61,113 bases of DNA. Source: Gammaproteobacteria bacterium. GTDB lineage: Bacteria; Pseudomonadota; Gammaproteobacteria; Enterobacterales; Alteromonadaceae. The DNA is taken from positions 1-61,113 of the forward strand of contig JAHIWM010000219.1 in NCBI GenBank assembly GCA_018815765.1, given 5' to 3'. A program made the position numbers and the translations under genes. The notes beneath the pieces are model-generated. The model was not told the DNA's origin. It did no database searches and saw only the letters and a program-made list of their open reading frames with translations. Positions 1 through 61,113 of the stretch are shown here, in pieces. Each line of letters opens with the position of its first letter. Position 1 is the stretch's first letter.

Positions 1-6
1 AAGGGC

Positions 7-558
7 TTAGCCTTTTGACACAGTGAGCTTATCGACCACATCCACCACATCTTTGGTGTTTTTGGCTTTGGCAACGGCCAGATCTTTTTCCGCATCGGAA
101 TCAACCACACCGCTCAGTGTGACTACGCTGTTACTCACGTCCACATCAATGCTGGTGCCACTGGTTTCTGGTTCAAATAGCAGACTGGTTTTCACCACTG
201 TTGCTATTTTGGCATCTTTCAGTGCACTGGTGTGTTTTGGATCAGCATTGCTCTTACCGTCATTTTTCACCATCAGTTTGTTTTCTACTGAGGTGACACC
301 TTCCAGGCCTTCAACCAGCTCTGCAGCCAGCGCTTTATCCACATCGCTTTCCACTTCACCTGTTAAGGTCACGACACCATTTTTCACATGAGTGTCAATG
401 GTGAAAGAATTCAGGTTGCCGTTCAGCAACAGCGTGGTTTCAGCTTTGCCGTCAATCCAGGCATCTTTAGTTGCATCTTTCCAGTCATTGGCCGCCATGG
501 CTGACACAGAAGCTAAGGTTAAAGTGAGCATCACTGCTAATGTTGTGCGTTTCATCAT
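7..558 (-). CDS. Periplasmic BON-domain protein (OsmY-like)
   Basis: The 183-residue product has a Sec signal peptide (about residues 1-22, cleavage after AMA) followed by two BON domains, roughly residues 35-100 and 112-182, each with the family pattern of a V-x-L-x-G-x-V turn (VTLTGEVES and VTLSGVVDS). BON proteins of this layout, such as E. coli OsmY, are periplasmic and induced by osmotic or envelope stress; they are thought to bind phospholipid or act as chaperones. Two ATGs are adjacent; AAGGAG lies 5 nt before the first and 8 nt before the second, so either can start. The gene is monocistronic as far as the window shows, but its 3' end is near the window edge. Family assignment is firm; the stress role is by homology. 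Confidence 0.88.
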   Translation of the reverse strand: MMKRTTLAVMLTLTLASVSAMAANDWKDATKDAWIDGKAETTLLLNGNLNSFTIDTHVKNGVVTLTGEVESDVDKALAAELVEGLEGVTSVENKLMVKNDGKSNADPKHTSALKDAKIATVVKTSLLFEPETSGTSIDVDVSNSVVTLSGVVDSDAEKDLAVAKAKNTKDVVDVVDKLTVSKG

Positions 559-748
559 GTCGCTCCTTTTGTTAGTGAGACAATGAGGTATTGCCAGTTT
601 GATGCCAAAATTTAACTCATTGATTTTTAGTCATTAAATTTTATGGTTCATCTGATGTTAATTTTATGTTTGTAATTTTGTCTGGCTGATCGGTAAAAAT
701 TTCATACTTAACTGAACAGATTTTTTCTGTGTGTCAGTTGATCTGCGC

Positions 749-1168
749 TTAAGTGCTTTCTGCTAACTGATCGGCGGCTATTTGAACGCTGGCAGTAAAA
801 TGTAACAAGCTGCTCTTATGCTGACGTAAGTCGCAACTTCTGATGATGGCTTTTTGCAGCTGTAGTTGTTTTGCCAGTTGCCGCTGTATTCTGTGTAGCG
901 ATACCTGCTCCGACTTTTGGCTATACCAATAGCTAAGCTCAGATAACGCCTCTATATCATGGGTAGCACTACTGCTTGGTGGTAACAGATATAAAATGTG
1001 TTGATGCAGCTCTGCCAGCGCCGCAAATTGCCTGCGCAGGTTACCGGGACCAGCTGTTTCTGCCCTACGCTGGTAAAAATTTTTCGCTTGAACAAATAAA
1101 CGATTTAAAGCCTCTAACAGTTGCGAATATTGTACTGTTGAGGCCTGGTTTAAGAAGGGTTGTGTCAT
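749..1168 (-). CDS. Small helical protein, possibly DUF2383/PA2169-like
   Basis: The frame is open to 1210, but the N-terminal 14 codons would lie partly in the terminal repeat of the element at 1202, so I take the ATG at 1168 with GGAG 11 nt upstream, giving 139 residues. The protein has no signal peptide or membrane segment and is predicted helical and Gln/Leu rich. The first half (spacing L..L...FY..RAE, then F..LAELH) recalls the ferritin-like four-helix DUF2383/PA2169 family, but the match is by eye and the second half is not recognisable. It is a soluble protein of unknown role next to stress-type genes. Confidence 0.5.
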   Translation of the reverse strand: MTQPFLNQASTVQYSQLLEALNRLFVQAKNFYQRRAETAGPGNLRRQFAALAELHQHILYLLPPSSSATHDIEALSELSYWYSQKSEQVSLHRIQRQLAKQLQLQKAIIRSCDLRQHKSSLLHFTASVQIAADQLAEST

Positions 1169-1201
1169 CACTTTGGTACTCCATGGCAAATAAAAACCAT
1201 C

Positions 1202-1467
1202 TATACCCAAGTGACTTCAAGATACAGAGTTCAGCGGGAGAAAAAAGCGCTTTAGGCAAGGCAGCTGTTGGAAGCTTTAGTGGTTCTAAAGCGACAACAG
1301 TTAACGCGGCATAAAGCGCTTTTAGCCCCGCCCGAAGGGAGTCGCTGGGCGATTGCACTGCGGCGTTAGCCTGACTCACAAGGTAGACGACATTGCTTCG
1401 CCAGGCTGCCTTGCATTGCAAGCGCCCAGCGGCTCTGAAACTCGCATCTTGAGGTCACTTGGGTATA
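1202..1467. mobile_element. MITE-like element with 22-bp terminal inverted repeats
   Basis: A 266-bp non-coding element. The left end TATACCCAAGTGACTTCAAG at 1202 and the right end at 1446-1467 are inverted copies matching at 21 of 22 positions. Inside, around 1247-1322, there is a second inverted pair built on TAAAGCGCTTTA. The open frames crossing it on both strands have no ribosome binding site and no recognisable domain, so I treat it as a non-autonomous element or structured intergenic repeat. It fills most of the 400-bp gap between the divergent genes at 1168 and 1616 and could affect the promoter of either. Confidence 0.7.
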
Positions 1468-1615
1468 ATTCATAATCAATTCATGTACCAAGATGTAAGT
1501 TTATGATGTATAGATATTTTTGGTTTTTTCTGTCAAGGAAGCTGAGCATCAATCGGTAAGTTTTACTCAGGATCCCTGTTAAATTTACAGTCATTAGCAA
1601 CTACGGAAAGTAATT

Positions 1616-2950
1616 ATGACCCAGCCTTTATTGTTCCTGCATGTGCAGGATCCAGAGTTAATCGCTCAATTACTGCAGTCAGACATTGTCCGGCGTTTTG
1701 TGATTTGTAAAAGTCAGCCTGACGAATGCTGGGCGGAACAATTGCTCAGACAACCTTGCGACTTAGCCTTTATTGAAATTGACAATCTGGAGCAGGCTCA
1801 GTATGAACTGCTGCAGCAAAGCCAAGTGTTGGCCGGCATTGATTTTATTTTGGTCAGCAATGGAACACCGGATTTGGCATTGGATCAACTGATGCGCTGT
1901 GGCGCTGGTTATCATTTTCGTCAGCCGCTGGATATGAACTCTGTGTTGGATACGATACAGGACTCTTATCGGCAACTGTCCACTGTGGTCGTAAAACGTA
2001 AAGTACAAAGCAGTGATCTGGACCAGTTTGGTTTGTTGGTCGGCTCGTCTGCGGCCATGCTTGGGTTATATAAAACGGTACGCAAAGTGGCGGTGACTGA
2101 AGCAAACGTTTTTATTGTTGGGGAAAGTGGGGCTGGTAAAGAATTAGTCGCTCATACCCTGCATTTAGCCAGTCACAGGGCAGATAAAGCTTTTATTGCT
2201 ATCAACTGTGGTGCTTTAAGTTCGGAACTGATCGACAGCGAATTGTTTGGTCATGTCAAAGGCTCCTTTACGGGCGCGTTGCGGGATCATCAGGGTGTGT
2301 TTGCTCAGGCTGAACAAGGCACTTTATTTCTGGATGAAGTGACAGAAATGCCGCTGGAACAGCAGGTGAAGTTACTGCGGGTATTGGAGAGCGGTGAATA
2401 CAGGCCTGTAGGTAGTAATAAAGTTTATATGGCTAATGTCAGAGTGATAGCTGCAACGAACCGCGATCCGTTACAGGCCGTGGCTGATGGTGTTTTTCGG
2501 GAAGATTTGTATTTCAGGCTATCGCAGTTTCCGGTCAAAGTGCCAGCTTTGCGTGAGCGGGAAGGGGATATTGCAGGTTTAGCCTATCATTTTCTGGCCT
2601 ATTGTAATGCCCGTGAAAAACAACAAAAGCAATTGTCTGATGCGGCTTTGTCTGTAATTAAACAACATGGTTGGCCTGGCAATGTGCGTGAACTAAAACA
2701 TGCGGTTGAACGAGCTTTTATTCTGGCGGACAAACTGATTGAACCCGAACATTTGTTGCTTGAAGTTGCTACCCCAACTGCTTTGATCACGGATATTCCG
2801 GCTGATATGCCATTGGATGAGTTGGAAAAAGCCGCCATTTTTGCAGCTTTGGAACGAAATAGTGGTAATAAAACGGATACAGCACAGCAGTTAGGGATCA
2901 GTGTAAAAACACTCTACAACAAACTGGAAAAGTACCAGCAGGAAAGCTGA
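1616..2950 (+). CDS. Sigma54-dependent activator with degenerate receiver domain
   Basis: The 444-residue protein has the NtrC layout: receiver-like N-domain (about 1-120), AAA+ sigma54-interaction domain (about 138-370) and a C-terminal Fis-type helix-turn-helix (about 400-440). Walker A is GESGAGKE at 168-175, Walker B LFLDEV follows, and the sigma54-contact loop reads GSFTGA (215-220) instead of the usual GAFTGA. In the receiver the expected phospho-acceptor Asp is Glu54 (IEI context) and the conserved Lys-Pro is Arg-Gln-Pro at 102-104, so ordinary phosphorelay is unlikely. No histidine kinase gene is adjacent. Activation of sigma54 promoters is a confident inference; its targets are unknown. 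Confidence 0.9.
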   Translation: MTQPLLFLHVQDPELIAQLLQSDIVRRFVICKSQPDECWAEQLLRQPCDLAFIEIDNLEQAQYELLQQSQVLAGIDFILVSNGTPDLALDQLMRCGAGYHFRQPLDMNSVLDTIQDSYRQLSTVVVKRKVQSSDLDQFGLLVGSSAAMLGLYKTVRKVAVTEANVFIVGESGAGKELVAHTLHLASHRADKAFIAINCGALSSELIDSELFGHVKGSFTGALRDHQGVFAQAEQGTLFLDEVTEMPLEQQVKLLRVLESGEYRPVGSNKVYMANVRVIAATNRDPLQAVADGVFREDLYFRLSQFPVKVPALREREGDIAGLAYHFLAYCNAREKQQKQLSDAALSVIKQHGWPGNVRELKHAVERAFILADKLIEPEHLLLEVATPTALITDIPADMPLDELEKAAIFAALERNSGNKTDTAQQLGISVKTLYNKLEKYQQES

Positions 2951-2991
2951 CCATCATCAGAGAGAGGGGGCGATCAGGCCGCCCCATAAAA

Positions 2992-3273
2992 TCAACAATC
3001 TTTATCTTCGGCGTCAGCCTTTTCCTTGGCAGCTTCGCACAGCTCTTTCGCTTTCTCTGCTGTTGCGTCTGCGGCATCTTCCATAGCATCAGCAGTTTTG
3101 TCTGCTGCATCTTCCAGTTTTTCACCGGCTTGTTCAGCCTTTTCTTCAACCTGAGCTTTCAGTTCTTCCATTTTGTCTTCAGCTTTTTCTGCATCGCTTT
3201 CGCTACATGCTGCAACAGAAGTTGCCAGCATCACAGCCAACGCCAGTTTGAATAGTGAGCTTTGAGTTTTCAT
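2992..3273 (-). CDS. Small Ala/Glu/Lys-rich lipoprotein
   Basis: This 93-residue protein has a lipoprotein signal peptide with lipobox SVAAC, so Cys23 would be lipidated. The rest is a highly charged, Ala-rich helix with repeated D-A-A/E-K-A heptad-like runs that looks coiled-coil or amphipathic, ending in Cys93. A strong ribosome binding site (GAAGGAG) precedes the ATG. It is probably an outer- or inner-membrane-anchored helical lipoprotein. Its neighbours (DUF1328 immediately upstream on the same strand, BON protein nearby) suggest envelope stress, but the function is not known. Confidence 0.75.
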   Translation of the reverse strand: MKTQSSLFKLALAVMLATSVAACSESDAEKAEDKMEELKAQVEEKAEQAGEKLEDAADKTADAMEDAADATAEKAKELCEAAKEKADAEDKDC

Positions 3274-3302
3274 TCCATTCTCCTTCGGCCACCTGGGGCC
3301 AA

Positions 3303-3479
3303 TTACATTTTAGGGGTTTTGCCGCGTAGCGCATTTGCTAACAATGAAATTACCAGCAATACCACAAAAATCATAAAAATAATTTTTGCTATACCAGCTG
3401 CAGCGCCTGCAATGCCACCAAAACCCAGAATACCGGCCACTATGGCCACAATAAGAAAGGTTAAAGCCCAGCCTAACAT
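3303..3479 (-). CDS. DUF1328 (YtjA-type) small membrane protein
   Basis: A 58-residue frame on the minus strand begins [10 protein letters not shown] and ends in LRGKTPKM. It has two hydrophobic helices separated by a Gly/Ala-rich turn ([14 protein letters not shown]), the signature of DUF1328, whose members are 50-60 residues long. The ribosome binding site is GAGGAG a few bases upstream of the ATG. The overlapping longer frame at 3310-3525 is a shadow. DUF1328 genes often respond to general or cell-envelope stress; the biochemical role is unknown. It may be cotranscribed with the lipoprotein gene 30 bp downstream. Confidence 0.88.
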
Positions 3480-3748
3480 AATTGCTCCTCAGTGCTTCTG
3501 CACTAGTTGAACGTACCTTGTACACTAAGCCAGCATCATGCCAATATCAGGGTTTATACTCTAAGTTATTGTTATAGCTTATTTTATAGATGTTTTATGA
3601 ACGCAGGCTGTCTTAACTTCCTGCCACTCAACGGTAAAATTTACAGGCAAAGCAGTAACAGTTGCAGAGTTGTGAAGTTAAAGCCCGCTGCTGTGCCGCT
3701 TAAACCATGGCATAATCCAGCCATAAAGAGCATAAGTGCGAGTTAGCA

Positions 3749-4066
3749 ATGGCAAAAAAACTAAGTGTGGTGCAACTAAAACAACAAGCCAATGTGCTGA
3801 AATCGCTGGAAACTGTTGAGCAGGCAGCTGCGGCTATATATGCGGATTTTGTTGGCTGCTGGTTTAGTATGGAGTTTGAAAACTTCCCGGGCTCTTTGCT
3901 GGTGCGCTGTCAGTTTAATTCAGAAGCATCTCTTACCGCTGCGATAGAACAAAAGCTGGATCTGTATTTTCAAAAACAAATCCATAAGCAATTGTTTAAG
4001 TGTGGAATTTTGGTGAAAGATATTAAAAAGCATGTGGTGTTAACTACCTTGTCACCCGAAGATTAA
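3749..4066 (+). CDS. Conserved-looking hypothetical protein, 105 residues
   Basis: I do not recognise this protein. It is soluble, with an N-terminal helical Gln/Ala-rich segment (residues 5-32), a middle beta-like part with aromatic residues (CWFSMEFENFPG, 37-48) and a helical C-half rich in Gln and Lys. It contains no signal peptide or metal motif. It lies 81 bp upstream of the SWIM-SNF2 helicase gene on the same strand and may share its transcript. The ATG is preceded by GCGAGTTAGCA, a weak ribosome binding site. Confidence 0.6.
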   Translation: MAKKLSVVQLKQQANVLKSLETVEQAAAAIYADFVGCWFSMEFENFPGSLLVRCQFNSEASLTAAIEQKLDLYFQKQIHKQLFKCGILVKDIKKHVVLTTLSPED

Positions 4067-4147
4067 CCGTATTAGACAAAAGCCTGCTATGGCTGCCCGG
4101 CAAATTGAGGTAGCATAAACGCCATTTGGTTTTAAAAAATTTGGCGT

Positions 4148-7100
4148 ATGACGGCTGATTTTGTGTTTCCTGTCTCTGCAGAGCAGTTACAACTCTGGTT
4201 TCACCCTGCCACCTTTCATAAGGCGCGGGCTTATTTTCTGGCCGGAAAAGTGGTGCAACTGGATTATGAGCCTGACTTTTCTCAAATCCGCAGTCAGGTT
4301 TGGGGCGACGGTTTTAGTCCTTTTAAGCAGTTGATTTCTATCTCCGAGCGCGATGGTCAGGTGCAAATGACGGATTCCTGTACCTGCTCAGAAGGCAGCA
4401 GATGCAAGCATGTACTGGCTGCTTTGCTGAAGCTGAAACATCAGTTGGATCAATTACAACAAAAGTCGGTGCAACAGCCGGTACGGCAGTTAAACCAGTG
4501 GTTTAGCGAAGCCGAACAATACAACCCTCCAGTTGCAGCAAGTAATACTGAAGATACTGTCTTGTATGAACTACGCCCCAGTAGCTTAGGTTTACAGCTG
4601 CTACCCAAAAGGGTGAAACAAGCTAAAAATGGCAGTTTCAGCAAAGGCAAAATTATTGCTCAAAGTGAGCTTTCCGGGCAGGTTCGGCCTTTATGGCTGG
4701 CCGAAGATGACTATCGGCTATTGCAGCAGTTTTTTGCCTTTGATTTACGCCGTCAGGCCCTGCTGGAAGATCAGTGGGGTTATCAGTTGCTTTTAAAAAT
4801 GCTGGAAACAGGCCGCTGTGTACTGGATGAAGAACGCCGGGAGTTATTCTGGGGTGATACTTTGCCGCTGCAATTACGTTGGTTAAAAAGCAAAGCCGGC
4901 TGGCAGTTATTGCAACTGATGCCCAAAGATCGCGAGCTGGAACTAGTGTTTACTGATCCGCCTTGTTACCTCGATTTAGTCAATAATCAGCTGGGTTTAC
5001 TCGACAGCGACATTACAGGCCGCGAGCTGAAGCTATTAATGCGCATGCCGCCTGTGCCAGCTGCTGTACTGCCGGATAGCATGAAACGGCTGCAGCAAAT
5101 TTTCCCCAAACTCAATTTACCTATGCCGGACGACAGTGCGGTACAAAAAATTGAAAGCAAACCCGTGCCTGTGTTGCAGCTGAAGTTACTGACGCAAAAA
5201 AACAAAGTCAGCAAAGCTGTGGCCGTCTTACAGATGGCTTATGGTCCGCATTTATTGCCATTGGATTTACAACAATCCCAGACCCAGTTGCAGTTAGATA
5301 ACCAGACGGTATTTATCCGTCGTAACCGTGACAGCGAAATCAAAGCGTTGGAAACCGTATCTAAGTACGGTTTACGTTCTGTGCCTGTTGAGCAGTCGGG
5401 CCTATCTTCAACTGGGGCCTATTTTGACTGTGGCGAAGGGCCGGAAAACCCACTGTTGTGGCAGCCGTTATTGCAGGCTATTCCAGAGTTAAAACAACAA
5501 GGTTGGTCTATTGAACAGGACAAAGCCTTTAATCAGGCGGTGATCCACGCCAAAGCTTATTTGGAAGTGACAGACAAACACACTGGTGGTTTTGGTTTAG
5601 CTATTCAGGTCGAAATTGATGGTCAGCAAATTCCGTTATTGCCTTTAATCACTCAGTGGTTACGTAGTTTTGGTTTGCCTGCCGCCGATGAAACCTTGTG
5701 GCTGAGTTTACCTCAAGGCAAATTGCCTTTGCCTGTTAGCCTTATTCAGCCTTTGATCGACACCATAGTTGAACTGTTGAACCTGAAAAAGGCACCCAGC
5801 GAAATCGAACTGCCGGACTATAAAGCCGCCTTATTGCCAGGGCCTGGTGCCGAAGAAATACGTTACCTAAATGCCGGTCGTTTACAGCAGTTAGTGACTC
5901 AGTTGCATCATTTTGATGGTATTGAAGATGTCGCAGCGCCTTTAAGTTTAAAAGCTCAGCTGCGGCCTTATCAGCAGCAGGGTTTAAGCTGGCTTTGTTT
6001 CCTGCGCCGTTTTGGTTTGGGTGGCATTCTGGCCGACGATATGGGCTTGGGTAAAACTGTGCAAACCCTGGCGTTTTTGCTGCATCAGCAAGAACTGGGT
6101 TTGCTGAAACATCCCGCTCTAATAGTCTGTCCTACCAGTTTATTGGGTAACTGGGCACAGGAAGCGGCACGTTTTGCCCCTTCACTGAAAGTACTGACTT
6201 TATACGGCCCTAAACGTCAGGCACTGTTTGACCAGCTGGAAAAATACGACTTAATAGTCACCAGCTATCCGCTGCTGGTGCGGGATTTAGCTTATTACCA
6301 AACCCATCACTTTAGCCTGATGGCGCTGGATGAAGCTCAGCATATTAAAAATGCCGGTTCGCAGTCGGCGCAAAGTGCGCGCTTGGTGAAAGCCGACTTT
6401 AAGCTGGCATTAACGGGCACACCGCTGGAAAATCATTTAGGTGAGCTTAAAGCCTTATTTGATTTTGTCTTGCCTGGCTTATTAGGCACTGAAGCCCGTT
6501 TTACTCAGGTGTTTCGCAAGCCCATCGAAAAGTCAGCCGATGCAGAACGGGCTTATGCGCTGCGTCAGCGTATTGCGCCTTTTATGTTACGCCGTACTAA
6601 AAAGCAGGTCGCGACAGAATTACCGGATAAAACCGAAATTCTGCAGCTGCTGGATATGGAGTCAGATCAGCGTAATTTGTACGAAAGTATCCGCTTAATT
6701 ATGGAAACCAAAGTCCGGGAAATGTTTTTGCGCAAAGGCGTAGCCGCAAGCCAGATTGAATATCTGGATGCGTTGTTAAAGCTGCGTCAGGCCTGTTGTG
6801 ATGCGCGGTTATTGCCCATAGAACAGGCACAGCTGGTGCAGAATAATGCTAAGTTGCAGTGGCTGCGGGACACTTTGCCTGAGATGATAGAAGAAGGCCG
6901 TAAAGTGCTGATCTTCAGCCAGTTCTCCAGCATGCTGAGCCTGATAGAGCAGGAACTGCAGTATATGGATATCAGCTACAGTAAGCTGACAGGTCAGACT
7001 AAAAAACGCCAGGAACAAATAGACGAATTCCAGCTCGGCGACAATTCGGTGTTTTTAATCAGCTTAAAAGCCGGTGGTACAGGCTTAAACCTGACAGCAG

Positions 7101-7354
7101 CTGATACTGTTATTCACTACGACCCATGGTGGAATCCGGCCGCTGAAAATCAGGCGACAGACCGGGCTTATCGTATAGGCCAGGATAAGCAGGTATTTGT
7201 GTATAAGCTGATTATCAGCAAAACTGTGGAAGAAAAAGTGCAGCAGTTACAGCAGTTTAAACAAGGCTTGGCTGATCAGATTTTCAGTCTGGGTCAAAGC
7301 CATATCTGGCAGGGTGAGGCGCAGGACCTATTGGCGCTCTTTAGCGAGGACTAG
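4148..7354 (+). CDS. SWIM-domain SNF2/RapA-type helicase
   Basis: A 1068-residue protein of the bacterial SNF2 family. An N-terminal SWIM zinc finger (C-x-C...C-K-H, about residues 79-92) is followed by a long family-specific middle region, then the ATPase core: motif I DDMGLGKT (about 626), motif II DEAQ (about 727), motif III TGTPLENHLGELK, and C-terminal helicase motifs ending in ATDRAYRIGQ (about 1002). Such proteins translocate on double-stranded DNA and may remodel nucleoprotein or displace proteins; they are not the RNA-polymerase recycler RapA, which lacks the SWIM finger. There is no restriction or DISARM-like partner next to it. The stop codon lies 3 bp before a copy of the 123-bp repeat. 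Confidence 0.92.
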   Translation: MTADFVFPVSAEQLQLWFHPATFHKARAYFLAGKVVQLDYEPDFSQIRSQVWGDGFSPFKQLISISERDGQVQMTDSCTCSEGSRCKHVLAALLKLKHQLDQLQQKSVQQPVRQLNQWFSEAEQYNPPVAASNTEDTVLYELRPSSLGLQLLPKRVKQAKNGSFSKGKIIAQSELSGQVRPLWLAEDDYRLLQQFFAFDLRRQALLEDQWGYQLLLKMLETGRCVLDEERRELFWGDTLPLQLRWLKSKAGWQLLQLMPKDRELELVFTDPPCYLDLVNNQLGLLDSDITGRELKLLMRMPPVPAAVLPDSMKRLQQIFPKLNLPMPDDSAVQKIESKPVPVLQLKLLTQKNKVSKAVAVLQMAYGPHLLPLDLQQSQTQLQLDNQTVFIRRNRDSEIKALETVSKYGLRSVPVEQSGLSSTGAYFDCGEGPENPLLWQPLLQAIPELKQQGWSIEQDKAFNQAVIHAKAYLEVTDKHTGGFGLAIQVEIDGQQIPLLPLITQWLRSFGLPAADETLWLSLPQGKLPLPVSLIQPLIDTIVELLNLKKAPSEIELPDYKAALLPGPGAEEIRYLNAGRLQQLVTQLHHFDGIEDVAAPLSLKAQLRPYQQQGLSWLCFLRRFGLGGILADDMGLGKTVQTLAFLLHQQELGLLKHPALIVCPTSLLGNWAQEAARFAPSLKVLTLYGPKRQALFDQLEKYDLIVTSYPLLVRDLAYYQTHHFSLMALDEAQHIKNAGSQSAQSARLVKADFKLALTGTPLENHLGELKALFDFVLPGLLGTEARFTQVFRKPIEKSADAERAYALRQRIAPFMLRRTKKQVATELPDKTEILQLLDMESDQRNLYESIRLIMETKVREMFLRKGVAASQIEYLDALLKLRQACCDARLLPIEQAQLVQNNAKLQWLRDTLPEMIEEGRKVLIFSQFSSMLSLIEQELQYMDISYSKLTGQTKKRQEQIDEFQLGDNSVFLISLKAGGTGLNLTAADTVIHYDPWWNPAAENQATDRAYRIGQDKQVFVYKLIISKTVEEKVQQLQQFKQGLADQIFSLGQSHIWQGEAQDLLALFSED

Positions 7355-7356
7355 TT

Positions 7357-7479
7357 TACCCGTCGTACTTAACGCCTCAGCTTTGTTGACTGCGCGGTCT
7401 CGCCCCAGTCACATAGACTGCTATGCTCCTGGGGTCTCGAACACTTGTCGCCTCACTGCAACGCTAATTACTTAGGGTA
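7357..7479 (-). repeat. 123-bp structured repeat, copy A
   Basis: Copy A of a three-member family (others at 18361 and 43091), here in inverted orientation. Read on the minus strand it begins TACCCTAAGTAATTAGCGTT and carries GGCGACAAG, GAGACCCCAGGAGCATAG, CTATGTGACTGGGGCGAG and CAGTCAACAAAGCTG. The CCCCAG and CTGGGG segments pair, making an internal hairpin. It starts 3 bp after the helicase stop and reaches into the leader of the serine hydrolase gene, where its edge AGGGTAGA could act as ribosome binding site. Confidence 0.85.
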
Positions 7480-7487
7480 GAGATAAT

Positions 7488-8678
7488 GTGAAAAAATTTA
7501 TGAAAATCAAAAGCATATTATTTTTCCTGCTCTGTGCTGTCAGTTTTGCAGTTCTGGCGGCAGAACCTTATGATCGCATTGCGCCTTTGGTCGAAAAGGC
7601 GATAGCTGATAAACAATTGCCGGGTGCTGTGGTATTGATTGGGCAAGGCGATAAGGTTTTATATCGTAAAGCCTTTGGTTTTATCACCTATTCACCTGCA
7701 GCTGCTGTGACAACAACAGATACAGTCTTTGATTTAGCTTCGTTAACCAAGCCTTTAGTAACCACAACCTTAATTATGCAGTTGGTGGAGCAGGGCGAGT
7801 TAAGACTCACAGACCCTGTCGGCAAGTATCTGCAGCAGCTTAATGATGCTGAAGTGAAGAGAATCACTCTACTGCAGTTACTGACCCACAGTTCAGGTTT
7901 GGCTGATGGTTTTGACAGGCGTGAATTCTGGCAGGGCAAAGCGGAATTAGACGGCGCGTTAGTAAAACTGAAGTTAAAAACCAAACCGGATCAGCAGTTT
8001 GTATATTCAGATATAGGCTTTATTTTGTTGGGCTTAGTGGTTGAGCAGATCACAAAACAGCCTTTGGATCTATTAGCAGAACAACGTATTTTCCAGCCGT
8101 TACGAATGAAGGACAGCCGCTATTTACCTCTGGATAAGCCTTCGCAAGATGTCACTTATGTACAACGTATAGCCCCCACCGAAAACCTGCAAGGGGATGC
8201 GGATTATCAAAAGCTATTACCGAATTATGCTCAACCTTATTTACATGCGGTAGTGCACGACCCAACAGCCTTGCGTTTAGGCGGAGTTGCAGGCCATGCC
8301 GGAGTTTTTGGCACAGCGGATGATTTAGCGTTATTTGCCCAAATGCTGCTTAATGGCGGTGAGTTAAAAGGTCAAAGAGTATTATCGCCTCTGGCAATAC
8401 AACGTGTATTAACTCCTGTAGTGATTGGCAATCAAAGCCGGGCTTTAGGCTGGGATATGCAAACAGCGTACTCAGCACCTAGAGGTGATTTATTGCCAGC
8501 AGGCTCTTTTGGCCACACAGGTTTTACCGGTACCAGTATCTGGCTAGATCCGGCAAGTCGCACCTACATCATATTGTTATCAAACAGAGTTCACCCAAAC
8601 CGCGATACTTCCGTCACAGACCTGCGCGCCAGACTGGCGAATATAGTGGCTGCTGGTATTTGGCATAATAAGGTCTGA
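7488..8678 (+). CDS. Exported serine hydrolase, beta-lactamase/class C family
   Basis: The 396-residue protein has a Sec signal peptide (about residues 1-24, cleavage after VLA) and a penicillin-binding-protein/class C beta-lactamase fold. It shows SLTK (Ser85, Lys88) as the catalytic SxxK, YSD near 175 in place of Y-x-N, and HTG near 345 in place of KTG. Family members include esterases, D-aminopeptidases and cell-wall amidases; these residues do not predict true beta-lactamase activity. The start is GTG at 7488 or ATG at 7500; both keep the signal peptide. It is periplasmic with unknown substrate. Confidence 0.88.
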   Translation: MKKFMKIKSILFFLLCAVSFAVLAAEPYDRIAPLVEKAIADKQLPGAVVLIGQGDKVLYRKAFGFITYSPAAAVTTTDTVFDLASLTKPLVTTTLIMQLVEQGELRLTDPVGKYLQQLNDAEVKRITLLQLLTHSSGLADGFDRREFWQGKAELDGALVKLKLKTKPDQQFVYSDIGFILLGLVVEQITKQPLDLLAEQRIFQPLRMKDSRYLPLDKPSQDVTYVQRIAPTENLQGDADYQKLLPNYAQPYLHAVVHDPTALRLGGVAGHAGVFGTADDLALFAQMLLNGGELKGQRVLSPLAIQRVLTPVVIGNQSRALGWDMQTAYSAPRGDLLPAGSFGHTGFTGTSIWLDPASRTYIILLSNRVHPNRDTSVTDLRARLANIVAAGIWHNKV

Positions 8679-8795
8679 TTAAATAACCGATATAGGTAAA
8701 AATGTAGCAAAAAAGATGTGATTAATTTTCTGGTTGATGTTAATTTAACTTTTGCACCTGAAAGTGCAACTAAATCATCAAACAGGAGAATCAGG

Positions 8796-9161
8796 ATGTT
8801 AAAAAAATTAGTGGTTATGCTGGCCTTTGCTAGTACTGCAGTGGTAGCGCAGCAGGAATGTGGGTATTGGGTAACGTCTCAGGTTGAGGTTTGTGATGAG
8901 CGTACAATCATAGTACAACAGCCCGTAACTCAATGTGTTTACATCAGCCTTCCATATGAAACCAGAACTTACACTAATACGGTTGAAGGCCATATTGCAT
9001 TTGCTCAGTGTCCTAAAATGCAGGGTTATTACGTCAATGAAGCCATTCGAACTTATCGCGAGCAACGCACCACAGAACGTTATAACTGCCGTAACGAAAC
9101 TCGCTGGACCTGGATCCCAGGTGGTACGCCGGGCGGTGAATGTAATGTGCAAATCCCATAA
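8796..9161 (+). CDS. Small secreted six-cysteine protein
   Basis: The frame is open from 8718, but the ATG at 8796 has the ribosome binding site (CAGGAGAATCAGG) and opens a Sec signal peptide (MLKKLVVMLA..., cleavage after VVA about residue 18). The mature part of about 103 residues has six Cys (22, 33, 47, 72, 98, 116), enough for three disulfides, and Tyr/Thr/Arg-rich strands. I recognise no family. It is probably periplasmic or surface-exposed. There is a weak hairpin, GAGCAG/CTGCTC, just downstream at 9177-9199. Confidence 0.65.
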   Translation: MLKKLVVMLAFASTAVVAQQECGYWVTSQVEVCDERTIIVQQPVTQCVYISLPYETRTYTNTVEGHIAFAQCPKMQGYYVNEAIRTYREQRTTERYNCRNETRWTWIPGGTPGGECNVQIP

Positions 9162-9262
9162 CAGCTAAACTTTAAGGAGCAGAAAAAGTTGTACTGCTCT
9201 TGTCTTTATTTTCACTACTCAAATTCAATCTGAAATAGACTCAACATAAAAAAGCACTGAAA

Positions 9263-11206
9263 CTAGTGCACCACTTGCCCCCGGTTTTTCTGGATAAACC
9301 CGTTCACCTGATGTAACTCCAGTGGGCGTTCATACAAGTAACCTTGTAAAAAATGCACTCCGGCTTTGGTAAGTTTTTCAGCTTGTTCTGCGGTTTCCAC
9401 TCCTTCAGCGACCACCTTATAACCCATATTGGCTGAGATGCTCATCACAGCTGTCACTATAGACATGCCGTTCAGATCCAGTTTGTCGATAAAAGATTTG
9501 TCAATTTTTACAATATTCACATTTAAGTCCTGCATCACAGACAAGGATGAATAACCTGTTCCGAAGTCATCAATCGACACTTTAATACCAAGGCTTTGCA
9601 GATGTTTGATGGTGAAAAGCAAGTTTTCTTTATCGCCGGAGAACACAGATTCAGTGATTTCAATATGAAGGAAACGAGCTTCAATACCGTAGTGTCGGAT
9701 CATATCTTCAACAGTAACGGCAAAGCTCAGATCCTGAAACTGCACGACAGAGACATTGACACAAACTGAAATGGCGCCATAAAGTTCAGTTAACTTTTTG
9801 ATTTCCATGCAGGAATTATGTAACACCCAGTAGCCAATTTGCCGTATTCGTCCTGTTTGCTCTGCCAGGCATATAAATTCATCCGGCGCTATATTTTCAC
9901 CATCCAGCTGCCAGCGCAGCAAAGCCTCAAAAGCGACAACAGCCGTATCGGATGCCCGCACTATAGGATGAAACACCAGGCGGAACTCTTCATTTTCTAA
10001 AGCTGTATCCAGTCTATTGCGCAGAAAAATTTCCCTTTTCATTCTGCTGGCTAAGTGATCATCAAAGAATGACCAGCGTTGGCTGATATTGGATTTTTGG
10101 TTGTACATAGCCATATCTGCCAGCTGAATTAACTCCTGCTCGTCTTTACTGTGATCAGGGCAAAGTGCAATACCTATAGTGGCACTGATGCGGATCCTAT
10201 GGCCTCTGATATCCATAGTGCCGGAGATTTGTTCAACCAATTGCCCTGATAACCGGACTAACAGCTCGGTATTATTGCTTGGCACACAGACCAGAAATTC
10301 ATCACCACCCCAGCGACACAAGGTCATGGCCTCAGTGCAGCAGGCCTTAATTCGTTGTGCTGTCAGTATTAATACTTCATCGCCGACACTGTGTCCTATG
10401 CTGTCATTCACCCTTTTAAAGCCGTCTAAATCGACAAACAAAATAGAGAAACCTCTGTTTTGTCGAATCGAACTCTGCTTTATTTCCCGCACATGAGACA
10501 AAAAAGCCGTTCTGTTAAATAAGCGGGTTAATACATCCAGATTGGATAAATCGTAGATCTGTTTGGTTCTGGCAACCACCTGGTCTTCCATATTTTCCAG
10601 CAACAGGTTGTTTTGATGGCGCAACTCAATAGATTTAAGGGTGAAGTCAGCTGATTTGGCGGCCGAAACGATCATGACCAGTGAAAAAAACATTCCCAGT
10701 CCACCTAATAAATTCTGATAGTACTCAGGGGATAACAGCAGCAAGGTTGAAAAGGGCAGCAGTAAAATAATGGAATAGGCTATGGACGTGGTTTTGTCGC
10801 CGGACAAAATATTTACAGCGCCACCAGCCATAGCTGAAACAATAATGATACAGGTGGTTAATTCACTCAGGTCAAAGCTGGAATAAAAATACAGGCAATA
10901 GAAACACCAAAGCAAAGCAGTAGTAATAGCTCCAGCTGAAAATCTGAGTAAATCCTTCCTTTGGCCTTCTACACCCTGTCGCACTTTGCGTGCCCAGACT
11001 ATGGCATCTGCCAGTCTGAACAGCAGTAATGCATTCATCAGCAGCCACCAGTATATTTTCTCTGTGCGATTTATCTGTTGTAAAAAACCAAAAGCCAAAG
11101 TACCGGATGCGATCATCGAAATAAGCATTCCAGCATAACTGTTTGAATACAGTAAGTTTATTTTGTCGTGCTGATGCAGTTTCTGCAGTTCATCTTCATT
11201 ACCCAT
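9263..11206 (-). CDS. Membrane GGDEF-EAL protein
   Basis: A 647-residue c-di-GMP enzyme. Six or so transmembrane segments occupy residues 25-185, then a GGDEF domain with intact GGDEF at 300-304 and no RxxD inhibitory site just before it, then an EAL domain with EALLR at 427, an Asn in VNVS, EITES, the DDFGTGYSS loop, KID and AEGVET. Both halves keep their catalytic residues, so it could make and break c-di-GMP; the membrane part is presumably the sensor. It is transcribed alone, divergent from the rhodanese gene. Confidence 0.93.
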   Translation of the reverse strand: MGNEDELQKLHQHDKINLLYSNSYAGMLISMIASGTLAFGFLQQINRTEKIYWWLLMNALLLFRLADAIVWARKVRQGVEGQRKDLLRFSAGAITTALLWCFYCLYFYSSFDLSELTTCIIIVSAMAGGAVNILSGDKTTSIAYSIILLLPFSTLLLLSPEYYQNLLGGLGMFFSLVMIVSAAKSADFTLKSIELRHQNNLLLENMEDQVVARTKQIYDLSNLDVLTRLFNRTAFLSHVREIKQSSIRQNRGFSILFVDLDGFKRVNDSIGHSVGDEVLILTAQRIKACCTEAMTLCRWGGDEFLVCVPSNNTELLVRLSGQLVEQISGTMDIRGHRIRISATIGIALCPDHSKDEQELIQLADMAMYNQKSNISQRWSFFDDHLASRMKREIFLRNRLDTALENEEFRLVFHPIVRASDTAVVAFEALLRWQLDGENIAPDEFICLAEQTGRIRQIGYWVLHNSCMEIKKLTELYGAISVCVNVSVVQFQDLSFAVTVEDMIRHYGIEARFLHIEITESVFSGDKENLLFTIKHLQSLGIKVSIDDFGTGYSSLSVMQDLNVNIVKIDKSFIDKLDLNGMSIVTAVMSISANMGYKVVAEGVETAEQAEKLTKAGVHFLQGYLYERPLELHQVNGFIQKNRGQVVH

Positions 11207-11555
11207 AAAGCATCCTATTTTCTTTATAGGGTGATTGAATATCCGTTATCCGGCAGGCGGATGACGGGTGATTCAGACACTTCTCAATTCAACATACTAC
11301 TCAGGAAGCTTTATGCAGTATGGCAGCAATTATTCAAGTCAACTGAGCAAAAGTTATAAGTTTTATTAGCGGAATTTTTTATGGAAAAAAATACAAAATA
11401 GTTTGTGGTAATCATTTAAAACAAAGGGCTGCAGTTGCGTTGTGACGCTGACTCAAGCGTCCGAAAGAAGGGCTAAACTGAAATCTGTCTACTTGTTCCA
11501 TCTAAGTTCTTTTCCGGTATATAGTAAAACCAACTCACTCAACAGGACTGCAATA
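11207..11555. other. Intergenic region without a recognisable gene
   Basis: The 349-bp gap separates the divergent GGDEF-EAL and rhodanese genes. It is AT-rich around 11350-11425 and should contain both promoters. Short frames here lack ribosome binding sites. I see no clear hairpin, repeat or operator. Confidence 0.5.
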
Positions 11556-11951
11556 ATGAAAACAGGACTAGTGCTGGCCGCCGAAGCCAAAGCTAAAATT
11601 CAGGAACTGACAGTGCAGCAGCTGGCTGCTTTATTACAAACCAGTCAGGCTCGTATTATTGATGTGCGTGAACCTGCGGAGTTTGCCACTGGCCATATTC
11701 CGACTGCCGTGAATATGCCGCGTGGTGTGCTGGAAATGCAGTTGCCGCAGCATCCTGCTGTTGCAGAGCATAGTGATGCGGTGCAGGCTTTAACAGAACT
11801 GGCCACTCAACCTTTGTATTTAATTTGCCGCTCTGGTGCCCGTTCTGCTTTGGCTGTGGAGTCGCTGCAACGTATGGGATTTCGTGATTTATACTCCATA
11901 GCAGGTGGTATGCAGGCCTGGACGGACAGCGGATTTCCAGTCCGGCAATAA
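11556..11951 (+). CDS. Single-domain rhodanese
   Basis: The ATG at 11556 follows AACAGGACT and gives 131 residues; the upstream 38 codons of open frame look non-coding. The rhodanese domain spans about residues 18-130, with the substrate Asp-Val-Arg-Glu-Pro-x-E-F segment (DVREPAEF) and active-site loop CRSGARS. Single-domain rhodaneses move sulfane sulfur from thiosulfate or persulfides to acceptors. There is no signal peptide, so it is cytoplasmic, although the N-terminal 20 residues are Ala-rich. It stands alone between a c-di-GMP gene and an MCP. Confidence 0.88.
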   Translation: MKTGLVLAAEAKAKIQELTVQQLAALLQTSQARIIDVREPAEFATGHIPTAVNMPRGVLEMQLPQHPAVAEHSDAVQALTELATQPLYLICRSGARSALAVESLQRMGFRDLYSIAGGMQAWTDSGFPVRQ

Positions 11952-12121
11952 GGCTGCTTTTAATTAAAGGCCATAGACTTTAGTCGCATTCCCCTGTGGA
12001 TGGTTTGACAGTTGCTTGCATAACAGAAACACTGCCAGAACCGAAATGCCGCAGAGTCTTCAGCTCTGTCATGTTTTCTTCTGCCATCTTGTCTCTGGCC
12101 TTTGTCGAATGGGAAGTCGTT

Positions 12122-13666
12122 ATGGAAAATGTACGTGCTGCAGTGATTTTTGTTGTGCTCTGGCTATCGGCTCAGGTGCTGTACTTGTGGCTGGATTTCA
12201 ATAGCTGGCTGCTGGTGCTGTTGAATCTGTTTGCTGTTGGTGGTTTTCTGCTATGGACAGGCCGTCAACAACCAGAGGGTCAGCTTAAAGACGAATCCAA
12301 TGCGCTGGCCGACAGTGCTCATCACATCACCGAAGCCACATCAAAAATGGCGATAGGTGCGGCGGAAGTTTCCTTTTATATCGACGGTTTAATTAAAGAC
12401 ATCAAACACAGCGGCGACGACTGCGGCCAGATTGGCAGCGCTGCGACAGGTTTAGCCGATACCAGCGGCCAACTGACAGATAATCTGCAACAAATCAGCC
12501 ACAGCATTACCCACACAGCCAATGCCTGCAGTGCAGCCGACCAGCGCCTGCAAAAAAGTGTGGGTAACATCAACCAGTTAGCCAATGCAGTCAGCGATGC
12601 TGCAGCCCGGTTGGAGCAACTCAAGGGCAGTGCCGATGACATTCAGCGTATTACTGAAGTGATCACAGGCGTGGCCAATCAAACCAACTTATTGGCGCTT
12701 AACGCCGCTATTGAAGCGGCACGGGCAGGTGAACAAGGCCGTGGTTTTGCGGTAGTGGCTGATGAAGTGCGGGCTCTGGCAGGTAAAACCTCAGAAGCGA
12801 CCAAAGACATAGCGAAAATGCTGGCTGATATTCGTAGCCAAAGTGAGCAAACTGCTGGTGTAATGGCGCAGTTGGTGCTGTTAAGTGGTGATGTGCAGCA
12901 GGAATTACAAAGTGTGGCCGCAGGTTTTAACGGCATCAATACCGAAGTAGGGCAGGTGTCCGCTGCGCTGGAGCAAATAGAGCAGGTTAGTACTGGGTTG
13001 GAAAATACCAGCCAGCAATTGGGCCAGTCTATTCAGAGTATTAATAAAGCCTTATCAGCGATAGAACATAAAGGCAGCACAGTGGCCGATCAGGCCATTG
13101 AATTATCAGTAGAAACTGAAAGTATTTATCGTGAGCTCAGCACTGTTACTGAGCAAAGTTTCTTTAACCCTGTACTCAAAGAAGCGCAACAAGCGGCGGC
13201 TGCTATAGCTGCTTTATTTGAGAAAGCCCTGAGCGAGGGCAAGCTGACGGAACAACAGTTATTTGCTGAGCAGTACCAGGCCATTGCCAATACTAATCCA
13301 CAAAAATTCCATACCGCTTACGATAGCTTTACCGACCAGTTTTTCCCTTTGATCCAGGAACCTATTTTAGAGCGCCATAGCAATGTGTTGTATGCAGGCG
13401 GGGTGGATCGTAAAGGTTATTTCCCGACTCATAATAAAAAATACAGTCAGGCCTTAACGGGGAATTACGAGAAAGATTTACTGCAAAATCGCACCAAAAG
13501 AGTGTTTGGCGACCGCACCGGTAGCCGCTGTGGCAGCAATACCCAGCCTATGCTGCTGCAAACCTATAAACGTGACACAGGCGAAATTTTGCATGATTTG
13601 TCGGTGCCTATTATGGTCAAAGGTCGGCATTGGGGTGGGTTTAGGATTGGCTTTAAGCGCGTTTGA
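12122..13666 (+). CDS. Methyl-accepting chemotaxis protein with C-terminal sensor region
   Basis: I use the ATG at 12122 (GGGAAG upstream), giving 514 residues; the frame is open from 11996. Two short hydrophobic segments near residues 5-45 anchor it, then comes the methyl-accepting signalling domain with the conserved hairpin tip ([20 protein letters not shown], about 185-204). Unusually, a globular domain follows the signalling domain (about 350-514), ending in the [17 protein letters not shown] pattern seen in a class of vibrio and alteromonad MCPs with a C-terminal sensory unit. It therefore probably senses a cytoplasmic or membrane-proximal signal. The SDR gene starts 8 bp downstream. 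Confidence 0.88.
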
Positions 13667-13674
13667 TCTTAGAT

Positions 13675-14421
13675 ATGAATAAGGTTCTTATCGTTACAGG
13701 AGGCAGCCGCGGTATTGGTGCTGCTACTGCAAAACTTGCTGCAACTCAGGGTTACGCGGTTTGTGTAAATTATCTTCATAATCAACAGGCTGCTGATGCT
13801 GTGGTTGCCGAAATCCAGGCTTTGGGCGGTACTGCCATAGCGATGCAGGCGGATCTTTCTGTTGAAGCAGAAATAGTGGCTTTATTTGAACGTGTTGATC
13901 AAGAGCTGGGGCCTGTGAATGCACTGGTGAATAATGCTGGTATTCTGGAACAGCAAAGCAGCCTGCTGGACATGGATCAAGGCCGTTTGCAGCGGGTATT
14001 TGCTGCCAATGTGATTGGTCCTATGTTATGTGCCCGCGAAGCTGTGAAGCGTATGTCGGTCAAGCTGGGTGGCAAAGGCGGCGCTATTGTCAATGTATCT
14101 TCAGTCGCTTCCCGTACAGGTTCGCCCGGAGAATACATAGATTACGCCGCCTCCAAAGGTGCACTGGATACATTCACTATTGGTTTATCCAAAGAAGTGG
14201 CTGATCAGGGCATTCGTGTGAATTCTGTCCGGCCGGGTTTTATCTACACAGATATTCACGCCAGCGGCGGCGAGCCAGGTCGTGTCGATCGCATCAAAGA
14301 CGCCATTCCAATGAAACGAGGGGGTCAGCCGGAAGAGGTTGCGCAGGCGATTTTATGGCTGTTATCTGAGCAGGCATCTTATGCGACCGGCACTTTTATT
14401 GATTTGGCGGGAGGAAGGTAA
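13675..14421 (+). CDS. SDR-family oxidoreductase
   Basis: The 248-residue product is a classical short-chain dehydrogenase/reductase: cofactor motif TGGSRGIG (about residues 8-15), NNAG, catalytic Ser (NVSSVAS) with Tyr-x-x-x-Lys (YAASK), and a C-terminal segment like glucose dehydrogenase and FabG-type enzymes (TGTFIDLAGGR). The substrate cannot be told from the sequence. I take the ATG 8 bp after the MCP stop rather than the overlapping TTG at 13663. The spacing suggests cotranscription with the MCP gene, which may be coincidental. Confidence 0.88.
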   Translation: MNKVLIVTGGSRGIGAATAKLAATQGYAVCVNYLHNQQAADAVVAEIQALGGTAIAMQADLSVEAEIVALFERVDQELGPVNALVNNAGILEQQSSLLDMDQGRLQRVFAANVIGPMLCAREAVKRMSVKLGGKGGAIVNVSSVASRTGSPGEYIDYAASKGALDTFTIGLSKEVADQGIRVNSVRPGFIYTDIHASGGEPGRVDRIKDAIPMKRGGQPEEVAQAILWLLSEQASYATGTFIDLAGGR

Positions 14422-14446
14422 AGTTCATATAGACTGAACTTTACCT
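14416..14446 (+). terminator. Hairpin at the 3' end of the SDR gene
   Basis: AGGTAAAGTTCA and TGAACTTTACCT form a perfect 12-bp stem with a 7-nt loop. The stem includes the SDR stop codon. No T-run follows, so it is either a weak terminator or an RNA-stabilising 3' hairpin. Confidence 0.6.
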
Positions 14447-14457
14447 CTTGAATTCAT

Positions 14458-14711
14458 TTAACCAGCAAACCCAAGTCGCCTTAATGTCACCTGCTGCAAC
14501 GCATCCTGTTGTTTGCAATACTCGCCAAAATTGCGCAGATGAGCAGTATTGTTATGCCCTGCCAAGGCTTGCTCTATTAGCGCTGAAGGTTACACTCGCC
14601 GCGAAGTGGCAGAGCGACAGCCACACTATTTTCTGAGCAAAAAAACTCTTGAAGTTGGGCTAACTCGAGGTTAGTTTGACATGGCTGAAAATGAGTAACA
14701 GGTATAAACAT
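14458..14711 (-). pseudogene. Small gene broken by a single-base frameshift
   Basis: On the minus strand an ATG at 14711, preceded by AAGGAAG, opens a 44-residue frame beginning MFIPVTHFQP and ending ECNLQR at a TAA (14577) followed at once by TAG. The next frame continues IEQALAGHNNTAHLRNFG... to a TAA at 14458. Restoring one base near 14578 (CGCTAATAG to CGCTTAATAG) gives one continuous protein of about 84 residues. I do not recognise the family. The good start, the open downstream frame and the single repair point favour a real gene recently inactivated, or a sequencing error. The plus-strand frame at 14448-14636 is its shadow. Confidence 0.5.
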
Positions 14712-14769
14712 GCCTACTTCCTTGGTACAGATTTGTTTAATTTAATGATTTTTCTAATAGGGAGTATCA

Positions 14770-15063
14770 ATGCAAAATGATCAAGTTCTGGTTGGTATTG
14801 CATGGTATCAGCGCGATCAGTGGGAACGGTTAAAGCAAATAGCTGATGACAGTGCCAATATGGATGACAGTTATGATGAATGGAAAAAGAATGCGAATGC
14901 TGGCATACAACAAATTCGCTTAACTGACAAAACAGCATTGAGAGTGAATGTAGATATCGATGAACTGCTTAAATGGTGTGCAGAGCATCATAAACCTATG
15001 AATTCAGCCGCAAGGGCGGAGTTTGTGTCTGAAAAACTACGTGCCAGATTCGACAAAGCATAA
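14770..15063 (+). CDS. Orphan hypothetical protein, 97 residues
   Basis: A soluble, acidic 97-residue protein beginning MQNDQVLVGIAWYQRDQWER with a good ribosome binding site (AGGGAG). It has helical segments with WERLKQIADDS and DELLKWCAEHHKP. Short proteins of this look are frequent in accessory islands and gene cassettes, but I recognise no domain, and I found no attC site beside it. It lies between a frameshifted gene and a toxin-antitoxin pair, so it probably belongs to the same variable patch. Confidence 0.6.
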   Translation: MQNDQVLVGIAWYQRDQWERLKQIADDSANMDDSYDEWKKNANAGIQQIRLTDKTALRVNVDIDELLKWCAEHHKPMNSAARAEFVSEKLRARFDKA

Positions 15064-15160
15064 CAGTTTTATGCTGGGTACAGTGATCATATACTAACAG
15101 GGGAAGTCAGTTGAGCCTTGACAGTGAGCAGCTGTATTTTTGAAGTTCTAAGTGAAAAAC

Positions 15161-15436
15161 TCAGATCTTATGCGACTTAATCGAAAGCTCAAAACCACAG
15201 GCGTGGGCATACTTCACCAGCGTAGACCAGCTGGGGTTGGAGTTACCTTTTTCTAAGCGGCTGATATTGCTCTTTTGTGTCTGCATCCTTTGTGCAACCT
15301 GTTCTTGCGTGAGCCCGGCTTTAGTGCGCATGGAGAGGAGTTGATCGATAAAGTTAAATTCAGCCTCCAACTGCTCGTATTCAGCTTTCACTTCAGGATT
15401 ATCTAAAGCACGTTGTTTTAGTTTTTGCAGACTCAT
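15161..15436 (-). CDS. higA: HTH antitoxin (HigA-type)
   Basis: A 91-residue protein with an N-terminal helical arm (1-35) and a C-terminal XRE/Cro helix-turn-helix (about 38-88; LTQEQVAQRMQTQKSNISRLE), the architecture of HigA-type antitoxins paired with Gp49-like toxins. The ATG at 15436 shares one base with the toxin stop (TGATG), so translation is coupled. The alternative TTG one codon upstream is less likely. It should neutralise the upstream toxin and repress their joint promoter. Confidence 0.85.
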   Translation of the reverse strand: MSLQKLKQRALDNPEVKAEYEQLEAEFNFIDQLLSMRTKAGLTQEQVAQRMQTQKSNISRLEKGNSNPSWSTLVKYAHACGFELSIKSHKI

Positions 15437-15756
15437 CAATGTTGAACCTCTTTTTGTCGTTCGCGAGCAAGTTCCAGCTCATTTTTTGGCGTTTTTTGAG
15501 ACTTTTTTACAAAGGCATGCAACACATAGATATGCTTACCTTTTAAGTAACAAAATAACCCGCACCCAATCCCTTCCTGAGCTTTAGCTCGTATTTCAAA
15601 TAAGCCATTACCCATAGACTCGGTATGCGGGGGGCCTAGATTTGCTCCATGTTTTTCCATTAATTCTAATAGCTTAATCATCCTTGCCTGAATTTTGGCC
15701 GGCATGTCGAGGATCTGTTCTTCGACCCCAGCATAAAAATCAATTCTCCAACTCAT
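15437..15756 (-). CDS. higB: HigB/RelE-type toxin (Gp49-like)
   Basis: The 106-residue product starts MSWRIDFYAGVEEQILDMPA and carries the Gp49-like/RelE-fold pattern: L..G..L..P....M..GL.EIR, then a strand core (GIGCGLFCYLKGKHIYVLHAFVKK) and KTP...E...A..R. Such toxins are ribosome-dependent mRNA interferases. The toxin gene precedes the antitoxin gene, the reversed order typical of higBA. The stop codon (15436-15438) overlaps the antitoxin start. There is no recombinase nearby, so it is a lone chromosomal module. Confidence 0.88.
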
Positions 15757-15772
15757 AGGTAATCCCTACCTT

Positions 15773-15790
15773 GTTATCTTTTATGATAAC
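15773..15790. promoter_or_regulatory. Palindromic operator candidate for higBA
   Basis: GTTATCTTTTATGATAAC has perfect 6-bp arms around a 6-bp centre and lies 17 bp upstream of the toxin start. An autoregulatory operator for the antitoxin is expected here; that it is this palindrome is inference. Confidence 0.55.
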
Positions 15791-15971
15791 TTCGGTTGTC
15801 GTTATTGTCCACAATTTGTACGTCAAGTGTCCATGTACTGAGTTTAGCTGCAATACGAAAACATAGAGTCGATTCACTACTGGTAGTGATGAGAGGTCTT
15901 ATTTCTGTATTGCCACAAGAAGATCCGGCCAATTTATGCTAATTTGCCTGCGGTTCTCATTTTGAAAAGAC

Positions 15972-17489
15972 TTGCCTTTGGACAGACGTCATTTTTTAAC
16001 TTTAAGCAGTGCAGCTGCTTTAGCCACTGTATCCGGCTGCCAGTTCAGCCCGGCTAACTCTTTGCCTGAAAGCACCGACTGGCAGCAGTTAAACGCGAAC
16101 TTTTCCGGCCAGTTATTATTTCCTTCGGATGCCGGTTTTAGTCGTTTTTATAAAGCGGCCAACTCCCGTTACGACGCCATTATTCCAGCTGTGATAGCCC
16201 GTTGTGCTAACACTTCCGATGTGCAGCAGATTTTAGCTTTTGCCCGCTGGTTTCAATTGCCAATCACAGGCCGCAGCGGTGGTCATAACTATGCCGGTTA
16301 TTCGAGCACCAAAGGAATTTTGCTGGATTTAGCTTTAATGGCTGATATTCAGCATGAAGCTGAAGACGACACGGCCTGGATAGGGGCTGGGGCTAAGCTG
16401 GGTGATATCTATGATCAGCTGAGTAAAAAAGGCCGCTCAATACCGGGTGGTAGCTGCGTTGGAGTAGGTATTGCCGGTTTAACTCAGGGCGGAGGTTTTG
16501 GTATTGCTGACCGTTTGTATGGCTTAACCTGTGATGCCTTGCTGGAAGCCGAAGTTGTCACTGTAGATGGTGAAGTACTGCGTTGTAACGAGCGGCAAAA
16601 CGCCGATTTGTTCTGGGCCATAAGAGGGGGAGGTGGTGGTCAGTTTGGTATAGTGGCCCGCTTTAAGTTTCAAACTTTTGCCACCAGCGATATCTTAAGT
16701 TGCCATGCTTATTTTGCATTAAAAGACGCTCTTCCCGTACTGAATTTGTGGCAACACTGGAGCCGTCAATTACCAGAAGCTTTATGGTCTCAGGCTGCGT
16801 TATGGTGGCGTGCTATGCCAGGTCATGAACCACAACTGCAAATACGGGTCACCAGTTTAGGTCAGATTAAACTGTTGCAGCAGCAATGGGTGAACTGGTT
16901 AAGACGCCTGCCAGCGCAACCATTGGAGCAGGATGTGGTGTTGCATAATTACCGTGAATATATGCTGACGGATTGTGCTGGTTTGGAGATGCCAGAATGC
17001 AAATTATCGCATCAATCAGAGCAAGCCAAACTAAAACGTGTAGCTATGGCAGGCAGCTCTGATTTTTTTAACCAGGCCATCAGCAGAGCCGGATTAGAAG
17101 CTTTGTTAAAGCAAGTACAACAGCGTCAGCAGTTAGGTTTGTCTGGTGGTATTTTATTGACTCTGATGGGCGGTGCTATCAGCTCTGTGCCTGCCGATCA
17201 CACAGCTTTTGCTCACAGAGATGCGCTCTTTAGCGCTCAGTATCTGGTTAGCCGCCCCGTCGGCGCTGATGAGAAGTTAATGCGGGGCGCTGCGCTTTGG
17301 GTCAATCATATGCGTACCGTGATGCAACCTTATAGTACAGGGGGAGCCTATTTAAATTACACCGATGCTTTGATTAAAAACTGGTCTGAAGCTTATTATG
17401 GTAACCATTACGAAAAGCTGCAGCAGCTTAAAAGCCGTTATGATCCGGATCAGCTATTGCGTTTTACCCAAGGTATAAAACCAGCTTAA
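15972..17489 (+). CDS. Exported FAD-linked oxidase (berberine-bridge/BBE family)
   Basis: The 505-residue protein starts at TTG with a twin-arginine motif (DRRHFLTL, residues 4-11) and a lipobox-like LATVSGC (Cys23), so it is probably a Tat-exported lipoprotein. The FAD_binding_4 domain shows GRSGGHNYAGY, where His105 is the usual 8-alpha covalent FAD ligand, and SCVGVGIAGLTQGGGFG, where Cys162 fits the 6-S-cysteinyl position, so bicovalent FAD is plausible. The C-terminal BBE element (NYTDALIKNW...YYGNHYEKL...YDP) is present. Family members oxidise sugars, oligosaccharides, alcohols or alkaloids with oxygen. The lactonase gene starts 19 bp downstream and suggests a carbohydrate substrate. 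Confidence 0.88.
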   Translation: MPLDRRHFLTLSSAAALATVSGCQFSPANSLPESTDWQQLNANFSGQLLFPSDAGFSRFYKAANSRYDAIIPAVIARCANTSDVQQILAFARWFQLPITGRSGGHNYAGYSSTKGILLDLALMADIQHEAEDDTAWIGAGAKLGDIYDQLSKKGRSIPGGSCVGVGIAGLTQGGGFGIADRLYGLTCDALLEAEVVTVDGEVLRCNERQNADLFWAIRGGGGGQFGIVARFKFQTFATSDILSCHAYFALKDALPVLNLWQHWSRQLPEALWSQAALWWRAMPGHEPQLQIRVTSLGQIKLLQQQWVNWLRRLPAQPLEQDVVLHNYREYMLTDCAGLEMPECKLSHQSEQAKLKRVAMAGSSDFFNQAISRAGLEALLKQVQQRQQLGLSGGILLTLMGGAISSVPADHTAFAHRDALFSAQYLVSRPVGADEKLMRGAALWVNHMRTVMQPYSTGGAYLNYTDALIKNWSEAYYGNHYEKLQQLKSRYDPDQLLRFTQGIKPA

Positions 17490-17508
17490 ACAGCAAAGGA
17501 TAAAGCTA

Positions 17509-18357
17509 ATGAAGTATAAGTTACTGATTTTATTGTTATCTTGTGGCAGCTTGGTTGCGCAGGCGAAAACACAAATCAACAGCACTGATTTTGTGCCTGA
17601 TGGTGTTTTTCATGCAACGATCGAGGGTCCTGCTACAGATAAAGACGGCTATTTGTATGCGGTGAATTATGGGGTCGAAGGCACCATTGGCAAAATCAGC
17701 CCAAATGGCGAGGTGAGCTTAGCCCTGACTCTGCCCAAAGGCAGTATTGGTAACGGAATCCGTTTTGATCAAAAAGGCCTGATGTATATAGCCGATTATA
17801 CCGGTCATAATATCTGGCGTTATGATGGCAACCAGCTGCAACTGCATGCCCATCAGCCTTTGATGTCTCAGCCAAATGATTTAACCATAGCGGCCAATGG
17901 CGTTATTTTTGCCAGCGATCCGGATTGGAAAAACAATAAAGGCCAACTGTGGCGTATTGAAACAGATGGCAGCTCCAGTCTGGTTGAAAAAGACATGGGA
18001 ACGACCAACGGAGTGGAAATCAGCCCGGATCAGAGCCGGCTTTATGTGAACGAAAGCGCACAACGTAACGTCTGGGTGTACGACCTGGATAAAAAGCTTC
18101 AGGCCAGCAATAAAAGATTACTGATCCAATTCCCTGATTTTGGTTTAGATGGCATGCGCTCTGATGCCAATGGCAATTTATATATAGCCCGTTATGGCAA
18201 AGGTGTTGTTGCCAAGGTAAGTCCGGATGGCAAGTTGCTGAAAGAATACCAGCTAAAAGGCGAGTTTCCGACCAACGTCACCTTTTCACAAAAAGACCCG
18301 ACCTTACTTTATGTCACCATGCAAAAACGCGGTGCTATCGAGCTGATTAAGTTGTAG
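17509..18357 (+). CDS. Exported SMP-30/gluconolactonase-family protein
   Basis: A 282-residue six-bladed beta-propeller of the SMP-30/SGL family, with a Sec signal peptide (cleavage after AQA, about residue 19). Repeated blade signatures are NGIRFDQKGLMYIADY, PNDLTIAANGVIFASD, TNGVEISPDQSRLYVNES and LDGMRSDANGNLYIARYG; the Asn-Asp/Asn-Gly pairs supply the metal site. Family members are metal-dependent lactonases. It follows the FAD oxidase gene by 19 bp with its own AAGGATAAAGCT site, so the two are probably one transcript and may act in sequence in the periplasm (sugar to lactone to acid). That pairing is inference. Confidence 0.87.
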   Translation: MKYKLLILLLSCGSLVAQAKTQINSTDFVPDGVFHATIEGPATDKDGYLYAVNYGVEGTIGKISPNGEVSLALTLPKGSIGNGIRFDQKGLMYIADYTGHNIWRYDGNQLQLHAHQPLMSQPNDLTIAANGVIFASDPDWKNNKGQLWRIETDGSSSLVEKDMGTTNGVEISPDQSRLYVNESAQRNVWVYDLDKKLQASNKRLLIQFPDFGLDGMRSDANGNLYIARYGKGVVAKVSPDGKLLKEYQLKGEFPTNVTFSQKDPTLLYVTMQKRGAIELIKL

Positions 18358-18360
18358 CTA

Positions 18361-18541
18361 TACCCAAAGTAATTGGAATTGCAGGGAGGCGACAAGTGCA
18401 TGAGACCCCAGAAGCATAGTCGTCCTATGTGTGCAATTGGATTGAAGCGAGAACTCGCATGTCATGCCAAGCGGATACTTTAAAAATGACTGGGGCGAGA
18501 GCGCGCAGTCAACAAAGCTGCGGCTTCAAGTACGAAGGGTA
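18361..18541 (+). repeat. 123-bp structured repeat, copy B with 57-bp insertion
   Basis: Copy B of the family, in plus orientation. The edges TACCCAAAGTAATTGGAATT and AAGTACGAAGGGTA and the core GAGACCCCAG...GACTGGGGCGAG match copies A and C. A 57-bp segment (18431-18487) is inserted exactly at the tip between the pairing arms. It sits between the convergent lactonase and AraC genes; its right end supplies the last four codons (Thr-Leu-Arg-Thr) and TGA stop of the AraC gene. Confidence 0.85.
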
Positions 18542-19242
18542 GAACCGCGGTAGTGTTGTGGGCTTTGGCCAAAGTGTTGTGTAAAACGCGCACTAAAAGC
18601 TGAAGCCGACTGATAGCCGCATTCCAGTGCTATTTGTTGGACGGATAAGTTCGAGAACAGCAATAAAGTGCGACTGTGCTGCATTCGTAATGTCGTTAAA
18701 TACTGACCTGGGCTGCGGCCTAACTGCTGACGAAACAACTGTTTAAACTGACTCAGGCTCAGACTGGCTTTGCCGGCCAGCTTCACTAAATCTAATTCTT
18801 CTGCCAGATGGTCCTGCATATAAAGCAGGGCCTGACGTAGTCTTTTGTCTACAGCTGGTGCTGGTTGTTCAGCTTCCAGCAATTGTTGGAAAAACTGCTG
18901 AGCTGCTGGTAATAGCTGCTGATTTTGTTGCACTAACAGCTGCTCTAACACCAATAAGTAAGGCTGCATCCGATCAGACAGCTGAAACACCGGCTGGGCT
19001 AAATGCAGCAAATGTGCAGGTAAATGCGTTAAATCCACAACTAAAAACCGGCATTGTTCTGCGGCGGAAAAGCCATGTTCTGTACCTGCCGGTATCACCA
19101 GACATTCGGTAGTGCCCACCTGAAATTGCAGGTTATTGATCAGTAAATTTAACCTGCCAGCCAAAGGCAACACCAACTGATGATGATCATGGCTGTGGCT
19201 ATGTTGAATTGGGCTATAAGCGCGAATGGACAGGCTGAGCAT
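18526..19242 (-). CDS. AraC-family transcriptional regulator
   Basis: I use the ATG at 19242 (238 residues); the frame opens at 19305 inside the neighbouring gene. An N-terminal cupin-like sensing domain begins SHSHDHHQLVLPLAG, with His residues typical of AraC_binding, and the C-terminal ~100 residues hold two helix-turn-helices (LVKLAGKASLSLSQFKQLF and VQQIALECGYQSASAFSARF, then GQSPQHYR). Its start overlaps the 3' end of the PACE efflux gene by 29 bp, so both are probably one transcript and it may regulate that gene. Its last codons and stop lie in repeat copy B. Confidence 0.88.
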   Translation of the reverse strand: MLSLSIRAYSPIQHSHSHDHHQLVLPLAGRLNLLINNLQFQVGTTECLVIPAGTEHGFSAAEQCRFLVVDLTHLPAHLLHLAQPVFQLSDRMQPYLLVLEQLLVQQNQQLLPAAQQFFQQLLEAEQPAPAVDKRLRQALLYMQDHLAEELDLVKLAGKASLSLSQFKQLFRQQLGRSPGQYLTTLRMQHSRTLLLFSNLSVQQIALECGYQSASAFSARFTQHFGQSPQHYRGSTLRT

Positions 19243-19651
19243 GAGGTACCGGAAATAATCGATCGTAACCGTAGTTATACAGATAGGTGTACAACAAGAA
19301 TACAATAAACATCAAGGCTTCCCGCCATAATGCCTGAGCGAGATGAAAATCCAGCAGCCATAAGGTCAGCGGAATACTGATAGCTGCTCCAGCCAGTTCA
19401 TAACTGACGCAGTGCAAAAGCCGGATTTTTCTGGTTTTCACTAAAGAGCCAGTAGAGCGCCATAAAAAATAATCAAAGACTTTGGTGTGAGTTAAGGTCA
19501 GCAAAAATACGGTAAATGAGCTGAACAACGAAAAAGCCGAAGCGCTGCCAAGAGCTGTATCCGCCACAGCCAGAGTGCATAAAGTTCTCAGAACAATAGC
19601 ACCACATTCGTAAGCAAAAGCGTGACGAAACCAATCCAGCTTGCTTCGCAT
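19214..19651 (-). CDS. PACE-family efflux transporter (AceI-like)
   Basis: The 145-residue protein has four transmembrane helices arranged as two bacterial-transmembrane-pair (BTP) repeats, with RHAFAYECGAI at the start of the first (Glu15 in helix 1 is the conserved coupling residue in AceI-like proteins) and RLLHCVSYELAGAAISIPL in the second. The length matches AceI (144). PACE proteins export biocides such as chlorhexidine and, naturally, short-chain diamines in exchange for protons. The downstream overlapping AraC gene is unusual; known aceI genes are usually next to a LysR regulator. Confidence 0.88.
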   Translation of the reverse strand: MRSKLDWFRHAFAYECGAIVLRTLCTLAVADTALGSASAFSLFSSFTVFLLTLTHTKVFDYFLWRSTGSLVKTRKIRLLHCVSYELAGAAISIPLTLWLLDFHLAQALWREALMFIVFLLYTYLYNYGYDRLFPVPHAQPVHSRL

Positions 19652-19739
19652 CAGAATGACTCAGTTAATAAAACATAGGCAGCAGTGTAGAAGATAAAGC
19701 TAAAGCAGATGTTGGTCAAAAGCCGCAAATATAACGCAA

Positions 19740-19761
19740 AAAGCTGCTTTTCAGCAGCTTT
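19740..19761 (-). terminator. Rho-independent terminator
   Basis: AAAGCTGC and GCAGCTTT form an 8-bp stem with a 6-nt loop, followed on the minus strand by a T-run (GCAGCTTTTTGCG). It is 18 bp past the stop of the gene at 19780-20052. Confidence 0.75.
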
Positions 19762-19779
19762 AGTCGGAGCAGGGGTTGG

Positions 19780-20052
19780 TTAATGCACCTGATAATGACG
19801 ACAGAAAAAGTCGATCACTTTGTCCGGATCCGGGCGGGTTTGCATATTGTGTCTTAATGCCAGACCTGTAGCTAAAGCGCGCAAGGTCACATCCAAAGGT
19901 GCGCCTGCAGGCTTTTCAATTTTGTAGTTCTGGAACAAAAAGTTAATAGCTGCTCCGGCATAAGAGTTTACAGAATGCGAAGGCAGCAAACGCAGTTCCT
20001 GGAGACGCACTCCAAGTTCACGCATTCTTTGTAAGCGGCTGGCTTCGTTCAT
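19780..20052 (-). CDS. Hypothetical protein, 90 residues
   Basis: A basic, mostly helical soluble protein (starts MNEASRLQRMRELGVRLQEL) with an Ala/Leu-rich middle (LRALATGLALRHN) and a C-terminal DPDKVIDFFCRHYQVH. The ribosome binding site is good (AAGGGAGATACAA) and a clear terminator follows. It is therefore probably a real monocistronic gene. I recognise no family. Confidence 0.6.
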   Translation of the reverse strand: MNEASRLQRMRELGVRLQELRLLPSHSVNSYAGAAINFLFQNYKIEKPAGAPLDVTLRALATGLALRHNMQTRPDPDKVIDFFCRHYQVH

Positions 20053-20330
20053 TTGTATCTCCCTTCAAAGGCAGTTAAAGCTGATGCTTATGTATCTGCT
20101 GTGATCGGGAAAGCTTTAGTGAATTCGGTCTTGTGGGTTTTATTTTACTGTGATTTTTTGTTAACTAATTGATTGTACATGTATTTGTCCAGATGTTATT
20201 CGGCAGGATAACAGCAGCTAAACACTATTGGTGCCAGACTCGTTTAATCTGTGTAGCGGAAAGCTTATAGTGCAGCTCAGAGTTACAAAAATTTCTCACT
20301 ACTCGTTTACACAGCAAATTTGGACAGCAG

Positions 20331-21914
20331 ATGCGGCAAGTGGAATTACTGGATTTAGTTGTAGAGCCCGACGAATACAAAGTGTACCGCGTGCAGGGTT
20401 CAGACAGGCAAGAGATTGAACTGCCCAAGCTCTCTTTTGAACTGCTGATGTATTTGATTGAGCATGCCGAAAAAGTCTGCACTGTCGAGCAAATAACAGC
20501 AGCTGTCTGGAAAAATACTATTGTAAGCAGCGAGACTATTACCCAACGTATTACCTTATTGAGAAAGGCGTTGGACGATGATCCGAAACAGCCGAAATAT
20601 ATTGAGTCGGTGCGTGGCAGGGGTTATCGCTTACTGGTAAAACCCATAGAGCCGTCAGCCGTGACGCCAAAAAGGTTTTCGTTCAGAGTGCCAGTTATAG
20701 TTGCGCTAGTGAGCATTACTGCAGTGCTTTATTGGATGTTGGGTAAAGAAACACCAGTTTCAGATACCGCCACTACCAATACTGAAGTTCAGACCAGCAA
20801 TCCGGTTGAGTTACTGATCGAGCGTGGAAATTATTACTTCAGCACAGGGCAGGGCGACAATACCAACAGCTCCATAGAGTTATTCAGCGAAGCACTCAAA
20901 CTTGAGCCAAACAATCAGGCTGCACTTATTGGCTTAAGTTTAGCGCTGAGTAAATCGGTGTGCAGATACAATCAGCCTGCTGAACTTGCTATGGAGGCCA
21001 AACAATATGCTCTACAAGCACTCGGACTCAATGGCAGTGACAGTGATAAAAGTAAAGCTCAGGCTGCTGTTGCCTATGCCTGGGATTGTCTTGGCAGTCT
21101 CGATCAGGCGTTAGCAGCCTATATGGTATCCACTGAACTTGATGCAAAAAATTATGCCAGCTTGGGATCGGCAGCGCATTTATTAGAAACCAAAGGCGAG
21201 CTTATTCAAGCTTATGATTTAACGGTAAAAGCTAAGCAGCTGCAGCCGAATAATCATATGGCCGATCTGCAAATCAGCCGGATTTTTGAACTGCTGAACT
21301 TCAGCTCCAAAGCACAACTTAACTATCAGGAGTTATTTGTGCTTTATCCGGACAACGTCTTTATCAACGAAGCTTATCCGCGTTTTTTGTATTTCCAGGG
21401 CCGTTTGACAGAAGCGAAAAGTGAGTTGGAAAAAGTACTGAAACGGGACATTAAGCGCCACGAGGTGTTTGTTTATTATGCTGAGTTGGTCTGGCTGTTA
21501 GAAGGAAAAGAAAAGGCTTTGCCGTGGTTTAAAGCCGCAGCAGAAGTGAGCACTGGTACCTCTTATCCAAATAGCCTGGTGCAGATTTTAAATAACCAAC
21601 TGACAGTGCAAGAGGCTAGCAAAAGGTTAGGCGACATTGAAGAGACGGTAGAGCGTGGTGACAGTTGGCCCATTAACTATATTGAGGCGTCTTTGATTGC
21701 TTTATGGGCTGTCAAAGACCAGAACGCTGCGCTGGGTTATTTGCAAAAAGCTGTGCAGTTGGGTTACCTGAATAGTGAATATTTAGCTCTGTCGCCCTTG
21801 TTTACTGCACTGAAAGAGCGGACAGAGTTTTATCAACTGATTGACGATATAAATCAACGCAGAGAAAAGATGCATCAAAAGTTTCTGGCGGCTTATCCGC
21901 CGCCAGAAGTCTGA
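20331..21914 (+). CDS. CadC-like winged-helix membrane regulator with TPR domain
   Basis: The 527-residue protein starts with an OmpR/CadC-type winged helix (about residues 12-105; RITLLRKALDDDPKQPKYIESVRGRGYRL), a single transmembrane helix (about 118-136) and a periplasmic region of TPR-like repeats (about 155-520). This is the ToxR/CadC architecture, where one membrane protein senses a periplasmic state and binds DNA directly. It converges on the downstream serine hydrolase gene, with a 22-bp overlap of coding ends. The target genes cannot be read from the sequence. Confidence 0.88.
   Translation: MRQVELLDLVVEPDEYKVYRVQGSDRQEIELPKLSFELLMYLIEHAEKVCTVEQITAAVWKNTIVSSETITQRITLLRKALDDDPKQPKYIESVRGRGYRLLVKPIEPSAVTPKRFSFRVPVIVALVSITAVLYWMLGKETPVSDTATTNTEVQTSNPVELLIERGNYYFSTGQGDNTNSSIELFSEALKLEPNNQAALIGLSLALSKSVCRYNQPAELAMEAKQYALQALGLNGSDSDKSKAQAAVAYAWDCLGSLDQALAAYMVSTELDAKNYASLGSAAHLLETKGELIQAYDLTVKAKQLQPNNHMADLQISRIFELLNFSSKAQLNYQELFVLYPDNVFINEAYPRFLYFQGRLTEAKSELEKVLKRDIKRHEVFVYYAELVWLLEGKEKALPWFKAAAEVSTGTSYPNSLVQILNNQLTVQEASKRLGDIEETVERGDSWPINYIEASLIALWAVKDQNAALGYLQKAVQLGYLNSEYLALSPLFTALKERTEFYQLIDDINQRREKMHQKFLAAYPPPEV
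21884..21907. terminator. Hairpin shared by two convergent coding ends
   Basis: TCTGGCGGC and GCCGCCAGA form a perfect 9-bp stem around TTATCC. The stem encodes the last residues of both convergent proteins; the minus-strand stop is in the loop. T-runs are weak on both sides, so termination strength is uncertain. Confidence 0.55.
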
Positions 21915-23584
21915 GTCAGAACAGCTGGCAAAATATAGTCACTGATCATCTGGGCTACTTGTGGGTGGCCATAGGCTTTGTTATAGGCTGTGGCAGTGAT
22001 CACGATAACCAGCGGAATATCTTTGAAAATAAAGATCTTATTGCCGCCATTGCCGCTGGCATAAGCCACTTCATACGACTGCTGACCTGATTGAATGGTA
22101 TCGTTCCAGAATAAATAACCATAATGACCACCGTCCTTTTGCTCTGTCCGGGCCACCTGTTTCGCTAAACTCGCTTTTACCCAGTCAGCAGGAATAATTT
22201 GTTGTGTGCCCCAGCTGCCGCCATTTTTATAAAGCTGGCCGTATTTGGCAAAATCCAATGCCCTTAAGCGAATGCCTCCGGCCGTATTGGCCACTTTTTG
22301 TGGAGTGTATTGCCATTGGTATTCAGTGATGCCCAGCGGCGCAAACAGCTTTTTACCGGCATAAGCTTCAAGGCCTTGTGGCACTGTTTTTTGCAATACG
22401 TCACCTAAAACCACTACACCAGCAGTAAAGTAGCTCCATTCTTTTGCCGGGGTTGTTGGATTTTGCATAGGTAAATCCAAAGTGAATTTAACCCAGTCTG
22501 AGGTTGGATACATATTTTCTTCATTGCCTGCCGAGGCTGAATCCGAATCATCTCCGGCAAAACCCGAAGTCATGGTCATCAGGTCTTTCAGGCTGACATT
22601 GGCTTTTTGCGCTGAGTAGTTTTGGTAGTTTTTCAATGGGTAAAACTCACTCAGTGTTTGCTTTTCGCTTTGAATAAAGCCTTCATGGATAGCAATGCCC
22701 AACATAGTGGAAGCAAAGCTTTTGCCCACAGAGCGCGGATCATGCAGGGATGCACGTTCACTGCCATTGAAGTATTCTTCCAGTAACAAAGCACCCTCTT
22801 TAATCACAACCACACTGCTAATATCTTTGAAGTCTTTTTCGGCAATTTTTTTGTTCATCGCCCGGATTAAGTCTTTGTTGTAGCTGTCTTTAGAAATAAC
22901 CCAATCATGGCTGGCCTGAATGGGTTGAATTGCGATTTGCTGCTCTGTAGCCTTGGGTCTTACCACCTGTACTGAAATTTCACCTGCAGCAATAATTTTT
23001 CCAATTTTTATATCAGCTGTTTTGACGTAGGGTCTGATTTCTATTTTCAGTATATGAACGCCTTCCGTCATGGCTTGTTCTCCACCGAAATGCATAAAGC
23101 GCATCCATAAAAAGCGTCCCCAGGAGTCTTCGTTGGCTTCACTAAACAACGGTTTCGTCAGCACCTTGTGGCTGGACTTTTCTGCGGATAAGCCAGCCGC
23201 CAGGTTTAAGTTTTCGGTGTAAACCAGTGAGCCATCAACAGAAAAGGTAAATTGGTAATTGCCGATTTTGTTTGCTTCTTCAGCCGATAATTCTGGTGCT
23301 AACTCTTGCAAATAGGCCGTAAGCGGCTGGTCGAGTACGGCATTAAAATACAAATTCTTTGAGCTATTCAGCTCAAACCCCTGAATCAACTCTGCAGCTT
23401 GATAGACATTTATGGCTTTTGGGGTGTTGGAAAATATAATTTTCCCTGAAAGCTTTTGTTGAACATCAGTGTGAATTGGCTCTGACTTTGTGGCCAATGC
23501 ATCTGCTGTCAGGTTATGAGTTACAGCACAAAGCAGGCCCAAAGAAACCAGAATTTTTATAGCGACGAACGGTGTTCTCTTCAT
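21893..23584 (-). CDS. Exported serine hydrolase with extra N-terminal domain
   Basis: The 563-residue protein has a Sec signal peptide (about 1-30), an N-terminal region of about 200 residues with beta-sandwich character and no recognised family, then a class C beta-lactamase/esterase-type domain from about 225. The catalytic SxxK is SVGK (Ser285, Lys288), the second motif reads SYFT near residue 380, and SGNGGNKIFIF occurs near the C-terminus. The closest known types are 6-aminohexanoate-dimer hydrolase-like esterases. It is a different subfamily from the hydrolase at 7488. The substrate is unknown. Confidence 0.85.
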   Translation of the reverse strand: MKRTPFVAIKILVSLGLLCAVTHNLTADALATKSEPIHTDVQQKLSGKIIFSNTPKAINVYQAAELIQGFELNSSKNLYFNAVLDQPLTAYLQELAPELSAEEANKIGNYQFTFSVDGSLVYTENLNLAAGLSAEKSSHKVLTKPLFSEANEDSWGRFLWMRFMHFGGEQAMTEGVHILKIEIRPYVKTADIKIGKIIAAGEISVQVVRPKATEQQIAIQPIQASHDWVISKDSYNKDLIRAMNKKIAEKDFKDISSVVVIKEGALLLEEYFNGSERASLHDPRSVGKSFASTMLGIAIHEGFIQSEKQTLSEFYPLKNYQNYSAQKANVSLKDLMTMTSGFAGDDSDSASAGNEENMYPTSDWVKFTLDLPMQNPTTPAKEWSYFTAGVVVLGDVLQKTVPQGLEAYAGKKLFAPLGITEYQWQYTPQKVANTAGGIRLRALDFAKYGQLYKNGGSWGTQQIIPADWVKASLAKQVARTEQKDGGHYGYLFWNDTIQSGQQSYEVAYASGNGGNKIFIFKDIPLVIVITATAYNKAYGHPQVAQMISDYILPAVLTQTSGGG

Positions 23585-24076
23585 CTTTTTTACCCATCAA
23601 GTAACGGTGGCCAGCAACATAACAGGCAATGCTTTATTGGCTTAAAAAGAAAGCATAAAGATTTGCTGAAGATTTGCTGAAGGTCTATTTTAGTCTTTAT
23701 ATTCAGTTGTTTATAGGTATTCTATTGAGGGGCGGCCTTGGAGATACGTGTAATTTGTCGATTGGAAAACGCCGCCATAAACCAGCATTGCTGACAGGTG
23801 GATGAAGGTCTTGGAGGTACTTAAGCTGCTGAGTGAGGAAAACGCCGCCATAAACCAGCATTGCTGACAGGTGGATGAAGGTCTTGGAGGTACTTAAGCT
23901 GTTGAGTGAGGAAAACGCCGCCATAAACCAGGAAACCAGGCAGAGGGGAGGTCTTGGAGGTACCTATACTCTGTGGCGGCTTTCAAAAAACCCATTTCGC
24001 GGGAATGACTACGAAACGGGGAAAACCAGGAAAAAACATACTTTATCGGGTTGCGTAACTGCCCGACAAAGGTCTA
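23585..24076. other. Gene-free region holding a tandem repeat
   Basis: The 492-bp gap lies between the promoter side of the serine hydrolase and the 3' end of the CBS gene. Most of it is the tandem array at 23729-23983. The stretch 23985-24076 has no recognisable gene. The open frames crossing it are repetitive and have no ribosome binding site. Confidence 0.6.
23729..23983. repeat. 73-bp tandem repeat array (about 2.5 units plus degenerate ends)
   Basis: Units begin at 23765, 23838 and 23911 with GAAAACGCCGCCATAAACCA, a period of exactly 73 bp. The first two units are nearly identical (CTGCTGAGTGAG versus CTGTTGAGTGAG); the third diverges after 21 bp but recovers GGTCTTGGAGGTAC. The array starts with GGGCGGCCTTGGAG and ends with GTGGCGGCTTTC; the latter can pair with the GAAAACGCCGCCA of the last unit. 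There is no transposase or coding content. Confidence 0.85.
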
Positions 24077-24637
24077 TCACGCATACATACGGTCAAAAAT
24101 GTTTAAAAAAGTCGGTGCCTTTTCAATATGAACCGGTATATGCAAACGGCTGGCGATATCGCTTGCGGATATCACGCCCCGAATGTGGTGAGAGTCGGTA
24201 TCTATCACTAAACAGTACTGCTCACCATTGTGTTGCAGCGTGTTCAGCACATCACCTATAGTGCAGTGTTTAATTTGTTCATAAGCCAGAGCTTTGATTT
24301 CGGCACGTGGGCGCATTAAATCGGCCACTGTTAAGTCTGTACGATTCACGCCTTTGCCTAAACGTTGCAGTACATTCTGGATAGACAACTGTTCGTAGCT
24401 GATTAAACCAATCAATTCCTGATCGGCGTCTATTACCAGTTTTAGTTTGGTATGTTCATGATTCATCATATCCTCTGCTTCGACGGCACAGGTACTGGCA
24501 TCAATCATCATTGGGCTGTTGGTTTTGAAATCAGATACAAAATCCAGCGCCGCTGAGTTTACATTTGCCTCGGCAAATTCGGCTGGCTGAACTAAATGGT
24601 CTATTACATCAACGTTGAATAAATTTAACTTTTTCAT
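24077..24637 (-). CDS. CBS-domain pair protein
   Basis: A 186-residue soluble protein with two CBS motifs: the first about residues 48-95 (MMIDASTCAVEAEDMMNHEHTK...LIGLIS) and the second about 105-170 (DLMRPRAEIKAL...GVISASDIASRL). Stand-alone CBS pairs bind adenosine nucleotides and tune partner enzymes or transporters. Its partner is not evident from the neighbourhood. It is transcribed alone, with ribosome binding site GAGGTTTCT. Confidence 0.88.
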   Translation of the reverse strand: MKKLNLFNVDVIDHLVQPAEFAEANVNSAALDFVSDFKTNSPMMIDASTCAVEAEDMMNHEHTKLKLVIDADQELIGLISYEQLSIQNVLQRLGKGVNRTDLTVADLMRPRAEIKALAYEQIKHCTIGDVLNTLQHNGEQYCLVIDTDSHHIRGVISASDIASRLHIPVHIEKAPTFLNIFDRMYA

Positions 24638-24742
24638 AGAAACCTCTCGTCAGTCCGCTCAGAGGCAGCGAAACTGAAATCAATACAATGGATGTCGTCA
24701 GATAGTGACTAAAAAGCCGGAAACTCTGACAATTTCAATGAT

Positions 24743-25069
24743 TTAAGAGAGGTGTACTGGTGGTGCGCGCGCTGCATAACAGCTTTGTTGCACTGTGCTG
24801 AATTGGCTTTGTGCCTGCTGATAGGCGCTGTTCTGTGCTACCGGGAATTCAAAACTCTTCCAGCAAACAGGGCTTTTATCATCATCACCTGAAGTTTCTG
24901 TCGAATCGACAGTGGAGTGTGTAGCTGAAGCGACCAAGGCAACAGTGAAGTTTTTATTCGCTTGTTGTAAATCTACCCAACTGCTGGATGCAGAATTGCC
25001 TGCCGTAGGAAACAGCAAACTCAGGTAAAACAACACTGCGATAAAACTTAAATACTTCATCTTTCGCAC
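24743..25069 (-). CDS. Small secreted protein, unknown
   Basis: A 105-108 residue protein with a Sec signal peptide (KYLSFIAVLFYLSLLFPTAGNSA) and a Ser/Thr/Gln-rich mature part with two Cys, ending YAARAPPVHLS. The RAPP-type tail recalls short exported DUF2946-like proteins, but I cannot confirm that. The start could be GTG at 25069 or ATG at 25060; neither has a strong ribosome binding site. Confidence 0.5.
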   Translation of the reverse strand: MRKMKYLSFIAVLFYLSLLFPTAGNSASSSWVDLQQANKNFTVALVASATHSTVDSTETSGDDDKSPVCWKSFEFPVAQNSAYQQAQSQFSTVQQSCYAARAPPVHLS

Positions 25070-25244
25070 CAGGTAAGGACCAAAACAGCTCGGTCTTTGC
25101 CTGACTATAGCAGTAGTGTTTTTTAAAATGCAAATAAAAAAATGAAAAAAATGAAAATGGCAGGCCAGTTGATCAACACTTTATTTGTGTCAGATCAATA
25201 AAAACCTGCTAGTTTTGTTACAGAAATGCTTGATTTTTAAACGC

Positions 25245-25364
25245 TTACAAAAACTTCATACCTTGTTTTAGTAACCAGGCAACTAACGTCAAGGTTAAAA
25301 AACCAGACAGGTATAAAACGACAAACCACTGGGTTTGAGACAACTCCTTGCCAAAACATTTCAT
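25245..25364 (-). CDS. Single-helix oxidase accessory microprotein (DUF2474/CydX-like)
   Basis: A 39-residue frame, MKCFGKELSQTQWFVVLYLS..., whose ATG shares one base with the cioB stop (TGATG). After a short polar N-terminus there is one transmembrane helix (about residues 12-32, ending TLVAWLLKQ) and a short basic tail. Size, position as last gene of a bd-oxidase operon and the helix pattern match the DUF2474/CydX class of accessory subunits that stabilise the haem sites. The longer frame at 25237-25431 is a shadow in another phase. Confidence 0.8.
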   Translation of the reverse strand: MKCFGKELSQTQWFVVLYLSGFLTLTLVAWLLKQGMKFL

Positions 25365-26407
25365 CAATAGCCCTCCTGATAGTCTTCCACTTTACCGGCG
25401 AAAATTTTGTAGCCCCATAAGGTGTAAGCACAAATCAGCGGTACAAAAATGAAGATGCCTGGCAGCATAAAGATCAAACTACTATCCGGTGCTGCGGCCT
25501 CCATATAGGTCAGTTGCCGTGGCAACAGATAGGGAAAAACGCTGACCAGCAAACCGACAAAAGCCAGCAGGAATAAACCTGAAGCCAGCCAGAATGGCCG
25601 TTCTTCATGGCGTTCCTGTACTGGCAGTTCCGCTTTATGGCTGCGGTTGACCCGGCCTAAATCACGGAATAATAAACGGGCGGCAAGCACCGACAACAGA
25701 GGCAGTGGGATTAACCATAAAGCATGCCAGCCGCCAAACCAACGAGCCCGGATTTCCGGCTCAATCCAGACAGTCCAGAGGCTGACCAACAGCATGGATA
25801 ACATCACAATCAGTAATAAACGTTGGCCATACCGAGCGGCTTTTTGTTGCAGCTCACCACGGCTTTTCATCACCAGATAACAACAGGCCAACAGCGCATA
25901 ACCGGCCATCACAGCTAAACCACAAAACAAGCTAAAAGGGCTAAGCCAACTGAAACTGGACTGATGAATAAAATCAGCCGGTACACCCTGCACTAAAGTA
26001 CCCAGCATCAGGCCCTGACAAAAAGCGGCCAAACTGGAGCCTATAGCAAAAGCCGTGTTCCAATATTTTTTAGAAGTATCTGATTTGAAACGGTATTCAA
26101 AAGCCACACCACGAAAAATTAACCCTATCAGCATCAGCATGATCGGCAGATAAAAAGTCGAGGCGATAGAGGCGTAAGCAGCCGGGAATGCACCGAATAA
26201 AATCACGCCACCAAACACCAGCCAGGTTTCATTGCCATCCCAGACGTGGGCGATGGACCGCATTAAATGGTCGTGTTCGACGTCGGTATCAAACCATGGA
26301 TACAGAATGCCCATACCCAGATCAAAGCCGTCCAACAGCACATACATCAGAATGGCAAAGCCAAGCAGCAGCAAATAAAACAGCTCTAAACTCAGTTCCA
26401 GCTCCAT
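25364..26407 (-). CDS. cioB: Cytochrome bd-type (cyanide-insensitive) oxidase subunit II
   Basis: The 347-residue membrane protein starts [20 protein letters not shown] and shows the subunit II pattern LLDGFDLGMGILYPW, HVWDGNETWLVFGGVILFGAFPAAY and about eight to nine transmembrane helices. It forms the heterodimer with subunit I that oxidises quinol and reduces oxygen in the inner membrane. Its start codon overlaps the cioA stop by one base and its stop overlaps the microprotein start, so the whole operon is translationally coupled. Confidence 0.95.
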   Translation of the reverse strand: MELELSLELFYLLLLGFAILMYVLLDGFDLGMGILYPWFDTDVEHDHLMRSIAHVWDGNETWLVFGGVILFGAFPAAYASIASTFYLPIMLMLIGLIFRGVAFEYRFKSDTSKKYWNTAFAIGSSLAAFCQGLMLGTLVQGVPADFIHQSSFSWLSPFSLFCGLAVMAGYALLACCYLVMKSRGELQQKAARYGQRLLLIVMLSMLLVSLWTVWIEPEIRARWFGGWHALWLIPLPLLSVLAARLLFRDLGRVNRSHKAELPVQERHEERPFWLASGLFLLAFVGLLVSVFPYLLPRQLTYMEAAAPDSSLIFMLPGIFIFVPLICAYTLWGYKIFAGKVEDYQEGY

Positions 26408-27831
26408 TAGTTGGCTCCTTTTGTCGTGGATGGGTCGATATCAGTGGCTAAGGCTTTGGTAAAGGACAAGGCGTAACCTGAAGCTTTGACACCAATACGT
26501 TGTTGTTCCAGATGTTCGATAGGGGCCGGGCCTTTTTTGATCAGCTTGCGCATAAAGTACAAATAAACACCAAACAGCAGGCTGTAGGTCAATACAAATA
26601 AGGTCAGTGAAAACAGCACCCGCTCAGCAGGTAAGGGGCTAACAATCTCACTGGTACGCACCAGGCCATAAATAATCCAGGGCTGACGACCAATTTCCAC
26701 TACATACCAGCCGGCTAGCACAGCAATAACACCTGTGGGAGCCATAAAGCTGACAGGCCAAAGGAACCAGTTACTTTGATACAAAGTGCCACGCCAACGC
26801 AGGTAAGCGCCCAGCACTGCAACACCTATCATCAGCAGGCCAAGACCGACCATAATGCGGAAGCTGAAAAACACTAGCGGTACATTAGGTCTGTCGGCAG
26901 CGGGAACAGATTTTAAACCTTGTAATTCACCATGCCAGTCGTGGGTTAAGATCAGGCTGGCCACACCAGGCACTGCAACTTCATAGTGGTTTTCTTCGGC
27001 TTTCATATCAGGCAATGCAAACAGCAACAGCGGCACATTGGCTTCTTTTTCTGCCCAGATCCCTTCCATAGCTGCCAGTTTCACCGGTTGGTGTTCTTTC
27101 ACATTTAAGCCATGTAAGTCACCCACCCAGGCTTGTAGTGGTGTCAGCACTAAAGCGAACCACAACATCATCGATAAACCTTTGCGGCCAAATTCTTTAT
27201 GCTGGCCTTTGCGTAAATACCAGGCGTGAGTGGCCATCACGACAAAGGTGGCGGTGATTAAAGCGGCCAGTAACATATGCACTAAACGGTAGGGCATTGA
27301 AGGGTTGAAGATAACTTCGAGCCAACTAACGACCTCAAATTTACCGTCGACTATCTGATGGCCTTGTGGTGTTTGCATCCAGGAGTTGGCGGCGATAATC
27401 CAGAAAGCAGAAATCCAGGTGCCTATAGCTACTGTGACTGTGGCGAAAAAGTGCATTTTGGCGCTGACGCGTTGCCAGCCAAACAGCATCACACCTAAAA
27501 AGCCAGCTTCGAGGAAAAAAGCAGTCAGCACTTCGTAAGCCATCAGAGGCCCAAGCACAGCGCCTGCGATTTCTGAAAATTTTGAGAAATTGGTGCCAAA
27601 CTCGTACGACAAAACTATGCCGGACACCACGCCCATACCAAAGGTAATAGCAAAAGGTTTGATCCAGAACTTGGCCAGTTGCAGATACTGTGGGTTACCG
27701 GTTTTCAGCCATAAGCCTTCCCAAATCGCAATCAGCGTAGCTAAACCTATGGTGATGGACGGAAAAATAATATGGAAGCTTACGGTAAAGGCAAACTGGA
27801 TACGCGAGAGGATACTGACATCAAGTTCCAT
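26407..27831 (-). CDS. cioA: Cytochrome bd-type (cyanide-insensitive) oxidase subunit I
   Basis: A 474-residue subunit I. Haem-ligand and proton-path features visible are [18 protein letters not shown] (His ligand), [29 protein letters not shown] (Glu pair) and GRQPW at 381-385. The protein is about 50 residues shorter than E. coli CydA, consistent with the short quinol-loop CIO subfamily that tolerates cyanide. ACGAGG precedes the ATG. A 34-residue frame ends 10 bp upstream, and a sigma54-type promoter candidate precedes both. Confidence 0.95.
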
Positions 27832-27841
27832 AACAACCTCG

Positions 27842-27946
27842 TTATTTAGGTGCTTTTACCCGACTTAATACGGCAGGCGCAAGCGCCACAGACAATAACA
27901 GCAACATGGTCAGCAGTTCGGCAGCAAGAATAGACAGGTCTGGCAT
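27842..27946 (-). CDS. Leader microprotein of the cio operon (34 residues)
   Basis: A 34-residue frame on the minus strand, MPDLSILAAELLTMLLLLSV followed by ALAPAVLSRVKAPK. It has one strongly hydrophobic helix (residues 5-28) and a basic C-terminus, which suggests a single-span inner-membrane protein. AAAGAGAAC lies just upstream of the ATG. The stop is 10 bp before cioA. Position and form recall CydX/CydS/CydH-type accessory subunits, but I recognise no family, and the real DUF2474-like protein is already at the other end of the operon. It may be an accessory subunit or a regulatory leader peptide. Confidence 0.6.
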   Translation of the reverse strand: MPDLSILAAELLTMLLLLSVALAPAVLSRVKAPK

Positions 27947-27999
27947 AATGTTCTCTTTGTTGACAAGTTATGCAGCAAGAACGCTGCTTATCTCTGTAG

Positions 28000-28015
28000 T
28001 GCCAGAATCAGGCCA
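28000..28015 (-). promoter_or_regulatory. Sigma54-type promoter candidate for the cio operon
   Basis: On the minus strand TGGCCTGATTCTGGCA fits the -24/-12 pattern TGGCAC-N5-TTGCA: GG and GC are separated by exactly 10 bp, with TGGC at -24 and GGCA at -12. Its end is 53 bp upstream of the 34-codon gene. A sigma54 activator gene is encoded divergently 2 kb away. The site is inferred. Confidence 0.5.
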
Positions 28016-28134
28016 TAATTTTGTTTATTTGTAACTTAATGATTTTAAATCAATAAAATTTAAGATTTGCAGAGGTTGTCAACTTGGTTTACGATTCAAG
28101 GCCAAAGTGATGACAACAACGTTGACGGTGAGCT

Positions 28135-30015
28135 GTGGATCTGATTTTAGCTTTTGAGTTGATGATGTTAGTCAGCAGTGGCTGCGCTGCGCTGATGTCG
28201 GGTTGGCTCTGGTGGCATTCCCGTTATCAGCAGACACTGGCTGGTTTAGCAGGCTTTGGTGCCATGATGGCGCTTTGGTGTTTAGGCCATGTTTTTGTCA
28301 TACACGACCAGCCAGAGCTGGGGCGTTACCTGTTATTAGCCAATCCATTGATGCCCACCTTTTTCCTGCATTTTGCCTTGCGTTTTGTTGAACAGGATCA
28401 GGTAAAAGCATCCTGGTTAAGCTGGGCGCGACGTCATATTGGCTGGTTGTATTTTTTGACCGCCCTGGTGGTGCTGCTGAGCTGGAGCCTGGATGCCGGT
28501 GATGTGCTGCAAAGCATAGCTTTGGGTCAGGTTTTTGTATTTCATTCCTACGGCTTTTTAAATCTGCTGTACACCGTTGTTCTTGGCATTCTGGCCCACG
28601 CCGTGTTGTGGTACGGCTGGCGCTACCATCAGGGCAATAAAAAACGCTCTATTGTCGCGATGTTTTTAGCCGGGGGTTGGGGTTTATTGCTGGCGACTCC
28701 TGTGGTATTCCCTTCTTTTGGTCTGGATTGGTTCCCTTACCCTATGTTGTTGTTGCCCAGCTATCCGGTATTGCTGGTCTATGGTGTGGTGCGTTACCAG
28801 ATGCTGGCGGTGAATGCGCTGGCGAACAGAGCCTTGCTCTGGCTGGTGATGTCCTTGTTATTGCTGTTACTGATGGCATTGGTCAGCTCCATTTTTGGTC
28901 AGTTGGGTATGAAGGCGCTGGCAAACGTGCCTGGGTGGCAGTTGTGGCTGTACTCCAGTCTGGTGCTGTTGCTTACCGCAGCCTGTTACCGGCCTGTCGC
29001 CAAACTGGCTGAACGTTTAATTTACCCTGGTGCTACTTTGGATCAGGCGTTGATCAACACCTGGCGTCAGCAGTTGGGGTTGTGTCAAAACTGGCTCGGG
29101 TTAAGTGAAAAAGCATCAGAGTTGCTCTCGGCGGCGCTTAAGCAAAATGTACAAGTCGAATTGCCTGCAGTTTCAGGCCTGTTTGTCAGTGAAAGCCAGT
29201 TAAAAATCCGTTGTTATAGCCAACAAGGGCGATGGCAGGTTGAACTACTAGGTTGGGATGATATGACGCCCGGTATACGTTTAGTCGCTCAGGTGTTTGG
29301 TTCTTTGCTTGGCAGTAGCTGTGAGCTATTGGCGCAGTCGCTACAACTGGCCGAAGCTGAAAAGCAGCAGTTGTCGCAGCAACATCTGGTCGAAATGGGC
29401 GCTTTGGCGGCTTCGATGGCACATGAGTTGCGTAACCCGTTGAATATTATTTCTATGGCATCCGCTGGGGTTGATGCTGAATTGCGGAGCCATATTCAGC
29501 AGCAACTGAAAAGAGCTGACCGGTTAATTTCCGATATGCTGGTGTACTCAGGTCGTTTGCAGTTGCAATACAGCCAGATTGAGCTGGAGCCTTTGTTGCA
29601 AAGCTTGTTGCAGCAGTTTGACTGGCTGCAGGTCAAACTGGAACTGAAAGTCCCTTCCGGCCTGATGCTGCGGGCTGATCAGCACAGAGTGCAGCAGGTG
29701 TTCTTAAATTTGTTTGATAACGCTAATGCTTTTTTACGTAATCAGGCCGATGCGACCTTGAGTGTCGAAGTGGCCTTAGTCGGGGATGTGATCCGGGTGC
29801 GGGTGCATAACAATGGCCCTGCATTGGATCTCAGCTTAACCACCGAACAATTATTCCGGCCTTTTATCAGTAAACGCAGTGGAGGCAGCGGTTTAGGTTT
29901 AGCCATAGTGAAACGTATTATGGATGCCCATCAGGGCCAGATCAGCTTCCGCACTGATTTGGGTTGGGCTGTCAGTTTTGAACTTTTGTTTCCAAAGGAT
30001 ATCCCCCATGTTTAG
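28135..30015 (+). CDS. Membrane sensor histidine kinase
   Basis: The 626-residue kinase starts at GTG. About eight transmembrane segments fill residues 1-285, then a region without a recognised domain (about 290-405), the HisKA dimerisation helix with the phospho-acceptor His430 (MAHELRNPLN), and an ATPase domain with NLFDNANAF and GGSGLGLAIV. The layout is NtrB-like with an integral membrane sensor. The response regulator gene overlaps its 3' end by 8 bp, so they are a cognate pair. The pair is divergent from the cio operon, so it probably senses respiratory or quinone state; that is inference. Confidence 0.9.
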   Translation: MDLILAFELMMLVSSGCAALMSGWLWWHSRYQQTLAGLAGFGAMMALWCLGHVFVIHDQPELGRYLLLANPLMPTFFLHFALRFVEQDQVKASWLSWARRHIGWLYFLTALVVLLSWSLDAGDVLQSIALGQVFVFHSYGFLNLLYTVVLGILAHAVLWYGWRYHQGNKKRSIVAMFLAGGWGLLLATPVVFPSFGLDWFPYPMLLLPSYPVLLVYGVVRYQMLAVNALANRALLWLVMSLLLLLLMALVSSIFGQLGMKALANVPGWQLWLYSSLVLLLTAACYRPVAKLAERLIYPGATLDQALINTWRQQLGLCQNWLGLSEKASELLSAALKQNVQVELPAVSGLFVSESQLKIRCYSQQGRWQVELLGWDDMTPGIRLVAQVFGSLLGSSCELLAQSLQLAEAEKQQLSQQHLVEMGALAASMAHELRNPLNIISMASAGVDAELRSHIQQQLKRADRLISDMLVYSGRLQLQYSQIELEPLLQSLLQQFDWLQVKLELKVPSGLMLRADQHRVQQVFLNLFDNANAFLRNQADATLSVEVALVGDVIRVRVHNNGPALDLSLTTEQLFRPFISKRSGGSGLGLAIVKRIMDAHQGQISFRTDLGWAVSFELLFPKDIPHV

Positions 30016-31411
30016 CGCAACAACGCCTAATCAGGCGCGTATTTTAATTGTCGATGATGAGCCTGCCTTTCGTTTATTGGCTGAACGTTTTTTACAGCAA
30101 CAGGGTTATCAGGTGGCCGGAGCCGCTAATCTGGACGAAACCCGCACTAAATTACAGCAGTTTGATGCAGATTTAATTTTGCTCGACCTGGCTTTACCTC
30201 CTCAATTTGACCCGGCTTATACCTTAGCTGCAGTGCCAGAGTTTTCGACGCGGCCTGTGATTATTTTAACTGGCCACGCCGAACGTGAACTGGCGTTGCA
30301 GGCCATAGCACAAGGCGCATGGGATTTTATTGCCAAGCCAATAGACCCGGAGTTACTGGCTGTAGTGGTGAAACGCGCTATCACTAAACATCAGCTGGAA
30401 AAAGAAGTACGGCAGTTAAAGCAAGGCTTGCAACAGCATAGCTTTTTGCCGAAGTTGGCTGGACATTCGCGACATATGGAAACAGTTCGTACCTTAGTGC
30501 AACGTATAGCACCAACCGAAGTACGGGTCTTGGTGACAGGGCCGTCCGGTACAGGCAAAGAAGTGATTTCACGGGCTTTGCATGAACTCAGCCCTCGCGC
30601 AGAAAAAGCTTTTGTCTCAGTGCACTGCGGTGCTATTCCGGCTGATTTATTAGAAAGTGAGCTGTTTGGTTATGTCAAAGGGGCCTTTACTGGTGCAGAT
30701 AAAGACCGGCAGGGCTTATTAAAACTGGCCGATGGCGGTACTTTGTTCCTCGACGAAATTGGCGAAATGCCGCTGGCGATGCAGGTGAAATTATTACGGG
30801 TGTTGCAGGAAGGCACCTTTTATCCGGTTGGTGGCCGTGAACAGCAAAAAATTGATATCCGTCTGGTGTCTGCGACCAACGCGAACCTGCCGGATTTAGT
30901 CAAGCAAGGTAAATTTCGCGAAGATCTGTATTACCGCATCAAAGGCGTCACTATCGAAACTGTGGCTTTGGATGAGCGACGCGAAGATATTCCATTGCTG
31001 ATCCAGTTTTTTCTGGAGCAACTCAGTGCGCAGTATGGTCAGAAACTTCAGCTTGAGTCGGCCGCGATCAGCTGGTTTTTGCAAAAGCGCTGGCCTGGGA
31101 ATGTGCGCGAATTAAAGAATACGCTGGAAAGCGTCGCTGCTATAGCTCAGCAAGGTGTGATCCGGGTTGTCGATATTCAGTTGCTGCATCTGGAGCATCA
31201 AAGTATGGATCCAGACACAGAACTGGTGCCTGGATCTGACTTAAGCAGTCTGGATGAACAGGTGAAAGCTTTGGAGATCCGTTTAATTCAGCAGGCGATG
31301 ACCCAATATAAAGGCAATAAGAGCCAGGCCTCGCGAGCTTTGGGTATTTCCCGTCAGGGTTTACTGAAGAAAATTGAACGTTATGCGCTGACTGATTTGG
31401 GGGATGACTAA
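30008..31411 (+). CDS. NtrC-family sigma54 response regulator
   Basis: The ATG at 30008 gives 467 residues: receiver (about 10-125; acidic pair Asp16-Asp17, phospho-acceptor Asp60, Lys110), AAA+ domain with GPSGTGKE at 178-185, GAFTGA at 225-230 and LFLDEIGEM, and a Fis-type helix-turn-helix at the end ([20 protein letters not shown]). All catalytic and sigma54-contact residues are intact. It overlaps the kinase gene by 8 bp. By position its likely target is the divergent cio operon, which has a sigma54-like promoter. Confidence 0.93.
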
Positions 31412-31453
31412 AGCTGTCTATACTCAAGTTGTTAGTGAACAGGAGCAGTACCA

Positions 31454-31843
31454 ATGACCAATTCTATTGCCCATGGTAAATTCAGTGTCACGCCTCAAGG
31501 CGAAGTTTTATTGTGCGAAATTCAGGGAGCCTGGAATAAAGAAGGCTCAGAGCAACTGATTGAAGATTTAAAGGATGTGGTACAAGGATTCGCCGGTAAA
31601 AAATGGGTCAGGGTCATGGACATGCAAGGTTGGGATCTGGCAACACCTGATGCGATCAGCATGATGACTGACTTTAGTGCATGGGAAGATCAACATGGCT
31701 GTGTGCTGCGCTGTTTTATTGGTTTAAACCCTATTCAGCAGCAGTTGCTGGAAATGAAATACCAGCATTCACACAAGCCACAACATTTTAGCCATACCGA
31801 CACAGCAATGAGCTACGCCAAACAATTTTTGCAGCGGCTTTAG
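31454..31843 (+). CDS. STAS-like small protein
   Basis: A 129-residue soluble protein beginning with a strand pattern (GKFSVTPQGEVLLCEIQGAWNKEG) and continuing with VVQGFAGKKWVRVMDMQGW, as in STAS/SpoIIAA-like folds. Unlike true anti-sigma antagonists it lacks the conserved Asp-Ser phosphorylation site, so a regulatory role is uncertain. It has a strong ribosome binding site (ACAGGAGCAG) and sits 42 bp after the response regulator gene, possibly on the same transcript. Its stop abuts the convergent Cys-cluster gene. Confidence 0.6.
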   Translation: MTNSIAHGKFSVTPQGEVLLCEIQGAWNKEGSEQLIEDLKDVVQGFAGKKWVRVMDMQGWDLATPDAISMMTDFSAWEDQHGCVLRCFIGLNPIQQQLLEMKYQHSHKPQHFSHTDTAMSYAKQFLQRL

Positions 31844-32431
31844 TCAAACGGCCATACCTGCATACCAGGCTTTGGTCAGCACTTTTTCCAGAGCCGCCGC
31901 CGCCGCATCTTTAATGGGCATATTCTGTTTACTCAGTTCGTAGTCCAACTGAGAAATTTTGGCTTTGTGGTTCATCATCATAGGTGGAACTTCAATCGTC
32001 AGACTAAGTTCTGCCGCGATCACCGCTGCAGGTTCATCGGCGCGTATCACTTTACAAATGGACAGTAACACTTCACCTTCGCGGCCACGATAACCTGCTG
32101 CACCAAACATGCGGCACACAGCTGGACGGTAAGGGTAGATACCACAGTGGCCACTTTTACGATCTTCCGAGGACGCCTGATAGAAAAAACAGCTCTCTTG
32201 CTGATGCTGTTGTAATGCTTCAAGTGTACTTTCTGCTATGCCTTGTTCATACAAATGCAGCGCCAAAGGCAACATTTCAAGTACGGATGCTTCTATGCCA
32301 GGATGCAGGCAACATTCACCACAACCACTGCGGCAAAACAGCTTACGATCATTCTGATAACCACTATAAGTCTGAGCAATTTCATCGTTGAGGATCATTA
32401 ACTGCGAAGCGGTTTCACACAGCTGCTGCAT
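31844..32431 (-). CDS. YkgJ-family cysteine-cluster protein
   Basis: I choose the ATG at 32431, with CGGAGAACC just upstream, giving 195 residues; the frame is open to 32506. The Cys cluster CRSGCGECCLHPG (about residues 28-40) and later C-x-F (SCFYQ), C-x-IYPYRPAVCRMFG fit the YkgJ/UPF0153 zinc- or iron-chelating family. In this family the cysteines are thought to hold a metal or Fe-S centre; the substrate is unknown. It is convergent with the STAS-like gene, the two stops being adjacent. Confidence 0.85.
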   Translation of the reverse strand: MQQLCETASQLMILNDEIAQTYSGYQNDRKLFCRSGCGECCLHPGIEASVLEMLPLALHLYEQGIAESTLEALQQHQQESCFFYQASSEDRKSGHCGIYPYRPAVCRMFGAAGYRGREGEVLLSICKVIRADEPAAVIAAELSLTIEVPPMMMNHKAKISQLDYELSKQNMPIKDAAAAALEKVLTKAWYAGMAV

Positions 32432-32536
32432 AGGTTCTCCGAACAAACAGCAAAACCCCATCTGGGGCGGGGCGCTATTGTAATGACAGCGATCGAGACT
32501 CAGCAATAGGGCGCAAAAAATATACTTTGGCTGCTG

Positions 32537-32588
32537 AAAATGGGGTCAGATCACATTAGCTGTTAACAATGTGATCTGACCCCATTTT
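32537..32588. repeat. REP-like perfect palindrome (GGGGTCAGA type)
   Basis: A perfect 21-bp inverted repeat (arms 32537-32557 and 32568-32588) around a 10-nt loop. The arm contains TGGGGTCAGATCACATT. The base resembles the palindromes at 59911 and 51466. Such palindromes are typical of REP elements mobilised by REP-associated tyrosine transposases. It lies between the GGDEF/EAL gene 3' end and the YkgJ gene and could also terminate transcription. Confidence 0.85.
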
Positions 32589-32603
32589 AGCCTGGCAATG
32601 CTT

Positions 32604-35489
32604 TTATGATTCCTGTTGGTATAAAGGTCGGGGTTTGGCTATGCCATAGCCTTGAGCGAAGTCGATTCCCATCTCTGTCAGCTTGTGACAAATCTCCATG
32701 TTTTCAACATATTCAGCTACGGTCTGGATTTTCATAGCGCGGGCAATATCGTGAATAGACTGCACTATGGCGCAGTCAAAAGGATCGATCAGCAAGTCGC
32801 GAACAAAGCTGCCATCAATTTTGACAAAGTCGACCGGGAAGTTTTTCAGGTAACCATAAGATGAAAAACCACTACCAAAGTCGTCTAAGGCAAATTTACA
32901 GCCCAGCTGTCTGAAGTGGGAAATGAAATCCAGCGTCTGGTGCACATTTAAAATCGCCATACTTTCGGTGATTTCAAAACAGACCTTAGCAAAAGGAATG
33001 TGATACTCACGGAACAATGAACTGACATAAGCTTTGAACAGCGGATCGGTTAACGAAGCCCCGGATAAATTGATGTTGGCTAAATTCAGCTCCGCCAAAT
33101 GAGCAGGTTGTTGTGCCAGCCAGCGGAAGTAGTTGCGGATCACCCAACGGTCTATTTGTGGCATCAGGCCATAACGTTCTGCAGAGCTTAAGAAATTGCC
33201 CGGCGCTATCAGACCTTGATCCGGTAAAGACAAGCGCAGCAGGATCTCATAATGCAAACCAGGCTGATCCTGTTGAATCGCCGTGATGGGCTGCATAAAA
33301 AGCACAAAGTTATCTTGTTCAAGCGCCTGACGTAAGGTTTTTAACCACTGAATTTCAGACTGATGGCGCTGCAGTTCTTCATCGTCGGCATTAAACATAT
33401 GAATGCGGTTACGACCTTTTTCTTTGGCGACAAAGCAGGCTGAATCTGCTTGTTTTAACCAATGTTCAGTGCTTTGATTACCGTCAGGGTTTTCAGCCAG
33501 GCCAATACTGACACTGATACTGAATACGCTGTCCTGCCAGATAAAGCGGAATTCTTTGACTGTATCCAACAACTGATGAGCAATGGCAAAGGCTTCATTG
33601 CTGGTTAAGTGGGGCAACAGCACCACAAACTCATCACTTTCTAATCGGGCTAAAATACCTCTGTTATTCAGTACCCTTTGCATTTGGTTACTGATTTGGC
33701 ATAACAAGGCATCACCAGCTCTGTGGTCGCAGGTCGTATTGATCAGTTTAAACTGGTCGATATCCAGATAAAGCAAGGTGGCTTGATGAGCAAAACGCAG
33801 AGTCTGTTCCAGTTGTTCAATAAAATAATGTCGGTTGTACAACGACGTCAGTGGATCGTGTGTCGCCAGATACGCCAGCTGTTCGGTATTTTGTTTGTGC
33901 GCTGTGATATCCACTATAGAACCATGCACATATGCGCTTTGTGTTCTGTCACCTTCGGCCAGCCGTGCTGACATCAAAGCCCAAAATGCAGTGCCATCGG
34001 CACGTAAACCCCGAATTTCAAAGTTCTTGTTATCGCCCAGCTGCAGTTGTTTCAGCATCAGGGCTCTGTCTTCCGGATTGGCGTAATAACGCGCCATACC
34101 GGTTTTTGCCACATCCAGTTGCATTTGTTGCAGGTTTTGATAACCCAGCATAGTCAGCAGTGCCTGATTGGCGGTGATCAGCTGGCCTTGCAAGGTACTG
34201 GTAAACATACCTTCAACTGCGTTGTGGTAGATATCGTAATACTGCTGTAAATGGGCATTGGCCAGACGTTGGTGATCGATACTTTGTTGTTGGGTACCTC
34301 TGATATTTTGCAGCAAGCTAAAACTCATCAATGCCATACTGCCCATCACAGCCATCAACAACAGATATTGCCAGGCCTGAGCTGTAGGTACATAACCAAT
34401 TTGCGATAAGGCCATCAGCACTATACAACCAAAGAAAAAAGACCAGCCTAAAGCAAAAGTTTTAGCTGTACGATCGCCTCGAATGGCGTGAACCAGTGCA
34501 AACAGCGTGTTGACGCCCAGACACAAAGCAGTGACGACCAACAGACCCCAGAACCGTAATTGGTTATTGGCATAAAGTGGACTGAACAGTAATAGTAAAG
34601 CGCTGATTAAACACAGATAAAAGCCAAATCTACCCAGAATGCTGCTCTGCTGAGGACGCACATACCAGCTAAAAAGAGTCAGGCAGGAAAAGGTAGCTCC
34701 GGTAGCCACATACAAAATAGCATGATTGATTTCCGGATAATCAGGCCAAATCATCGCAAAAGCCAAACCGTTTAAAATCGCCAATACCAAAGCGCAATTA
34801 ATAAAAAAGCCGGAGTAATACAAATACAACTTTTGCTGTAGCGAGAAATACAAAAACAGGTTGTAAATCGCCATCAGCAATAAAACACCACACAACAAAC
34901 CATCCAGAATGTTTTTATACAACTGGTCTAACACAAAATTGTTGTGTTGCCATAAGGTTAGCTGCACTGGGGCAATAGCTGCATCCTGCACTTTAATAAA
35001 CAAATCCAGTTCCTGACCTGGTTCAAAATTCAGTGGAAAAGCAAAGCTGCGATAGGCGAGGGCACGTTGATAAAAAGGCACTGAAGCTCCGGTGCTGCTT
35101 ACTAGCTGCAAATCATTTTTTGCCCTGTTGTAGCTATAGACCTGGACGACATCCGCCAGCGGAAAATCGTAATGTACGACAGTTTGAATCTGAGTTTGGC
35201 CTGTGTAATGTAAACGGGTAAATAACCAGAGCGACTGGTCGGCGTTTTGCAGTGATTTTTTGTATTCGGCGACCAGACGAAAGGCATGGTGCCTTTCGGG
35301 GTCAAAAATCAATTCTTCCAGCGGTAAGGCTTTATGAGTTTGCTGGAAATACAAATTAGGCCCAAGCTCAAGACGACTGAGCTGTTTATCAAAACTATTT
35401 ACCTGAGCATGAAAAGCAAAAGCACTGCCGCAGAACATCAGTAGCATTAGCCACCATAACTTTATTCCGCGCTGCAGTTTTTCTTTCAT
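32604..35489 (-). CDS. 7TM-DISM/PAS protein with degenerate GGDEF and EAL domain
   Basis: The 961-residue protein has a signal peptide, a periplasmic 7TMR-DISM extracellular domain (about 30-180), seven membrane helices (about 185-390), PAS (about 410-525), GGDEF (about 540-700) and EAL (about 720-955) domains. The GGDEF motif is replaced by ESDEF at 617-621, so cyclase activity is unlikely. The EAL segment reads YEILLR near 747 but keeps the Glu, NINLSG, EITES, DDFGSGFSS, KID and AEYVEN, so phosphodiesterase activity is plausible. It overlaps the upstream 104-residue gene by ATGA. Confidence 0.92.
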   Translation of the reverse strand: MKEKLQRGIKLWWLMLLMFCGSAFAFHAQVNSFDKQLSRLELGPNLYFQQTHKALPLEELIFDPERHHAFRLVAEYKKSLQNADQSLWLFTRLHYTGQTQIQTVVHYDFPLADVVQVYSYNRAKNDLQLVSSTGASVPFYQRALAYRSFAFPLNFEPGQELDLFIKVQDAAIAPVQLTLWQHNNFVLDQLYKNILDGLLCGVLLLMAIYNLFLYFSLQQKLYLYYSGFFINCALVLAILNGLAFAMIWPDYPEINHAILYVATGATFSCLTLFSWYVRPQQSSILGRFGFYLCLISALLLLFSPLYANNQLRFWGLLVVTALCLGVNTLFALVHAIRGDRTAKTFALGWSFFFGCIVLMALSQIGYVPTAQAWQYLLLMAVMGSMALMSFSLLQNIRGTQQQSIDHQRLANAHLQQYYDIYHNAVEGMFTSTLQGQLITANQALLTMLGYQNLQQMQLDVAKTGMARYYANPEDRALMLKQLQLGDNKNFEIRGLRADGTAFWALMSARLAEGDRTQSAYVHGSIVDITAHKQNTEQLAYLATHDPLTSLYNRHYFIEQLEQTLRFAHQATLLYLDIDQFKLINTTCDHRAGDALLCQISNQMQRVLNNRGILARLESDEFVVLLPHLTSNEAFAIAHQLLDTVKEFRFIWQDSVFSISVSIGLAENPDGNQSTEHWLKQADSACFVAKEKGRNRIHMFNADDEELQRHQSEIQWLKTLRQALEQDNFVLFMQPITAIQQDQPGLHYEILLRLSLPDQGLIAPGNFLSSAERYGLMPQIDRWVIRNYFRWLAQQPAHLAELNLANINLSGASLTDPLFKAYVSSLFREYHIPFAKVCFEITESMAILNVHQTLDFISHFRQLGCKFALDDFGSGFSSYGYLKNFPVDFVKIDGSFVRDLLIDPFDCAIVQSIHDIARAMKIQTVAEYVENMEICHKLTEMGIDFAQGYGIAKPRPLYQQES

Positions 35490-35797
35490 TTAATCTCCAA
35501 GCTACTGAATTCTTTTGCTAATTCTGACAGTAACATAGCGCCACCTGCACTGTCAGCTGTGACCCAAAAACTTTCGCTGTAGTCTTCGTAACAAAAGGTA
35601 AATGATTCATTAGCAAAACTTAAACCCAGCTCTACCCTGTCTGCACCATAAGCTAAGGTGCCTGCTTTAACAGCGCTATGTTCAAACCACTGCTTACATT
35701 GTTGGACTTGTTCAAAGCGCATTGGCCATAAAGAGGTAAGCAGCAGTTGTTTCTGCTCAATTTGTACAACAAAACTATTTATATGGCTGTTCTTCAT
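35486..35797 (-). CDS. Hypothetical protein coupled to the EAL protein
   Basis: The ATG at 35797 (ACGGAAAC upstream) gives 103 residues; the longer frame would run into selO. The start MKNSHINSFVVQIEQKQLLL is followed by a mixed alpha/beta sequence with several aromatic residues (FTFCYEDYSESFWV) and no signal peptide. I recognise no family. Its stop overlaps the start of the 7TM-DISM/EAL gene (ATGA), and it begins 10 bp after the selO stop, so all three genes are one transcript. Confidence 0.6.
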   Translation of the reverse strand: MKNSHINSFVVQIEQKQLLLTSLWPMRFEQVQQCKQWFEHSAVKAGTLAYGADRVELGLSFANESFTFCYEDYSESFWVTADSAGGAMLLSELAKEFSSLEIK

Positions 35798-35807
35798 TGT
35801 GTTTCCG

Positions 35808-37256
35808 TTAACTGCTACAGGAAATATCCATACCTTTGCCCCAATCCGGTGGTGGTGCGGCAAAGGCTTCTTTATCAGGCTGCAATTGGTAAGGGGTTTC
35901 TAAGACCTGCATCAGTTGATGTAAAGGAGCTGTGTCCCCTTGTTCTGCCGCTTCAATAGCTTGCTGAGCCAGATAATTGCGCAGAATATACAAAGGGTTA
36001 ACGCTGTTCATTTGGGTTTTACGTTCAGCTGTTGTGGCGGATTCCTTCGTCAGGCGAGCGCGGTACAATTCTGCCCACTGGTCAAAAGCCACAAGGTCCA
36101 GCATATGATCACGGATGGAGGAGCCATTGATATCGTCCGAAAAATCTGCAAGACGACGGAAACTTAAAGTGTAATCCTGCTTTTGCTGTTGTAATAACGC
36201 CAGCCATTGACCTATTAAAGCGCGATCTGTCGGCTCTATGGTTGCAAGGCCCAGCTTTTTACCCATCAAAGCCATGTAATGGCTGACTAAGGTTGGCTCA
36301 TACAACCCCAGCGCAGCTCGTAAATCCTCTACTTCAATCAAAGGCGATAAGGCATGAGCCAGTGCATTGAGGTTCCATAAACCTATACCAGGCTGTTCGT
36401 CAAAGGCATAACGGCCGCTGTGATCCGAGTGATTGCAGATATAACCCGGCTGATAGTCATCTAAAAAGGCGTAAGGGCCATAGTCAAAGCTGATACCTAA
36501 AATCGACATATTGTCGGTATTCATCACTCCATGATTAAAACCTATAGCTTGCCACTGGCTAATCAACTCTGCGGTACTGACTACAACCTGTTGCAACATC
36601 GCCAATGCAGGGTTTTCTGCGTCCAGGCAATCCGGGAAATGCTGCTGCACAGTAAAGTCGACCAGACGTCGTAACTGGCTTTTATCGCCGGTGTAAAAAC
36701 AGTGTTCAAAGTGGCCAAAACGGATATGGCTGGGACAGACGCGGATCACCATAGCACCTTGTTCCATCGTTTCGCGTTGCACAGGCTCGGTGCTACCGAC
36801 CAGACTTAAAGCTCTGCTGGTGGGAATACCTAAATGAAACATAGCTTCGGAGGCTAAAAATTCGCGAATGCTGGATCGTAATACAGCACGACCATCACCA
36901 AAACGTGAATAAGGGGTGCGGCCAGCGCCTTTTAAATGCAGATCATAATTTTTGCCATCAGCACCTTTGACATCCCCCAATAGCAAACCCCGGCCATCTC
37001 CCAGCTCAGGATTGTATTGCCCAAACTGATGACCCGCATACTTTTGCGCTATCGGCTTGCTACCTGTAAATAGTTTTTTGCCACTTAAGTAGTCTGCAGT
37101 ATCAGCTTGCTGAAAAAATGCAGCAGGGATTTGCAGTAAAGCCGCAGTGTCAGCGCTGTAAGCTAAGAGTTTAGGCTCTGCAAAAGGAGTCACGGCTACA
37201 AGACTGACTAAGTCAGGTAAACCCGAGGCATAGGTGGAACTTAAAAGAAGTGGCAT
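35808..37256 (-). CDS. selO: Protein adenylyltransferase SelO
   Basis: The 482-residue pseudokinase-fold protein shows the SelO signatures QFGQYNPELGDGRG (79-90), KGAGRTPYSRFGDGRAVLRS (109-128) and catalytic NTDN with FDYG (Asp248, Asn249, Asp258). It ends GKGMDISCSS, with the penultimate Cys that can form a disulfide to the activation loop. SelO transfers AMP to proteins and responds to oxidative stress. I take ATG 37256 over TTG 37268. The two genes downstream are coupled to it, an arrangement I do not know from other genomes. Confidence 0.93.
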   Translation of the reverse strand: MPLLLSSTYASGLPDLVSLVAVTPFAEPKLLAYSADTAALLQIPAAFFQQADTADYLSGKKLFTGSKPIAQKYAGHQFGQYNPELGDGRGLLLGDVKGADGKNYDLHLKGAGRTPYSRFGDGRAVLRSSIREFLASEAMFHLGIPTSRALSLVGSTEPVQRETMEQGAMVIRVCPSHIRFGHFEHCFYTGDKSQLRRLVDFTVQQHFPDCLDAENPALAMLQQVVVSTAELISQWQAIGFNHGVMNTDNMSILGISFDYGPYAFLDDYQPGYICNHSDHSGRYAFDEQPGIGLWNLNALAHALSPLIEVEDLRAALGLYEPTLVSHYMALMGKKLGLATIEPTDRALIGQWLALLQQQKQDYTLSFRRLADFSDDINGSSIRDHMLDLVAFDQWAELYRARLTKESATTAERKTQMNSVNPLYILRNYLAQQAIEAAEQGDTAPLHQLMQVLETPYQLQPDKEAFAAPPPDWGKGMDISCSS

Positions 37257-37436
37257 AACAAACCCCAAAACGGCAATGGCCCATTGTCCTTGCTGTACCT
37301 GCTTAGCTCAAGCGCTTTTTTGTTGTGACTTTGGCTGAATTTAGTCATCCAGCTTGTATAAACAAGTACTTAGGTCTTTAATGGAAAAAACACAGTAAAA
37401 ATAAACCAAAGTTCAGCTTCAGGGAGAATAACAATA

Positions 37437-37754
37437 ATGCGATTTATACCTTTGATAATGTTAGTTTTAGTGGGGTTGTCTGCGCCAGTTTTAGCGCAGG
37501 ATGCGGTAGCTGGAAAAACCAAAGCAGCAGTCTGCTCTGCTTGTCATGGTGCTGAAGGGGTTTCGGTATTACCGGATTACCCTAACTTAGCAGGGCAAAA
37601 ACAGAAGTATCTGGAGACCTCCATTAAAGCTTATCGTGATGGTCAACGTAAACATGCGGTGATGTCGCCTATGGCGGCTGGCTTGTCTGATGCGGATATT
37701 CTGGATTTAGCGGCGTATTTTTCTGCTTTGCCGGCTCAGTCGCCTGCTAAATAA
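37437..37754 (+). CDS. Periplasmic class I cytochrome c
   Basis: A 105-residue monohaem cytochrome with Sec signal peptide (about 1-20, cleavage after VLA), haem motif CSACH (Cys33, Cys36, His37) and a downstream Met (76 or 79, in VMSPMAAGL) as sixth ligand. This is the small c553/c4-domain-like class that shuttles electrons in the periplasm. GGGAGAATAAC precedes the ATG. Its last 19 bp overlap the recQ 3' end on the other strand. Confidence 0.92.
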
Positions 37755-39547
37755 TCGCTGATTAAATCAAGGAAATCAGCGCCATAACGGCCTAGTTTGG
37801 TTTGGCCTACGCCACTGATAGCTAAAAATTCCACGCTGTTGGCTGGGCAGGCTTGCGCCATTTCTATTAGCGTTGCGTCTGAAAACACCACAAAAGGTGG
37901 CACGTCATCGCGCTCTGCAATGGCTTTACGCAGCACTTTTAAGCGGGCAAACAGTTTACGGTCGTAGTTTTGTGGTGTTGTGGTTTTACTACTGCTGGCT
38001 TTGGTTTGAACTAAGCGTGGCACCGCCAGTTGCAAACTTTGCTCAGCGCGCAGCACAGCACGGGCGGCTTCCTGCAGCTTAAGCACAGAATGCTGGCTGA
38101 TATCCTGTTGCAATAAACCACAATGCACTAACTGGCGCAAAATGCTCAACCAATAGTCATGTGACTGTTCTTTGCCTATGGCATAAGTAGACAGCTTGTC
38201 GTGGCCCAGTTCATGAATACGGCTGGTCTGACTGCCACGTAATACATCAATGACATGGTTCATACCAAAACTTTGATTGACGCGATAGACACAGGACAGC
38301 GCTTTTCGTGCCAGTTCAGTGGCATCAAATTGCTTGGGTGGGTCGATACAAATATCGCAGTTGCCACAAGGTTTCTGGCTGGATTCGCCAAAGTAATTTA
38401 ACAGCACTAAACGTCGGCAGGTTTGAGCCTGAGCAAAAGCTGCCATCTGGTTAAAACGCTGCAAAGCTACTTCGGTTCTGCTGTTGTTTTCATCTTTTTC
38501 TATCCAGCTGCGCATCCGGGCTATATCGGCAGGGTCCACCAGCATCAAAGCTTCGGCTGGCACACCGTCACGGCCAGCGCGGCCTGTTTCCTGATAATAA
38601 GCTTCAATGGTGCGCGGCAGTTCAAAGTGGATCACAAAACGTATATTGGATTTATTCACACCCATACCAAAAGCCACAGTGGCGATAATCAGCTGGATTT
38701 GGTCTTTTTTAAAGGCTTCCTGCACTGAATTACGCTGCTCATTGGTTAAGCCTGCATGATAAGCCGCTACCTGAAAACCTTTGCCCGCCAGTTGCTCGGT
38801 CAGCTCGTCGACTTTGCGGCGTGAGGCACAATAAATAATGCCACTTTGTTGTTCCTGCAGTTTCAGGTAATTGACCACCTGTTCCAGCGGACGGAATTTT
38901 TCCTGCACAGTGTAACGAATATTAGGCCGGTCAAAACTACCGACAGAGACATAAGGCTGCTGCAAATTCAGCTGGCGGCTGATGTCCTTTTGCGTGGCCG
39001 GATCTGCTGTGGCCGTGAGCGCCATCATAGGCACATGTGGGAAATACTGCTTGAGCTGCGCCAGTTCAGTGTAATGGGGCCTGAAATCGTGGCCCCACTG
39101 TGAAATACAATGCGCTTCGTCTATGGCAAATAAACTGACACCAACTTCCGCAAGACGCGCCATAAAGTCCGGTTGCAATAAACGTTCTGGCGCCAGATAC
39201 AACAGTTTCAGCTGCTGATTGCGTAAACGCCGGATCACATCCTGAATTTCTTCTCTGCTTTGGCTGCTGTTAATAAATTCAGCTGCTATACCATTGGCCT
39301 GCAAAGCGTCGACCTGATCTTTCATCAGCGACATTAAAGGCGAAACGACTACAGTGACATAAGGCAATAACAACGCAGGTAACTGATAACACAGCGATTT
39401 TCCGCCCCCTGTTGGCATCAGCACAAAAGTGTCCTGACCGCTCAGGCAAGCCTGGATCACCTCCAGTTGTCCATGACGGAACTGGCTGTAACCAAAAGCT
39501 TGTTTTAAGGTGTCGAACAGAATTTGTGGCAAAGGACAGCGCTGCAT
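37736..39547 (-). CDS. recQ: ATP-dependent DNA helicase RecQ
   Basis: The 603-residue protein has the complete RecQ layout: helicase motif [14 protein letters not shown] ([16 protein letters not shown]), motif [12 protein letters not shown], the RQC zinc site ([12 protein letters not shown]...CGNCDIC), winged helix and C-terminal HRDC domain ([13 protein letters not shown]). It acts in recombination repair. Its neighbour across the strand is a YigI-type thioesterase, as in enteric bacteria. Confidence 0.95.
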
Positions 39548-39661
39548 TATGAAAAATCTGGCGCATTGTAATCAAAAGCAGCGAAGCTGTCTTGACCATT
39601 GTGTCATCGGGTGCGCTGGAGTAGATTGTTCACTGCTCTTACCAGTGACGTTGGGAACCTT

Positions 39662-40114
39662 ATGCACGCTGATCAGTTATTACCATTTATCGCCGATACT
39701 TTTGACCAAATGCCTTTTAATCGCTTGTTGGGCTTAAAAGTCACCCGTTTTGATGAACAACAAGCCGAAGTACGTTTTGACTGGGCAGGCCAGCTGGTCG
39801 GTAATCCGGTGCAGCAGATTTTACATGGTGGTGTGATTGCTTCAGTACTGGATGTGGTAGGCGGATTAATGGCGGTGTCCAGTGCCTTAACCCGACTGGG
39901 CGATATAGCGGACGCTGAACTGGCGGAAAAGCTGGGGAAAATGAGCACTATAGATATTCGCACCGATTACCTAAGGCCTGGCCGTGGTCAGCAGTTTATT
40001 GCTACAGCACAAGTGATCCGCACCGGTAATAAGGTTTGTGTCTGTCGGATGGAATTGCATAACGAGCAGGGCACTCATATAGCTTTAGGCACTGGTACTT
40101 ATCTGGTGGGCTAA
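39662..40114 (+). CDS. yigI: YigI-type thioesterase
   Basis: I use the ATG at 39662 (GGGAAC upstream), giving 150 residues. It is a hot-dog-fold thioesterase: FNRLLGLKVTRFDEQQAEVRF, then ILHGGVIASVLDVVGGLMAV (the HGG signature, Asp-containing helix) and RTDYLRPGRGQQFIATA. The combination, and the position next to recQ, match E. coli YigI, a medium/long-chain acyl-CoA thioesterase. The gene is divergent from recQ with 115 bp between starts. Confidence 0.82.
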   Translation: MHADQLLPFIADTFDQMPFNRLLGLKVTRFDEQQAEVRFDWAGQLVGNPVQQILHGGVIASVLDVVGGLMAVSSALTRLGDIADAELAEKLGKMSTIDIRTDYLRPGRGQQFIATAQVIRTGNKVCVCRMELHNEQGTHIALGTGTYLVG

Positions 40115-40369
40115 TAACAACTTGTCCGCGCAAGAATCCTCTCTTTATTTTGCTCTTAGCTTGTACTTATAAGCTATACATAATCTGTGTTGCCTTTTCT
40201 CATGCAACACATTGATCTTTGCTGATTTTGATTGGATAAATGAGATAACTTGATAATAATGAGACTGTCAGCGAGCTGAGATATGAGTGGCATTTAGCCG
40301 ACTTTTCTGGTTGTCACTCAATTTTATATGGATGTTTTTCAGTGAAATTTTAATTTAAAAGGAGGTTCT

Positions 40370-42043
40370 ATGCAGCTGTCTATTAAGCAAAGACTGATGT
40401 TATCAGTTGGGGTGATTTGTGTTGGTGTGGTTGTGATGACTGCTTTTGTGTTTATCCAGTTGGCCAAAATTGAGGCCCATCTTAATGATGTGGTGCACAG
40501 AGATACACCTGCTATTGAGCAGTTGATTCAGGTGACAGAGCAGCAGTATGAACAAGAGTTATTGTTGCAAAAAGAGCTGCGTTTTATTCCTGCCTCACAC
40601 CAACAGACTGCTGCGGAGTTTCAGCGTGCAGCGGCAGAGATAGAGCAACGCTATCAGCAGCTTAATAAAGCACTTCAAGCCACTAAACCTTTTTTAGAGC
40701 CCTCAGATGCTATGTCTGAATCACAGCTGATCCAGGTGAAAGAAAATGCCTTGTTGCTACGTTCAATCGAGATGATGGCCGCTGACTGGACTGAACAGGC
40801 AAAACAGCTGATCCAGGCTGCAGGGGCTGGTAAAAATGTGGCTGATTTGGAAGCGAAGCTGCTGGAGGCAGATAAAACATTAATGGCTGACGTAAAAACC
40901 TTATTGCACAATGTAGAAAGTTTTACTGCAGCAGAAATTCAGAGCATTGATGAACAAACTAAATCATTAGAAAAACAGGTGGTGATAGCTGCAGTGCTGG
41001 TGATGTTGCTCTCTATTCTAATCAATCGCTCAACCCGCAATGCCATTCAAAGAGGTTTGGCTAAAGCTATGGCTGCTTTAAAAGAATTGCAACGAGGCAA
41101 TCTGACCACTGCTGTTGTGGCGGATGAGCCAGCAGAAATTGGCGCAATGCTGACACTGATGGAACAAACGAGAAAGGATTTGGCACAATTGTTAGTGCTG
41201 GTGCAGAGCTCTACAGTGGAGGTTTCAGGTGCAGCAACTGTATTGGCTGACAGCAGTCATGGCGTGCAGCACAATGTGCAGCAGCAAAGTATGCAAATGG
41301 AGCAAATAGCTGCAGCTATGCACGAAATGTCATCGACAGCCCATGACGTAGCGCAAAGTGTTGCCACCACTCATTCTGCCAATGAAGAAGCTGCACAGAA
41401 CTCTGTTTCCAGTCAGGCCATCAATACGCAAGCAGTGCAAAGCACTGAATTGCTTGTGAAAAGCTTAACTGAAAGCGCAGCCTCTTTATCCGAACTTGAG
41501 AAAAACAGTGAGAACATAGGTGCCGTATTGGTGGTGATTAAGGCCATAGCGGATCAAACCAATTTATTGGCTTTAAATGCGGCGATTGAAGCGGCCAGAG
41601 CGGGCGAACAAGGTCGGGGTTTTTCTGTGGTGGCCGATGAAGTCAGGCATCTGGCACAGCGTACTCAAACCTCCACTACTGAAATCGAAGCTATGATCAG
41701 TACTTTCCGTCTCAGTGCTCAGCAAGCCGTGCTGAAGATGCAGCAAAGCAGCGAATTAGGCGGAAAAACTATCGCATTCTCCGGTCAATCAAGCGAGCTG
41801 ATGCAAAAAGTGAATACCTCTATTGATAAGGTGCGGGATATGAGCTTGCAGATCGCTAGTGCCGCTGAACAACAAAGCAGTGCTATTGAAGAGATTAACG
41901 TCAGTGTCAGTGTGGTGCATCAGGCGGCAGAGCATAATGCAGAGCTGGTGACGCAAGTCGCCGCTGCCAGTCAGCAACTGACAGCTATGGCAGGAACACT
42001 GGACAGTGCTGTGAAGAGGTTTCAACTGCCAGCGATTGCATGA
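40370..42043 (+). CDS. Methyl-accepting chemotaxis protein
   Basis: The 557-residue MCP has a first transmembrane helix (about 8-30), a periplasmic four-helix-bundle sensor (about 32-200), a second helix (about 205-222), HAMP (about 225-275) and a signalling domain with the hairpin tip [20 protein letters not shown] at about 396-415. AAGGAGGTTCT is a strong ribosome binding site. The ligand is not predictable. It lies between the recQ/yigI pair and rarD. Confidence 0.93.
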
Positions 42044-42170
42044 ACTAAGTTCCGGCCAGTTTCTTTTGTTTTAAGGCCAGATTTTAAATCTATGCGTCAG
42101 ATGTCATTACTTAATCAATAGCCATCCAGTACAATGCGCTTCTTGAGCTGGCAAAGGTCAGCAGTAGCGA

Positions 42171-43088
42171 GTGGTGGTAAAAATGACCTTAAGTCCGGCG
42201 CAAAAACTGGGTGGCGCCTTTGCCGCTGGTGCTTATACCTTGTGGGGGATAGCACCGCTTTATTTTAAACAAATCGACTTTGTGCCAGCGCAGGAAATTC
42301 TGATCCACCGTGTGGTCTGGTCTTTTGTATTGCTGGTGCTGATCGTCTTTGCGATGCAGCAATGGGGCAAAGTGCAGCAGATTTTAGCTCAGCCTAAATT
42401 GGTGCTGGCTCTGCTGGGTACTTCGCTGATTTTAGGTGGTAACTGGGGTTTATTTATCTGGGCTGTGAATAACCATCATATGCTGGATGCCAGCCTGGGT
42501 TATTACATTAATCCTTTGCTGAATGTGCTGCTTGGGATGTTTTTTCTTGGTGAACGTTTACGCAAATTTCAGTGGCTGGCTTTATTGCTGGCCGCTACAG
42601 GTGTGGTGATCCAACTGGTCACTTTTGGTTCAGTACCCTGGATAGCTTTGACTTTGGCCTGTACCTTTGCGCTTTATGGTTTATTCCGCAAAAAGCTGGC
42701 GATAGATGCCATTACCGGACTATTTATTGAATCCTTGTTGTTATTGCCTTTGGCTTTGTATTACTGGTGGCAGTTTGCCGACAGCAGCGCAGTTGATTTG
42801 AGTCAAAACAGCTGGAGTTTAAACTTATGGCTGATGGCGGCGGGTTTTGTTACCACAGTACCTTTATTGCTGTTTATCGCCGCGGCTAAACGTTTGCAGC
42901 TGTCGACTATGGGCTTTTTCCAGTACATAGGCCCAAGTTTTATGTTTGTATTTGGCGTCTGGTTGTATAACGAAACGCTGACTACAGCTAAGTTGGTAAC
43001 CTTCGGCTTTATCTGGCTGGCGCTAATTGTTTATTCACTGGATGCCTATCTGGCCTTGCGAAAAAAACCAGCAGTTCAGGTCCTTTAA
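42171..43088 (+). CDS. rarD: RarD-type EamA transporter
   Basis: The 305-residue protein has ten predicted membrane helices in two EamA/DMT halves, opening GGAFAAGAYTLWGIAPLYFK, the RarD subfamily signature, with QEILIHRVVWSF and LGGNWGLFIWAVNNHHMLDASLGYYINPL. RarD proteins export or import small drugs or metabolites (chloramphenicol-sensitive type). The start is GTG at 42171 or ATG at 42183; neither has a strong ribosome binding site. The gene ends 2 bp before repeat copy C. Confidence 0.9.
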   Translation: MVVKMTLSPAQKLGGAFAAGAYTLWGIAPLYFKQIDFVPAQEILIHRVVWSFVLLVLIVFAMQQWGKVQQILAQPKLVLALLGTSLILGGNWGLFIWAVNNHHMLDASLGYYINPLLNVLLGMFFLGERLRKFQWLALLLAATGVVIQLVTFGSVPWIALTLACTFALYGLFRKKLAIDAITGLFIESLLLLPLALYYWWQFADSSAVDLSQNSWSLNLWLMAAGFVTTVPLLLFIAAAKRLQLSTMGFFQYIGPSFMFVFGVWLYNETLTTAKLVTFGFIWLALIVYSLDAYLALRKKPAVQVL

Positions 43089-43090
43089 AT

Positions 43091-43213
43091 TACCCAAATT
43101 AATTAAAGCAGCAGCTAGGCGACAAGCGATGGCGACCCCAAGAGCATAGTGGTCTTATGCGACTGGGGCGACAGAGAGTAGTCAACAACGCTGCGGGTTT
43201 AAGTAAGAAGGGT
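43091..43213 (+). repeat. 123-bp structured repeat, copy C
   Basis: Copy C, plus orientation, between the convergent rarD and VOC genes. It begins TACCCAAATTAATTAAAGCA, carries GGCGACAAGCG, GACCCCAAGAGCATAG, GACTGGGGCGA and GTCAACAACGCTG, and ends AAGTAAGAAGGGT. The right end encodes the last four codons (Thr-Leu-Leu-Thr) and TAA stop of the VOC gene, as copy B does for the AraC gene. Confidence 0.85.
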
Positions 43214-43612
43214 GGGCGGACCTTTAATTTCGACTGTATTACCTTCAGGGTCCTGAATATAAATCGACGGACCCTTACCTTCGGCGCCATAACGCGATTC
43301 CACTGGCCCTGCTGTTACGCCTTTGTTCTGAAAATGCTGCTGCAGAGCTGGTGGGTCAAAAGGCTCAATACGCAAACACAAATGGTCCATATTGTGGCCC
43401 TCTGCGCCTGGCGCTTTACCACCTTGTTGTCCCAGTGGCTGCTCGACCGGCACTAAGTCAATCAGGCTATTACCTGCTCTTAACTGATACAAACCTAATT
43501 CTGTTTCCTGCCGCTCTAAACTACAACCCAATACCTGCTGATAAAAATCCAGCATCAGCTGCAGGTTTTTCACTCTAAGCACTACATGGTCTAACTGCAA
43601 AATGCGAAACAT
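43199..43612 (-). CDS. VOC-family (glyoxalase-fold) protein
   Basis: A 137-residue single-domain vicinal-oxygen-chelate protein: LQLDHVVLRVKNLQLMLDFYQQVLGC at the start, then HLCLRIEPFD and YIQDPEGNTVEIKGPP. The metal residues His/Glu are in the usual places (His near the start, Glu132 in NTVEIKG). Members include glyoxalase, fosfomycin resistance and dioxygenase-like enzymes; the substrate is open. The final residues TLLT and the stop come from repeat copy C. Confidence 0.88.
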   Translation of the reverse strand: MFRILQLDHVVLRVKNLQLMLDFYQQVLGCSLERQETELGLYQLRAGNSLIDLVPVEQPLGQQGGKAPGAEGHNMDHLCLRIEPFDPPALQQHFQNKGVTAGPVESRYGAEGKGPSIYIQDPEGNTVEIKGPPTLLT

Positions 43613-43656
43613 AACAGGCGCTCTTTGATGGAGTTGTCAGGTATATATACACCTAA

Positions 43657-45750
43657 TCAGGCTTGAGCGTAGATCTCTTTAAAGCCTAACCAGCGGCGGA
43701 TCAGAGGAGGGCAGTTTTGGTTGTATTGTTGCCATAACAATGCAGCGGCCTGCTGAGCCGCAGGAATAAGCTGTGCATCCCGGCTTAAATCGGCGATACG
43801 GTAACTCACCTGGCCTGTTTGTTTGGTACCAAGCAGCTCACCTGGGCCACGAATTTCCAAATCTCGTTGCGCTATCACAAAACCATCATTACTTTCTCTA
43901 AGCACTGACAAACGGGCCTGAGCCGTTGGGGATAAAGGTGCGTGATAAAGCAAAACACAATGGGAGACTGCACTGCCACGACCGACCCGGCCTCGTAACT
44001 GGTGCAACTGAGCTAAACCTAAACGTTCTGGATTTTCAATAATCATTAAGCTGGCATTAGGTACATCAACCCCCACTTCAATCACAGTGGTCGCCACCAA
44101 TAAATCCAGTTCACCAGCTTTAAATTCTGCCATCACCTGCTGCTTTTCAGCGGCTTTTAAACGGCCATGCACCAAACCTATACGTAAATCCGGTAAAGCT
44201 GCTGTTAGCTCGACCGCTGTCATTTCTGCGGCCTGACATTGCAGTTGCTCTGACTCTTCAATCAAAGTACAAACCCAATAGGCTTGTCGGCCCTGATTCT
44301 GCACCACTTGCCGCACCCGCTCTGTGACTTCACCACGCCGGCTGTCTGGCAATACCACAGTAGTCACAGGAGTACGACCTGGTGGCAGTTCATCTATCAC
44401 AGAAGTATCTAAATCGGCATAAGCTGTCATGGCTAAAGTGCGGGGTATAGGGGTGGCTGTCATCACCAGTTGATGTGGATAAAAGCCAGTATCCGCACCT
44501 TTTTCGCGCAGTTCCAGCCGCTGATGTACACCAAATCTGTGCTGCTCATCGATAATGACTAACGCCAGTTGCTGAAACTGCACTTGCTGCTGAAATAACG
44601 CATGAGTGCCGATCACCATCTTCGCTTCGCCACTTTGAATAGCAGCCAGTTGCAGCTGTTTTTGTTTGGCAGAGGCTTTACCCGCCAGCCAGGCAATTTG
44701 ATAACCCAATGGCTCCAGCCAGGCTTTAAAGGTGTTGGCATGTTGTTCGGCTAACAACTCTGTTGGTGCCATCAAGGCCACCTGAGCACCACGGCTCAAC
44801 ACAGTTAAAGCCGATAATGCAGCAACCAAAGTTTTACCAGAACCAACGTCCCCTTGCACTAAACGTAACATAGGTTCGGTCTGGGCTAAATCATGGCGGA
44901 TTTCGTGAATGACCCGCTGCTGGGCACCAGTTGGAGCAAAAGGTAAAGCCGCTAAAAACTCTTGGTTCTGGGTTTCATCCACCACAAAACTACGGCCTTG
45001 TTGCCCCCGGCATTGCTGGCGTAATTGCAGCATAGACAGCTGCTGCGCCACTAATTCTTCAAAAATCAGCCGTTGCTGCGCCGGATGTTGGCCTAGTTCC
45101 AGCAGTTGCAAGGAAGCATCCGGTGGTGGCCTGTGCAGGTAAAATAACGCATCGGACAAAGACCAGCTGTTCTGACCCAGCACTGGCGCTAAGTATTCAG
45201 TTGGGCTGCTGCGCTGCAGTATCTGCAAAGCTGCGTCTGTTAAATTACGCCAGCTGTTTTGTTTTAAACCTTCGGTGCTTGGGTACACAGGAGTCAGGGT
45301 TTCAGCGACATCCTGGTCCTGATCGTCTTTTAATACTTTGTATTCAGGGTGCATCATTTCAAAACCCCGCATCCCCCGTTTTACTTCACCAAAAACTCTT
45401 AAGGTGACACCTGGTGTGACGGCATTTTTTTGTGCTGCATTAAAATGGAAAAAGCGCAGGGTTAAATGACCTGAACCATCACGAATGGACACCAGCCAGC
45501 TGCGTCTTTTACCAAAGGTAATTTCGCTACTGATCACTTCGCCTTGCACTGTCGCTGTTTGCTGTGGCCATAAATCGGCTATGGGGTAGAGGCGGGTACG
45601 GTCTTCGTAACGTAAAGGCAAGTGGAACAGTAGATCCTGCACACTCTGAATACCCAGCTTATGCAGCAGCTCACTGACTTTGGCGCCAACACCTTTTAGC
45701 TGGCTGACGGATAGGCTATCCAGTGCTGTTACTGTCAAGAGAAAGACCAA
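43657..45750 (-). CDS. recG: ATP-dependent DNA helicase RecG
   Basis: The 697-residue protein shows the RecG wedge domain (LKGVGAKVSELLHKLGIQS...LPLRYEDRTRLYPI), motif I QGDVGSGKT, DEQH (IDEQHRFGVHQ), TATPIPRT, and the C-terminal TRG-like region. RecG remodels stalled forks and Holliday junctions. There is no ATG near the expected start; the frame begins at TTG 45750, with another TTG four codons in. It is separated from spoT by a binding-protein gene and ridA. Confidence 0.94.
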   Translation of the reverse strand: MVFLLTVTALDSLSVSQLKGVGAKVSELLHKLGIQSVQDLLFHLPLRYEDRTRLYPIADLWPQQTATVQGEVISSEITFGKRRSWLVSIRDGSGHLTLRFFHFNAAQKNAVTPGVTLRVFGEVKRGMRGFEMMHPEYKVLKDDQDQDVAETLTPVYPSTEGLKQNSWRNLTDAALQILQRSSPTEYLAPVLGQNSWSLSDALFYLHRPPPDASLQLLELGQHPAQQRLIFEELVAQQLSMLQLRQQCRGQQGRSFVVDETQNQEFLAALPFAPTGAQQRVIHEIRHDLAQTEPMLRLVQGDVGSGKTLVAALSALTVLSRGAQVALMAPTELLAEQHANTFKAWLEPLGYQIAWLAGKASAKQKQLQLAAIQSGEAKMVIGTHALFQQQVQFQQLALVIIDEQHRFGVHQRLELREKGADTGFYPHQLVMTATPIPRTLAMTAYADLDTSVIDELPPGRTPVTTVVLPDSRRGEVTERVRQVVQNQGRQAYWVCTLIEESEQLQCQAAEMTAVELTAALPDLRIGLVHGRLKAAEKQQVMAEFKAGELDLLVATTVIEVGVDVPNASLMIIENPERLGLAQLHQLRGRVGRGSAVSHCVLLYHAPLSPTAQARLSVLRESNDGFVIAQRDLEIRGPGELLGTKQTGQVSYRIADLSRDAQLIPAAQQAAALLWQQYNQNCPPLIRRWLGFKEIYAQA

Positions 45751-45825
45751 ACTAAGTGACTGATAACAAGCAGTTTAACCTGTGATAGCCAAGAGGCATA
45801 GCCACAGTACTGTTTTAGCTCTGTG

Positions 45826-46635
45826 TCAGGGCTGCTTTTGCTGTTCAGTGGGTGAGTCAGAAAGGTAAGTAGGGCCATGTTTGAGGGGATCAAAAGCATA
45901 GAGTTTTTTTACTGTACCCTCTTGCACCATAGATGCTATGGCTTGTTCGATACGGCCTTTTAACGCCAGATGTGAACTCTTTTTCGATAAACCTATGTTG
46001 ATAAAACGTTTTTCCACCACGGAAAAATCAACCGGCGCTCTTTGAAATTGAAAATGCAGGTCTTTATGGTCAGCTATCACATCCAAAGAGCTTTGTGTCG
46101 GCGCAACTAATGCATCCACTCTGCCACGTTGTAACATTTCAAAGCCTGTTTCTATGCTGTCAATTTCAACATGGCGCTTTGAGGTTTTGATCAATTGCAT
46201 CAGGCTGGGGTGGTAAGCGTAATTACGCACTGTGGCCAGAGTTAAAGAGGGTAATTGGTTAAAGTTGCGGATTTGGCGTTGATCACCGGCTTGTAAATAC
46301 AAAGACTCAGGAATGCGTTCGTTGTAGGGCATCAGAAACATATAATCTGCCCTTTCTTCAGTAAAATTCAGATTGGTCATTAAATCCGCTTCGCCCGTCT
46401 GCATTTGGCGGAAGCAGCGGGCGGACGGTGTTTTAGGGCTGAATTGCAACTGAAAACCGGCACGTTTAGCCAGTTCATGCATTAAATCAACTGAAGGTCC
46501 GTAGGGGGCTTTGCCTGTTTCATAGGCATGAAAACGTGAGAAATGATCCAGACACCAGGTGAGTACTGGTGTCTCTGCAGCCGCTGCCAAGCGTGAAAAA
46601 GTCAGCAGCAAAACACAACACAGGATCTTATTCAC
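45826..46635 (-). CDS. Periplasmic solute-binding protein (SBP_bac_3 type)
   Basis: A 269-residue protein with a Sec signal peptide (about 1-20, cleavage near AAAAE) and the family-3 binding-protein fold: VLTWCLDHFSRFHAYE, GPSVDLMHELAKRAGFQLQF, EADLMTNLNFTEERADYMFL, and a hinge around residue 115. No permease or ATPase gene accompanies it, so it may feed a distant ABC transporter or signal alone. It lies between ridA and recG, a place where other gammaproteobacteria usually have trmH. Confidence 0.85.
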   Translation of the reverse strand: MNKILCCVLLLTFSRLAAAAETPVLTWCLDHFSRFHAYETGKAPYGPSVDLMHELAKRAGFQLQFSPKTPSARCFRQMQTGEADLMTNLNFTEERADYMFLMPYNERIPESLYLQAGDQRQIRNFNQLPSLTLATVRNYAYHPSLMQLIKTSKRHVEIDSIETGFEMLQRGRVDALVAPTQSSLDVIADHKDLHFQFQRAPVDFSVVEKRFINIGLSKKSSHLALKGRIEQAIASMVQEGTVKKLYAFDPLKHGPTYLSDSPTEQQKQP

Positions 46636-46674
46636 TCAGTTCGCCTTACCAGACTGAAGCCGCAGTTATCCCTG

Positions 46675-47067
46675 TTAGTTTGTCGATGGCACTTCCATCA
46701 CGCCATCAATTTCCACCTGAGCAGCACGGGGTAAAGCACTAACCTGCACAGCAGCACGAGCAGGATAAGGTGCGCTGAAATGTTTGCTCATAATTTCATT
46801 TACGGTAGCGAAGTTGGACAGATCAGTCAGAAAAATATTTACTTTGACCATATCATTTAAGCTGCCGCCAGCGGCCTGACAAACTGCAGCTAGGTTTTCA
46901 AACACCTGCTGTGTTTGTTCTGCAAAATTTTCAGATACCATTTGCATGGTGGCCGGCACTAAAGGGATCTGACCAGATAAATACACAGTAGTACCAATTT
47001 TAACGGCCTGACTGTAAGTACCAATAGCGGCAGGAGCTTTATCTGTACTGATGATCACTTTTGACAT
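46675..47067 (-). CDS. ridA: RidA reactive-enamine/imine deaminase
   Basis: The 130-residue YjgF/RidA protein has [27 protein letters not shown], the catalytic-Arg segment [21 protein letters not shown] and the conserved opening [14 protein letters not shown]. RidA hydrolyses 2-aminoacrylate made by PLP enzymes. Its ATG is 5 bp after the spoT stop and its ribosome binding site lies in spoT's end, so it belongs to the gmk-rpoZ-spoT operon. Confidence 0.93.
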
Positions 47068-47072
47068 AACAC

Positions 47073-49196
47073 CTATTTCCTTCTGTAAACTTTAAGTACT
47101 TCAGGCAAGACACGGATTTTGCGCATGACGTTGGCTAAATTAATCCGGTCACGCACAGATAAAGTGATTTTAATCACATATTCGCCTGTGTCTCTGTCGT
47201 CGGTCGACAAGTCCTGAATGTTGGAATCCTGTGAAGCTATCACTGTAGTCAGTTTAGCCAACACGCCGGGTTGGTTGACAATAAAGACCCGGATATCACA
47301 TAAAAACTGTTTATCGCCGGTTTTATCCCATTTCACCGGGAAGTATTTACCCGGCTCTTTTTCCCAGCCACGAATATTGCGGCATTCAACGCGGTGCACG
47401 TTCAGGCCTTTACCTGGTGTTGCGTTGGCGGCAATTTCATCACCAGGAATAGGGCGGCAACATTTGGCGAAGGTTAATAACATACCTTCAGAGCCAATAA
47501 TAAAAGCTTTGGTTTTCTGATTCGCCGGATTTTCTGCAGGCAAAGCTTCTTCACCCGAATCAAAACCACCCATTAAACGACGGGCGACAGCTATAGGTAG
47601 TTGATTGCCTAAACCAATTTCAACCAGCAGTTCATCCAGCGATTTTTGCGTGGTGCTTTGCAGTACCTGTTCAATACGTTCTGGCGGAATATTTTCCAGT
47701 TTGACGTCACCCAAAGCTGAAGTCAGTAAACGTCGGCCTAAGCCAACAGCTTCACTCAATTGCTGCTTTTTCAGATAGTTACGAATACCTAAAATAGCGC
47801 GGCTGGTGACTACGTGGTTCAGCCAGTTGGCATTAGGTTTACCACCTGGGCTGGTAATAATTTCTACCGTCTGGCCAGTTTCCAAAGGTTTATTCAGTGG
47901 GTAAGGTTTGCGATCAACCCGGGCGCCGACACATCTATTGCCTATGTCGGTATGCACTGTGTAGGCAAAATCGACCGCATTGGCACCAATAGGTAATTCA
48001 ACAATCTGACCTTTAGGGCTGAATACATACAGCTCATCCGGGTAGAGTTCGGATTTGACGTTTTCAACAAATTCGTAGGTGTTGCCCGAGCTTTGTTGCA
48101 GCTCAAGTAAACTTTGCATCCAGCGCTGGGCACGGATTTGCGCCGTGGTATTTTTATTTTCGCCTGCACCTTTGTACGACCAGTGGGCTGCTATCCCTTT
48201 GTCGGCCATTTCATCCATTTCACGGGTACGCATCTGAATTTCCACCGGAATACCGTGTGGACCAATTAAGGACGTATGCAAGGACTGGTAACCGTTTTGT
48301 TTGGGGATAGCGATATAGTCTTTAAAGCGACTTTCAATTGGCTTAAACAGGTTATGTACTACACCCAAGACGCGATAGCAGTTGTCGATGCTGTTAATCA
48401 GCACGCGGAAACCGTAAATATCCATCACATCGTTAAACATCAGCTCTTTGCTTTTCATCTTACGATAGATGCTATACAGATGTTTTTCGCGGCCTGCGAC
48501 TTCAGCTTCAATACCGGCGGCTTTAATACGCTGTTCTATTTCTGACTGAATGCGTTCAATAATTTCTTTGCGGTTACCACGAGCCTGTTTGACTGCAGTT
48601 TCTAAAGCACGATAACGCATTGGGTATAAAGCGCGGAAGCCCCAGTTTTCCAGCTCGTTTTTAATATTGTGAATACCCAAACGGTTGGCGATAGGAGCAT
48701 AGAGTTCTAAAGTTTCACGGGCAATACGACGGCGTTTTTCTGGTTTGAGTGCACCTATGGTGCGCATATTATGAGTGCGGTCGGCCAGTTTAATTAAGAT
48801 AACGCGGATATCCTGCGTCATCGCCATAAACATTTTTTGCAGATTGGTAACTTCGAACTCTTTGATATCTTTAAATTTTACTTTATCGAGTTTACTGACA
48901 CCCTGTACCAGTTCGGCCACTGTTTCACCAAACAAACGGGTTAAATCTTCTTTGCTGACTGGGGTGTCTTCAATCACATCATGTAATAACGCAGCCATTA
49001 AGGTTTCATAATCCATCCGCATTTCGGCGAGGATACTGGTGACTGCAACAGGATGGGTAATGTAAGGTTCGCCGCTGGAGCGAATTTGTGGCGCGTGCGC
49101 GTCACGGGCGACAACATAAGCCTGTTGCACCAGAACGACCTGCTCAGGTGGCAGGTAAGCACTGATTTGATTTTTCAGGCCTTCAAACAGATACAT
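47073..49196 (-). CDS. spoT: Bifunctional (p)ppGpp synthetase/hydrolase SpoT
   Basis: The ATG at 49196 has GGGGAG just upstream, giving 707 residues. The N-terminal HD hydrolase domain is intact (His72-Asp73, Glu76-Asp77 in LHDVIEDTP), followed by synthetase domain ([22 protein letters not shown]), TGS ([24 protein letters not shown]), a Cys-containing conserved region ([10 protein letters not shown]) and C-terminal ACT. It controls the stringent alarmone level. The gene order gmk-rpoZ-spoT matches enteric bacteria. Confidence 0.95.
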
Positions 49197-49304
49197 CCGA
49201 AACTCCCCAATACGCACAACGCTTTGGCGTGTTCCTTTGAATATACGTGGATTTCAAGCTATTGCCAACGGCCGGATACCGTTGGCAGGGGGTACAGGCT
49301 CAGA

Positions 49305-49580
49305 TTATTCGTCAGAACCGATAATTGCAGCAACTGCAGCCATCTCTGACGCTTCTTGCTGTAACTGTTCACGGCGTTCTTGCTGGTCCAGAATACCGTT
49401 GGTGATAAAACCTTTTTCGATTTCACGCAAAGCTACTACTGTAGGCTTGTCGTTTTCAGGATCAACCATTGGCTCTTTGCCTTCAACAGCTAACTGACGG
49501 GCACGACGTGAGGCCACCAGAATTAAATCAAAGCGGTTACCAATTTTATTTACTGCATCTTCAACTGTTACGCGAGCCAT
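49305..49580 (-). CDS. rpoZ: RNA polymerase omega subunit
   Basis: The 91-residue protein starts [20 protein letters not shown] and contains [12 protein letters not shown] and [13 protein letters not shown], the omega signature. It stabilises RNA polymerase and takes part in the ppGpp response. It lies 48 bp after gmk and 108 bp before spoT in one operon. Confidence 0.96.
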
Positions 49581-49628
49581 CTGCCACTCCGGTTAATCTG
49601 GGTCTGAATAAAGACCGCATAGTCTACT

Positions 49629-50270
49629 CTATTTCGTTTCGTTCGCCAACAGGCCAGAAATTAACTTCTGTTGCCGTATCGCCTGCTTCTGCTGTTTTAA
49701 GCGCTGAGTTTGAATAATGCCGGAAAACTGCTTCAACGCCAGCTGCAGATCATCATTGACTACCCAATAATCGTATTCATCGGCATGACTGATTTCGTCC
49801 TGAGCTTTCGCCATGCGTCCTGCAATGACTTCTGCACTATCCTGACCGCGTTGATTCAGGCGTTGCTCTAAAGCTTCGACACTAGGTGGCAGAATAAAAA
49901 TGCTGGTGACAAAAGGCAGTTGCTGTTTGATTTGGCGGGCACCTTGCCAGTCGATATCTAAAAACACATCTATACCCTGCGCCAGTTTATCGGCCAAAGC
50001 GGCTTTGGATGTGCCGTAATAATTGCCAAACACTTCAGCCCATTCAATAAACTGGTCTTGTTCAATCAGTTGTTTAAAGGTTGGAACATCAGTGAAATGA
50101 TACTGCACACCGTTACTTTCGCCCGGACGTGGCGAGCGGGTGGTGTGAGACACACTCAGCTGCATATCGGCATGTTGCTTTAACAGCGCATTGATCAGCG
50201 TGGATTTTCCCGCCCCGCTTGGCGCTGAAATAATAAATAAGTTACCTAATAAGTCCTGCATGCCTGCCAC
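49629..50270 (-). CDS. gmk: Guanylate kinase
   Basis: The 213-residue protein shows the P-loop [21 protein letters not shown] for GMP binding, and DIDWQGA. It phosphorylates GMP to GDP. The frame begins at MAGMQDL; a later Met (residue 4) is also possible. It is the first gene of the gmk-rpoZ-spoT-ridA operon. Confidence 0.95.
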
Positions 50271-50454
50271 CTTCTACAATCAAAAGGCGATTTTAGCCGC
50301 ATCGTTGTGGTGCTGCCAACAGCTGATAGGTTTTTTCGCTGCGATGTTGCGCAACGAGTATCATCAATAGGTCATAGTTGTGCTGGCATACTGCCTGTAT
50401 TGAATTTTAATGGTTCAAAGAGATTGAGTCTCTTTGAAGACTAAGGAGCAAAAA

Positions 50455-51468
50455 ATGGCATTAAAAGATATTCTTCCAGGCAAGCTTGGTTTTGGTACGG
50501 CGCCGCTCGGCAATATGTTCCGCGATATTCCTGAACCGGAAGCACGAGCTACCGTAGATGCAGCCTGGAATGACGGTATCCGTTATTTTGATAACGCGCC
50601 TTTTTATGGCGCAGGTCTGGCGGAAATCCGTATGGGCGATGCGCTGGCAGACAAGCCACGGCAGGACTATGTGATTAGCACCAAAGTGGGCCGGCTGGTG
50701 CTGGACGAAATTGAAGATGTCAGTGCCCGTGATTTAGGTGAAAAAGGCGAAGTGTTTAAATACGGCCGCCCAAATAAAATCGTCAACGACTACTCAGCAG
50801 ATGCAACGATGCGCTCTATTGAAGACAGTCTGAAGCGGCTGAAAACCGATCATATTGAAATTGTCTGGGTGCATGATGTAGCACAGGATTTTTTTGGTGA
50901 TGAATGGCTAGGTATGTTTGAAAGCGCCCGCAAAGGTGCCTTTAAAGTGCTGGATAAACTGCGTGATGAAGGGGTGATTAAAGCCTGGGGTTTAGGCGTC
51001 AATAAAGTCGAGCCTATAGAACTGCTGCTGGATCTGGAGGAACCTCGTCCTGATGGTTTTTTACTGGCTGGACGTTACACCCTGCTGGACCATGAAAGGG
51101 CTTTGCAGCGGGTGATGCCAAAAGTCACAGAACGTGGTTTGGGTATAGTCGTAGGTGGTCCATACAGCTCAGGTGCTTTAGTCGGAGGCCCGAACTTTGA
51201 ATATGCACCTGCCTCAACAGCCATCTTAAACAAAGTGGCGAAGATCAAAGCACTGGCGGACAGATACGGCATAAGTATGAAAGCCGCTGGTTTACAGTTT
51301 GCTTTGGCAAATCCTGCAGTGGCCGCTGTAATACCAGGAGCCAGTAAACCAGGTCGTATTATTGAAGACAGTACGGCGTTAAAAGAGAGTGTACCTGCTG
51401 ACTTCTGGCGTGAGCTGCGTCACGCAGGCCTGGTGCATCCAGATGCGCCACTGCCCATTAAGGACTAA
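50455..51468 (+). CDS. Aldo/keto reductase (D-threo-aldose dehydrogenase-like)
   Basis: The ATG at 50455 follows AAGGAGCAAAAA and gives 337 residues. It has the AKR catalytic tetrad: Asp in RYFDNAPFYGAG, Tyr in the same segment, Lys in STKVGRLV and His in WVHDV. The GRLVLDEIEDV loop and long middle match the D-threo-aldose 1-dehydrogenase/pyridoxal dehydrogenase branch. Its 3' end is followed by a GGGTCAG half-palindrome and a bidirectional terminator. Confidence 0.9.
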   Translation: MALKDILPGKLGFGTAPLGNMFRDIPEPEARATVDAAWNDGIRYFDNAPFYGAGLAEIRMGDALADKPRQDYVISTKVGRLVLDEIEDVSARDLGEKGEVFKYGRPNKIVNDYSADATMRSIEDSLKRLKTDHIEIVWVHDVAQDFFGDEWLGMFESARKGAFKVLDKLRDEGVIKAWGLGVNKVEPIELLLDLEEPRPDGFLLAGRYTLLDHERALQRVMPKVTERGLGIVVGGPYSSGALVGGPNFEYAPASTAILNKVAKIKALADRYGISMKAAGLQFALANPAVAAVIPGASKPGRIIEDSTALKESVPADFWRELRHAGLVHPDAPLPIKD

Positions 51469-51494
51469 TTCGGGGTCAGTAAAAGACACTCTTT
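51466..51494. repeat. REP-like half-site
   Basis: TAATTCGGGGTCAG (starting in the AKR stop codon) and the following TAAAAGACACTC resemble one arm of the 59911 palindrome. The second arm is absent, so it is a solo or decayed copy. Confidence 0.45.
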
Positions 51495-51500
51495 AAAGCT

Positions 51501-51529
51501 AAAAATCCACAGAGCAACTGTGGATTTTT
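51501..51529. terminator. Bidirectional rho-independent terminator
   Basis: AAAAATCCACAG and CTGTGGATTTTT form a perfect 12-bp stem with a 5-nt loop, flanked by A and T runs, between the convergent AKR and DUF4442 genes. Confidence 0.85.
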
Positions 51530-51555
51530 ACTTTATGCGCTAGAGCAAAGATCTA

Positions 51556-52032
51556 TCAGCGGCTTTTGGCTTTCACCGACAAAGTTAAAGTGAATTTCGC
51601 CATCAGCTCGTCGCCATGCAAAGAAGGGCAGGTGACATCAATAGTCACTGACTGATTAATCCGCTCTCCTGTATCCAGTGATTGTTGGATCATCTGGTCT
51701 ATTAAAGCGCCGTCGTTGCTAATGAAATGCACTGCAGCTTCAGGGCGTTTTAAAAACTCGCCTTGCACGTCTTTAAAGGCAAAATGGATATTCAGCTTTT
51801 TCTGCCGTGCTTTGTAAAAGACTAAAAAAGCACCGGCTAAATCTGCACCTATGGCCAGAGCACCAAAATAAATACTGCCCAAATGGTTTTTGGTATGGCG
51901 ATGGTGTGGCATCCGGATCACAGTGCGTGCATCTGTTAATTCCAGAATTTTTGGCTTACAAAAACCAATCAGCGGGATATAACGAAATCCAAACCACCAG
52001 AGTTGTAAGTTGGCTTTAGTTAAGGCGTTCAT
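51556..52032 (-). CDS. DUF4442 hot-dog-fold protein
   Basis: A 158-residue protein of the DUF4442 thioesterase-like family: NLQLWWFGFRYIPLIGFCKPKI at the start, RMPHHRHTKNHLGSIYFGALAIGADLAGAF (the HLGSIYFGA segment is diagnostic) and FAFKDVQGEFLKRPEA. The fold is a hot dog; the substrate is unknown, acyl thioester likely. The gene starts 36 bp after the stop of the small secreted protein gene at 52069-52593 on the same strand. Confidence 0.85.
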   Translation of the reverse strand: MNALTKANLQLWWFGFRYIPLIGFCKPKILELTDARTVIRMPHHRHTKNHLGSIYFGALAIGADLAGAFLVFYKARQKKLNIHFAFKDVQGEFLKRPEAAVHFISNDGALIDQMIQQSLDTGERINQSVTIDVTCPSLHGDELMAKFTLTLSVKAKSR

Positions 52033-52068
52033 AAAAAGAGACTCCAGAATTCAACTGGTCGGAGCTTA

Positions 52069-52593
52069 TCATTCTGGTTGCGATAGTGCGAATTTTTGCT
52101 GCCATTGTCGCTCAAAATTCGCTTTGGCTTGTTGGCGCTGCTCGACACACCAGACCATTTGTCTGCTGTCGCGTACACCAAAACATTGTTTAGGTTCGGA
52201 GTAATACTCCAGCCATGCCTGTAGTTTTTTACCCTGATAAGGTGCTTTAACTGAAATCGAGCTGACATAAAGCTCTGGGCCTTTGGCAATATCTGCCAAG
52301 GCATCCGGGGGATTTTTAGTTTTGGCTGTTTTTTTGGCCTCTGATTTTTTGGCTTTGGGTTTTTGCGGATCAGAAGCAGAGACTGGTTTTTGGCAAAACT
52401 GGTCCAGCTGTTTTTCCAGCTGGCGCTGATCCAGACTTAGCTGCTCTGCTTCTTTTAAGCTGTAACCCGAGCTGATTTTTTGTTCCAGCTGCTGCAGTTT
52501 TTTGGTCGCTTTCTCGCAATCAGCTTCCGGCCATTGGCTTTGAGCCAACAGGGTAAAACTGCAACAAAACAACAAACACAAAAGCGGTTTCAT
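52069..52593 (-). CDS. Secreted hypothetical protein with Lys-rich linker
   Basis: A 174-residue protein with a Sec signal peptide (about 1-18), a helical Gln/Leu/Lys N-half (about 20-70), a Pro/Lys/Ala-rich low-complexity linker (about 75-100; KPKAKKSEAKKTAKTK) and a C-terminal folded part with two Cys (about 137 and 148). The linker could bind acidic polymers. I recognise no domain. It may be cotranscribed with the DUF4442 gene. Confidence 0.65.
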   Translation of the reverse strand: MKPLLCLLFCCSFTLLAQSQWPEADCEKATKKLQQLEQKISSGYSLKEAEQLSLDQRQLEKQLDQFCQKPVSASDPQKPKAKKSEAKKTAKTKNPPDALADIAKGPELYVSSISVKAPYQGKKLQAWLEYYSEPKQCFGVRDSRQMVWCVEQRQQAKANFERQWQQKFALSQPE

Positions 52594-52655
52594 CCTGAAC
52601 TCCGCCTGTTAATAAATGGTTAAATAACTATAGGTGGTTTTGTCTGCTTTGCTGC

Positions 52656-53564
52656 TTATTTTTCGGTAGAAAATTTCTGTTTATATAAGGCGCTGACCCA
52701 TTCAACAAATACCTTTACCCGTGGCGACAATTGGTTATGTTGCGGATAGAGCACATGCACAGGCAAAGCCGGACTTTGCAGATGACTTAGAATTTGCACT
52801 AAATCGCCAGACTCCAGATAACGTTTGATCCGAAAGTTGGGGACCTGAATAATACCGCAGCCTGCCAAAGCTGCGGCGGTGTATGATTCGGCGTCATTAA
52901 CCGATAACCAGCCTTTAGCCGGAAAATCCTGCTCTGCACCTTCTATCAAAAAACTAAAAGGGTAGCTGACGTTGTGATCACTGGAGAAAAAGCCCACGGC
53001 CTGATGCTGGCTCAGCTGTTCCGGTTGCATAGGCACACCATGCTGTTGCAGATAAGCCGGACTAGCGCATACCACTTGTGGCAAAGCAGCCAGCTTTTTG
53101 CCCACTAAAGTGGAATCTTTGGGCACACCTATCCGCACCACCAGATCAATACTTTCGCGCACCAAATCTACCAGCCTGTCACCAGTGCTGATGGCGATAT
53201 CCAGCTGCGGATAAAATGCTCTGAATTGCGGCAACGCTGGAATAATAATTTGTGCTGCATGCACCCCATGCAAGCCCAGACGTAATAAGCCGGCAGGGTT
53301 GGCTGCAACAGTATTCAGGCTGGCTTCGGCGTCGTCTAACTCAGACAAAATGCGAACACAGCGCTGATAAAAAGCCTGGCCATCCAAAGTAGGTTTGACC
53401 TGACGGGTGGTGCGTTCTAACAGGCGGCTATTCAGACGCTGCTCTAACTGCTGCATAGCGTAAGTTGCGGTAGCGCGTGGGATTTGTAATACACCGGCGG
53501 CCTGAGTAAAACTGCCCAGTTCGACGATTTTACAGTACAGCTTTAAGCTATCGAACTTGTCCAT
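52656..53564 (-). CDS. LysR-family transcriptional regulator
   Basis: The 302-residue protein has an N-terminal winged helix (about 1-60; FTQAAGVLQIPRATATYAMQQLEQRLNSRLL) and a LysR substrate domain of the type that regulates quinone or SDR-linked genes. It is divergent from the SDR-DoxX-DUF1097 genes, with 136 bp between starts, so it is the probable regulator of those genes. The substrate is unknown. Confidence 0.92.
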   Translation of the reverse strand: MDKFDSLKLYCKIVELGSFTQAAGVLQIPRATATYAMQQLEQRLNSRLLERTTRQVKPTLDGQAFYQRCVRILSELDDAEASLNTVAANPAGLLRLGLHGVHAAQIIIPALPQFRAFYPQLDIAISTGDRLVDLVRESIDLVVRIGVPKDSTLVGKKLAALPQVVCASPAYLQQHGVPMQPEQLSQHQAVGFFSSDHNVSYPFSFLIEGAEQDFPAKGWLSVNDAESYTAAALAGCGIIQVPNFRIKRYLESGDLVQILSHLQSPALPVHVLYPQHNQLSPRVKVFVEWVSALYKQKFSTEK

Positions 53565-53700
53565 TCTCTGGCCTTTTAAGGTTATTGTTCGCTCTGGTTG
53601 AATTATGTTATCAATTTTCGTGTATTTATCCAGTTATCCGGCAAATCTAAAGTAACTCCCATTCAGACACCGCAAGGGTGACTTAACCGGGAGAACAGCT

Positions 53701-54438
53701 ATGAAGACCTCAATCAAAACTGCACTAGTCACAGGCGCCTCCAGAGGCATAGGTAGAGCCATTGCTTTGCGTTTAGCAGAGGATGGTTTTGCTGTGGTAG
53801 TGAATTATGCCGCAGGACAGGAAAAAGCTGAGCAGGTGGTGGCGCAAATTCAGCAAGCGGGTGGCCGCGCTGTTGCAGTACAGGCTGATGTGGCTGACGC
53901 TGCTGCGGTCGAGCAGTTATTTGCTACTGCAAAATTACATTTCGGCCGGGTGGATGTAGTAGTGAACAGCGCTGGAATTCTAACGAATGTGTCGATAGCA
54001 GATTGCAGCACCGAACAATTTGCACAGTTAGTTCGCACCAATTTAACCGGTGCTTTTTGTGTGCTGGGCAGTGCAGCCCGCCATATCAACCAGGGCGGTC
54101 GCATTATTGCGTTATCGACCAGCGTGATAGGAAAAGCCTTACCAAGTTACGGTCCTTATATCGCCACCAAAGCCGCTGTTGAGGGTTTGGTTCATGTGCT
54201 GGCTAACGAGTTACGTGGTTTAAACATTACTGTGAATGCTGTAGCTCCTGGTCCTGTGGCTACAGAGCTGTTTTTAAATGGTAAGTCGGACGAATTAATC
54301 CAACAAATGGCGAAACTGGCTCCGCTGGAGCGCTTAGGCACGCCTGAAGATATTGCAGCTGTGGTGTCTATGTTAGCTGGCCCAGATGGCGCTTGGATTA
54401 ACTCGCAAGTGATCCGTGTGAATGGCGGCATGGTGTAA
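53701..54438 (+). CDS. SDR-family oxidoreductase
   Basis: A 245-residue classical SDR: cofactor motif TGASRGIG (about 10-17), NSAG, catalytic Ser in ALSTSVIG with Tyr-x-x-x-Lys in YIATK, and C-terminal GAWINSQVIRVNGGMV. Strong ribosome binding site CGGGAGAAC. It is the first gene divergent from the LysR regulator, followed 25 bp later by a DoxX gene. Confidence 0.9.
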   Translation: MKTSIKTALVTGASRGIGRAIALRLAEDGFAVVVNYAAGQEKAEQVVAQIQQAGGRAVAVQADVADAAAVEQLFATAKLHFGRVDVVVNSAGILTNVSIADCSTEQFAQLVRTNLTGAFCVLGSAARHINQGGRIIALSTSVIGKALPSYGPYIATKAAVEGLVHVLANELRGLNITVNAVAPGPVATELFLNGKSDELIQQMAKLAPLERLGTPEDIAAVVSMLAGPDGAWINSQVIRVNGGMV

Positions 54439-54463
54439 AGCAACAGCTTCAGGAGCAAAACTA

Positions 54464-54988
54464 ATGACTCTATTTAAAACCAACTCAGCGGCCTTTATTG
54501 ACGAGAAGGCCGACGATAAGACAGACGTTCAGGAAGGCTTGATTTTTCCTTCGTTGGGGGCCTTTTACAGCAAACTTGAACCCGTTTTTTATGCGTTACT
54601 GCGTTTTGTTTTCGGTAGTGTGATCTTCACTCACGGCCTGCCCAAGGCATTGGGGATCTCCCATGGTTCCATGGCTGACCCTATGGCTGGCTCCACCCAT
54701 TTGATCCAAAATGTGATGGGATTACCTTTTGCTCCACAGTTAGCCTTTCTGGTTATGCTGCTCGAAACCCTCGGCGCATTGATGCTCGCTATCGGCCTCT
54801 GGTCACGTCTTGTTGCTTTGGCCATCACTATTCAAATGATCGGAATTTGTTATGCGCTAGGCCCTACCTGGCCCTGGATTGATCGGGGTATTGAATATCC
54901 GGCGCTGATGGCTTTTCTGGCTTTGTATATCGCAGCGCGTGGCAGCGGCAGTTTTTCTGTGGACCACAAACTCAGGGTTTCAATTTGA
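54464..54988 (+). CDS. DoxX-family membrane protein
   Basis: The ATG at 54464 (CAGGAGCAAAACTA upstream) gives 174 residues. A soluble N-terminal stretch (about 1-40) is followed by four membrane helices with the DoxX pattern (LLRFVFGSVIFTHGLPK, LLETLGALMLAIGLWSRLVALA). DoxX proteins are implicated in quinone-dependent sulfur or redox stress reactions. It is in one transcript with the SDR and DUF1097 genes. Confidence 0.85.
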   Translation: MTLFKTNSAAFIDEKADDKTDVQEGLIFPSLGAFYSKLEPVFYALLRFVFGSVIFTHGLPKALGISHGSMADPMAGSTHLIQNVMGLPFAPQLAFLVMLLETLGALMLAIGLWSRLVALAITIQMIGICYALGPTWPWIDRGIEYPALMAFLALYIAARGSGSFSVDHKLRVSI

Positions 54989-55028
54989 TGCCTGCACTAT
55001 TCAACTAGTAATAATCAGGAGGTGAACT

Positions 55029-55508
55029 ATGACTAATTTAAATCAGAAATTAATAGCTGTAGTGCGGGAAGCGACTATAGCCACTGCAGCTGCCACTTTA
55101 TGTGCGCTGGTTTTGCAAGTGCCAGTCTGGGCTATGTTTATCGGCTGGATTGCGTTTTTTACCCGCGGTATGACAACCAAAGATGGTGTGATTAACTTGC
55201 TAACGGTCTGGATAGGAATAGCCATTGGTATAGCCGCAGGTCAACTGACCAGTGTGTTAACACCACTGACAGGAGAGGGGACTTTGAGCCTGGTGGTTTT
55301 TGTAGTGGCTCTTGTGGTGTTGTCTTTGCGTTATATGCCAGTCATTAACAATTTATTGGGGTTATTTTTAGGCTTGGTTAGTTTTTTTGCGTCGCACCAG
55401 CCACCAAACTTCGAGACATTTTTCACTTTAGCTTTGGCTGCAACTGTTGGGATAATGGCCGCGACCTGCCTGAGACTGCTGCAACACAAAACAGTGGCAG
55501 CGCATTAA
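55029..55508 (+). CDS. DUF1097 membrane protein
   Basis: A 159-residue integral membrane protein with about five helices: VREATIATAAATLCALVLQVP, MFIGWIAFFTRG, GVINLLTVWIGIAIG. The overall pattern matches DUF1097 (YcdZ-type) proteins of unknown function. A strong ribosome binding site (AGGAGGTGAACT) precedes the ATG. It is the last gene before a clear terminator. Confidence 0.85.
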   Translation: MTNLNQKLIAVVREATIATAAATLCALVLQVPVWAMFIGWIAFFTRGMTTKDGVINLLTVWIGIAIGIAAGQLTSVLTPLTGEGTLSLVVFVVALVVLSLRYMPVINNLLGLFLGLVSFFASHQPPNFETFFTLALAATVGIMAATCLRLLQHKTVAAH

Positions 55509-55535
55509 AAGAGTGCGGGCTGGTCGTTGATAATG

Positions 55536-55572
55536 TAGATCAGGGGGGCCTCCTCTGGTCTGCTTTTTTTTG
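55536..55572 (+). terminator. Rho-independent terminator after the SDR operon
   Basis: A stem between positions 55536-55547 and 55553-55564 (GTAGATCAGGGG with CTCCTCTGGTCTGC, two or three GT pairs) is followed directly by eight T. It ends the LysR-regulated unit. Confidence 0.8.
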
Positions 55573-55743
55573 CGCCTGAACGCATTGACTGATCCTTTAG
55601 GGAACCCAAATCGTTTAGCTTGTCAGAATGCTACAAAATATTGAATCAGCAAAAGAAACAGTGCTGTCACTTTAGCCGCTATTCGGTATGCTAAGTGGTG
55701 GCTACAGGCTGTTTTTACTACAAAATTAAACGGAGTTTTTTGC

Positions 55744-56853
55744 ATGAAATTGGTAAAGCTAGCTGTGGTATCCAGCCTTTGGCTGAGCTGTGCTGTGGTG
55801 GCGCAACAAGGCCCTGCTGTGCCGGTCAAAACGGCTTTAGTGCAACAGCAGAGCGTGCCTGTGTGGATCCGGGCCATAGGGCAAGTGAAAGCACAGCAAA
55901 GTGTTGAAATTCGCCCTCAGGTCGATGGCATATTGCAGCGTATTCTGGTGGAAGAAGGCCAGTTGGTGAAAGCTGGTGATCTGTTGGCGGTGATTGATGA
56001 TCGCAGTATTAAAGCCGCTTATGAACAAGCCAAAGCTCAGTTAGCTGTAGTGCAAGCGCAGCTCGATGTGGCGCGACTGGATTTAAAACGTTATCAGAAC
56101 CTGCGGAAAGATCAGGCGGTATCGGCGCAGATGGCCGATCAGCAACAGGCCACAGTGCAGCAATTGGAAGCACAACTGCGCAGTGTACAGGCGACTATCA
56201 ATGCACAACAGGTGGAGTTGTCTTATACCCAAATTGTCTCGCCAATATCAGGTCAGGTCGGTATACGTAATGTCGATGCAGGTAACTACATCAGAATTAG
56301 TGACGCCAGTAGTTTATTTTCCGTAGTGCAGTTGGACCCTATCAGCATTGAAATCTCTTTGCCGCAGTCGCGTCTACCAGAGTTACAGCTGTTGACGCAG
56401 CAAATCCGCCAGAAACAAACTGTGCCTGTGTTGGCTTATTTAAAAGAAGGTGCAGATCCTTTAGCACAAGGCCAGCTGACAGTAGTGGACAACAGAGTGG
56501 CTTCAGCGACTGGGACTATCAGAGTCAAGGCCGATTTTGCCAATCCGGACGCGGCTTTATGGCCAAGCCAGTCTGTGGTCATTGCTCTGCAAAGCAAAGT
56601 GTTAGACAAAGCTTTAACTATTCCGGCAAAAGCTTTACAGCAAGGCCCTGAAGGCGCTTTTGTCTGGTTTGACGAGAAAGGTAAAGCGGCCACTGCAGCT
56701 GTTGAAGTGGTATTGCAGGAAAAAAATCAGGTGGTAGTGACTGGGCTCACTGCAGGTCAGCAGATAATAGTGGATGGCCAGAGCCGTTTGCGTAAAGGCG
56801 CTGAACTGAAAATTCTGACTGACGCGCCTCAAACTGCAGCTGCGGAGCAATAA
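55744..56853 (+). CDS. RND efflux membrane-fusion protein
   Basis: The 369-residue periplasmic adaptor has a signal peptide (about 1-21), a biotinyl-lipoyl half (about 40-75; QVDGILQRILVEEGQLVKAGDLL), a helical hairpin (about 85-150), a second lipoyl half and a beta-barrel (about 200-360). It joins the RND pump to an outer-membrane channel. It is followed by the permease gene with a 2-bp gap. No TolC gene lies in the window. Confidence 0.93.
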   Translation: MKLVKLAVVSSLWLSCAVVAQQGPAVPVKTALVQQQSVPVWIRAIGQVKAQQSVEIRPQVDGILQRILVEEGQLVKAGDLLAVIDDRSIKAAYEQAKAQLAVVQAQLDVARLDLKRYQNLRKDQAVSAQMADQQQATVQQLEAQLRSVQATINAQQVELSYTQIVSPISGQVGIRNVDAGNYIRISDASSLFSVVQLDPISIEISLPQSRLPELQLLTQQIRQKQTVPVLAYLKEGADPLAQGQLTVVDNRVASATGTIRVKADFANPDAALWPSQSVVIALQSKVLDKALTIPAKALQQGPEGAFVWFDEKGKAATAAVEVVLQEKNQVVVTGLTAGQQIIVDGQSRLRKGAELKILTDAPQTAAAEQ

Positions 56854-56855
56854 AA

Positions 56856-59800
56856 ATGAAAAGCCGCAGTATTTTTGCCTGGTGTATGGATCACCCCATA
56901 GGCACAGTGTTACTTACTTTTGCCTTGGTGTTATTGGGTATTCTGGCTTTTCCGCGTTTATCTATTGCACCTTTACCTGAAGCGGATTTCCCTACCATTC
57001 AGGTGAATGCCCGTTTGCCGGGGGCCAGTGCCGAAACTATGGCATCTTCCGTTGCTACACCTTTGGAAGTGGCATTAAGTTCGGTGCCCGGTATTACCGA
57101 AATGACCTCAAGCAGCGCCCTGGGATCGGTAGAAATTACGCTGCAATTTGTGCTGGAAAAAGATATCGATACTGCAGCGCAGGAAGTGCAGGCTGCTCTG
57201 AATCAGGCGGCAGGCCGTTTGCCTGATATGCCAAATTTACCGACCTGGCGTAAGGTCAATCCGGCTGATAGTCCTATTTTAATTATTGGTGTCACCTCTG
57301 AAACTTTATCCCGCACTGAAATCAGCGACTTAGCCGAAACCGTACTGGCGCGTCAAATGACCCAAATTAACGGCGTGGGTGAGGTCTTTATTGGTGGCCA
57401 ACAAAAACCAGCCATTCGGATTCAGGCCAAACCTGAAGTGTTAGCAGCTGCTGGTTTAACCCTGGCGGATATTCGTGCCGCAGTGCAACGCGCCAGTGTC
57501 AATTTACCTAAAGGTGCCTTGTTTGGTGATAACAGAGTGTCGACTCTGACAGTAAATGACCAGATATTTTCTGCCGATGAATATGCTGATCTAATCGTCA
57601 GTTACAACGACGGCGCTCCTGTGTATTTGCGCGATGTAGCTAGTGTGAAACTCGGCGCTGAAAACGACTTTGTACAAATTTGGCCCAATGGCGAATCTGG
57701 TGTTGCCTTAATTATTCGCCGCCAGCCTGGTGCCAATATAGTAGCCACAGCGGATCGTATCAGTGCCGCTTTACCTCAACTGACCGCTGCTTTACCGGCT
57801 GATGTTAAAGTCGAAGTCTTTAACGACAGAACCCGGACTATCCGCTCTTCGTTGCATGAAGTAGAACTAACACTAGCTATCGCTGTGATACTGGTTATAG
57901 CTGTGATGGCGGCGTTTTTACGCCAGTGGTCCGCCACCTTAATAGTCTCCGCTGTGCTTGGTGTGTCTTTGATTGGTACCTGCGCTTTTATGTACCTGGC
58001 AGGCTTTAGCCTGAACAACCTCACCTTGGTGGCTATTGTCATAGCTGTTGGTTTTATTGTCGACGATGCCATAGTGGTGATTGAAAACATACACCGCCAC
58101 TTAGAAGCAGGCGAAACCAAAAGAGTTGCAGCGCTGAAAGGTGCTCAGGAAATTGGTTTTACCGTGGTGTCTATCAGTGTGTCTTTAGTGGCGGCTTTTA
58201 TTCCGCTGCTATTTATGGGGGGCATTATAGGCAAGCTGTTTTTAGAGTTTTCGTTAACTGCCACTGCCGCCATTTTGATTTCAGTGGTGGTGTGTTTAAC
58301 GCTGGCACCGACTTTGGCTTCGATTTTTATGGATAAAGCGCCAGCTCATGATCCAAACAAGCCGGGCTTTTTTGACCGCTTAGTCAAAGGTTATGACAAA
58401 GTACTGACCTGGGCTTTGGATCATCAGCGCATTATGCTTGGTGTGTTTTTTCTGACGGTCGCAGGCAGTGTCGCCAGCTTTATGGCAATACCCAAAGGCT
58501 TTTTTCCACTGCAGGACACGGGTTTTGTGATAGGTATCACTCAGGCTGCTTCTGATATTTCTTATGAAGATATGGTGGCTAAACATAAGCAAATGGAAGC
58601 TATCCTGAAAAATGATCCGGATATCACAGGGTTTAACCATCTGGTCGGGGGCAACAATTCCACCGGTTCAGGCCGTGTTTGGGTAGTGTTAAATGATCCT
58701 GATGATCGTGATGCCAGCGCCAGTGAAATTATCGACCGTCTACGGCCGCAATTTGCACAAATACCAGGTTTTCAGGTGTTTTTACGGGCCGCTCAGGATA
58801 TTAACCTGGGTTCTGGCCCTGGTCGGGCTCAATACAGTTATGTACTCAAAGCCTTAAGCAGTGAAGAACTGGCAACCTGGACTCAGGCACTGACGGCAAA
58901 ACTGCGGCAAAACCCTATGTTTACCGATTTATCCAACGACTTGCAGTGGGACGCCAATATTATCAAGCTGGAGCTGGACCGGCAGGAAGCAGCGCGTTTA
59001 GGTTTTGCCGCTGCTGATTTGGATCAGGCTTTGTACGATGCTTTTGGTCAGCGCCAGATTAACGAATACCAGACAGAAACCAACCAGTACAATGTGATAC
59101 TGGAGCTGGATCCTGCGCAGCGTGGCACAGCAGAAAGCCTCAACTATTTCCACTTACGTTCACCCACTACAGGTGAAATGGTGCCTTTATTGGCTTTTGC
59201 GAAAGTACTGCCTGCCACCAGTGGTCCTGTGGTTATTGCGCACAATGGCATGCAACCTGCCGCGAATTTGTCCTTTAACCTGGCTGCTGGTGTGGCGTTG
59301 GGCGATGCAGTGAATGCTCTGGAGCAAGCCCGTATAGAATTACAGATGCCAGCCTCAGTGGTTGGTTCTTTTCAGGGCGCAGCTCAGGCGTTTCAGGATT
59401 CTTTGGCTACTCAACCTCTGCTGATTTTCACTGCTTTATTGGCGGTTTATATCATTTTAGGTGTGTTGTACGAGAGTTTTGTTCACCCCCTGACGATTTT
59501 GTCTACCTTACCTTCAGCTGCTATTGGTGCCATTTTATTGCTCTGGGCCTGGCAACTGGATTTCTCCATTATGGCGCTTATAGGCATTATCCTGCTGATA
59601 GGTATAGTGAAGAAAAACGGTATTCTGATGGTCGACTTTGCGTTGCAAGCTCAGCGTGAACAAGGTTTGTCCGCTAAAGATGCAATACATCAGGCCTGTC
59701 TGGTTCGGTTCCGTCCTATTATGATGACGACATTAGCCGCTATTTTAGGTGCTGTGCCTTTAATGATGGGTTTTGGTACTGGTGCAGAACTGCGTGTGCC

Positions 59801-59909
59801 TTTAGGTGTTGCAGTGGTAGGGGGGCTGGCTTTTAGTCAGGTCTTAACGCTGCTGACAACTCCTGTTGTGTTCCTCGCATTAGATAAAGCCTTCTTGCAA
59901 AAGAAATAA
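56856..59909 (+). CDS. RND efflux permease (hydrophobe/amphiphile family)
   Basis: A 1017-residue HAE1-type permease with 12 membrane helices and two porter domains. Visible are the opening MDHPIGTVLLTFALVLLGILAFPRL, the paired-Asp motif in VGFIVDDAIVVIENIHRH (proton relay) and C-terminal IGIVKKNGILMVDFAL. It resembles MdtB/MdtC and AcrB-like pumps that export drugs, detergents or organic acids. It partners with the preceding adaptor protein. Confidence 0.94.
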   Translation: MKSRSIFAWCMDHPIGTVLLTFALVLLGILAFPRLSIAPLPEADFPTIQVNARLPGASAETMASSVATPLEVALSSVPGITEMTSSSALGSVEITLQFVLEKDIDTAAQEVQAALNQAAGRLPDMPNLPTWRKVNPADSPILIIGVTSETLSRTEISDLAETVLARQMTQINGVGEVFIGGQQKPAIRIQAKPEVLAAAGLTLADIRAAVQRASVNLPKGALFGDNRVSTLTVNDQIFSADEYADLIVSYNDGAPVYLRDVASVKLGAENDFVQIWPNGESGVALIIRRQPGANIVATADRISAALPQLTAALPADVKVEVFNDRTRTIRSSLHEVELTLAIAVILVIAVMAAFLRQWSATLIVSAVLGVSLIGTCAFMYLAGFSLNNLTLVAIVIAVGFIVDDAIVVIENIHRHLEAGETKRVAALKGAQEIGFTVVSISVSLVAAFIPLLFMGGIIGKLFLEFSLTATAAILISVVVCLTLAPTLASIFMDKAPAHDPNKPGFFDRLVKGYDKVLTWALDHQRIMLGVFFLTVAGSVASFMAIPKGFFPLQDTGFVIGITQAASDISYEDMVAKHKQMEAILKNDPDITGFNHLVGGNNSTGSGRVWVVLNDPDDRDASASEIIDRLRPQFAQIPGFQVFLRAAQDINLGSGPGRAQYSYVLKALSSEELATWTQALTAKLRQNPMFTDLSNDLQWDANIIKLELDRQEAARLGFAAADLDQALYDAFGQRQINEYQTETNQYNVILELDPAQRGTAESLNYFHLRSPTTGEMVPLLAFAKVLPATSGPVVIAHNGMQPAANLSFNLAAGVALGDAVNALEQARIELQMPASVVGSFQGAAQAFQDSLATQPLLIFTALLAVYIILGVLYESFVHPLTILSTLPSAAIGAILLLWAWQLDFSIMALIGIILLIGIVKKNGILMVDFALQAQREQGLSAKDAIHQACLVRFRPIMMTTLAAILGAVPLMMGFGTGAELRVPLGVAVVGGLAFSQVLTLLTTPVVFLALDKAFLQKK

Positions 59910-59910
59910 C

Positions 59911-59968
59911 TAATTCGGGTCAGAGTAAAATTAGGTCCTTGGCTTTAATTTTACTCTGACCCGAATTA
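59911..59968. repeat. REP-like perfect palindrome (GGGTCAGA type)
   Basis: A perfect 23-bp inverted repeat (59911-59933 with 59946-59968) around a 12-nt loop, starting TAATTCGGGTCAGAGTAAAA. It begins 2 bp after the RND permease stop. It shares the GGGTCAGA/AAAT core with the palindrome at 32537 and the half-site at 51466, and may act as terminator. Confidence 0.88.
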
Positions 59969-60176
59969 ACTGGTAGCGCTATCATTTTTACAAATTCTGT
60001 ACTTCCCTCATCATTCTGATTAAAAAAAACACAAAAACTGCCCATTAATTCAGCTTATTCTTTAGTCGTATCCTATCGCAAAAGATCCGGATCTCAGCTT
60101 GTTTTCACAAAAAAGATCTAAATAATGGTTGCGCAATCATTTATCTGGGGCTAATTTATCGCCCAGGCTTAGCCTT

Positions 60177-60262
60177 GGTATGAAAAGCAAGCGGAAGAAA
60201 TCAATTCAAATAGCAATCCCTAGGGGAGATGCCCTGGATTTCTTTTCGCTTGAACTGATACC
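60177..60262 (+). promoter_or_regulatory. Imperfect leader hairpin upstream of the TonB receptor gene
   Basis: Two 26-nt segments, starting GGTATGAAAAGCAAGCGGAA and ending CGCTTGAACTGATACC, can pair in three blocks (5, 6 and 8 bp) with bulges around a 34-nt loop containing its own CCCTAGGGGAGATGCCC. It lies about 70 bp before the GTG start. It may be a leader structure or a chance fold. Confidence 0.4.
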
Positions 60263-60333
60263 AAATAAAAAAAATCAACAGGTGTTAGCGCTGTCATGCT
60301 GACAAAAACATCCAGACAGGATAGGGGAATCAA

Positions 60334-61113
60334 AGTGAAAGTCTTAAAATTAAAACCGTCGTACTTACTGACTACGCTGGCACTCTGCAGTGCTTTTGGT
60401 GTAGCTGCACAAGTCGCTGAAACTGCAAAAACCAGCGATGGCAAAGATGATGAAGGTCGTGCTATTGAAGTTATTCAAATCAGCGCGACCAAAAGGGTAA
60501 CCACCTTACGTGAAACACCGCTTGCTGTGACTGCCTTTGACCAGAAAACTCTGGACGACAACCATGTGGCACAGCTGGATGATTTACAGGGCATAGTGCC
60601 TAGTTTACAAATCGCTCAAAACGGTACTCAAAATACGCCTATGGTGTATGTGCGTGGTATTGGTTCTTCTGATCAAACTGAAAGTGGTGACCCTGCAGTC
60701 GCTTTCCACATTGATGGTGTGTATTCAGCTCGTTCTCAGGGCGCTTCAGCTTTGATGTTTGATTTAGAGGGGGCTGAAATTTTACGTGGTCCGCAAGGCA
60801 CTTTGTTTGGCCGTAACGCCACAGGTGGAGTAGTGAACTTACACACTGCCAAAGCCCGTCTGGATGGTTTTGATGCCAATGCTGAAATCACCCTAGGCAA
60901 TTACGACCGCCGCGCTATGCGTGGTATGGTCAATATTCCATTAAGCGATACCTTAGCTGTGCGTGTTGCAGCTGCTGTTGATCAATCTGAAGGTGTAGTG
61001 GATTTCCTGCCTGGTTCAGCCATGGGTGAAAAATACGGTTCAACCGATTTGGCCGCTGCGCGTTTCAGTGCTTTTTACCAGCCATCTGACAAGTTTGATT
61101 TAACCTTATCCTA
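60334..61113 (+). CDS. TonB-dependent receptor, 5' part (runs off the window)
   Basis: The frame starts with GTG at 60334 (AGGGGAATC upstream) and stays open for 260 codons to the window end. It has a signal peptide (about 1-28, ending VAA), then a linker and the TonB plug domain: IEVIQISATKRVTTLRETPLAVTAF, VYVRGIGSS, FHIDGVYSARSQGA, EILRGPQGTLFGRNATGGVVN. The plug matches the large outer-membrane receptor family common in aquatic gammaproteobacteria for polymers, siderophores or vitamins. The substrate cannot be assigned from this part. Confidence 0.93.

Follow-up and report, generated by a model that had tools for sequence, protein, structure and literature searches.

A small gene immediately upstream of cioA almost certainly encodes a protein under purifying selection, and this microprotein tracks one clade of CioA proteins over several genera. 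We suggest that it is probably an undescribed second small subunit, consisting of one helix, in a single clade of CIO-type bd oxidases. Three observations lead to this reading: the protein sequence is under selection, the gene is restricted to one CioA clade, and a basic CioA residue co-occurs with the microprotein. The first-pass annotation had raised the possibility of a second accessory subunit, and these observations lend it indirect support. The locus lies on the minus strand of the window, by which we mean the whole 61,113-nucleotide stretch of DNA that was analysed, and comprises the following features.

27842..27946, minus strand: upstream microprotein gene from the open reading frame listing, 34 aa, ATG start, MPDLSILAAELLTMLLLLSVALAPAVLSRVKAPK; predicted single helix, N-out/C-in by charge
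27917..27919, minus strand: codon for Glu10, the conserved acid of the upstream microprotein; the column is Glu in 37/40 and Asp in 3/40 sequences of the unanchored alignment A1
27947..27966, minus strand: stretch immediately 5´ of the microprotein start, in which AAGAGA weakly resembles a Shine-Dalgarno sequence, TTGTCAACAAAGAGAACATT
27832..27841, minus strand: 10-bp gap between the microprotein stop and the cioA start, containing GAGG
26407..27831, minus strand: cioA, CIO-type bd oxidase subunit I, 474 aa (Cyt_bd_oxida_I, PF01654, 569 bits)
26620..26622, minus strand: codon for CioA Arg404, in the first turn of TM9 according to the CioA alignment and the CioA model
25364..26407, minus strand: cioB, subunit II, 347 aa (Cyt_bd_oxida_II, PF02322, 316 bits)
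25245..25364, minus strand: downstream microprotein, 39 aa, DUF2474/CydZ family by profile comparison; its start overlaps the cioB stop (TGATG)

This layout agrees with the first-pass annotation, which had described a 34-residue single-helix frame ending 10 bp before cioA and a 39-residue frame coupled to cioB by TGATG: the stop codon of the upstream frame ends 10 bp ahead of the ATG at 27831, and the coordinates of the downstream frame match. Both AAGAGA and the GAGG in the 10-bp gap are putative ribosome-binding sites, for the microprotein and for cioA, respectively. The downstream frame starts at the ATG within TGATG; an alternative TTG one codon earlier would give 40 aa. The cioA gene is the sole CioA match at E<=0.001 in its own genome, which is 91% complete, and the nearest named relatives of its product are from Rheinheimera, at 98% identity.

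Several other features of the window were noted. Overlapping genes for a histidine kinase and a sigma-54-type response regulator (28135-31411, plus strand) are divergent from the cio operon and are, we presume, possibly of the PrsK/PrsR type. A 73-bp repeat at 23764-23966 consists of two near-identical tandem copies and a third, diverged and partial copy; a search of the whole genome found it at these three places only. At the gathering score, Rfam gave no match in the window.

Upstream frame as a conserved protein gene

Our first locus set comprised 101 loci with a CioA at least 60% identical to that of the window, some genomes being present twice. A hydrophobic frame precedes cioA at 100 of these loci, giving 74 distinct proteins of 29-40 codons, a length range that depends on start codons of our own choosing; in two relatives added later the microprotein has 48 aa. 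The frame is therefore conserved, and its length and stop position do not vary freely; a lack of conservation or such free variation is what the first-pass annotation had named as refuting its interpretation. The bias toward synonymous changes that it had proposed to look for was also found. pN/pS in six groups of relatives is 0.18, 0.24, 0.27, 0.26, 0.21, and 0.23, and third codon positions hold 58-64% of the differences. When the other two frames of the same DNA were read in one group, Rheinheimera, the effect was gone, with pN of 0.135 and 0.180 against pS of 0.188 and 0.043. Given these substitution patterns, we consider it near certain that the upstream frame encodes a protein that purifying selection maintains.

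The exception among the 101 loci, L100, comes from an Oceanisphaera metagenome assembly, and retains apparent remnants of the microprotein frame with stops inside; the interruption is possibly an assembly error. After 79 loci had been added, the frame was found before 109 of 110 cioA genes whose products are at least 60% identical to the CioA of the window, L100 again being the remaining locus. Four were recognized by eye (L160-L162, L205) and 105 by profile (E<=0.01), a profile built from 40 sequences (A1) of the same loci, so that scores on those sequences are not independent. Before the 70 cioA genes below 60% identity the frame was never seen, the best profile match having an E value of 0.64. 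It is also absent from two relatives added later, with CioA identities of 59% and 66%.

Comparison of the upstream protein with Pfam, NCBIfam, and PDB sequences gave nothing significant; weak matches (best E 0.035) occurred for only a few members, without a common pattern. Neither CydX (PF08173) nor DUF2474 (PF10617) matched any of the 40 A1 members at E<=1. A search of the open-licence literature, a body that lacks most subscription journals, found no earlier description. We regard the upstream protein as a real and conserved, and apparently undescribed, small membrane protein of a CIO clade.

Distribution among CioA relatives

In our samples, the microprotein follows a single CioA clade across Rheinheimera, Marinomonas, Oceanospirillum, Marinobacterium, Nitrincola, Zobellella, Oceanimonas, Oceanisphaera, Pokkaliibacter, and Oceanobacter. 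In a first CioA tree, the 88 sequences above 60% identity form one clade with a support of 0.999. In the enlarged tree, all carriers fall inside a clade of 96 (support 0.842), which also includes L100 and two loci, L216 and L217, whose position inside the clade has a support of only 0.456.

Genome samples were taken at three taxonomic levels. In an order sample of 197 genomes, the seven profile matches at E<=0.001 each neighbor a CioA with an identity of 65% or more to that of the window. Eleven genomes of this sample have a CioA of that kind, and the frame is present in every one of them (seven by profile and four short variants by eye). A second order, that of genome G700 (194 genomes), has 11 profile matches at E<=0.01, nine of them beside CioA, and two further microproteins of 48 aa recognized by signature. 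Here 11 of the 13 genomes with a CioA at least 62% identical have the frame, the two without it being G920 and G955. A class sample of 369 genomes contains CioA at E<=1e-100 in 93; all except that of the own genome are at most 58% identical, and the own genome alone, among nine matching the profile at E<=0.01, has its match beside CioA. In a phylum sample, the profile matched in 3 of 398 genomes.

The eight other class-sample matches (E 8e-4 to 0.009) were rejected; they lie in open frames of 148-409 aa, and the genomes concerned either have their CioA on another contig or do not match CioA at all. Two of the 11 matches in the order of G700 are not beside CioA and are of the same kind. A plasmid collection held 343 records with CioA-like proteins (E<=1e-100), none of which reaches 60% identity, so there was no annotated clade relative to inspect. 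Two genomes of the same genus carry second cioA copies (L023 and L024); the CioA paralogs are 50-54% identical, and an upstream hydrophobic frame was not seen at these copies.

Short open frames are common, and as many as 105 frames of at least 25 aa overlap a 9-kb stretch, which is what might lead one to take the upstream frame for a product of chance. Against this stand the pN/pS values in all six groups and the fact that profile matches beside a CioA are confined to the clade. In our view, selection and conservation at the locus already refute a chance origin, and we give it next to no weight.

Features of the microprotein

The AlphaFold2 model of the microprotein of the window is a single helix covering residues 2-31 (mean pLDDT 89.7). 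In the unanchored alignment of 40 rows, one column is acidic and another is proline in every row. Among 78 distinct proteins, the acid is at position 7-10 with the proline 13-18 residues later, and exactly 14 residues later in 69, a count for which the presence of both residues was required. An alanine at +11 from the acid is invariant in these 69 proteins. Nine proteins of the same genus have an acid-proline spacing of 13 or 18 and do not have the signature acid-x10-Ala-x2-Pro; six of the nine, which scored only E 0.04-4, were admitted by position and the acid.

Charge is distributed asymmetrically. The N-terminal part has a net charge of 0 to -2 in all 78 proteins, and the C-terminal tail one of +2 to +4 in 70. 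Applied to these charges, the positive-inside rule, an established rule of membrane topology, predicts an acid in the outer membrane half and a basic tail on the inner side. Conservation along the helix has a periodicity that peaks at 100 degrees. With the acid and proline anchor columns included, p is 0.003-0.0045; leaving these columns out raises it to 0.029 (positions 1-13) or 0.058 (positions 1-17). A conserved helix face is likely rather than proven.

Association with CioA Arg404

We aligned 178 distinct CioA sequences, 93 with and 85 without the microprotein, and compared 474 sites. Every one of the 93 CioA proteins that accompany the microprotein has Arg or Lys at position 404, as do only two of the other 85 (L100 and L192). 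This makes position 404 the best class-level discriminator among the 474 sites; site 53 also separates the sets fairly well (98% vs 6%). Eighty-four of the carriers have the acid-x10-Ala-x2-Pro signature and nine were called by profile alone, and none of the 85 non-carrier genes is preceded by the signature. In the CioA model (mean pLDDT 92.2), TM9 spans residues 402-433, which places Arg404 in its first turn. Counting from the alignment, Arg404 corresponds to Asp470 of E. coli CydA.

L216 and L217 speak for this association: in these two the frame is missing and residue 404 is Ser and Gln, yet they share the clade markers Gln51, Pro59, Gly218, Glu263, Phe426, and Leu441. Against it, L192 has Arg404 without the microprotein, and L100 has kept Arg404 despite its interrupted frame. 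The covariation of Arg404 with the microprotein rests essentially on one joint origin, with few independent events. A looser list of clade-specific CioA sites had hinted at enrichment in TM1 and TM9, an idea that we dropped when an objective list placed two of the four strictest sites there (P 0.13, not significant). Separately, much of the clade has in common a C-terminal CioA tail (window residues ~440-460, low model confidence), QQxIGxKAPGYALxWVKxL, which is absent from the outgroup rows shown.

A possible place of the helix beside CioA can be considered in light of known bd oxidases. CydX, AppX, and CydS sit beside TM1 and TM4-7, and CydH is in the TM1/TM9 cleft (PMC8951039; PMC8585947; PMC6853902). 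The microprotein could occupy the CydX position (TM1 and TM4-7 of CioA), with the DUF2474 protein elsewhere and Arg404 a coincidental marker of the clade. The charged C-terminus of E. coli CydX is described as cytoplasmic (PMC6853902), which is also the orientation that charge predicts for the microprotein, and the DUF2474-type proteins aligned here mostly have basic N-terminal parts. An earlier analysis predicted the opposite orientation for CydX (Degli Esposti, 2015; PMC5322542). Arguing against a CydX position, a profile comparison between the microprotein and CydX aligned one column, at a probability of 0.2%, and the best CioA discriminator is at TM9. We consider this placement quite unlikely. 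Pairing of the acid with Arg404 in a CydH-like position is the placement that we tentatively prefer, held at less than even confidence.

The downstream protein

At 97 of the 101 clade loci, cioB is followed by a small hydrophobic frame, and two of the other four loci end at cioB. In 73 of the 97, the frame begins 1 or 4 nt before the end of the cioB stop. The first-pass annotation had called the downstream frame DUF2474-like. Pfam by itself was insufficient to establish this, since the protein of the window scores 15.7 bits against DUF2474 (PF10617), below the cut-off of 26.6, and none of four clade relatives matched; two of four non-clade proteins did, at 59.8 and 66.2 bits. Profile-profile comparison upheld the assignment: a clade alignment (A3, 17 rows) matched a non-clade alignment (A4, nine rows including the two Pfam matches) with a probability of 97.8% and an E value of 8e-13. 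By this comparison, the downstream protein is a divergent member of the DUF2474/CydZ family. The 17 clade rows have invariant F, L, Y, and G residues, a nearly invariant W, and an aromatic start to the helix. In genome G006, the second cioAB set (L023, CioA 54% identical) includes a clear DUF2474 protein (59.8 bits).

Position in the operon and regulation

At 100 loci, the distance between the microprotein frame and cioA ranges from an 11-nt overlap (-11) to 201 nt; the two overlap at 15 loci and are 0-10 nt apart at 54, and thus overlap or lie within 10 nt at 69. A frame that is upstream of cioA in all carrier loci, and so often this close, could be a regulatory leader peptide that governs cioA through its own translation, the other possibility that the first-pass annotation had offered. 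Yet the spacing to cioA varies widely, and it is the amino acids, including the acid, the proline, and the basic tail, that are kept while the codons change. A leader function is thus disfavored, and we think it very improbable.

Of 74 distinct loci, 46 have an FNR-like box (at most one mismatch) upstream of the microprotein frame, compared to 2.3% of shuffled regions, which places the frame inside the transcript. One locus has an additional FNR-like box inside the microprotein frame. In the subclade of the window itself, a search of the 200 nt upstream gave no FNR-like box, even with two mismatches allowed. In the Marinomonas-type loci (L054-L110), the center of the box is ~35 nt before the microprotein start, a spacing that seems to fit repression better than activation. 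In Pseudomonas, ANR represses the cio genes.

A possible second small subunit

We suggest that the microprotein is probably a subunit of the oxidase and not an assembly helper or a leader. In this model, the microprotein gene would be the first in an operon ordered micro-cioA-cioB-cydZ, and its helix would be placed N-out/C-in beside CioA. The acid in the periplasmic half of the helix may pair with Arg404, where TM9 begins on the periplasmic side. The helix could then pack along TM9, and perhaps also TM1, whose cleft with TM9 is filled by CydH in E. coli. Such packing might stabilize the complex, shield the heme side from the membrane, or both. With the CydZ/DUF2474 protein being separate, the enzyme would carry two small proteins.

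A broader and more doubtful evolutionary scenario is that the CIO clade gained both the new small subunit and the docking Arg404 near its root. The helix would then have come independently to fill a CydH-type TM1/TM9 face, closing lateral access of O2, quinone, or small inhibitors to a heme, with two small helices per enzyme.

As the product of the first gene of the operon, the microprotein could instead act in assembly or maturation, binding nascent CioA during heme insertion or assembly with its partner and being absent from the finished enzyme. Restriction to one clade and the link with Arg404 would suit such a transient partner equally well. However, the bd oxidase helices of matching size, CydX, CydS, AppX, and CydH, reside in the finished enzyme (PMC8951039; PMC8585947; PMC6853902). 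We therefore consider an assembly factor unlikely.

The subunit reading has consequences beyond this locus. CIO enzymes permit bacterial respiration under cyanide. A conserved second small protein means that the subunit composition of an entire CIO clade has probably been misinterpreted, and CIO preparations made without the microprotein could miss a part. Pairing between the acid and Arg404 would offer a one-residue test. Moreover, natural contrasts, namely near relatives without both the microprotein and Arg404 and second cioA copies without the microprotein in the same genus, make a role for the helix testable.

Comparison with known small subunits

Seven PDB sequences are related to the CioA of the window, none of them labelled CIO, and the microprotein can be compared with small proteins of other bd oxidases. 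Like CydX, AppX, and CydS, it is a predicted single helix, and the cytoplasmic C-terminus predicted for it matches that of CydX (PMC6853902). CydX and AppX are encoded after the large-subunit genes in E. coli (cydABX and appCBX), whereas the microprotein gene is upstream of cioA. It has no sequence match to CydX, and the conserved Trp at the start of the CydX helix (PMC4325964) is not a conserved column in the microprotein.

CydH of E. coli bd-I (also CydY or YnhF) is a 29-residue single helix in the CydA TM1/TM9 cleft, where it blocks access to heme b595 (PMC8951039; PMC6853902). Unlike the microprotein, CydH is encoded away from the cyd operon, and lacks an early acid at the aligned place, the proline, and the basic tail. 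We do not claim homology between them. Residues late in the helix looked alike, and hhalign gave a probability of 16% and 6.8 bits, but scores as high were obtained for 11 of 3000 shuffles and for 5 of 204 natural TM 29-mers, a set that leaves out one 29-mer that is the microprotein itself.

Two other proteins can be compared by description only. CioY of C. jejuni (the CydY of Allen et al., 2014) is a 34-aa single helix that binds CioA as shown by co-immunoprecipitation (PMC11955535). It is likewise a small single helix; in contrast to the microprotein, CioY is encoded after the oxidase genes, has conserved Trp, Pro, and Tyr residues, and is from Epsilonproteobacteria. Allen et al. (2014; PMC4325964) mention, and leave unreported, an unnamed hydrophobic protein upstream of cydAB in operons of long-Q-loop CydA without CydX. 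This protein is also small, hydrophobic, and upstream, whereas the clade described here is of the CIO type. For DUF4492, the literature search found no paper that mentions it together with cydA.

The protein that shares an operon with the microprotein is CydZ, named and located in Pseudomonas cio operons by Allen et al. (2014; PMC4325964), and DUF2474 has been tied to CIO subtype C (Degli Esposti, 2015; PMC5322542). Both CydZ and the microprotein are single-helix proteins of CIO operons. The two are unrelated, with the A1 and A3 profiles aligning over one column, and the microprotein gene precedes cioA and co-exists with cydZ in the same operon.
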